Assembly: GCA_031271175.1 (NCBI GenBank)
Contig: JAISWE010000066.1
Span: forward strand, 1 to 38,497
Direction: 5' to 3'
DNA length: 38,497 nucleotides
Origin: Bacteroidales bacterium
Lineage (GTDB): Bacteria > Bacteroidota > Bacteroidia > Bacteroidales > UBA4181
The notes beneath the pieces were generated by a model. It did not search any database. It was not told where the DNA came from and worked only from the letters and a program-made list of their open reading frames with translations. Position 1 is the stretch's first letter, and the number at the start of each line of letters is the position of its first letter. This document shows, one piece after another, positions 1 through 38,497 of this stretch. The position numbers were made by a program, and so were the translations under genes.

Positions 1-18
1 ATATTATTCAAAAAAATG

Positions 19-26
19 TATTTTTG
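19..26 (+). promoter_or_regulatory. Putative Bacteroidetes -7 promoter element TATTTTTG upstream of the Ter operon
   Basis: Matches the TAnnTTTG consensus about 97 nt upstream of the first TerD ORF; no -33 element confirmed. Confidence 0.4.
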
Positions 27-122
27 TTCTTTAGTAATAAAAAATTTTGTCGGCGCTTTTTCGCTGCAATTAATTATATATAAGTGATTTAAATGTAAAA
101 AATGTAATAAAGAGTAAAGAAT

Positions 123-689
123 ATGGCTATAAATTTAACAAAAGGACAGCGGATCGAAATCGGGCTGTCGAAAGTAGGAATCGGGCTGGGTTGGGATCCC
201 AATGAGGGAAGCGGCTTTGATTTTGATTTGGATGCTTCGGCTTTCATGTTAGGGGCAAACAGAGAAATCCCCGAACAGGAGTTTTTTGTGTTTTACGGAT
301 GTCAGAAATCCCCCGACGGTGCCGTAGAATCGTCCGGTGACGACACCACAGGCGGCAACAGCGACGGCGATGACGAAACGCTCACCGTCGATTTGACCAA
401 AGTAGATGCGCAGATACAGGAAATCATTTTCACCGTCACCATCCATGACTACGAAACGCGTAAACAAAACTTCGGACAGGTAAGAAACTCCTTCATCCGC
501 ATCTACAACGCGCAAACCGGAGAGGAAATAGCCAAATATGAACTGGACGAAGATTTCTCCGTTGAAACGGCGGTCGAATTTGGGCGGCTGTACAAAAAAG
601 GCACTGAGTGGAAATTCGAAGCCATGGGCGTCGGATACAAAGGCGGCCTGGAATATTTCTGTAACAAATATGCAAAAAGATTCATATAA
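123..689 (+). CDS. terD: TerD family stress protein
   Basis: ORF of 188 aa; MAINLTKGQR...GLGWDPN...FDLDASAFML...SSGDDTTGG..GDDE.. and NSFIRIYNAQTGEEIAKYEL.ED.S.ETA typical of TerD/TerE. Confidence 0.93.
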   Translation: MAINLTKGQRIEIGLSKVGIGLGWDPNEGSGFDFDLDASAFMLGANREIPEQEFFVFYGCQKSPDGAVESSGDDTTGGNSDGDDETLTVDLTKVDAQIQEIIFTVTIHDYETRKQNFGQVRNSFIRIYNAQTGEEIAKYELDEDFSVETAVEFGRLYKKGTEWKFEAMGVGYKGGLEYFCNKYAKRFI

Positions 690-691
690 TC

Positions 692-1348
692 ATGGCAATC
701 AACTTAAACAAAATCACCCTTGAAAAACAGGGCGACAGTCATAAAATTGACTTGACTAAAAAAGGCGACAACTTCTCCAAAGAAATCGTCATCAACCTGA
801 ACTGGTCGCAACAAAAACAAAGCGGCTGGTCTAAATTTTGGAGCGGCGACAAGTCCGTCGATTTGGACTTGGGATGTTTCTACGAACTCGCCGACGGCAA
901 AAAAACGGTCATCGACGGATTACAGTTTGCCCACGGGCAGGGCGGCGCCAAAGACAGGGAAACACGGCAAGGCAGATACACCGGAAAACCGTGGATATGG
1001 CACACGGGCGACGACCGCTCAGGCGCCGGAGACGGAGAAAATATTCTGGTCAATCCGCAGGGACTGGCCGAATTGAAGCGTATCGTGGTGTACTGTTTCA
1101 TTTACGAGGGAGCGGCAAAATGGGCGGAAACCAACGCCGTGGTGACCATTAAAGTACCCGACAATCCCGACATTGTAGTGGAAATGGGAAAACAGTACAG
1201 CGCCCAAAAATTCTGCGCCATTGCCGAAATCCTGTTCGGCTCGGACAATTCCATGACCGTCAGGAAATGCGTAACGTTCCACGACGGACATGGCGATTGC
1301 GACAAAGCCTACAATTGGGGCATGAAATGGCAGGCAGGTTCAAAATGA
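692..1348 (+). CDS. TerD-domain protein (divergent, TerA/TerD-like)
   Basis: ORF of 218 aa starting 2 nt after the previous stop; MAINLNKITLEK, DLDLGCFYELADGKK, HTGDDRSGAGDGEN motifs. Confidence 0.8.
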   Translation: MAINLNKITLEKQGDSHKIDLTKKGDNFSKEIVINLNWSQQKQSGWSKFWSGDKSVDLDLGCFYELADGKKTVIDGLQFAHGQGGAKDRETRQGRYTGKPWIWHTGDDRSGAGDGENILVNPQGLAELKRIVVYCFIYEGAAKWAETNAVVTIKVPDNPDIVVEMGKQYSAQKFCAIAEILFGSDNSMTVRKCVTFHDGHGDCDKAYNWGMKWQAGSK

Positions 1349-1387
1349 CTTTTAAAATAAAATTTCAAACAAAAAATTAATACGCTC

Positions 1388-1942
1388 ATGGCAATCAATC
1401 TGGCAAAAGGACAACGGGTAGAAGTTAAACTGCCTAAATTTATCGTCGGCCTGGGTTGGGATGCAAACGCATCAAACACGGGACAGGATTTCGATTTGGA
1501 CGCTTCGGCGTTTATCCTCGGCGAAAACAAAAAGCTCCTGACGGACGAATACTTTATTTTCTATAACAATCTGACATCGCCCGACGGCGCAGTGGAGCAT
1601 ACCGGCGACAACCTCACCGGCGAAGGCGAAGGCGACGACGAAAGCATCAAAGTCGATCTGTTCAAAATCAACCCCCAAGTGGCGGAAATCTGCATCGTGG
1701 TGACCATCCACAAGGCGGCAGAACGACACCAAAATTTCGGTCAGGTGCACAATTCCTTCATCCGCATCTACAACCCCGACAACGGCGAAGAACTCCTAAA
1801 ATACGAGCTGGAAGAAGACTTTTCCGTCGAAACAGCCGTAGAATTTGGACGAATATACAAACGCAACGGCGAATGGAAGTTCGAAGCCGTCGGCGTGGGA
1901 CAGAAAGGCGGACTGGAAGATTATCTGAATAAATATAATTAA
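1388..1942 (+). CDS. terD: TerD family stress protein (paralogue of the 123..689 gene)
   Basis: ORF of 184 aa; MAINLAKGQRVEV, FDLDASAFILGENKK, HTGDNLTGEGEGDDE, NSFIRIYNPDNGEELLKYELEEDFSVETAVEFGR. Confidence 0.93.
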   Translation: MAINLAKGQRVEVKLPKFIVGLGWDANASNTGQDFDLDASAFILGENKKLLTDEYFIFYNNLTSPDGAVEHTGDNLTGEGEGDDESIKVDLFKINPQVAEICIVVTIHKAAERHQNFGQVHNSFIRIYNPDNGEELLKYELEEDFSVETAVEFGRIYKRNGEWKFEAVGVGQKGGLEDYLNKYN

Positions 1943-1962
1943 TTCAATTAAAAAACAGAAAT

Positions 1963-2649
1963 ATGGCAATCAAATTGGAAAAAGGTCAGAGAATTAATCT
2001 CGAAAAAAGCGACGGGAAGAAATTGACCGAATTTTGTGTAGGCGTGAATTGGGGAGCGATCGAATATCAGGTTGAAAAATCGGGGTTTCTCGGTTTCGGC
2101 AAAAAACTGGAAACCGTCAGCAGCGACGTGGATCTGGATTTGAGTTGCGTGATGTTCGACACAAACAAACAGTTGTGCGACCACTTGTATTCACCTTTGT
2201 ACAAACCGGAAATTCTGGCAAAATTCGGCTTGCCGACAGGCAAGTTGGTGTCCGCAAACAACGCACTGAAACATTCCGGCGACGATCGGGAAGGCGACAA
2301 GGGCGGCGATGACGGACTGGACAACGAAATCATATCCGTCAACCTTCCGGCGCTGAATGCAAATGTAGAACAAATCTTCTTCTTCCTCAACAATGTGGGC
2401 AAAGAAGACTTTTCCCAGATTCCCTACGCCAAAATCCGCATGTACGAAGGCACGCCCACCAAGGTAGTGAACGTATATGCCGAATACAACGTAGTGGCGG
2501 AATCCCAGTACAAAGGCAAAAAAGCGCTGATCATGGGCAAACTCTACAAAAAAGACGGCGAATGGAAGTTCAACGCCATCGGCGACGCCTACGAAGATCA
2601 GTTTCTGGGGCAAACCATCCAGCGAATAGTACAGTCATACGTAAAATAA
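1963..2649 (+). CDS. TerD-domain protein (TerX/TerZ-like divergent member)
   Basis: ORF of 228 aa; MAIKLEKGQRINL, VGVNWG, DVDLDLSCVMFD, HSGDDREGDKGGDDGLDNE. Confidence 0.85.
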   Translation: MAIKLEKGQRINLEKSDGKKLTEFCVGVNWGAIEYQVEKSGFLGFGKKLETVSSDVDLDLSCVMFDTNKQLCDHLYSPLYKPEILAKFGLPTGKLVSANNALKHSGDDREGDKGGDDGLDNEIISVNLPALNANVEQIFFFLNNVGKEDFSQIPYAKIRMYEGTPTKVVNVYAEYNVVAESQYKGKKALIMGKLYKKDGEWKFNAIGDAYEDQFLGQTIQRIVQSYVK

Positions 2650-2662
2650 TTAAGATAAAAAA

Positions 2663-3301
2663 ATGAGACGATTACCCGTATATTTAGTATTGGACACCTC
2701 CGGCTCCATGACCGGAGAGCCGATCGAAGCCGTTAAAAACGGCGTGCAGGTGCTGATTTCAACCCTGCGGACAGATCCCTACGCCCTCGAAACCGCCTAC
2801 CTGAGCGTGATCACGTTCGACAGTTCGGCGAAGCAGGTGGTGCCGCTGACCGAATTGTCCATGTTCCAGATGCCCGATATTCACGCCTCAGGAGCAACCG
2901 CTTTGGGCGACGCCCTGTCGTTGCTTGCCAGCAGGATAGACAGCGAAGTGACCAAGACAACCGCCGAAGTGAAAGGCGACTGGAAGCCGCTGGTATTCCT
3001 GATGACCGATGGAGGCCCCACCGACAACTGGAAAAACGGATTGGCCGAATTTCAGAAAAGAAAAGCCGGTATTGTGGTTGCCTGCGCCGCCGGACATGGC
3101 GCCGATACCAACGTACTGAAGCAAATCACGGAGATTGTGGTACAGCTGGATACGGCAGACAGCGCCACCATCAAAGCCTTCTTCAAGTGGGTTTCGGCAT
3201 CGGTGAGCACCGGCAGCCAAAAGGTAGAAGCCAGCGGAATCGAGGTCGGCGGGTTGAACGAGCTGCCGCCTCCGCCGCCCGAAGTGAACATCGTGGTGTA
3301 A
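2663..3301 (+). CDS. terY: VWA domain protein, TerY-like
   Basis: MRRLPVYLVLDTSGSMTGEP: MIDAS DxSGS motif at the N-terminus, later LMTDGGPTD. Confidence 0.9.
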   Translation: MRRLPVYLVLDTSGSMTGEPIEAVKNGVQVLISTLRTDPYALETAYLSVITFDSSAKQVVPLTELSMFQMPDIHASGATALGDALSLLASRIDSEVTKTTAEVKGDWKPLVFLMTDGGPTDNWKNGLAEFQKRKAGIVVACAAGHGADTNVLKQITEIVVQLDTADSATIKAFFKWVSASVSTGSQKVEASGIEVGGLNELPPPPPEVNIVV

Positions 3302-3304
3302 GAC

Positions 3305-3940
3305 ATGAGAAGGTTACCCGTATATCTCCTCCTTGACACCTCCGGCTCCATGCGGGGCGAACCGATAGAGTCGGTAAAAGTCGGGCTGGAAACCATGATT
3401 GCCAGCCTCCGGCAAGACCCCTTCGCACTGGAATCGGTATGGATCAGCATCATCACCTTCGACAGGGAAGTGAAGCAGATCATGCCGCTCACCGAATTGG
3501 AAAACATGCAACTGCCCGAAATACAAACGCCGGAATCGGGCCCTACCCATTTGGGCGCCGCCCTCGAAATGCTTTGCCAAAAAGTGGACGCGGAAGTCAA
3601 GCTAAGCACGCCGGAACAAAAAGGCGACTGGATGCCCCTGCTGTTCATCATGACGGACGGCAAACCCTCCGACTTGCAAAAGTACAACGAGGTAATCCCC
3701 GAAGTAAAAAAACGGCACTTTGCAAGCATCATCGCCTGTGCCGCAGGAACAAAGTCCGACCCCAAACCGCTGGGACTGATCACACAGCAGGTTTATTCGC
3801 TGGACACGACGGACAGCGCCACCTTCCGGCAGTTCTTCAAATGGGTGTCGGCTTCGGTAAGCGTCGGCAACCGAAGCATCGGCGCCGCAGACGAACTGCT
3901 GCTGCCGCCCCCGCCGCCCGAAGTACACACCGTAATTTAA
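3305..3940 (+). CDS. terY: VWA domain protein, TerY-like (second paralogue)
   Basis: MRRLPVYLLLDTSGSMRGEP; MTDGKPSD; strong similarity to the preceding ORF. Confidence 0.9.
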   Translation: MRRLPVYLLLDTSGSMRGEPIESVKVGLETMIASLRQDPFALESVWISIITFDREVKQIMPLTELENMQLPEIQTPESGPTHLGAALEMLCQKVDAEVKLSTPEQKGDWMPLLFIMTDGKPSDLQKYNEVIPEVKKRHFASIIACAAGTKSDPKPLGLITQQVYSLDTTDSATFRQFFKWVSASVSVGNRSIGAADELLLPPPPPEVHTVI

Positions 3941-3961
3941 GCATCCATAATTTGAAAATCC

Positions 3962-4591
3962 ATGAATTGTAAAATTATTGGATACGATTTCAAGAGCTTG
4001 GAGGTTCAACTGCAACCGTCGGAGCGGTTTTTTTGCGAACGGGGCGCACTTATTTACCACGAAGGCGACATCGAAAAAAAACTGAAAGTAATCGACAAGG
4101 GTATCACCGGCATCTTGAAACGTACGCTCTCCGGCGAAAGCATGTTTCTTGTCGAATTGCTCAATACGTCCTCTTCCGTCAGGAAGTTGATGGTGGCAGG
4201 GAAAATGGGCTTGTTGCCCATCGACATGAAATTGTTCCCCAACGGCATCATCTGCCGGAAAGGTTTTTACGTCGCATCCACCCAAGAGGCGGACATCGAT
4301 TTTTCGCTGAACATGTCCTCGTTCGTCAGCGGAACAGGCCTGGTCATGCAGAAAATATCCGGCGGAGGCACCGTTTTCCTCGACTCCGTCGGCAGCGCGA
4401 TCTGCTTAGATGTCGGTTATGGCGACACGATCTTTGTGGACGAAAAAAGTTTTCTGTGCATGGACGGCAACGCACAGCATCAGCTATCGTCGAGCTTTTC
4501 GGGCAAGGGGTTTCTGGGCGGCGAAGGGCTGAGCATGTTTCAAATCAAAGGCATTGCCAAAGTCTATGTCAATTCGGTAAATGTCAGATAA
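3962..4591 (+). CDS. AIM24/TIGR00266-like protein
   Basis: ORF of 209 aa; FFCERGALIYHEGDI, beta-rich GTGLVMQKISGGGTVFLDSVG..; last intact member of the Ter operon. Confidence 0.65.
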   Translation: MNCKIIGYDFKSLEVQLQPSERFFCERGALIYHEGDIEKKLKVIDKGITGILKRTLSGESMFLVELLNTSSSVRKLMVAGKMGLLPIDMKLFPNGIICRKGFYVASTQEADIDFSLNMSSFVSGTGLVMQKISGGGTVFLDSVGSAICLDVGYGDTIFVDEKSFLCMDGNAQHQLSSSFSGKGFLGGEGLSMFQIKGIAKVYVNSVNVR

Positions 4592-4700
4592 GAAATGGAC
4601 AGTATGGTAAAAAAAGCGCATCAATACTGCGAGGACAAGCTACATCCCTGATTCTACGGATGAATATCGAAGAAATGATGACGATTTAAAATAAATGAAT

Positions 4701-4736
4701 ATGCGACGATTACCGATTCCGGAAAAACGTACCTGA
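4701..4736 (+). pseudogene. Possible vestigial TerY-like 5' end (MRRLPIPEKRT*)
   Basis: atgcgacgattaccgatt resembles the 5' ends of both TerY-like genes (atgagacgattacccgta / atgagaaggttacccgta), then hits a stop after 11 codons. Confidence 0.35.
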
Positions 4737-5487
4737 CATCTGCGCCCGCTGTGCCTTCACTGCTTTGTGCAACAAGACGAAACGGCAGCCAGCATTTCTA
4801 CCGCGAGATACAAAATAAATTTCCCGTTGTAACTTCTTGCCGTTGATTTTTTCAAAACCGATCTATGGCAAGCTGCAATTTAAATCGGAAAACATTCGGT
4901 AAGAAGGTCATTCCTTCTCCGGCGGACAATAGCAGCCGCCCGTTGCTTTCATGGAAGGGCGCGGAAAGTCTGCACATATCCCTACCGCCACTCGCTCCAG
5001 CCCACAAAAATTCCGCCTTCCCGTCTGGAAATGTCAGAAATCCTGCTAACACACCTTACATACCATATTATATGGTACACGCGCGAAATACATGAAGATT
5101 TCAGGAATTTATATCTGTGCCGCCACCTTTTTTAGTTGGGCTTGAGTCAATCCAAAGCAGAGAAGGCGGAATAAGGATGGACGCCTGCATACGTGTGCGG
5201 CGGCGGCTACGCTTTGTGCGACTTCGGCGGCTTTGTGGTTTTATTTTTTAACCATTAGGAAAAATACCGTATTTGTGGTATTTACATCCCATTTTATCCT
5301 TGTATTTTTGCAGCGTTATTTCAACAAACCATAATGTATATGGATGCAGGATATGGATTTCTTTTGAAAGTGGTCGCTACCGCTGCCGAAAGAACGTTAA
5401 TTTTTCGCCTAAACATACATTAACTTGGTAGATGTAACAGATTAGATAGATAAAATAGATTTAATGCAATCATATCATAATTAAGAC

Positions 5488-8400
5488 GTGGAACACGACG
5501 CAATCAACAAATGGAAGCATCCGGTTGCCGGACTGAAAGGCATTTTCATCACTGTGTCACTGACCGTTATCGTATCGGTGGGTTTGCGGGCCAACATCAG
5601 CGATCGGACGTCATCGTTGCGGCAAGGCGTCACGGTGAGCGGCGTCGTTACGGATGCGGCAGGAGAACCGTTGCCGGGCGTAAACGTAGTATCGGAAGGC
5701 AGCACGCGCGGCGCGATAACCGACGGCAAGGGAAAATATACGATTACGGTTCCCGACCGTGACGCGGTGCTGGCGTTTTCGTTTGTGGGATATGTCACGC
5801 AGGAGGTGATCGTGGGCGACCAAACGACCATTAACATTTCGCTTCCGGAGGACGCCCGCCAACTGGAAGAGGTGGTAGTGGTCGGCTACGGGACGCAAAA
5901 AAGAAAGGAGCTTACCGGCGCTGTGGCGTCCGTGCCCAAAGCCGTGCTGGAGCATCCCGCCGTATCGCTGGACAGGATGTTGGGCGGCGCTGTGGCGGGC
6001 GTTCATGTTACGCAGGTGTCGGGGCAGCCGGGCGCGGGGGCTTCCGTCCGTATCCGCGGCGGCAATTCCGTCACTGCCGCCAATGACCCCTTATATGTAA
6101 TCGACGGTTTTATCTTTTACAACGACCCGTCGTCGCTCAAAGCGGGACTGGGCGGTATCGAAAGTAGCCTTAACCCGCTGGCAGCCATCAATCCGGCGGA
6201 TATCGAATCCGTAGAAGTGTTGAAAGACGTTTCGGCCACCGCCATTTACGGTTCTCGCGGAGCCAACGGCGTGATCATCGTCACCACAAAAAAGGGGACG
6301 CGCGGCGCAGTCAACGTCAATTACCGCTACACTACCGGATGGAGCAGGACAGCCAAGCGGCTCGACCTGATGAACGCCACCCAGTGGGCGCGCATGGAAA
6401 AAGATTTTTTCTTCAATAAAGGCCGGTACACCGACGAGCAAATCGAACAACTGGGCGAAGGCTTCGACTGGCAGGGAGCGGTGCTGCAAACAGGCGTTTC
6501 GCAAACCCACGAACTGTCGGTCAGCGGCGGCAACGAAAAAGCGAGCTACCTGCTCTCCGGTAACTATATCGACCAGAACGGCATCATTCTCAATTCCGGC
6601 TTTCAACGTTTCAATGCACGCCTGAATACGGAAGTGAACATCACCGAACGCCTTACCGCAGGCGTCACCGCCACTGCCGGAAAATCCGAGCAAAACAGCC
6701 TCACCACCTTTGAAGAAGTAAATTACAATTCGTCGCCCTACTCGGCAGGCATCACCAATTCCCTGACCTACGCGCTGTATATACCGCCGGTGGTGCCGAT
6801 TTATGCCGATGGCGACTACAACTACGATAATCCCTTCGAATATTCCTATCTGAGGGCGGGAGGCATAACGGCGAATCCCGTTTCCGACCTGAAAAACAGC
6901 ACGGGGCAGACCATCCACACTACCCTGCTGGGCAACGCCTTTGCCCGCTACCAAATTATCGACGGCCTGACGGCGAAAGTCGGCGCCGGAGCGCATATCA
7001 GTCATGCCGTGCAAAATTTCTTCGCCCCGTCCTACACCGCCATAGGACTGGAAAAAGAAGGAATAGGCGGGATAGGCAACAAGCGGCAGCAAGTGTTGCA
7101 GACGGAATACACGCTGGCCTACGCCAAACGGTTCGGCAAAACCCATTTCATCGACCTGCTGGCAGGCTATACTCTTCAGGACACCAAAACCAACTACGAC
7201 ATCCATATCACTTCCATGTTTACCAACGAGACGCTGGGCGTGAACAATCTGGCGGACGGTTCTCAGCCCTACAAACCCATATCGGGCGCTGCCGAATCCA
7301 AACTCTATTCGCTGCTGGGAAGGCTCAACTATACCTTGCTGGAACGCTACAACTTCACCGTCACCATCCGCGGCGACAAATCGACACGCTTTGCCAAAAA
7401 CCATCGCTGGGGATACTTTCCGTCGGTGGGAGTAGCGTGGAACGTCAACGAGGAAACCTTCCTGAGGGACGTCCGGGCGCTGAACCACCTGAAACTGCGC
7501 CTCACCTGCGGCACGGTAGGCAACCAGGAAATAGGCGACTACGAATATGCGCAAACCTTTACGGCGGCAGGCAATTACAACGGAGGAACGACCTACAGAC
7601 CGAAAAATCTCGGCAACGAGAAACTGAAATGGGAAACCACCCTATCATATAACGCCGGCGTGGACGCGGGGCTGTTCGACGATCGCCTGTCCTTTACGGC
7701 CGACGCCTATTACAAGAAAACCTCCGACCTGCTGCTGGAAATACCTGTTGATCCTTCGCTGGGCATAAGCACGCAGTTGTATAACGTGGGCAACGTCACC
7801 AACCGCGGCATAGAATTGACGCTTAACCTGACGCCGATAGAAAACAAGCGCCTGCGGTGGACGGTTTCCGCCAACATCGCCCGCAATATCAACAAAATTA
7901 CCGACATGGGCGAAACAGCGATTGGCAAAAGAGAATATATCATACTGGGGCGCAACGAGGAAGAAATCCTGCAAACAGGCGAATCGCTCGGCTCGTTCTA
8001 CGGTCTTGTCTTTAACGGTATTGTCCGGAAAGACGAAGATCTGTCTGCCCTTCCGAAGACGCCGTACGGTACGGCTCTCCCGGGCGACCTCAAAATGGCG
8101 GACATCAGCAGTTCCGACGGAACGCCAGACAACTGGGTCAACCATTACGACCGTACGGTACTGGGCAGCGTACAGCCTGATTATACCTACGGTGCAACAA
8201 CGACACTCCATTACCGCGGCTTCGATCTTTTCGCCGCCCTGAAAGGGTCGCACGGCAACAAGGTGTACAACCACCTGCGGCGCTATCTGGAAAGCCCCGG
8301 CGACAGCTACAATGTCTCGGCGGCGCTGCTCGACAGTTGGACGGAAGAACGTCCTTCCGACGTCCTGCCCGGGTTAAGCAACATGGCAAACGACCGTTAT

Positions 8401-8658
8401 TACGGTTATGTGGACAGCCGCTATATTGAGGACGCCTCCTTCCTGCGGCTCAAAAACCTGACGCTGGGCTACACCGTGAATACCGGCGTATTGCCGAGGC
8501 TGAACGCACCGGTGAAAATCAGGATATTCGCCTCCGCCGACAACCTTTTCACCGTCACGCCCTATAAAGGCTACGACCCGGAGGTGGCGCGCGGCATCGA
8601 CCTGGGCAATTACCCCACGGCACGAACTTTTTCCATAGGCGCCAAACTCACTTTCTAA
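5488..8658 (+). CDS. SusC/RagA family TonB-linked outer membrane protein
   Basis: 1056 aa, GTG start; carboxypeptidase-regulatory-like domain (VSGVVTDAAGEPLPGVNV), plug (VIDGFIFYNDPSSL, VEVLKDVSATAIYGSRGANGVIIVTTKKG), terminal beta-barrel ending in F. Confidence 0.96.
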   Translation: MEHDAINKWKHPVAGLKGIFITVSLTVIVSVGLRANISDRTSSLRQGVTVSGVVTDAAGEPLPGVNVVSEGSTRGAITDGKGKYTITVPDRDAVLAFSFVGYVTQEVIVGDQTTINISLPEDARQLEEVVVVGYGTQKRKELTGAVASVPKAVLEHPAVSLDRMLGGAVAGVHVTQVSGQPGAGASVRIRGGNSVTAANDPLYVIDGFIFYNDPSSLKAGLGGIESSLNPLAAINPADIESVEVLKDVSATAIYGSRGANGVIIVTTKKGTRGAVNVNYRYTTGWSRTAKRLDLMNATQWARMEKDFFFNKGRYTDEQIEQLGEGFDWQGAVLQTGVSQTHELSVSGGNEKASYLLSGNYIDQNGIILNSGFQRFNARLNTEVNITERLTAGVTATAGKSEQNSLTTFEEVNYNSSPYSAGITNSLTYALYIPPVVPIYADGDYNYDNPFEYSYLRAGGITANPVSDLKNSTGQTIHTTLLGNAFARYQIIDGLTAKVGAGAHISHAVQNFFAPSYTAIGLEKEGIGGIGNKRQQVLQTEYTLAYAKRFGKTHFIDLLAGYTLQDTKTNYDIHITSMFTNETLGVNNLADGSQPYKPISGAAESKLYSLLGRLNYTLLERYNFTVTIRGDKSTRFAKNHRWGYFPSVGVAWNVNEETFLRDVRALNHLKLRLTCGTVGNQEIGDYEYAQTFTAAGNYNGGTTYRPKNLGNEKLKWETTLSYNAGVDAGLFDDRLSFTADAYYKKTSDLLLEIPVDPSLGISTQLYNVGNVTNRGIELTLNLTPIENKRLRWTVSANIARNINKITDMGETAIGKREYIILGRNEEEILQTGESLGSFYGLVFNGIVRKDEDLSALPKTPYGTALPGDLKMADISSSDGTPDNWVNHYDRTVLGSVQPDYTYGATTTLHYRGFDLFAALKGSHGNKVYNHLRRYLESPGDSYNVSAALLDSWTEERPSDVLPGLSNMANDRYYGYVDSRYIEDASFLRLKNLTLGYTVNTGVLPRLNAPVKIRIFASADNLFTVTPYKGYDPEVARGIDLGNYPTARTFSIGAKLTF

Positions 8659-8810
8659 TGAACAGTTCAATCATGAAAAACCCAACCTCAGTAGATATGA
8701 TCCCCTACGCCATCCGGTACTCAATGGCGCGATGTCCGGGCGACAGCCGCCAAACCGACATGGGGCTTTGGGCAGTGTTCAAACCTCCATAAGCGGTGCG
8801 CAACCTTTTT

Positions 8811-8857
8811 GCGGAAACCGTGCATGTAACGTTTCCGCCCGTTTGTAATTTTTTTTT
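8811..8857 (+). terminator. Hairpin (8-bp stem GCGGAAAC/GTTTCCGC) followed, after a gap, by a T tract between susC and susD
   Basis: GCGGAAAC 8811-8818, GTTTCCGC 8831-8838, nine Ts about 10 nt further on; non-canonical spacing. Confidence 0.35.
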
Positions 8858-8963
8858 AACACGTGACGTTCTTTTTCCCCCGCCATCGCGGATGAACGGC
8901 ACAAAACATTAAATAATAAATAGTAAGTAAATAAATAGTAATAATCACATAAATTTTAATAAT

Positions 8964-10718
8964 ATGAAAAAGTTAATTTTTTTAGTCATCCTCGCTTTAT
9001 TAAGTATAAGCGTAAGTATTTCTTTTAATTCGTGCAACAAAGACAAAGATGTTGCTGAGACCCCTGATCCTGACCCCGATCCTGATCCTGATCCCGATCC
9101 CGATCCTCCGGCCTATGAGATCACCACCGAAGTGTTCAAGACCACTCGCGAAGCCGAAGCTTTCGTCAACGGCGCCTACGGCCCGCTGCAAACGCTGAGT
9201 TCTTCCTTCTCCTTCCTGCTGGAGTCGCATACCGAAAGCACCATCAGTTTTGAAGGAGCGGAAACGGCGGGAGGTCCCGCAGCCAGCCGCTTGGAAACAG
9301 ATCCGGCCAACAGCTATGTCAACAAGCATTTCAATGCGTTTTACAACAGCATCGGCGTCACCAACAGCACCATTGAAAAGCTGGACTCCTCCAAGGTAAC
9401 CGCCAAACTTCCGCAGGCCGCCAAAGACTTGGTGCGGGGGCGGGCGCTGTTTGTCCGCGGGTTGGATTATCTCTACCTGGTACAGCTCTACGGGGAAGTG
9501 CCGCTACGACTGTCCACCCGCCCGCCGGTGCCTACGTACCGTACCTCCATTGACTCTATTTACGAGCACATCATCAAGGATCTGGAGGAAGCCGAAGCCC
9601 TCCTTCCGGAGTACGACGTCATCAGGTCTAATCCGAGCAAGGGCGCTGCCAATGCGCTGCTGGCGCGGGCATACCTCACCTGGGGGCACAAACCGCTTTC
9701 ACGGGCGCAGGTGGACGCCATCAAGAACGCGGACAGCGACCCGGCGCACAGCGTGGACAACGCCAAGCTGGAAAAGGCGGTGGAATATGCCAACAAAGTG
9801 ATCGCAAGCGACCAGTACCAACTGGAAACGGACTTTAACCAGAACTTCGGGGTAGCGCGGGAAAACCGTTCCGTTGAGCATGTTTATACCATCCACCACG
9901 ACGGCGACGGCCTGGGCGACGCGCAGGGCAACCACCAGACGCACTGCCCGTTCACCGCGCGGTTTAACCTGTGGACGGACAACCACATCGGCCCGGCGGA
10001 CGTGACGCTTCTCGACCGTTTTGAAGCCGGCGACAACCGTAAGTTGTTCTCCATCCTCGACGTACTGTACAATTCGGAAGAGAGCAACACAAAGTATGAG
10101 TACAAATTCCCCGTTACTTCGCCGCGCTACGGCAAGTTCATCCATCGCAGCAACTATCTCGCCACTCCCGCGGAAAGCCCCGGAAGGGAAAGAGCGCCGG
10201 GATCGGCGGCAGCTCAGCCGAACAACATCAACCGCATAGAACTACGCTATGCCGAAGTGTTGCTCTACAAAGCCGAAGCGCTGTTCTACCTCAACAGAGC
10301 CGGCGAAGCGCTGCCGATCATCAACCAGCTGCGCCAAAGGGCTTTCGGAAGCAATTCGCACAACCTGACCACGCTCACCGAAGCCGCCCTGCACAGGGAA
10401 TGGGACCTCGAACTGACCTTCGAACAAAAGCACTGGCAAAACCTGGTACGCTGGAAAAAACTGATTGCAACGGTAAAAACGGTCGATCAGTTTGAGTACT
10501 TCAAGTCGGATTATGCAACCGCGGACGCCGTGAAAACAAAGGCGAAAAGCATCGATGGCAGCCTTCAGGATGAAGATATCAATGCCGCTTTTTTTGCGAA
10601 GGTGTACAAGCACCTGCACGCAAAATTCGATAACATCAAAGGCAAACACTATCGTTTCCCGATACCGACCACCAGCGGTATCAATCAGGGTGTTGGTCCC
10701 CAGAACCCGGGCTATTGA
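8964..10718 (+). CDS. SusD/RagB family nutrient-binding outer membrane lipoprotein
   Basis: Lipoprotein signal (SFNSCNKDKD), EAEAFVNGAYGPLQ, RGLDYLYLVQLYGEVPL, INRIELRYAEVLLYKAEALF..., typical SusD. Confidence 0.94.
   Translation: MKKLIFLVILALLSISVSISFNSCNKDKDVAETPDPDPDPDPDPDPDPPAYEITTEVFKTTREAEAFVNGAYGPLQTLSSSFSFLLESHTESTISFEGAETAGGPAASRLETDPANSYVNKHFNAFYNSIGVTNSTIEKLDSSKVTAKLPQAAKDLVRGRALFVRGLDYLYLVQLYGEVPLRLSTRPPVPTYRTSIDSIYEHIIKDLEEAEALLPEYDVIRSNPSKGAANALLARAYLTWGHKPLSRAQVDAIKNADSDPAHSVDNAKLEKAVEYANKVIASDQYQLETDFNQNFGVARENRSVEHVYTIHHDGDGLGDAQGNHQTHCPFTARFNLWTDNHIGPADVTLLDRFEAGDNRKLFSILDVLYNSEESNTKYEYKFPVTSPRYGKFIHRSNYLATPAESPGRERAPGSAAAQPNNINRIELRYAEVLLYKAEALFYLNRAGEALPIINQLRQRAFGSNSHNLTTLTEAALHREWDLELTFEQKHWQNLVRWKKLIATVKTVDQFEYFKSDYATADAVKTKAKSIDGSLQDEDINAAFFAKVYKHLHAKFDNIKGKHYRFPIPTTSGINQGVGPQNPGY
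9066..9107 (+). repeat. Imperfect hexanucleotide tandem repeat (GAYCCY)x7 encoding (Asp-Pro)7
   Basis: gatcct gacccc gatcct gatcct gatccc gatccc gatcct in frame just after the lipobox of the SusD-like protein. Confidence 0.9.
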
Positions 10719-10743
10719 TAATAACCATTTAAAAGCAAATAAC

Positions 10744-11127
10744 ATGGCTATCACATTCAAGGCCCAGGAGCGGAGCGAACCGGGCGTAGCAGGCGGCGGC
10801 GTAAAGAGATACTACGCTTCGATCGTCCTCGGGAAAGAGGTATCGGTGGATGCGCTGGTAAAAGAGATCGAGAAATTCAGTTCGTTGAGCGAGCCGGACA
10901 TACGCGGCGCCATTCTGGCGCTGGAGAATGTCATTCAGGAAAAACTTTCCGACGGTCATATCGTTCGCTTGGACAAGATCGGTTCCTTTTATCCCGCGCT
11001 CAGCAGTTCCCCTTCGGATACGCCCGGAGAGGTCAGCGCCGCCAACGTGAAAAAAGTGGGCATCAATTACCGCCCCGGCAGTCGGATCATTGCCGGACTG
11101 AAAAATGCCACGCTGAAAAAAGCGTAG
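10744..11127 (+). CDS. HU/IHF-like DNA-binding protein (Bacteroidetes HU-like type)
   Basis: MAITFKAQERSEPG...KRYYASIVLGKEV..; RLDKIGSFYPALSS; VGINYRPGSRIIAGLKNATLKKA. Confidence 0.85.
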   Translation: MAITFKAQERSEPGVAGGGVKRYYASIVLGKEVSVDALVKEIEKFSSLSEPDIRGAILALENVIQEKLSDGHIVRLDKIGSFYPALSSSPSDTPGEVSAANVKKVGINYRPGSRIIAGLKNATLKKA

Positions 11128-11203
11128 TTCTCCTGATAAGTCGCGCAACTTTTCGCTGAAACTTGCTCAAGTTTTCATTGTATCCTGCGCAACTTTTGTC
11201 TCT

Positions 11204-11243
11204 AACCCGCGCAACTTTTTGAATAACGTTGCGCGGGTTTTTT
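11204..11243 (+). terminator. Rho-independent terminator after the SusCD/HU genes
   Basis: Perfect 12-bp stem AACCCGCGCAAC / GTTGCGCGGGTT (11204-11215 / 11228-11239) running into TTTTTT. Confidence 0.88.
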
Positions 11244-11270
11244 ATTATTGAAGGACAACCCCTCACCGCC

Positions 11271-11555
11271 TTATTTGATGTTTAAACGGGATTTTAATTC
11301 GGCTATTTCCCTTTCCTTCTCTTCAAGCTCTGCTCTCAGTTTGACACGTTCTTCCCTGCGTCCTTCTTCACGCCCTTCTTCGCGCGAAGTCGTAATGATG
11401 CTTCTTTCGTAACGACGCTGTTCCCTATGATGGTCATAATCCTCTTTCTCCTCTTCATTCAGGCTGTCGTAGAGCAGTTTCTCCCACGCAACAGCCAGAC
11501 CGGGAGCGGTAAAATCTTCGGGAATCGAAACTAATTGAGGGTGTCGCATTATCAA
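11271..11555 (-). pseudogene. Possible C-terminal remnant of an Rpn-type (PD-(D/E)XK) recombination-promoting nuclease/putative transposase
   Basis: 94 aa of acidic/coiled-coil tail (YDSLNEEEKEDYDHHREQRRYERSIITTSREEGREEGRREERVKL) typical of such C-termini; no nuclease domain upstream, and the reading frame closes before gcvP. Confidence 0.45.
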
Positions 11556-11609
11556 AGTCGGAAAAACATAGAACCAATAAAAAATCCGTACGGATTCTGG
11601 AAATGCGAT

Positions 11610-14435
11610 CTATCCGTTGATTGTCAACAGGTTTCTGTCACCGTAGGCGTCGTCGATGCGGCTGCTGAAAGCCCAAAATTTGTTGTCGCGTATCCACGGC
11701 AGCGGATACGCGGCGCGTTCGCGAGAGTAAGGATGTGTCCAGCGGTCGGCAACCAGACATTCTTCGGGATGCGGTGCATTGCGGAGCAGATTGTCGTTGG
11801 CATCGGCAACGCCGGATGCAATTTCTACGATTTCGCCGTGAATGCTGACGAGTGCTTCCACAAATCTGTCCAATTCCTGCAACGATTCGCTTTCGGTAGG
11901 CTCCACCATCAGCGTGTTGGCTACGGGAAACGACAGTGTGGGAGCGTGGAAGCCGTAGTCCATCAGTCGTTTCGCAATATCGGTTGCTGTGATACCTGTA
12001 TCTTTAAAGGTCTGGCATGACAAGATCATCTCGTGCGCCGCCATTCCGTTGGGATTGGCGTACAGCACGCCGTAGTACGGGCGAAGTTTTGCCGCCAGAT
12101 AGTTAGCGTTGAGTATTGCGGCGCAGGTGGCTTGCCGCAATCCGTCGCCACCCATCATGGTGATATAGGCGTGGGAGATGACAAGAATGCTGGCGCTGCC
12201 GAAAGGAGCCGCCGCAACAGCTTTGATGTTTTTTTTGCCGTTGCCCGCTGTCAACGGGTGTTCAGGCAGGTACGGCGTCAGGTGTTTCGCCGTACAGACG
12301 GGACCCTCGCCCGGACCGCCGCCACCATGTGGTATCGCAAAGGTTTTGTGCAGGTTGAGGTGACACACGTCGGCGCCCAGAAAAGCGGGATGCGTCAGCC
12401 CCACCTGTGCGTTCATGTTGGCGCCGTCCATGTACACCTGTCCGCCACAACGATGGATAATGTCCGTGATTTCAAGGACATTATCCTCGAAAACGCCATG
12501 CGTGGACGGATAAGTGATCATCAGGACGGCAAGACGCTCTTTGTGGGCTTCTGCCAGCTCTTTCAGGGCGGCAATGTCAATGTTGCCTTTCCCGTCGTCC
12601 GGAACGGTAACGATTTCCATGCCTGCCATTGCTGCGCTTGCCGGATTGGTGCCGTGTGCAGACGACGGTATCAATGCAACGCGGCGGATCGCCTGCCCGT
12701 TATCCATGTGATAGGCTCTGATGACCATTAAACCGGCGTATTCGCCCGTCGCACCGGAATTGGGCTGGAACGACACCGCGTCGAAGCCCGTGATCGCGCA
12801 CAACTGCTGCGACAGCTCCCCAATCAGTTCGTGGTAGCCTTCCGCCTGTTCGACAGGAACAAACGGATGGAGATTGCTCCACTGCGACCAACTGAGCGCT
12901 GTCATTTCCGTTGCGGCATTCAGTTTCATGGTGCACGAACCCAGCGGAATCATCGAATGGGTGAGCGAGATGTCACGCCGTTCGAGTTTTTTGATGTAGC
13001 GCATCATTTCCGTTTCGGAACGATGGCGACGGAAAACGTCTTGCTGCAAGTATGCGCTCTTTCTGACTGCAAAGTCGGGTAGAGCGGCAGATAGCGGATG
13101 AGGAGGGGCATTTTTCACGGGATGTTGCGCAAATATTTCCGCGATGTCCCGTATGTCGTTCTCCACAGTCGTTTCGTCTATGCTGATGCCGATGACGCCT
13201 TCTTCATACCTGAAATTGATGTGCCGTTCTTCGGCGGTTTTGCGGATGGCGGCGGCATGAGGAGCGCACACGCGGATAGTCAGCGTGTCGAAAAAAGTAT
13301 CATTGATAAATGTAAATCCGTGCGTCGCTATCTGTTCCGCCAGCGAGAGCGTCAGTCTGCGGATGCGCGAAGCGATGTTGCGGATGCCTTCCGCACCGTG
13401 GTACACGGCATACATACCCGCCATGATGGCGAGCAATGCCTGCGCCGTGCAAATGTTGGAGGTGGCTCGATCGCGCTTGATGTGTTGTTCGCGCGTTTGC
13501 AACGCCATGCGCAACGCGCGTTTGCCTTGTGTATTGACGCTTACCCCGATGATTCGTCCCGGCATGTCGCGTTTAAAAGCGTTGCGGGTAGCGAAGTAGG
13601 CGGCATGAGGACCGCCATAGCCCAACGGGATGCCGAACCGTCCCGCCGATCCGACTGCCACGTCGGCGCCCCACTCTCCTGGAGGCGTCAGCAGGGCAAG
13701 GCTCATCAAATCGGCAACTACCCCGACGAACATACCCGCTTCGTGTAACTTTGCGGTAAACGTACTGTAATCGTTGATGTTGCCGGTGCTGTCGGGATAT
13801 TGTACTGCTGCGCCGAACGTCCTACCGTCGGGTATGAAATGGCGATAGTCTCCTACCGTCACCTCAATGCCCAAAGGTTCGGCGCGCGTGCGCATCACTT
13901 CAACGGTTTGGGGAAACAGCCGCTCGTCGGCAAAGAAGCGACACACCCCGTTTTTTACGGCTTCGCGCGACCGCAACCGGAACATCATCAACATGGCTTC
14001 GGCAGCCGCCGACGCTTCGTCCAGCAGGGATGCACCGGCAATATCCATACCTGTCAGACCGGCAACCGCAGTCTGGAAATTGAGCAACGCTTCCAGCCTT
14101 CCTTGAGAAATCTCCGCCTGATACGGCGTGTAGGAGGTGTACCACGAAGGATTTTCCAGAATGTTACGTTTGATGACCGGCGGCAGAAATGTGTTGTAGT
14201 ACCCCAGCCCGATGTAGGTACGGTACAGTTTGTTTTTCGCAGCGATTTTCGCCAATCTATCCAAATAGGCGGCTTCGCCGATACCTGCCGGCAGGTTGAG
14301 CGGTTGCGGCAGTCTGATGTTTGCCGGCAGCGTTTTGTCGATAAGTTCGTCCACAGAAGCAACGCCAATAGCGGACAACATCTGCGGAATCTCCTCTTCG
14401 CGAGGTCCGATGTGACGGGATACGAAATTTTCCAT
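11610..14435 (-). CDS. gcvP: Glycine dehydrogenase (aminomethyl-transferring), P protein
   Basis: MENFVSRHIGPREEEIPQML; GSCTMKLNA; PLP lysine region HLNLHKTFAIPHGGGGPG; start set at MENF rather than the 25-aa upstream extension. Confidence 0.96.
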   Translation of the reverse strand: MENFVSRHIGPREEEIPQMLSAIGVASVDELIDKTLPANIRLPQPLNLPAGIGEAAYLDRLAKIAAKNKLYRTYIGLGYYNTFLPPVIKRNILENPSWYTSYTPYQAEISQGRLEALLNFQTAVAGLTGMDIAGASLLDEASAAAEAMLMMFRLRSREAVKNGVCRFFADERLFPQTVEVMRTRAEPLGIEVTVGDYRHFIPDGRTFGAAVQYPDSTGNINDYSTFTAKLHEAGMFVGVVADLMSLALLTPPGEWGADVAVGSAGRFGIPLGYGGPHAAYFATRNAFKRDMPGRIIGVSVNTQGKRALRMALQTREQHIKRDRATSNICTAQALLAIMAGMYAVYHGAEGIRNIASRIRRLTLSLAEQIATHGFTFINDTFFDTLTIRVCAPHAAAIRKTAEERHINFRYEEGVIGISIDETTVENDIRDIAEIFAQHPVKNAPPHPLSAALPDFAVRKSAYLQQDVFRRHRSETEMMRYIKKLERRDISLTHSMIPLGSCTMKLNAATEMTALSWSQWSNLHPFVPVEQAEGYHELIGELSQQLCAITGFDAVSFQPNSGATGEYAGLMVIRAYHMDNGQAIRRVALIPSSAHGTNPASAAMAGMEIVTVPDDGKGNIDIAALKELAEAHKERLAVLMITYPSTHGVFEDNVLEITDIIHRCGGQVYMDGANMNAQVGLTHPAFLGADVCHLNLHKTFAIPHGGGGPGEGPVCTAKHLTPYLPEHPLTAGNGKKNIKAVAAAPFGSASILVISHAYITMMGGDGLRQATCAAILNANYLAAKLRPYYGVLYANPNGMAAHEMILSCQTFKDTGITATDIAKRLMDYGFHAPTLSFPVANTLMVEPTESESLQELDRFVEALVSIHGEIVEIASGVADANDNLLRNAPHPEECLVADRWTHPYSRERAAYPLPWIRDNKFWAFSSRIDDAYGDRNLLTING

Positions 14436-14818
14436 TGAAGTTTTAATTTGCGGACAAAAATAAGTGATTCGGACAAACGAAAAAATAATTTTTATGCACA
14501 ATTCATTCACCGTTTGGTGAAGAACAAGTTTGAGGTGTTATATCTGGCAGGATGTCGCTTTACTTTACCTTCCCCACGTTCGGATGAGGTTATACCTGCC
14601 AAGTCCACTCGTTTCTTTACAAACGATGTTGCTATTCATCAGGGATTGTTCCGCCGGTATAAAAATCGTCCGGTTACAGAATGTAAAAACAATCGTCTTA
14701 AAACATCTGAAAAATAACAATCTAAAAAATAACACGCATTTTATTGTAAAAATTATCGCTAAAATAATTATTTTATATAAATTTCAGAGTATTTTTGATG
14801 ATTTTCATTTTAAACTCG

Positions 14819-14826
14819 TATCTTTG
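14819..14826 (+). promoter_or_regulatory. Putative -7 element TATCTTTG upstream of the P-II gene
   Basis: Matches TAnnTTTG about 22 nt before the ATG at 14848. Confidence 0.5.
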
Positions 14827-14847
14827 CAAAAAATATATCTTTTTAAT

Positions 14848-15195
14848 ATGAAAAAAATAGAAGCGATTATTCGTAAAACCAAATTTGAAGAGGTCAAGGA
14901 AGCATTGTTGAATGCCGAAATTGAGTGGTTCTCTTACTATGATGTGCGCGGTGTGGGGAAAATGCGGCAGGAGCGCATTTACAGAGGGGTGGTGTACGAC
15001 ACCAGTTATATCGAACGGACAATGCTCACCATCGTGGTACGCGACATGAACGTGGAACGTACGGTTGCCGCCATATTGGACACGGCACAAACGGGAGAAA
15101 TAGGAGACGGACGCATCTTCGTGTCCGCTGTTGAGGATTCTATCCGTATCCGAACAGGCGAACACGGCGATATATCCCTGTATGATGTTGAATAA
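14848..15195 (+). CDS. glnB: Nitrogen regulatory protein P-II
   Basis: MKKIEAIIRKTKFEEVKEAL; T-loop with YRGVVY (uridylylation-type Tyr); AQTGEIGDGRIFV; IRIRTGE; adjacent to an ammonium transporter. Confidence 0.93.
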   Translation: MKKIEAIIRKTKFEEVKEALLNAEIEWFSYYDVRGVGKMRQERIYRGVVYDTSYIERTMLTIVVRDMNVERTVAAILDTAQTGEIGDGRIFVSAVEDSIRIRTGEHGDISLYDVE

Positions 15196-15219
15196 TGTAT
15201 CACCTGAAAAATATTCGTT

Positions 15220-16548
15220 ATGAAAAATAAATCAGCATATATAATCGGCGCATTGGTATCGTTGTTCAGTGTTTCCGCTGTGGCGCAGGATGGAAATACC
15301 GCCGTGTTGGACAGCGGGAACACCGCATGGATGATTGTCGCCACCATTCTGGTAATGTTCATGACCATTCCGGGTTTGGCGCTGTTTTACGGCGGTCTGG
15401 TACGCCAGAAAAACCTGTTGAGCATCGTCATGCAATGTTTCGTTCTTGCAGGGGTGATCAGCATTTTATGGTTTTCGTTCGGATACAGTTGGGTATTCGG
15501 CACGGGATTCGCTGACAGTCCGCTGGGCTTCATCATCGGTGGGTTCGATAAGGTATTTTTGCTCGGCATCGGTTTGGATACGCTCAATCCGTTGGGCGGG
15601 AATATTCCCGAAACACTGTTTGCACTGTTCCAGTGCATGTTTGCCATCATCACTCCGGCGCTGATTATCGGTGCGTTTGCCGAGAGAGTGAAATTTTCAG
15701 GCTATCTGCTGTTCATCGTTCTGTGGTCTATCGTCGTGTATAATCCGTTGGCACACTGGGTTTGGGGCGGCGGATGGCTGCAACAGATAGGTGCTATCGA
15801 CTTTGCCGGAGGTACGGTAGTACATATCAATGCCGGTGTATCGGCTTTGATGATGGCGCTTTTGATAGGGAAAAGAAGGGGGTACAAACCCGGAAAGCCC
15901 ACCACGCCGCACAATGTCACTTTCGTGTTTCTCGGAGCGGGATTTCTGTGGCTGGGATGGTTCGGGTTCAATGCGGGAAGCGGGCTTGCCGCCGACGGGC
16001 TTGCCGCCAACGCTTTTCTGGTGACGCACATCGCTACGGCTACCGCTGTGGTGGTGTGGATGGTAATCGACTGGGTGCGCAACGGTAAGCCAACGGTAGT
16101 GGGCGCCAGTACCGCAGCAGTGGCGGGATTAGTCGCCATCACACCGGCGGCGGGTACGGTAGATATATTCGGCGCATTTGCCATCGGTGCAATATCGTCG
16201 ATAACGTGTTTCATTATGGTGGCAGTGGTGAAGGAAAAACTCGGATACGACGACTCGCTGGACGCCTTCGGTGTACATGGCATAGGCGGTATCATCGGGT
16301 CTGTACTCACAGGCGTGTTTGCTACACAATCCATCACCGGCGCCGACGGAGTGCAGGGCGCACTCTACGGCGACCTGCACCAGTTGTGGATACAAGTCAT
16401 TGCCACGCTTGCCACCATCGTTTACAGCGCCGTGCTGACCGTCATCCTGTTTTACATCGTGGACAAAACGGTGGGCGTAAGAGTGACTTCACGCGTGGAA
16501 GAAGAAGGACTCGACATCTACGAACACGGCGAAACGCCATACAATTAA
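15220..16548 (+). CDS. amtB: Ammonium transporter
   Basis: DSGNTAWMIVATILVMFMTIPGLALFYGGLVRQKN; GGTVVHINAGVSAL; DAFGVHGIGGIIGS. Confidence 0.96.
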   Translation: MKNKSAYIIGALVSLFSVSAVAQDGNTAVLDSGNTAWMIVATILVMFMTIPGLALFYGGLVRQKNLLSIVMQCFVLAGVISILWFSFGYSWVFGTGFADSPLGFIIGGFDKVFLLGIGLDTLNPLGGNIPETLFALFQCMFAIITPALIIGAFAERVKFSGYLLFIVLWSIVVYNPLAHWVWGGGWLQQIGAIDFAGGTVVHINAGVSALMMALLIGKRRGYKPGKPTTPHNVTFVFLGAGFLWLGWFGFNAGSGLAADGLAANAFLVTHIATATAVVVWMVIDWVRNGKPTVVGASTAAVAGLVAITPAAGTVDIFGAFAIGAISSITCFIMVAVVKEKLGYDDSLDAFGVHGIGGIIGSVLTGVFATQSITGADGVQGALYGDLHQLWIQVIATLATIVYSAVLTVILFYIVDKTVGVRVTSRVEEEGLDIYEHGETPYN

Positions 16549-16643
16549 CGACCGCCATCAAATGGAAAATGGAAAATGAGAATTTTCGGGGCAAACACGT
16601 CATACAATGATTTTCAGCATTTTTAATCCTGAAAAAATTATTG

Positions 16644-16651
16644 TACCTTTG
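16644..16651 (+). promoter_or_regulatory. Putative -7 element TACCTTTG upstream of hypC
   Basis: Matches TAnnTTTG about 18 nt before the hypC ATG. Confidence 0.5.
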
Positions 16652-16668
16652 TCCGAAATTTTCGCAAA

Positions 16669-16908
16669 ATGTGTCTGGCTGTACCCGGAAAAATTGTTTC
16701 CATTGACACTTCGGTGCCCGAACTGAAAACGGCAAAAGTTGATTTCGGAGGCATAGTGAAGCATATCTGCGTGCAATGGGTGGATGTGCAGGAAGGCGAT
16801 TACATTCTCGCTCATGCGGGAATGGCTATATCCGTGCTTGATGAAGGAGAAGCCCTGCAAACGCTGGCGGATTTTGATGCTATTGCTCGCGCTCTTGAAT
16901 CCGATTAA
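16669..16908 (+). CDS. hypC: HypC/HybG/HupF family hydrogenase assembly chaperone
   Basis: MCLAVPGKIVSID N-terminus; VDFGGIVKHICVQWVDVQEGDYILAHAGMAISVLDEGEA. Confidence 0.95.
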   Translation: MCLAVPGKIVSIDTSVPELKTAKVDFGGIVKHICVQWVDVQEGDYILAHAGMAISVLDEGEALQTLADFDAIARALESD

Positions 16909-16914
16909 CCGCTT

Positions 16915-18000
16915 ATGCAATATATTGACGATTACCGGAACAATACGCATATACAAACGTTGGCACGCGCTATCAACAGGAAAGTGGCACACGAATGGAA
17001 CATCATGGAAATTTGCGGCGGACAGACGTATGCAATAGCACGGTACCGTTTGGAGGACTTGCTTCCCCCTGAGGTGAGGCTGTTGCACGGGCCGGGTTGT
17101 CCGGTGTGCGTCACCTCTGAAGAAGTCATAGACCATGCGCTGGACATTGCTCGCCATCCGGAAGTAATACTGGCTTCTTTCGGCGACATGATGCGGGTGC
17201 CGGGTAATGAAACCGACCTTTTGCATCTAAAAGCACAAGGCGCCGACATTCGCCTGTTGTATTCGCCGCTTGATGCCGTAGAACTTGCAGCAGCAAACCC
17301 CGCGCGCGAAGTGGTTTTTTTTGCCGTCGGCTTTGAAACCACTATCCCCGTGCATCTGGCGGCGTTGCAAGAAGCGCGGCGGCGCAAAATGACGAATTTT
17401 TCCTTGCTGTGTTCTTTCTTTGCCGTTGCGCCGGCTATGGAAATGATTGTACAGCAACCCGACAACCGCGTGGATGGATTTCTGGCGGCAGGACATGTGT
17501 GCGCCATCACGGGAAATGCCGCCTGCCGCCGATTGGCTGCACGATATAAACATCCCGTAATAATTACCGGTTTTGAACCCGTTGACTTGTTATATGGACT
17601 GTATCGGTGCATCTGCCAACTGGAACGGAACGAGGCACAGGTAGAAAATGCCTATAAACGGGCAGTTCCCGAAAACGGAAACACCGTAGCACAGGCGTTG
17701 ATGAATGATGCGCTGGATACGGTGGGCTGTAAATGGCGCGGCATAGGATACATTCCCGATAGCGGATTCGTTCTCAAAGCCAAATACTCGGCTTATGACG
17801 CAACAGGGAAATTTCCCTTCGAAAACACAAAACACCTCACCAACACCCGCTGTATTTCCGGCGAAATCATGAAAGGCAAACTTTGCACGGCAGACTGTCA
17901 CTGTTTCGGGACAGAGTGTACCCCCGAACATCCTGCGGGCGCACCTATGGTGTCTGCCGAGGGCGTGTGCGCAGCCTATTACCGATACCGACAACCATGA
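16915..18000 (+). CDS. hypD: Hydrogenase formation protein HypD
   Basis: MEICGGQTYAIARYRLEDLLPPEVRLLHGPGCPVCVT; CISGEIMKGKL. Confidence 0.95.
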   Translation: MQYIDDYRNNTHIQTLARAINRKVAHEWNIMEICGGQTYAIARYRLEDLLPPEVRLLHGPGCPVCVTSEEVIDHALDIARHPEVILASFGDMMRVPGNETDLLHLKAQGADIRLLYSPLDAVELAAANPAREVVFFAVGFETTIPVHLAALQEARRRKMTNFSLLCSFFAVAPAMEMIVQQPDNRVDGFLAAGHVCAITGNAACRRLAARYKHPVIITGFEPVDLLYGLYRCICQLERNEAQVENAYKRAVPENGNTVAQALMNDALDTVGCKWRGIGYIPDSGFVLKAKYSAYDATGKFPFENTKHLTNTRCISGEIMKGKLCTADCHCFGTECTPEHPAGAPMVSAEGVCAAYYRYRQP

Positions 18001-19034
18001 AAACAGTGTGCCCCGTCCCCTACAACGCCTCCGACACTATCCTGCTCGGCCATGGAAGCGGAGGACGAATGTCCCACCAACTTATACGGGATGTCTTTCG
18101 CGCGGCGTTCGGCAATCCCCTGCTGGATCAAGACCATGACGGCTGTGTATTTGCTGTGGAAGCGGGACGAATGGCTTACTCCACCGATACCTTTGTGGTG
18201 CATCCGCTCTTTTTCAAAGGCGGCAACATCGGCGATCTGGCGGTGAACGGCACCGTCAATGATCTGGCATGTTGCGGAGCCGTTCCCCGTTATCTTGCCA
18301 CAGGTTTCATCTTGGAAGAAGGTTTGCCGCTGACAACGTTGCAGGCAATCGTCCATTCCATGCAGGCGGCGGCGGGAAAAGCCCACGTGAGCATCGTAAC
18401 GGGCGATACCAAAGTAGTGGAACATGGCAAATGCGACGGTATTTTTATCAACACAAGCGGCGTGGGTATCGTGCCGGAGGGCATCAACATCGCACCTTCG
18501 CGGGCAACCGTGGGCGACGTGGTGATTTGCAGCGGGAACATCGGCGTGCACGGCGTAGCAATCATGTCCGCCCGCGACAGTTTGGGCTTTGAAACCGCCT
18601 TGGAAAGTGACACCACCGCATTGAATCACATCACACAGCAGTTGCTGTGCACCATAGCCGACGTGCACGTGCTGCGCGATCCAACGCGAGGCGGCGTAGG
18701 CACGACACTCAACGAAATTGCCGCCGCCGCTAACGTAGCAATCGAACTGGATGAAGCCGCCTTGCCCGTGCCGAACGCTGTGAAAGCCGCCTCCGAAATA
18801 CTGGGCATTGACCCGCTCTATATCGCCAATGAAGGGATAATGCTGGTGATATTGCCCGAAAGACACGCGGAACAAGCGCTCCGGTTACTCCAACGTTTCG
18901 TGGAAAGCAAAAATGCAACAACTGTCGGACGGGTTGTCGCATCGGGAAGGGCTACGGTAACACTGAAAACCGTTTATGGCAACCATCGTACGGTACCCAT
19001 GCTTGCCGGAGAACAATTGCCTCGGATTTGTTAG
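17997..19034 (+). CDS. hypE: Hydrogenase expression/formation protein HypE
   Basis: ATG overlaps the hypD stop by 4 bp (ATGA); LGHGSGGRMSHQLI; DPTRGGVGTTLNEIA; conserved C-terminal PRIC. Confidence 0.95.
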   Translation: MKTVCPVPYNASDTILLGHGSGGRMSHQLIRDVFRAAFGNPLLDQDHDGCVFAVEAGRMAYSTDTFVVHPLFFKGGNIGDLAVNGTVNDLACCGAVPRYLATGFILEEGLPLTTLQAIVHSMQAAAGKAHVSIVTGDTKVVEHGKCDGIFINTSGVGIVPEGINIAPSRATVGDVVICSGNIGVHGVAIMSARDSLGFETALESDTTALNHITQQLLCTIADVHVLRDPTRGGVGTTLNEIAAAANVAIELDEAALPVPNAVKAASEILGIDPLYIANEGIMLVILPERHAEQALRLLQRFVESKNATTVGRVVASGRATVTLKTVYGNHRTVPMLAGEQLPRIC

Positions 19035-19205
19035 TTTGATTAATACGAAATAAATAATAACAGGAGTGTTACCCGCCGTCATTGTAAGGGCCGACCCCAT
19101 TTCATGGGAAAAAAGGGGAATGACGTTGTTTTGCCGGTCACTTTCGCATCTGTTGTTCATTTTACGAACACAGATTTTTGACAGTTCGTCCAAAAGATAT
19201 GGAAC

Positions 19206-19634
19206 TGAAACAGAATTGCTGAAACGGATGTTGCACCGCTGCAATTGATTGTCCATCTGTTGCTCAAGGCGAATCCGGTTTTTGGTTAGCCGACGGCACT
19301 GGCGTATCAACTGGCACATTTGCTGAAGGACTTCATCCGGGACAAAACTTCCTCTAATCAGCTCCTTCTGCAAACATTAGGCTATCCGGTGCGCATCTTT
19401 AAATTCACTCTTGCGCCCGGGCAACTTTTGATAAAATACGGATTAACCGGTTTTAACGAAAAATCCGGTTGCAACACCCGACAAACCGGCATCCAATAGA
19501 TATTCGTACTTTCCATAGCTACATGCCCTGCGCCACTTTCTACCGGTGTATCACGCAACCTATCCAGCTACGGTGTGAGCGTTCCATAACGCTTTTCTAA
19601 AATTTCTTTGCCCTGTGCGTCCAAAATACAAGCG
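19206..19634 (-). pseudogene. IS110-family transposase remnant, N-terminal part only, with stops and a frameshift
   Basis: Minus-strand reading: ILDAQGKEILEKRYGTLTP*LDRLRDTPVESGAGHVAMESTNIYWMPVCRVLQPDFSLKPVNPYFIK [frameshift near 19421-19430] LPGRKSEFKDAHRIA*CLQKELIRGSFVPDEVLQQMCQLIRQCRRLTKNRIRLEQQMDNQLQRCNIRFSNSVS. Confidence 0.85.
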
Positions 19635-19642
19635 AATATGAT

Positions 19643-19650
19643 TATCTTTG
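19643..19650 (+). promoter_or_regulatory. Putative -7 element TATCTTTG upstream of kdsB
   Basis: Matches TAnnTTTG 19 nt before the ATG. Confidence 0.5.
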
Positions 19651-19668
19651 CAGCAAAATCAGTATGCA

Positions 19669-20433
19669 ATGAAAGTATTCGGCATCATTCCGGCACGATA
19701 TGCATCTACGAGGTTTCCGGGTAAACCGCTGGTAAAACTTCAGGGTAGAAGCATGATAGAATGGGTATATCGCCGAGCGAGTAGAGTGTTTAAGCGCGTT
19801 GCTGTGGCTACGGATGATGAGCGCATTGCCGGCGAAGTGAAAGGCTTCGGTGGTGATGTGGTGATGACCTCTCTGCTACACGCCAGCGGGACAGACCGTT
19901 GCGCGGAAGCATTGCCCCTGATGCAGGAACGGTACGGCGAACAGGCAGACGTGGTGATCAACATACAGGGCGACGAGCCTTTTACGGACGTCACCCTGCT
20001 GCACCGTCTTGCCTCCTGTTTTGACGACCCTGCCGCACAAATAGCCACTGCGGTATGTCCTATTGGCAGCCGAAATGATTTGTTCAACCCCAATTGTGTG
20101 AAAGTCGTCATTAGCGCATCCGGCAGAGCGCTGTATTTCAGCAGATCCGTCATACCTTATGTGCGGGGACACGAACAGGAACAATGGTTGCAGCAGCACA
20201 CTTTCTATCGCCACCTCGGCTTGTATGCTTATCGTGCAAACGCGCTCCTCGGTCTGACGAAATTTGAACGGTCATCGCTGGAAACGACCGAATCACTGGA
20301 ACAAAACCGCTGGCTGGAAAACGATTGCTACATCAGGGTGATACAAACCGACGGAGTGAGCATATCTATTGATACCCCCGACGATTTGGTAAAAGCGGAA
20401 AAATGGCTGGAAACCCATCCGATGACGCCATGA
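19669..20433 (+). CDS. kdsB: 3-deoxy-manno-octulosonate cytidylyltransferase
   Basis: MKVFGIIPARYASTRFPGKPL; VATDDERIA; NIQGDEPF; ETTESLEQNRWLENDCYIRV. Confidence 0.95.
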   Translation: MKVFGIIPARYASTRFPGKPLVKLQGRSMIEWVYRRASRVFKRVAVATDDERIAGEVKGFGGDVVMTSLLHASGTDRCAEALPLMQERYGEQADVVINIQGDEPFTDVTLLHRLASCFDDPAAQIATAVCPIGSRNDLFNPNCVKVVISASGRALYFSRSVIPYVRGHEQEQWLQQHTFYRHLGLYAYRANALLGLTKFERSSLETTESLEQNRWLENDCYIRVIQTDGVSISIDTPDDLVKAEKWLETHPMTP

Positions 20434-21275
20434 AATACGGAATCATCATCGCATTGCTGGCAATGATAGGCTGTACCCGCCATCCGTACGACGGTTACAA
20501 GGCGCAAAACGGAATCTATTACCGACTGTTGGAAATAGGCGAAGAAGACAAAAAATGTCGCTGTGGAGATTATGTGACGGCAAACCTGAAATATACCACC
20601 ACAACCGATTCCGTCTTTTTTTCGGGAACCCGAACGTTCGTGCTACACCCGCCCGCTTTTCAGGGGGCGGTGGAATACGGGTTCATGCTGCTGAACAAAA
20701 ACGATTCGGCGATATTCGTTATCCCTGTTGCCGGATTTTTTGAAAAAACGCTCCGTATTCCGATTCCCGCCTGTTTGAGCGGATGCCGCGATATGAAAAT
20801 CGCCGTGCGGATACTTGACGTACAAACCCCCAAAGAATATATCCGAGACAAGGAAAGCGCCCCCTTGAAAAATCACACCGCCCAAGAAACATCGCTGATA
20901 CGGAAATATATCGCACACGCAAAAATTGATGCAACACCCGACGAAAACGGGATTTATCGTGTGGTGCAACGTGCCGGTACAGGCGATGCCGTACGGAAAA
21001 ACCGGACAGTAACCGTACATTACGAAGGTTTTTTTTTGGACGGAACAATGTTTGACTCCACCCGCAGGCGAAACGCCCCTTTCCAGTTTGTGTACGGGCA
21101 ACAACAACAGATGCTCTCCGGTTTGGAAAAAGTCATCGGCATGATGTGCGAGGGCGAAAAAGTTGTTGCAATACTTCCTTCCGATCAGGCATTCGGTAGC
21201 GAAGGATCGTCAATTGGTATTGTGCCGCCTTTCACACCACTAATGTTCGAAATAGAAGTGATAGCGGTGGAATAA
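20430..21275 (+). CDS. FKBP-type peptidyl-prolyl isomerase lipoprotein with two FKBP-like regions
   Basis: Overlaps the kdsB stop by 4 bp; lipobox MIGC; C-terminal VTVHYEGFFLDGTMFDSTRRRNAPFQF..MCEGEKVVAILPSDQAFG canonical FKBP; N-terminal half degenerate. Confidence 0.88.
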   Translation: MKYGIIIALLAMIGCTRHPYDGYKAQNGIYYRLLEIGEEDKKCRCGDYVTANLKYTTTTDSVFFSGTRTFVLHPPAFQGAVEYGFMLLNKNDSAIFVIPVAGFFEKTLRIPIPACLSGCRDMKIAVRILDVQTPKEYIRDKESAPLKNHTAQETSLIRKYIAHAKIDATPDENGIYRVVQRAGTGDAVRKNRTVTVHYEGFFLDGTMFDSTRRRNAPFQFVYGQQQQMLSGLEKVIGMMCEGEKVVAILPSDQAFGSEGSSIGIVPPFTPLMFEIEVIAVE

Positions 21276-21320
21276 TCGCAATTATCCATATTCGGCAGTA
21301 GTTTTTTTGACCGACGTAAG

Positions 21321-21485
21321 CCCTAACTCCGCAAAAGTCAGGTGGCCATTTTATATAAAATATTGATATTTAAACAATTACGCTGATTTTATAGACTACC
21401 TAATTAGGTAGTCTATAAAATCCTGCATCCTTTTGTTTACTAAACTATTACAATCATATACGGGGTAAATATGACGGAGTTAGGG
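21321..21485. mobile_element. MITE-like non-coding element: 165 bp, perfect 11-bp TIRs, 6-bp flanking direct repeat, central palindrome
   Basis: TIR CCCTAACTCCG 21321-21331 and its reverse complement CGGAGTTAGGG 21475-21485; direct repeat CGTAAG at 21315-21320 and 21486-21491. Confidence 0.75.
21385..21422. repeat. Perfect 38-bp palindrome GATTTTATAGACTACCTAATTAGGTAGTCTATAAAATC
   Basis: Every base pairs about the axis 21403/21404; no spacer. Confidence 0.98.
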
Positions 21486-21608
21486 CGTAAGTGCATACCC
21501 CGTCCGGCGCTACAATCCGTACCGGCTCTTCTCTCACCTTCCAAATACATGGATAAAGCTAAACGTTTAATTTCAACCGTCTTTACGTTTGATTTGCGGG
21601 ATACGGTG

Positions 21609-24239
21609 CTACTTTCTGTCTTTTGTGCTTTTTATCTGTTCTTTCAGAGTCCGGATGCGGCTTTCGGCGTCTGCCTGTTTTTTGCGTTCCGTGTCCACCA
21701 CCTGCGCGGGGGCGCTGCTCATAAAGCGTTCGTTGGACAGTTTCTTTTCCACCGCCTCCAGAAAGCCTTCCTGACGGGAAAGCTCCGTTTCTAATTTGCG
21801 GAGTTCTTCGGCGGTGTCGGTTTTTCCTTCCAGCGGAATGAAAAATGCGGTGGTGCGTACCATGAACCGTATGGCGCCTTCGGGCGGCGCGTCAGTCGGG
21901 GTGAGTTCCGAGAGGCGACACATCGAGCACAGCAGTTCGGGGCAGGTTATTTCGCCACTGTACTGCAGTTGCAGAGCGTCCCTGACGGGTATGTTCCTTT
22001 CCTGACGGACGGTGCGCACCGCCGCCACAGTTTCCTTCAATTGCTCGAAAGCGTCGATCAGCACCGGGTTTAGGCTACCCGCACGGGGTAGCGCCGAAGT
22101 CATGATACTTTCGTTTTCGTCGCGTTCCCGCAGGTGATGCCACAGTTCTTCGGTGATGAAGGGTATGAAGGGATGGAGCAGTTGTAGCAGTTTTTCAAAG
22201 AAATCAAGGGTAGCGCGGCGGGTTTTCTCGTCGATGGGTTGTCCGTAAGCCGGTTTTATCATTTCGAGGTACCATGCCGAAAATTCGTTCCAGAACAGTT
22301 TGTAGGCGGTCATCAGCGCTTCGGATAAGCGGTACTTGTCGAACAGATTGTTCATTTCGGTGATGGAGCGGTTGAGCAGCGCCTCGAACCATTCGCACGC
22401 CTGTGCCGAGGTGGACGGCTGCTGTGCTTGTTCGTCCGTTTGCCAGCCTTTCACAAGGCGGAAGGCGTTCCATATTTTATTGTTGAAGTTGCGTCCCTGT
22501 TCACAGAGCGTTTCGTCAAAAGGCAGGTCATTGCCGGCGGGCGAGGTGAGCAGCATGCCCGTGCGCACGCCGTCCGCGCCGTATTTCTCCATCAGCAGGA
22601 CAGGGTCGGGGGAGTTGCCGAGCGATTTGGACATTTTTCTGCCCAGTCTGTCGCGCACGATACCCGTAAAGTAAACGTTGCGGAAGCAGGCTTCGCCGCG
22701 GTATTCGAAGCCGGAGACGATCATCCGCGCCACCCAAAAGAAGATGATTTCGGGCGCAGTGACCAGGTCGTTGGTAGGATAATAGTAGCAGATGTCGGGG
22801 TTGTCGGGACGGTCGATGCCATCAAACACGGAGACAGGCCACAGCCACGAGGAAAACCACGTGTCAAGGCAGTCGCCGTCCTGTTGCAGGTCGGCGAGTT
22901 GCAGGCTGCTGTTGCCGGTTTGCCGGCGGGCGAGCGTCAGGGCTTCGTCGGCGGTTTCCGCCACCACGAAGCCGCTACCGTCAGGCAGGTACCATGCGGG
23001 AATGCGGTGTCCCCACCACAGCTGGCGGCTGATGTTCCAATCCTTCACGTTTTCCATCCAGTAGCGGTACATGTTTTTGAATTTGGCGGGATGAAAGCGG
23101 ATGACGCCCTTTTCCACCGCTTCGAGCGCTGGTTTTGCCAGTCGTTCCATTTTCAGGAACCACTGCATGGAGAGTTTCGGTTCCACGGGGACGTCCGTGC
23201 GCTCGGAATAGCCCACGCTGTTGGTGTAGGGTTCCACCTTTTCCATCAGTCCCAGCGCCTGAAGATCGGTTTCGATTTGGCGACGCACCGCAAACCTGTC
23301 CATACCCTCGTACTGCAAGCCGTGCGCGTTGAGCGTGCCGTCGGCGTTGAACACGTCGATGGCTTGCAGCCCGTGTTTCTCCCCCAGCATGTAGTCGTTG
23401 ATGTCGTGGGCAGGCGTCACTTTCAAGAAACCGGTGCCGAACTCTATGTCCACATACTCGTCTTCAATGACGGGCGCTACACGGTTTACCAGCGGCACGA
23501 TCACTTTTTTCCCTTTCATGTGCGCCGTTTTCGGGTTATCGGGGTGGATGCACACCGCCACATCGCCAAAAATGGTTTCGGGACGGGTGGTGGCGACAAC
23601 GATGTAGCCGTCGTCCGGTGGGCAAAGCTTGTAGCGCACGAAATACAGTTTGCCGTGTTCCTCTCGGTGGTTCACCTCCTCGTCGGAAATGGCAGTTTGC
23701 GCGGCAGGATCCCAGTTGACCATCCGCACGCCGCGGTAAATCAGCCCTTTGTTGTAGAGATCAACAAACACTTTGATGACGCTTTGCGATCGTTTTTCGT
23801 CCATGGTGAAGCACGTCCTGTCCCAGTCGCACGAAGCGCCGAGTTTTTTCAGTTGTTCGAGGATGATTCCGCCATGCCGCCGCGTCCAGTCCCATGCATG
23901 TTCGAGGAACTGTTCGCGCGTCAGGTCGCTTTTCCGGACGCCTTCCGCAGCAAGTTTCGCCACCACTTTCGCCTCCGTTGCGATAGAGGCATGGTCGGTG
24001 CCCGGCACCCAGCAGGCGTTTTTGCCTGCCATGCGGGCGCGACGCACCAGAATGTCCTGAATAGTGTTGTTCAGCATGTGCCCCATGTGCAGCACGCCCG
24101 TCACGTTGGGCGGCGGGATCACCACCGTATAAGGCTCCCGTCCGTCAGGCGTTGATTTGAACATTTTGTGTTCCAGCCACCATGCGTACCATTTGTTTTC
24201 GGTGGTCGCGGGATCATATTTTGAAGGAATCTGTTCCAT
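21609..24239 (-). CDS. valS: Valyl-tRNA synthetase
   Basis: [21 protein letters not shown] (HIGH-like), [14 protein letters not shown] (KMSKS), C-terminal coiled-coil. Confidence 0.97.
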
Positions 24240-24396
24240 TTGCTTTGATTTTTCGGCTGCAAAGATAACAAGGAATTTGAATCCGTGAATAATGAATATT
24301 TTTATCTATCTTTCCTCTGTAAAAAACTTTTTTCATTGCTCGCGCTTGGAAAACTGAAGTTTTTCATCTAATTTTGAAAATCTTTTAAATCATAAA

Positions 24397-25206
24397 ATGC
24401 CATACAGCCAGTATTACAAAAAATCGCACATGCTGCACGGTTCGTTGCTGAACATCATGGGGACGGTCTTGGATATACTGCTCATCCTCGATAACGAGTC
24501 GTTGGCGGAAACGGTGTGGCGCGACATCGTAGCAGAGGTAGAGCGGTTGCACTGTATGTTTAACCGTTTCGATCCGACAAGTGAATTGTCCGTCATTAAC
24601 CGGCAGGCTGTGCTTCGTCCCGTCACACTCAATGATGAGTGGTGGTATGTGCTTTGTGATGCGGAAACCTATCATCGACGCACGTTCGGCTACTTTGACG
24701 TCAGTTTGCACGACTACCGCAAAGTGCAACTGGATGCAGAACGTCATGCCGTATTTTTTGAAGAACCACTCATTACGCTCAATTTTGGAGGATATGCAAA
24801 GGGATATGCCTTGAAAAAAATACAACGAATATTACTGGCGGCAGGCATAAGACAGGCTTTGGTCAATTTCGGCAACAGTTCCGTGTTGGCGCTGGGCGCG
24901 CATCCGCACGGAGAGGCATGGAACATCGGAGTGGCAAACCCGTTTATGCCGGAACAAACGCTGAAAACATATACGCTGTGCAACAATTCCCTCTCCACGT
25001 CGGGCAATACGTCCACACATACGCAGCACATCATCAATCCCCACACGGGAACGTACACGCCGGAACGGAAAGTAGTATCGGCAGTTTCCGCCGACTGTAC
25101 GGACTCTGAAGTGTTGACTACCGCGCTCATGGTGGCGGACGACACTGCCGCCCAAAAAATAAAAAAAGTATTCCCTGCTACGAAGTATGATATTTTTGTG
25201 ATTTAA
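24397..25206 (+). CDS. apbE: FAD:protein FMN transferase (ApbE family)
   Basis: LLNIMGTVLDILL; FNRFDPTSELSVINR; FGGYAKGYALKKIQ; ALVNFGNSSVLALG; STSGNTSTHTQHIINPHTG. Confidence 0.85.
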   Translation: MPYSQYYKKSHMLHGSLLNIMGTVLDILLILDNESLAETVWRDIVAEVERLHCMFNRFDPTSELSVINRQAVLRPVTLNDEWWYVLCDAETYHRRTFGYFDVSLHDYRKVQLDAERHAVFFEEPLITLNFGGYAKGYALKKIQRILLAAGIRQALVNFGNSSVLALGAHPHGEAWNIGVANPFMPEQTLKTYTLCNNSLSTSGNTSTHTQHIINPHTGTYTPERKVVSAVSADCTDSEVLTTALMVADDTAAQKIKKVFPATKYDIFVI

Positions 25207-25265
25207 AAAAAACATAATATATTTGCAGGATGGATTAAAAAAGAAAAACCATAAAAACAGCATAT

Positions 25266-26561
25266 ATGGAACGTAGAAATTTTATTAAGGAAATAGGAAT
25301 GATGGGAGGAAGCGGTCTGTTGGTGTCTGCTTTTCCGTGGCTGCATTCCTGTACTCTGGAAGCCGAAAAGGAAATCAAAGGAGAAAAAGCCCGTCTGGGC
25401 GTTATCGGCACAGGTTCACGCGGTATGTACCACCTGAACCATCTGCTGACGCTTCCCCATGTGGAAGTGGTAGCACTGTGCGACAACTATGAGCCGCATC
25501 TGAAACAGGCGGCTGCGCTTTTTCCCAATGCCAAGACATTTTCCAGACACACCGACTTACTGTCCATGCCGGGCATAGACGGCGTGTTTGTAGTGACGCC
25601 CCTTTCCGAACATGCGCACATCACCATTGATGCGCTGAAAGCAGGAAAGCACACCTTTTGCGAAAAATCCATGGCGACCACAACAGAAGATTGTCTCGCC
25701 ATGTACAACACTTATAAGGAAACGGGCAAGGTGCTGTACATCGGGCAACAAAGGCTTTTCGACCCGAAATACCTGAAAGCCATTGAAATGATACACTCCG
25801 GAATTATAGGCGACATCACAGGGATACGTTGCTACTGGTTCCGCAACAACGATTGGCGACGTCCCGTGGAACATCCGTCGCTCGAACGCAAAATCAACTG
25901 GCGATTGTACAAGGAGTTCTCTGGCGGATTGATGACCGAATTAGCCACCCATCAGTTGCAGGTAGGCAACTGGGTGTTGAAAATGATTCCGGAAACGGTA
26001 GCCGGATTCGGTGACATCATATTCTGGAAAGACAGCCGTGAAGTGTACGACAATGTGTGTTTGGTATATCGCTATGCCAACGGTATCAACATGACCTACG
26101 AATCCGTTATCTCCAACAAGTTCAACGGATTGGAAGAACAAATACTGGGACATAAAGGCACGATGGAACTGGAAAAAGGAAAATATTATTTCGAAGAAGT
26201 GAAACCTGCCGCGGGTATTCTGCAATTAATCAACCAGATTGAACACCGCATGTTCGACAATGTATCTTTTGCCGGACCAAGTTGGGTGCCGGAAACAGCG
26301 CAAAAATATCAGGGAGAATACGTACTGAACAAGATTTCGCAAACCGAAGGATCATCTACCGTTGGCGTGGTGGACGACGGATCGTTGGAACTCGCGGATG
26401 CATTCTGTCATTCCGTCATCACGGGACGACCTGCGGAAAATCTGGTGGAAGAAGCGTATTACTCATCGGTGCTGGCATTGCTGGGTTTGCAGGCAATGGA
26501 AGAACAACGCATCATCAAATTCCCCGACGAGTATAAGATTCCTTACCTGAATTTCGCTTGA
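25266..26561 (+). CDS. Gfo/Idh/MocA family oxidoreductase
   Basis: LGVIGTGSRGMYHLNHLL Rossmann motif; GKHTFCEKSMATT (EKP-like motif); twin-Arg-like N-terminus MERRNFIKEIG. Confidence 0.92.
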   Translation: MERRNFIKEIGMMGGSGLLVSAFPWLHSCTLEAEKEIKGEKARLGVIGTGSRGMYHLNHLLTLPHVEVVALCDNYEPHLKQAAALFPNAKTFSRHTDLLSMPGIDGVFVVTPLSEHAHITIDALKAGKHTFCEKSMATTTEDCLAMYNTYKETGKVLYIGQQRLFDPKYLKAIEMIHSGIIGDITGIRCYWFRNNDWRRPVEHPSLERKINWRLYKEFSGGLMTELATHQLQVGNWVLKMIPETVAGFGDIIFWKDSREVYDNVCLVYRYANGINMTYESVISNKFNGLEEQILGHKGTMELEKGKYYFEEVKPAAGILQLINQIEHRMFDNVSFAGPSWVPETAQKYQGEYVLNKISQTEGSSTVGVVDDGSLELADAFCHSVITGRPAENLVEEAYYSSVLALLGLQAMEEQRIIKFPDEYKIPYLNFA

Positions 26562-27055
26562 TGCTCGCGCTCATTGCCGCTATAGACGAACAACGGGGAA
26601 TAGGACTGCGCAATGGCTTGTTGGTACGGCTGCCTGCCGATATGCAATATTTCAAGCGCCTCACATTGGGACATACAGTCGTCATGGGCAGGCATACCTA
26701 CGAGTCGTTGCCTGTAAAACCTTTACCTAACCGGAGAAACATCGTGGTGAGCGCTACCTTGCCCGCAGCGGAAGGCTGTAAGATAGCAGCGTCTGTGGAT
26801 GAAGCGCTCAAGTTGTGTACCGGCAGCGAAAAAAGTTTTGTCATCGGCGGGATGCAACTCTACGAAGCGATGATGCCATATGCCTCGCAACTGTACATCA
26901 CGCGCATCCGTCACTGCTTTGAAGCCGATGCTTTCTTTCCCGTCATCGACTCAGACATGTGGGCGTTGCAGTCATCGGAACCGCATGAACAGGACGAGCG
27001 GCATCCGTGCGCTTATATTTTTGAGGTGTATGAACGGACAGGAAACCTGTCGTGA
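26561..27055 (+). CDS. folA: Dihydrofolate reductase
   Basis: LIAAIDEQRGIGLRNGLLVRLPADMQYFKRLTLGHTVVMGRHTYESL..LPNRRNIVVS; start shares 1 nt with the previous stop (TGATG). Confidence 0.93.
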   Translation: MLALIAAIDEQRGIGLRNGLLVRLPADMQYFKRLTLGHTVVMGRHTYESLPVKPLPNRRNIVVSATLPAAEGCKIAASVDEALKLCTGSEKSFVIGGMQLYEAMMPYASQLYITRIRHCFEADAFFPVIDSDMWALQSSEPHEQDERHPCAYIFEVYERTGNLS

Positions 27056-27140
27056 TGGTATGCAAATTTCATTCCCGCGAATGTGTCCGATCGGGTTTAA
27101 AGCAAATGTATCTTGATTTTCGACAATACCCGAGATATTC

Positions 27141-28487
27141 TCAATGCCTGAATTCGAGCGCTTTTCCGCGTGTTTCTTCGTGGAATGTGCCGTTGTCATA
27201 CACAAGATTGCCGTTCACCCAAGTTTGCAGCACCGACGCGTGGAACGTTTGCCCCATGAAAGGCGACCAGCCGCAGCGGTAAAGGATGTTCTCCGGCGTA
27301 ACCGTCCATGGACGGCAGATGTCCACCAATACCAAATCCGCCTGATAGCCTTTGCGGATGAAGCCTCTCCGGCAGATTCCGAAAAGGATTGCCGGATGGT
27401 GGCACATCTTTTCCACCACCTGTTCTATGGTGATTTTTTCCCGATACGCCATTTCGAGCATTGCCGGCAGCGAATGTTGTATCAGCGGACCTCCCGACGG
27501 AGATTGGAAATATGTACGCTGTTTTTCTTCCCGTGTGTGCGGCGCGTGGTCTGTTGCTACAATATCAATGCGTCCGTCCAGTATTGCCTGCAACAAACCT
27601 TCGCGGTCGGTAGCCGTTTTTATGGCGGGATTCCATTTGATGGCTGCGCCGTAGCGCGCGTAATCGGCGGCGTCAAACCACAGATGATGTACGCACACCT
27701 CTGCCGTAATCCGCTTTTCTGCAATCGGGAGAGCGTCAAACAGGCGTGTTTCTCCAACGGTGGACAAGTGCAGCACATGTAGCCGCGTGTTGTATTTTTT
27801 AGCCAGCGCCACCGCCAGCGATGTGGAGGCATAGCAGGCTTCCTCGCTACGGATGAGCGGATGGCAGGCTATCGGTACATCCTCGCCGTATTGCGCCTTG
27901 AACCGTGCCGCATTTTGTCTGATAATGCTTTCCTGTTCGCTATGCACTGCCAGCAAAGCAGGCGTTTGGGCAAAAATGACGTTCAGCGCATCCGGATCGT
28001 TCACCAGCATATTGCCTGTGGACGCCCCCATGAACAGTTTGACGCCACACACTTTGGAAAAATCGGTATTCCGGATCTCGTACATGTTGTCGTTGGTCGC
28101 ACCGATGTAAAAGGAATAATTGGCTAAGGATTTTTTTTCGGCGAGGGCGAATTTTTCGGCGAGGGCTTCACGGTTCACGGTTTGCGGGATGGTGTTGGGC
28201 ATATCCATGTAGGAAGTGACGCCTCCCGCCACAGCCGCGCGGCTTTCGGTGTAGATGTCGCCTTTATGCGTTAACCCCGGATCGCGAAAATGCACCTGAT
28301 CGTCAATGATGCCGGGCAACAGGTATTTACCGTCGGCGGTTATCACCGTGCTGTTGTTCGCCACCGTTTCGGGGATTGCTCCATCGAAGATGTCCGCAAT
28401 TTTTCCGTCGTCAATGAGTACGGAGGCTTTTTTCCGTATTCCTTCGTTCACTACGGTTGCTCTGTAAATTAATTGATAGCGGCACAT
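27141..28487 (-). CDS. pyrC: Dihydroorotase
   Basis: LLPGIIDDQVHFRDPGLTHKGD; AGGVTSYMDMPNT; DIVATDHAPHTREEK; ADLVLVD. Confidence 0.93.
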   Translation of the reverse strand: MCRYQLIYRATVVNEGIRKKASVLIDDGKIADIFDGAIPETVANNSTVITADGKYLLPGIIDDQVHFRDPGLTHKGDIYTESRAAVAGGVTSYMDMPNTIPQTVNREALAEKFALAEKKSLANYSFYIGATNDNMYEIRNTDFSKVCGVKLFMGASTGNMLVNDPDALNVIFAQTPALLAVHSEQESIIRQNAARFKAQYGEDVPIACHPLIRSEEACYASTSLAVALAKKYNTRLHVLHLSTVGETRLFDALPIAEKRITAEVCVHHLWFDAADYARYGAAIKWNPAIKTATDREGLLQAILDGRIDIVATDHAPHTREEKQRTYFQSPSGGPLIQHSLPAMLEMAYREKITIEQVVEKMCHHPAILFGICRRGFIRKGYQADLVLVDICRPWTVTPENILYRCGWSPFMGQTFHASVLQTWVNGNLVYDNGTFHEETRGKALEFRH

Positions 28488-28527
28488 TCCGTAATGTTTT
28501 TTAGATTATACGAAAAACACCCTTCTT

Positions 28528-28555
28528 GTCACGGAAAGGTGCTTTTTGTCGGTAA
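28528..28555 (-). terminator. Possible rho-independent terminator of the Kelch-like gene
   Basis: Minus strand AAAAAGCACCTTTCCGTGACAAGAAGGGTGTTTTT: imperfect CACCTT/AAGGGTG stem and U tract. Confidence 0.4.
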
Positions 28556-28563
28556 AAAGACAG

Positions 28564-29727
28564 TTAATCGTCGGCGGTGCTGTTTTCCGCTTCGGGATCA
28601 AATTGCCACACATCTTCGCGACTTGTGGTTGTCCCTTGTGAACCTGTGCCGATGAATATCAGATTATCCCCGCGTGCGGACAAATCTTTGAATGACATGG
28701 CAAAAGCTCCTGTTCTGCTGCCCAACGGGAAAGCCGTTCTTTGTGTCCAAACGTCGCCGGAAATCAGCGTAGTGCCACTAAATACAGGTGGTTCGTATTC
28801 CCATGTAGTGGAATTGCTTCCTATTGCAATGTAGCCTTTTTCCGATCCGCTTGTTCCTTTCATGGTGAAAGCCACTGCATATGTACGCATCAGGTTAGTG
28901 CCGTACTCGTCGTCAAAATCATCATCTTCGATGCGCGAGGATATGTCGCGAAGTTTTTGCCATCTTTCGTTTATCGGGTTGTTGGGATTGAAGCGGTAAA
29001 GAGTATATACCTGTCCGCTTGAATTGCTGCCCGTGCACAGGTATGCCCAGTCGCCGATCACGAAAGCGGCGGCTGCACCGCGTTTGTTGCCTGTGGATTC
29101 CACCTGTTCCCAACTACCGATATCGTTCGAATCAGTAGGGTCGGGCGCATTAAATTTCCAAAAATCCAATTTGTATTCTTTGTCCTTGCCTGCGGTGTAT
29201 CCCGTCCCCACATAAGCCACATTGTTGATCACAAAAGATACGGCTTCGTATCGCGCGGGAGCAGGCAGAGACGCCACTTTCCGCCATGCGGGCGACGTGC
29301 CGTCGGGGTTTAGTTTGGATGGGTCTAAATCAACGGACTTTTCCGGATCGTACTCCCAAAAGTCATTCATCACCTTTTCGTCGCCGTCCCAGCCCGTGCC
29401 GATATATCCTTTCCCGTTCACGCTGAATCCTACGGCATTCCTCCGTTCCATCCCTGCCGGCAGGGAATCGCCCGTGTCGTACCATTTTCCTTCTCCATTG
29501 GTCACCACTAATTTCCACATGTCGCGACGCAAATATTTGGTGCCGTTCCAGCCGCCGCACACGTAACCTACGTTGTCAATAACAAAAGTAGCGGTATAAG
29601 ACCGTCCGGGACCCCCAAATTCTCCTATGCGTACCCAGTTGCCGATAAGTTCCTCTTCGCTGTCGCTACCGCACGATACCAGTACTGCCGCCATAAATGC
29701 CAGAAAAAATTTTTGATATGCTTTCAT
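28564..29727 (-). CDS. Kelch-repeat-like beta-propeller lipoprotein
   Basis: Lipobox VSCGSDSEEE; repeated NVGYVCGGWNGTKYLRRDMWKL / GKGYIGTGWDGDEKVMNDFWEYDP / NVAYVGTGYTAGKDKEYKLDFWKF blades. Confidence 0.8.
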   Translation of the reverse strand: MKAYQKFFLAFMAAVLVSCGSDSEEELIGNWVRIGEFGGPGRSYTATFVIDNVGYVCGGWNGTKYLRRDMWKLVVTNGEGKWYDTGDSLPAGMERRNAVGFSVNGKGYIGTGWDGDEKVMNDFWEYDPEKSVDLDPSKLNPDGTSPAWRKVASLPAPARYEAVSFVINNVAYVGTGYTAGKDKEYKLDFWKFNAPDPTDSNDIGSWEQVESTGNKRGAAAAFVIGDWAYLCTGSNSSGQVYTLYRFNPNNPINERWQKLRDISSRIEDDDFDDEYGTNLMRTYAVAFTMKGTSGSEKGYIAIGSNSTTWEYEPPVFSGTTLISGDVWTQRTAFPLGSRTGAFAMSFKDLSARGDNLIFIGTGSQGTTTSREDVWQFDPEAENSTADD

Positions 29728-29885
29728 TGACTAAATTATAATTATAATTCTTTAATTCGATATTAAAAACGGGCGCTTTCATTCTTTATTGTACATTTCC
29801 GGCGCTCTCGGAAACATACTTTCAAAAAACGCTGCAAATATAGATATATTTTCTCATGATTTGTATCTTTATGACGAATTTTAAT

Positions 29886-29893
29886 TATCTTTG
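29886..29893 (+). promoter_or_regulatory. Putative -7 element TATCTTTG with upstream TTTG (29860-29863), S41 peptidase gene
   Basis: TAnnTTTG with a TTTG about 22 nt upstream; 18 nt before the ATG at 29912. Confidence 0.5.
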
Positions 29894-29911
29894 CCGAAAA
29901 AATTAAAGACT

Positions 29912-31336
29912 ATGATACCGAATTTTACCCGTAAATGGCTATTGTTGGTATGTGTTGTATGCATCGCCTCAGCGTTTTCGTCATGCGATAAAGATGACGC
30001 AAAAACAGAAGAAAATAACACCCACGTCAATAACTGGATTCTGGAAAACATGGAGGTATTTTATTTATGGAACGACAAGATTCCGAGCAAAACCGACAAA
30101 ACCCTCTATCCGTCGGACTATTTCGAAACGTTGCTTTCCGATGAAGATCGTTTTTCATGGATTCAGGATAATTATACCGATCTGCTCAATGCACTGTCGG
30201 GCGTCACCAAAGAAGCAGGCTATGATTTTAAACTGATGAAAGTAACGAGCACGGATCCGGAGGTGATAGGATATATTACCTATGTGAAACCTCAATCGCC
30301 TGCGGTAGCGGCGTCGTTGAAACGCGGCGACTGGTTTCTCACCATTAACGGCGAACAACTCACGGTGGACAACTACGGGACGTTGCTGGGCGGAATGGGA
30401 GCTGCCCACAAAATAGGCATTGTGGACTGGGATACCGAAACCATTCAGGAAGTATCCGTGGATGTGACGGTGTATGAGGAAAACCCTCTTTTGCTGGACA
30501 CCATTTATACTATGTCCGAAGATAAAAAGGTGGGCTATTTCGTATATAATTTTTTCGCTCGCGACAATGGGGACGGAAGCATGGCTTACGAAAAAGAACT
30601 GAACCAGATGTTCGGCAAATTCAAAGAGGCAGCCATTGACGAACTGATTATTGACCTGCGTTACAATGGTGGAGGCGCAGTAATTACTGCTCAAGCACTG
30701 GCAAGCATGGTGTCCGGCGTATCCACCTCAAAGGTATTTGGCATTACGCAATACAATGAACAGTTTGGTCAATATTTACGCGGAGAATATGGCGCTGATT
30801 ACAACAAATCGTATTTCATTGATGCACTGAAAAATGAAAAAGGGACGGAAACCGTTCCCATCCACAAACTTGGACTGGGCAAATTGTATGTGCTCACTTC
30901 GGAGAGAACGGCTTCGGCAAGCGAGTTGCTGGTAAATGCGCTGACACCTTTTATGGAGGTGGTGATGATAGGCGGCGTCACTGTCGGTAAAAACGTAGGT
31001 TCCATCACTATATACGAAGAAAATCCCGAACGGCAAAAAACGAATAAGTGGGGAATACAACCTATTGTGGCAAAATTTGCCAATTCAGTAGGATTTTCCG
31101 ATTACGGCTACGGATTTCAGCCGAAAATATTTGTACGCGAAGACTCCACGCTCAATGACATAAAACCGCTGGGAGATGTCAATGAATTAGTGCTGCGCGC
31201 CGCGTTGAACGATATTGCGGGTCTGACGCCCGCAAAAACACGCGCAGCGGTACGCACCATGCGCGATCCGATAGGTTCATCTGCCAATAGAATGCCTGTA
31301 CGCCAAAACATGTACATCACGCTGCCCAAGAGATAA
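29912..31336 (+). CDS. S41 family (C-terminal processing type) peptidase lipoprotein
   Basis: Lipobox AFSSCDKDD; PDZ-like YVKPQSPAVAASLKRGDWFLTINGEQL; DELIIDLRYNGGG; LTSERTASASELLVNAL catalytic region. Confidence 0.92.
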   Translation: MIPNFTRKWLLLVCVVCIASAFSSCDKDDAKTEENNTHVNNWILENMEVFYLWNDKIPSKTDKTLYPSDYFETLLSDEDRFSWIQDNYTDLLNALSGVTKEAGYDFKLMKVTSTDPEVIGYITYVKPQSPAVAASLKRGDWFLTINGEQLTVDNYGTLLGGMGAAHKIGIVDWDTETIQEVSVDVTVYEENPLLLDTIYTMSEDKKVGYFVYNFFARDNGDGSMAYEKELNQMFGKFKEAAIDELIIDLRYNGGGAVITAQALASMVSGVSTSKVFGITQYNEQFGQYLRGEYGADYNKSYFIDALKNEKGTETVPIHKLGLGKLYVLTSERTASASELLVNALTPFMEVVMIGGVTVGKNVGSITIYEENPERQKTNKWGIQPIVAKFANSVGFSDYGYGFQPKIFVREDSTLNDIKPLGDVNELVLRAALNDIAGLTPAKTRAAVRTMRDPIGSSANRMPVRQNMYITLPKR

Positions 31337-31504
31337 AACGACGTTCGCCGAAGATACGGATTTTATGCAAATCCCCAAATTTTCAGCCGTGCAAAACGAA
31401 TGTGCCGCAACATGTTGGAAATTTTTTTTGAAAAAAATTAACAATAAAACGTAACCTTTTGTTTCCATTTACGTATAAAAGCAAAATTAAGGAAATGTAC
31501 TAAA

Positions 31505-31918
31505 ATGGCGACGATGGAAAAAACATTAACGATAAATTCAAAAATAGACAGTTTGCACATTGTTGAAAATACCGTAGATGAGTTGTTTGCCCAATGCGGT
31601 ATCGATCAGGACGTGTATGGCAACTTACTGGTTGCTGCAATGGAAGCTGCAAACAATGCCATCACACACGGGAATAAACTGGATGAAAATAAATGTGTCG
31701 AATTTCGATTCTCTCTGGATAAGGAAAAGATACAACTTACCGTAAAGGACGAGGGGCCGGGCTTCGATTACAAAAACATACCTGACCCCACGGCGCCGGA
31801 AAATATCGAAAATATGAGTGGAAGAGGCGTATTTCTGATGTCGAAACTGTCGGATAAGATTGAATTTGGGAACAACGGAAGTCTAGTGCAAATGACCTTC
31901 TACCTCATCAAAAAATAA
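31505..31918 (+). CDS. Anti-sigma regulatory factor-like ATP-binding protein (HATPase, RsbW-type)
   Basis: AAMEAANNAITHGNKLD (N box); VKDEGPGFDYKNIPDP; GRGVFLMSKLSD. Confidence 0.9.
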   Translation: MATMEKTLTINSKIDSLHIVENTVDELFAQCGIDQDVYGNLLVAAMEAANNAITHGNKLDENKCVEFRFSLDKEKIQLTVKDEGPGFDYKNIPDPTAPENIENMSGRGVFLMSKLSDKIEFGNNGSLVQMTFYLIKK

Positions 31919-31920
31919 AC

Positions 31921-32349
31921 GTGCCTGTTCTGTTTTATTCCGACGGCGTCCCTTTTCAGCCGGCAAACAAAAGAAAGATAATCCGGTGGATTGGGAATGT
32001 ACTTGCCGGAGAGAAAAAAAAAACCGGACACTTATGCTACATTTTTGTTTCGGATGAACGAATACGGGAACTGAACAGACAATATCTGCAGCATGACTAT
32101 TTTACCGATATCATTACCTTTGACAATTCCAAAAAGGATATTGTTGCCGGAGAAATGTACATCGGCATAGACGTTGTGCGCTCCAATGCCACCATTTACG
32201 GAACGAGCTTCAACAACGAACTGTTGCGGGTGATGGTGCATGGCGTACTCCATTTATGCGGATACAACGACAAAACAGACGACGAACAGGCACTGATGCG
32301 AACAAGAGAAAACAAATACATAGACCTGTTCGACGGAGTTGCCGGTTAA
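31921..32349 (+). CDS. ybeY: Endoribonuclease YbeY (rRNA maturation)
   Basis: GTG start; YFTDIITFDNS; VHGVLHLCGYNDKTDDEQALMR. Confidence 0.92.
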   Translation: MPVLFYSDGVPFQPANKRKIIRWIGNVLAGEKKKTGHLCYIFVSDERIRELNRQYLQHDYFTDIITFDNSKKDIVAGEMYIGIDVVRSNATIYGTSFNNELLRVMVHGVLHLCGYNDKTDDEQALMRTRENKYIDLFDGVAG

Positions 32350-32426
32350 AAAACAGACAGGCGCGTAATGTCCGGCAAAATGCTCCAAAATATCATCAAA
32401 AATTTGTATATTTTTCGGAAAAATTG

Positions 32427-32434
32427 TATTTTTG
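32427..32434 (+). promoter_or_regulatory. Putative -7 element TATTTTTG upstream of the antiporter gene
   Basis: Matches TAnnTTTG 56 nt before the ATG at 32490. Confidence 0.45.
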
Positions 32435-32489
32435 CATGTCAACTTACCACATGCGATATTTGTTTGATTCATTAACTTGCAAATTTTAG

Positions 32490-34478
32490 ATGCTGGCGCT
32501 TTGTTTATTGATAATGCTGATTGTGCCGCCCATCTGTAAAAAGATAGGGATGCCTGCCATTTTCGGCTTGATACTTTCGGGTATTGTCGTCGGTCCTCAT
32601 GGATTTCGGCTGGTAGACGATCAATCGGGTCTGGAAGTATTATCCGGAGCGGGATTGTTATATCTGATGTTCCTGATGACGTTAGAAACAGACATTTACA
32701 GTTTCCGCAAGAACAGATTCAAAAGCGTATGGTTCGGTGCATTTACCTTTCTTATACCTTTTGTGTCAGGATATTTTGCTGCGCGTCATCTGTTTGGCTA
32801 CGATAATGCGGCATCGCTGCTGCTGGCCTGTATGTTTTCCTCCCACACGCTGGTGTCTTATCCTGTGGCGGCGAGGTTGAACATCACCAAGACCGAGCCG
32901 GTGGTGGTAAGCATCGGCGGCACCATCATTACCGATGTCACCGTGTTGCTTTTGCTGACTTTCATCACCGTTTCCTACGAAGGCACTCTGGATATATGGT
33001 TTTGGTGCAAAACCGTCGGACTGTTAGGCGGTTTTATTTTCCTCATGCTGTGGATATTCCCGAAAGTGAGCCGGTGGTATTTCGCTCGTTTTCAGAGCGA
33101 TGACACAGGGCAATTCATCTTTGTACTGTGCGCTCTTTTTGGTTCGGGCATGTTAGCCGATTGGGCAGGTATAGAGCCGATTGTAGGCGCTTTTTTGTGC
33201 GGACTTGCGCTCAATCGCGTCATTCCTCGACAGTCGGCACTGATGAGCCGCACGGTGTTTGTGGGCAATTCGCTTTTCATCCCTTTTTTCATGATTCATA
33301 TAGGAACGCTGGTGGATTTGAAAGCTTTTACGGACGGTATGGAAACGTTCATACTGGCGGCAGGATTTATCGTGATTGCGCTTTTCGGAAAATATCTTGC
33401 AGCCTTTGCCACACAACTGTTTTACAAATATACCCGCGCGGAACGCTTGCTGTTGTTCGGATTGAGCAGTTCACACGCTGCTGCTACCATAGCTGTGGTG
33501 GTCATCGGCTATAATTTGGGGATTTTCAATAATCACATTCTCAATGCAGGTATTTTGATCATCCTGTTTACTTGTTTGATCAGCGCTTATTATACCGATT
33601 TTGCGGGGCGTAAAGTGGCGGCGCAACAGGAACAAAAAATACAGGACAGCATATCCGACAGGATATTGTTGCCGCTGTCCAACCCGCATACGGCAGTTTC
33701 TCTTTTCGATTTTGCCGTTTTGGTACACCAACCGCATGAAGAGTCCACCATTTATCCGGTCACCATCGCTACAGCGCCCGCTCAAATGGCACATTCCATC
33801 CTCAGAAATAAGGCATTGCAGAATACTTTTACCAATCGGGCGCGTGCAGCGTCCGTCCGCTGCTATTTCTCCACACGATTAGATAGCAATATTTCCGAAG
33901 GAATCATCCGCGCATCGCTGGAGTTGCAAACCACTCACATCATTATTGGCTGGAGCGGACAATCGGAAACGGCACATTATTTTTTCGGCAGCATTATGGA
34001 TAAACTGTTGGAGAACTGTACGCAAACGCTTTTTGTGACCCGTCTTACCGTTGACAGGCTGATATTTGGAAAAATATATGTGCTGGTGCCTCGCTATGCC
34101 GAACATGAAACAGGTTTTCATGCATGGCTTACTGCCGTACGGCGGATGTGGCAAAACACTTCCGCTCATTTGCTGTTCATAGGCGACACACAAGCGTTGA
34201 CAACCATCATGCGCATGAAAGAAACCGCATCGCTTACCGCCAAAAATTACCGCGCTACGGAACAAATTCCCGACATGCTTGCACTTGCCGAAGAGCTAAC
34301 CGCTACAGACCTGTTTGTGGTGGTCGCCGCACGCCCGAATACGGTTTCCTTCAATCGCAAAACAGCGGTGATGCCTCGCGTCATTACCCGCTATTTTGCG
34401 CGTACCAGCAGTGTCATCGTGTATCCCGAACAGCCTGACATCATACCGGATAATCTCGGGATGACTTTCGGCGTATGA
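32490..34478 (+). CDS. CPA2 (KefB-like) cation:proton antiporter with C-terminal stress/USP-like region
   Basis: Multiple TM segments; KIGMPAIFGLILSGIVVGPHGF; SSHTLVSYPVAARL; SSSHAAATIAVVVIGYNLGIF; long soluble C-terminus. Confidence 0.9.
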   Translation: MLALCLLIMLIVPPICKKIGMPAIFGLILSGIVVGPHGFRLVDDQSGLEVLSGAGLLYLMFLMTLETDIYSFRKNRFKSVWFGAFTFLIPFVSGYFAARHLFGYDNAASLLLACMFSSHTLVSYPVAARLNITKTEPVVVSIGGTIITDVTVLLLLTFITVSYEGTLDIWFWCKTVGLLGGFIFLMLWIFPKVSRWYFARFQSDDTGQFIFVLCALFGSGMLADWAGIEPIVGAFLCGLALNRVIPRQSALMSRTVFVGNSLFIPFFMIHIGTLVDLKAFTDGMETFILAAGFIVIALFGKYLAAFATQLFYKYTRAERLLLFGLSSSHAAATIAVVVIGYNLGIFNNHILNAGILIILFTCLISAYYTDFAGRKVAAQQEQKIQDSISDRILLPLSNPHTAVSLFDFAVLVHQPHEESTIYPVTIATAPAQMAHSILRNKALQNTFTNRARAASVRCYFSTRLDSNISEGIIRASLELQTTHIIIGWSGQSETAHYFFGSIMDKLLENCTQTLFVTRLTVDRLIFGKIYVLVPRYAEHETGFHAWLTAVRRMWQNTSAHLLFIGDTQALTTIMRMKETASLTAKNYRATEQIPDMLALAEELTATDLFVVVAARPNTVSFNRKTAVMPRVITRYFARTSSVIVYPEQPDIIPDNLGMTFGV

Positions 34479-34551
34479 AAGACAGATGGTCTGTATCAAC
34501 AAACCGGAAAAATTTGCACGGCAGAAATGATGGTTGTATTTAAAAAGATCA

Positions 34552-34559
34552 TATATTTG
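34552..34559 (+). promoter_or_regulatory. Putative -7 element TATATTTG upstream of the TrpB-like gene
   Basis: Matches TAnnTTTG 29 nt before the ATG. Confidence 0.4.
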
Positions 34560-34587
34560 CGATGATTTTATCTAAAACGTAACAACC

Positions 34588-35946
34588 ATGACCAAAAAAT
34601 TTTTATTGAACGAATCGGAAATACCTGAAAAATGGTATAATATCGTGGCAGACATGCCTCACAAACCGTTGCCCTTGCTGCATCCCGGCACCAAACAGCC
34701 ATTGCATCCGGAGGATTTGTATCCAATTTTTGCCGAAGAGGTGGCGCGGCAGGAACTGAATCAAACCGATCAATGGATTGATATTCCCGAAGAAGTGCGC
34801 GACAAGTACAAAATCTACCGTCCGTCGCCTCTGGTGCGCGCTTATAATCTGGAAAAAGCGCTGGATACCCCCGCGCACATCTATTTCAAAAACGAAAGCG
34901 TGAGCCCTGTCGGCTCACATAAACTCAACTCCGCCCTGGCGCAGGCATATTACTGCAAAAAGGAAGGACTCACCCATATCACCACCGAAACGGGTGCGGG
35001 ACAATGGGGTACGGCGTTGTCGTTTGCCGCAAAAGTATTCGGGTTGGAACTCGCAGTGTATATGGTGAAAGTGAGTTACGAACAAAAACCCTACCGGCGC
35101 TCGCTGATGCAAACATGGGGTGCGCAGGTAATCGCTTCTCCTAGCATGTCCACTAAGGCGGGGCGCAAAATCCTTACGGATAGTCCCACCTATCAAGGCA
35201 GTCTGGGAACAGCCATTTCCGAAGCCATTGAACTCGCCATGAGTATGCCGAACTGCAAATATACGCTGGGGAGCGTGCTCAACCATGTGTCGTTGCACCA
35301 AACCGTTATTGGCTTGGAGGCGGAAAAACAGATGGCTTTGGCAGGCGAATATCCCGACATTGTGATTGGATGTTTCGGCGGCGGCTCTAACTTTTCAGGT
35401 ATTTCGTACCCGTTCATGCGCCACAATATTGCCGGCGGCAAGAAAACGCGCTTTATTGCTGCCGAACCCTCCTCATGCCCGAAACTGACGCGCGGCATAT
35501 TCCAGTATGATTTCGGTGACGAAGCCGGCTATACCCCGCTGTTGCCCATGTTCACATTAGGACACAATTTCGCGCCGGCGCATATTCATGCGGGTGGACT
35601 GCGCTATCACGGTGCCGGTACTATCATCAGCCAATTGATGAAGGACAGGATGATAGAGGCGGTGGACATTCAGCAGTTGGACTCTTTCAAGTATGGATTG
35701 CTCTTTGCCCGCACCGAAGGCATTGTACCCGCGCCGGAATCGGCACACGCCATCGCAGCTGCTGTCAACGAGGCCTTAAAAGCAAAGGAAGAAGGCGCTT
35801 CAAAGGTGATCCTTTTCAATCTTTCCGGTCACGGGCTGATTGACATGAGCGCTTACGACAGCTATTTGGCGGGCGACCTGACCAATTACGATCTTTCCGA
35901 TGAAGACATTGCCAAAAATGTGAATCAACTGGAAAAGATTGTGTAG
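34588..35946 (+). CDS. trpB: TrpB2-type tryptophan synthase beta-like PLP-dependent enzyme
   Basis: YRPSPLVRAYNLEKAL, SVSPVGSHKLNSALAQAYY (PLP Lys), TETGAGQWGTAL, GCFGGGSNFSG, NLSGHGLIDM; longer N-terminus than TrpB1. Confidence 0.92.
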   Translation: MTKKFLLNESEIPEKWYNIVADMPHKPLPLLHPGTKQPLHPEDLYPIFAEEVARQELNQTDQWIDIPEEVRDKYKIYRPSPLVRAYNLEKALDTPAHIYFKNESVSPVGSHKLNSALAQAYYCKKEGLTHITTETGAGQWGTALSFAAKVFGLELAVYMVKVSYEQKPYRRSLMQTWGAQVIASPSMSTKAGRKILTDSPTYQGSLGTAISEAIELAMSMPNCKYTLGSVLNHVSLHQTVIGLEAEKQMALAGEYPDIVIGCFGGGSNFSGISYPFMRHNIAGGKKTRFIAAEPSSCPKLTRGIFQYDFGDEAGYTPLLPMFTLGHNFAPAHIHAGGLRYHGAGTIISQLMKDRMIEAVDIQQLDSFKYGLLFARTEGIVPAPESAHAIAAAVNEALKAKEEGASKVILFNLSGHGLIDMSAYDSYLAGDLTNYDLSDEDIAKNVNQLEKIV

Positions 35947-35954
35947 CGGAGCGG

Positions 35955-36839
35955 TCACTGTTCCGGGATGCCATCCCAAAAGGCGGACAGGAAACGTTTA
36001 GTGGCGGCAGGCATGTTGCCTTCCGTAACAACGTCCTTGTAGCCTCCCCAGTCGTCGCGTACATCTTTCAGGTTTTCAGCTTTGATGAGGATAGTGCGGA
36101 TGACGGTATCCGTTTTGTCCCGTTCGGACGGCAGGTTGCGGCGGTACGCCGCTCTTTCCTCGACACCTTCCAGCCACCAGTTGAGTAGCGTGCCATATCG
36201 CCGTTTGGCGGCGATACTTTCAGGGCTTGCGGGATCAAAGGTGCCGCCCGACAATCCGTCGATGTTGAAATACTCGCCGGAATAATAAAAGCGGATGACC
36301 GTGGAGATGTCGGCATCGGCATAGCGTCGTTCATTGTCGGGCGCCTGTCTGAAAACGGCTTTCACTCGGGCTACATGCAGCCGGTATGCAGTCATTGACG
36401 AGGGAAACCGCTTTTCCGCATCCGAAAACTCAAGTATATCCGCGCGTCCGTCATCAAACAGACGGATGAGTACGTGTCCGTAGTTGGCAATCTTCGCCGC
36501 GTAAATCTTCCATCCGTCACCTGCGGTTTTTTCCTTGATGCGCGTTAATACCGGATCCGCTACATCCGCGTGAGCGGGCAGATTGCGGGAGGCATAGAGT
36601 TGCAACAGTTCCTCGACCGTCATCCGCAACGCTGTTTCGTCAATTTTTCCGTCCCACACAGGAAAAGTCACGTAAGCATCTGCCAACCTCCCGTTGCAAA
36701 GCTCGTCGATCAGCCTGTCGCACACAAGGCGGTCGAATACGGCGCGGGTTAACGCCGTTTTTATGCGAATCGGGACGGCATGGGAAGATACATGCACACA
36801 CATGGCGAGAGAGAGGAACATTGCCGCTATGGTTCTCAT
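35955..36839 (-). CDS. Exported protein of unknown function
   Basis: Start taken at MRTIAAMFLSLAMCVHVSSHAVP (signal peptide), 4-bp ATGA overlap with the upstream TPR gene; no family recognised. Confidence 0.75.
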   Translation of the reverse strand: MRTIAAMFLSLAMCVHVSSHAVPIRIKTALTRAVFDRLVCDRLIDELCNGRLADAYVTFPVWDGKIDETALRMTVEELLQLYASRNLPAHADVADPVLTRIKEKTAGDGWKIYAAKIANYGHVLIRLFDDGRADILEFSDAEKRFPSSMTAYRLHVARVKAVFRQAPDNERRYADADISTVIRFYYSGEYFNIDGLSGGTFDPASPESIAAKRRYGTLLNWWLEGVEERAAYRRNLPSERDKTDTVIRTILIKAENLKDVRDDWGGYKDVVTEGNMPAATKRFLSAFWDGIPEQ

Positions 36840-38044
36840 CTTCCGCAATATTTGTAGATATGGCTTGCCGCCTCCCGACTGCCCAGTGTCAATGCTTTTT
36901 GCCAGCAATGGCATGCTTCTTCCACATCGTCCTCCTGATACAGCGCAATTCCTTTTTGCAGCCACGTTTCGGATGATCGCGGGTCAAGGTCTAAGGCTTG
37001 TGAAAGGTCTTCGTCTGCCTGACGGTAATTACCCGCTTTGATGAATGCTGCCGCACGCGCCGTGAAATAGGCGGCAACGGTTTTGTCCCGATCTATAAGC
37101 ATGGTCAGGTAATCAATGGCGGACAGCGGATTGCCGGCTTCGGTTTCAGCCAGCCCCATCTGATACAGCGCCTTATTGTCCATCGGGAAATAAGTGAAAT
37201 AGAACCGGATATCTTTGCGGGCTTCTTCGTATTGCTTGTTGAGGCGGAACACAGATGCCCGCTGCAAGTAAGCATCCAGCCGGTAGGGTGCCAGACGAAC
37301 GGCATGTTGCATGTAGTCCAGCGCCTCGGCATATTTTTTGAGATAAACGGCAACGGAGGCGGCAGCAGTATAATATTCCGGGGATGTACCGCGCAATTGT
37401 ATTGCATTACGATAACTTTCGAGCGCAGGCTCGTACTGCTCCAGCCCTTCATACGCACGGGCGCGTAACGCATACAGTTTTCCCGATGTCTTCTCGCCGG
37501 CAAGGGCTTCATTTGCTATGACCAAGGCATCTGCGTATTTTTTCCGCTTGATGAGGGCAGCTACTTCAGCCGCTTTTTGTTCCGTGCGGGTGTACCACTG
37601 CTTCTCCCACAATATGCGCCATTCCTTACTGCGCTCCATCTTTTCCAGCGCGGGGTCTAACTGTAATTCCCATTCCGACAATTTATCCCGTTGCGACAGG
37701 TATTTTTGCAAGTATCCGGCAGCCTTTTCGGGTTGCGCACCGATAGCATATACGCGAGCGACATACAGTTGCGCTTCGGGACTGTCGCGCAACTGCGGCA
37801 ATTCAAAGACAGCCGTTGCTTCATCATATTGTCCGGAGTGATAATAGCACTCGCCTAACGCGAAAAGCATTGCCGGCGTTCTTTCTTTTTCGGGAACAGA
37901 GAGAATCTCCCGTACTGCCAAAGAATACGCTTGTTGCTGCATTGCCGCACTGGCATGCAAAAATGCTTCATCTAATTTTTGTGCATGAAGCGGAACAATG
38001 CAGACAATAGACAACAAACATCCTTGTACCAAATATTTTACCAC
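36836..38044 (-). CDS. TPR-repeat protein, exported
   Basis: Repeated TPR helices (AMLFALGECYYHSGQYDEATAVFE, YALRARAYEGLEQYEPALESYRNAIQL, TWLQKGIALYQEDDVEEACHCWQKAL). GTG start at 38044 (VVKYLVQGCLLSIVCIVPLHAQ) preferred because a TAATTTTG -7-like element lies just upstream on this strand; the ORF extends to 38113. Confidence 0.8.
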   Translation of the reverse strand: MVKYLVQGCLLSIVCIVPLHAQKLDEAFLHASAAMQQQAYSLAVREILSVPEKERTPAMLFALGECYYHSGQYDEATAVFELPQLRDSPEAQLYVARVYAIGAQPEKAAGYLQKYLSQRDKLSEWELQLDPALEKMERSKEWRILWEKQWYTRTEQKAAEVAALIKRKKYADALVIANEALAGEKTSGKLYALRARAYEGLEQYEPALESYRNAIQLRGTSPEYYTAAASVAVYLKKYAEALDYMQHAVRLAPYRLDAYLQRASVFRLNKQYEEARKDIRFYFTYFPMDNKALYQMGLAETEAGNPLSAIDYLTMLIDRDKTVAAYFTARAAAFIKAGNYRQADEDLSQALDLDPRSSETWLQKGIALYQEDDVEEACHCWQKALTLGSREAASHIYKYCGR

Positions 38045-38149
38045 GGTTTTACTTTTTTGTGTAAACGCAAAATTAGCTATTTTTGATGCAAAAAACAAAA
38101 ATGTTTCGCTCAACAGCGGCGCATTTCAAATTGTAGCGTTCCCAAAAGT

Positions 38150-38333
38150 ACCGCAGGGACACAATATTGGTAGAAAATAGATGCCATGCGCCCACATTCC
38201 GTCCCTACGGTAGGGTGGGGTGGGGGGAAGGGATGTAAAGAATGGGCCATTTATAGAAAATAATTACGTTCCATTTTTTTCGACGTCACAACGATGAAAA
38301 AAATCCCGCAGAGATGAAATGTTGGTAGCAAAA
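38150..38333. repeat. Cluster of three degenerate copies of an intergenic repeat (two direct, one inverted)
   Basis: accgcagggacacaatattggtagaaaa 38150-38178; inverted cacattccgtccctacgg 38193-38210; atcccgcagagatgaaatgttggtagcaaaa 38303-38333. Confidence 0.7.
38213..38232 (+). other. Putative G-quadruplex motif GGGTGGGGTGGGGGGAAGGG
   Basis: Four G-runs of at least 3 separated by loops of 1, 1 and 2 nt. Confidence 0.7.
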
Positions 38334-38410
38334 GCCCCCTGTCCTTTCTGTACGCTGCGGCGTTCCCATTCGTCGATCAGTTTCTTGCGCACTCCAATGG
38401 AGCGCAGTCG
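38328..38410 (-). pseudogene. Fragment resembling the C-terminal part of DinD/BRO-type DNA-damage-inducible proteins
   Basis: Minus-strand frame reads *RLRSIGVRKKLIDEWERRSVQKGQGAFA, resembling the MRGIAIRxELTDEWxKRGVKEG motif; no start and no N-terminus. Confidence 0.45.
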
Positions 38411-38497
38411 TCATAAATATTGCCTGCGATTTTGCCATTTGGAATAAATTCGTTATTTTTGTGCAGTAAATCAAAAATTGCGTAGCGTAGTAACCGA

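Follow-up and report, generated by a model that had tools for sequence, protein, structure and literature searches.

The window, a stretch of 38,497 nucleotides from a Bacteroidales bacterium, contains the gene for an FKBP-type isomerase (20403-21275, plus strand) and valS (21609-24239, minus strand). The two genes converge, in agreement with the original prediction, and a 165-bp element without a transposase (21321-21485) lies between them. The element is flanked by the 6-bp direct repeat CGTAAG (21315-21320 and 21486-21491). It starts with the 11-bp terminal inverted repeat (TIR) CCCTAACTCCG (21321-21331, plus strand) and ends with its partner CGGAGTTAGGG (21475-21485, minus strand). Both the TIRs and the flanking 6-mer are exact at the positions where they had been predicted. 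Inside the left TIR, the subterminal motif TCAGGTGGCCAT (21337-21348, plus strand; family consensus TTAGGTAGCTAT) is the equivalent of the right end in the parental type of IS; its counterpart in the complete IS L150 is the right end, TTTAGGTAGTCTAT when read inward. On the other side, the motif ACGGGGTAAATAT (21462-21474, minus strand; ATATTTACCCCGT when read inward) corresponds to the left, promoter-side end of autonomous ISs (TTACCCCGTCTA).

The center of the element is occupied by a 38-bp palindrome (21385-21422), whose arms GATTTTATAGACTACCTAA (21385-21403) and TTAGGTAGTCTATAAAATC (21404-21422) are 19 nt each and 100% complementary. Its counterpart in autonomous relatives is a palindrome at the transposase start codon. 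The axis, at 21403.5, is 0.5 bp from the midpoint of the element at 21403, giving a layout of 82 + 83 bp. The palindrome had been described as perfect and exactly centered; it is indeed perfect, and the centering holds to within half a base. By chance, about 1.4e-7 perfect palindromes of 38 bp are expected per window, whereas the expectation for perfect 11-bp inverted repeats no more than 200 bp apart is about 1.8. This means that the TIRs alone are not significant, and the case rests on the combination of features and on the multicopy alignment. The hairpin of the element forms an unusually stable RNA fold (z of -7.2). Among the window ORFs, none of 100 aa or more lies within the element, which bears out the predicted lack of coding capacity. 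It should be mentioned that a 107-aa frame (21471-21794) has its ATG within the right end of this element, from which it continues antisense to valS; this frame is probably due to chance.

The search for further copies was positive. The genome to which the window belongs (G000; a MAG of 2.93 Mb in 236 contigs, approximately 80% complete) contains at least 17 copies, eight of them full-length or nearly so and about nine fragmentary, with identities of 82-100%. Exact matches to the TIR 11-mer number 24 in this genome, and its reversed control does not occur. The copies terminate at the common ends CCCTAACTCCG, as had been anticipated, and have NTTAAN-type sequences on either side. Among 61 genomes, strong matches to the element were confined to the congeners G001 and G005, both of which hold many copies; outside the genus, five of the 61 genomes gave weak and short matches only. 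In a scan of one genome per species, the same end pattern was found in MAGs labelled Bacteroidales, Prevotellaceae, Tannerella, Spirochaetia, Treponema, and Chitinispirillales. ISs with this pattern, some complete and others partial, came from Bacteroidetes, archaea, and other groups. Judging from their isolate labels, the related MAGs may be derived from termite guts. No match to the element was found in the phages searched, and the plasmids carried only distant IS1634 transposases (25-28% identity). One viral contig carries the end pattern.

An exact 6-bp target duplication is present in 22 of the 43 complete elements compared, which come from other MAGs as well as from the own genus. When left and right flanks were re-paired in 20,000 trials, the mean number of exact 6-bp duplications was 2.4 and the maximum was 10. 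Exact matches at the other lengths tested from 3 to 11 bp numbered 0 or 1, and there were eight at 2 bp. The flanking repeat of the window copy had been taken for a target-site duplication, and these counts agree with that view. The target consensus is N-T-T/C-A/G-A-N and the duplications are mostly NTTAAN, from which the CGTAAG of the window deviates. In the own genome, two of the nine complete copies tested, the window copy included, retain an exact duplication; many copies there may therefore be old, rearranged, or misassembled.

Empty sites were found for three copies. For the window copy, the contiguous sequence G001:C55 1040-1119 aligns over 79 columns with approximately 89% identity and contains a single CGTAAG and no element. 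This sequence is homologous to the window flanks (21284-21528; approximately 79 bp when the element and one copy of the duplication are removed), and it is located elsewhere in G001, not in the FKBP-valS interval. The window flanks seem to hold a short remnant of a G001:C55-like sequence, split by the MITE. The copy in G000:C145 adjoins a tRNA-like sequence, and its empty counterpart is in G004:C13. The copy in G001:C81 is within a repeat, other members of which are empty (G001:C2, C81, and C144, and G005:C172). The common ends of the copies, the duplications above chance, and the empty sites uphold the prediction of a non-autonomous transposable element, the movement of which would occur in trans. 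The refutation that had been proposed along with this prediction did not succeed.

The transposase, left without a name in the original prediction, can now be assigned to a family, the IS1634 DDE transposases, through complete and partial ISs that share the TIRs and have TTAA-type targets; the immediate parent IS was not found. L150 is a complete IS of 1588 bp; its 11-bp TIRs are identical to those of the element, and its duplication is TTTAAA. It encodes a 490-aa DDE transposase, which scores 139 bits on the NCBIfam model for IS1634 (NF033559; cut-off 100). The transposase of L135, an IS with the same ends, scores 137 bits on this model. In the alignment of the L150 transposase, Asp185 and Asp259 are invariant and the Y(2)R(3)E(6)K segment is YKQRNEIEIMFDAYK; a search by sequence found no solved structure for this protein. 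The IS1634 family was described in a review of the IS4 family as having lengths of 1500-2000 bp, ends of the form C-----YT, and AT-rich duplications of 5-6 bp (PMC2266710). The terminus CCCTAACT conforms to this end pattern, and the 6-bp AT-rich duplications agree too. Within the genus, G001:C26 and C85 hold decayed IS1634 copies that have this TIR, and in G005:C31 the left end of an IS is located at the contig end, a position in keeping with a collapsed multicopy IS. No intact IS1634 transposase, only weak fragments, was found in the own MAG of approximately 80% completeness, so that the driver of mobilization there is deduced from relatives. The element shares its ends, motif, and palindrome with the ISs compared, whereas its spacers matched no full-length IS; the genus offered no intact IS for comparison. 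Derivation of the element from an IS1634 IS is supported by the ends that it shares with ISs encoding this DDE transposase; an intact parental IS in the own genome, which a MITE does not require, would strengthen the connection.

The preference for NTTAAN targets and the CCC terminus would also suit another TTAA-favoring transposase, of the IS1380 family or piggyBac-like, and L150 does match PF13701 weakly. However, the duplication is 6 bp and not 4 bp, and the transposase within the same TIRs scores only 34.8 bits for IS1380 (cut-off 180) compared with 139 bits for IS1634. Mobilization by such a family is considered very improbable. An IS1380 (PF13701) partner is absent from the own genome, and this candidate was largely refuted. 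A host repeat with a regulatory or RNA function, such as a transcription terminator or a REP/BIME-like sequence, is equally improbable. The position between convergent genes and the strong hairpin would be in line with it, but it is contradicted as the primary explanation by the target duplications, the empty sites, and the identity of the ends with those of transposase-encoding ISs. No Rfam family matches the element at its gathering score. A secondary effect of the element on transcription is possible.

The central palindrome of the MITE consists of two head-to-head copies of the motif that is also found just inside the TIRs. In L150, a palindrome with the same core, GAGCTACCTAATTAGGTAGTCTATG, is located directly at the transposase start codon, and similar ones are present in L135, L146, L248, and G005:C31. 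The core is CCTAA/TTAGG, and the palindrome spans 16-22 bp in the ISs compared with 38 bp for the palindrome of the MITE. A further copy of the half-site TTAGGTAGTCTAT is present immediately inward of the TIR. The combination of subterminal motif and start-codon palindrome is seen in class A (CCTAATTAGG) as well as class B (TACGTAA) ISs. Elsewhere among the IS1634 relatives, TACGTAA(T), AAGTAAT, or ACGGAT serves as half-site, and the start-codon version switches along with the one at the end. The similarity between the own end and the own operator was equalled or exceeded in 10 of 20,000 re-pairings, a significance that is inflated by relatedness among the elements. From these sequence comparisons, the end motif and the start-codon palindrome appear to change together across the IS1634 relatives, including the archaeal ones. 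Upstream of the palindrome, candidate -7 boxes can be read in G005:C31 and L248 (TAATTTTG and TACTTTTG). We take these to be of the Bacteroidetes type, which would place the palindrome where a repressor site is expected. The palindrome is probably a regulatory or binding site of the IS, a relation overlooked in the original prediction. Since the motif pair repeats the sequence just inside the TIRs, it is best read as a pair of putative transposase binding sites.

The symmetry of the palindrome is maintained. In 23 distinct MITE palindromes, a subset with the homologous 38-bp palindrome that was selected after block-shuffled covariation in a larger mixed set had given no excess of symmetric changes, 15 symmetric and 22 one-sided departures were counted. 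The symmetric changes fall at eight distinct positions, and the shuffling null gave a mean of 3.5 and a maximum of 10. This points either to selection on a dimeric site or to hairpin-templated correction. In the latter case the element would still be a MITE, the palindrome of which has no binding role and is symmetric only through quasipalindrome correction, that is, template switching within a replication hairpin. Such correction explains why the palindrome extends to 38 bp around an IS core of 16-22 bp, it predicts symmetric changes like those observed, and the stability of the fold is in its favor. However, it leaves unexplained the CCTAA/TTAGG core at the IS transposase start codon, the recurrence of the motif inside the TIRs, its in-step switch to TACGTAA, AAGTAAT, or ACGGAT in other lineages, and the centered axis in families with unrelated spacers. 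Correction without a binding role is thus regarded as rather unlikely, though clearly less so than the two alternatives above.

The length and spacing of the MITEs are strikingly uniform. A length of 161-167 bp is found in the own genus, a Prevotellaceae MAG, a second Bacteroidales MAG (Zx50), Spirochaetia, Treponema, and Chitinispirillales. The axis is 79-84 bp from each end in most, but not all, of the compared MITEs. The spacers of the window family and of the spirochaete family L123 are indistinguishable from shuffled sequences (z of 0.2-1.8), whereas those of several other pairs of MITE families are related. In the ISs, the distance from TIR to axis is looser (82-113 bp). A constraint on the spacing of the MITEs is a reasonable inference from these distances, not a proof. 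The Spirochaetia MAGs carry MITEs of 161-164 bp (L171:5533-5693 and L123:709-872) with the same ends and with spacers unrelated to the window family, which suggests inter-phylum transfer, repeated origin, or contamination of the bins. In addition, a contig of Altiarchaeales carries a 185-bp element (L105:3487-3671) with ends of the CCCTAACTCCG type, a TTTGAA duplication, and a palindrome of its own with the motif TTAAGTAAT. This element is an archaeal counterpart of the MITE type of the window.

Taken together, the feature is very probably a copy of a non-autonomous IS1634-type MITE inserted in CGTAAG and served by a trans-acting IS1634 transposase, with a palindrome that would be inherited from the IS operator and would most likely be bound by the transposase. 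In the proposed mechanism, a transposase of the IS1634 family supplied in trans would recognize CCCTAACTCCG together with the subterminal motif TTAGGTNGNCTAT at each end, and would excise the MITE or copy it. The MITE would then be joined to the target via cuts staggered by 6 bp, with a preference for NTTAAN. The palindrome, as a pair of the subterminal motif, would originate from the transposase operator at the IS start codon and would most likely be a further site of transposase binding, which in the IS would result in autorepression. In the MITE, the palindrome might provide an extra internal docking site, which helps to pair the ends or titrates the transposase, and the symmetric 82 + 83-bp layout would reflect this role.

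A broader model can be put forward tentatively, as somewhat less than an even chance. Transposases of the IS1634 group would recognize the same motif in two settings, inside each TIR and, as a head-to-head pair, at their own start codon, so that end recognition and autoregulation would co-evolve. The MITEs of approximately 165 bp might then be minimal modules of two ends around an operator, whose symmetric spacing is fixed in several lineages (labelled Bacteroidales, Spirochaetia, and Chitinispirillales) by a transposase complex that spans the center and both ends. The co-change of motif and palindrome makes this a testable model of end recognition and self-limited expression in the poorly studied IS1634 transposases, and the strict length and centering allow the geometry of the transposition complex to be approached directly.

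When compared with IS1634 ISs (DDE, IS4-related; NF033559), the element has the same C-----YT TIRs, the same 6-bp AT-rich duplication, and ends identical to those of L150 and L135; it differs in being 165 bp long without a transposase and in its spacers, which are unmatched in the ISs compared. Among bacterial MITEs, MITECca01 of Cardinium was compared with ISCca4 of the IS982 family (PMC9769881), and a 187-bp MITE of Microcystis was attributed to an ISL3-type transposase (PMC11448079). The window element resembles these two in being short, multicopy, and non-coding with the TIRs of a parental IS. However, its parental family is IS1634, its family has a strictly centered palindrome equivalent to a transposase operator, and the length of 161-167 bp is kept over families with unrelated spacers. 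With the IS1380/piggyBac-type TTAA elements it shares a TTAA-containing target and a CCC-type end, whereas its duplication is 6 bp instead of 4 bp and its transposase family is another. In the accessible portions of the literature naming both IS1634 and MITE, no description of an IS1634-derived MITE was found, nor one of this particular family, in keeping with the earlier suggestion that it may be undescribed. This is a new family of IS1634-derived MITEs; the general kind is known, and the architecture is unusually regular. A repeat family of uncultured Bacteroidales is thereby tied to a concrete transposase family. Its most notable parts are the fixed, centered geometry and the link between end motif and operator palindrome.

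Two further observations were made in the own genome. A second small repeat with the ends GTGTCTGCCCGAAAAC gave 28 matches, with none in the control (G000:C129:2344-2673, G000:C126:12087-12415, G000:C36:3377, and G000:C77:5130). Some pairs of these ends are inverted and approximately 330 bp apart, and the repeat interrupts or truncates at least three MITE copies. Furthermore, the same bin contains a second valS-like sequence (G000:C213:1741-2702) with 84% identity to the valS of the window, which might mean that the MAG is contaminated or combines several strains.
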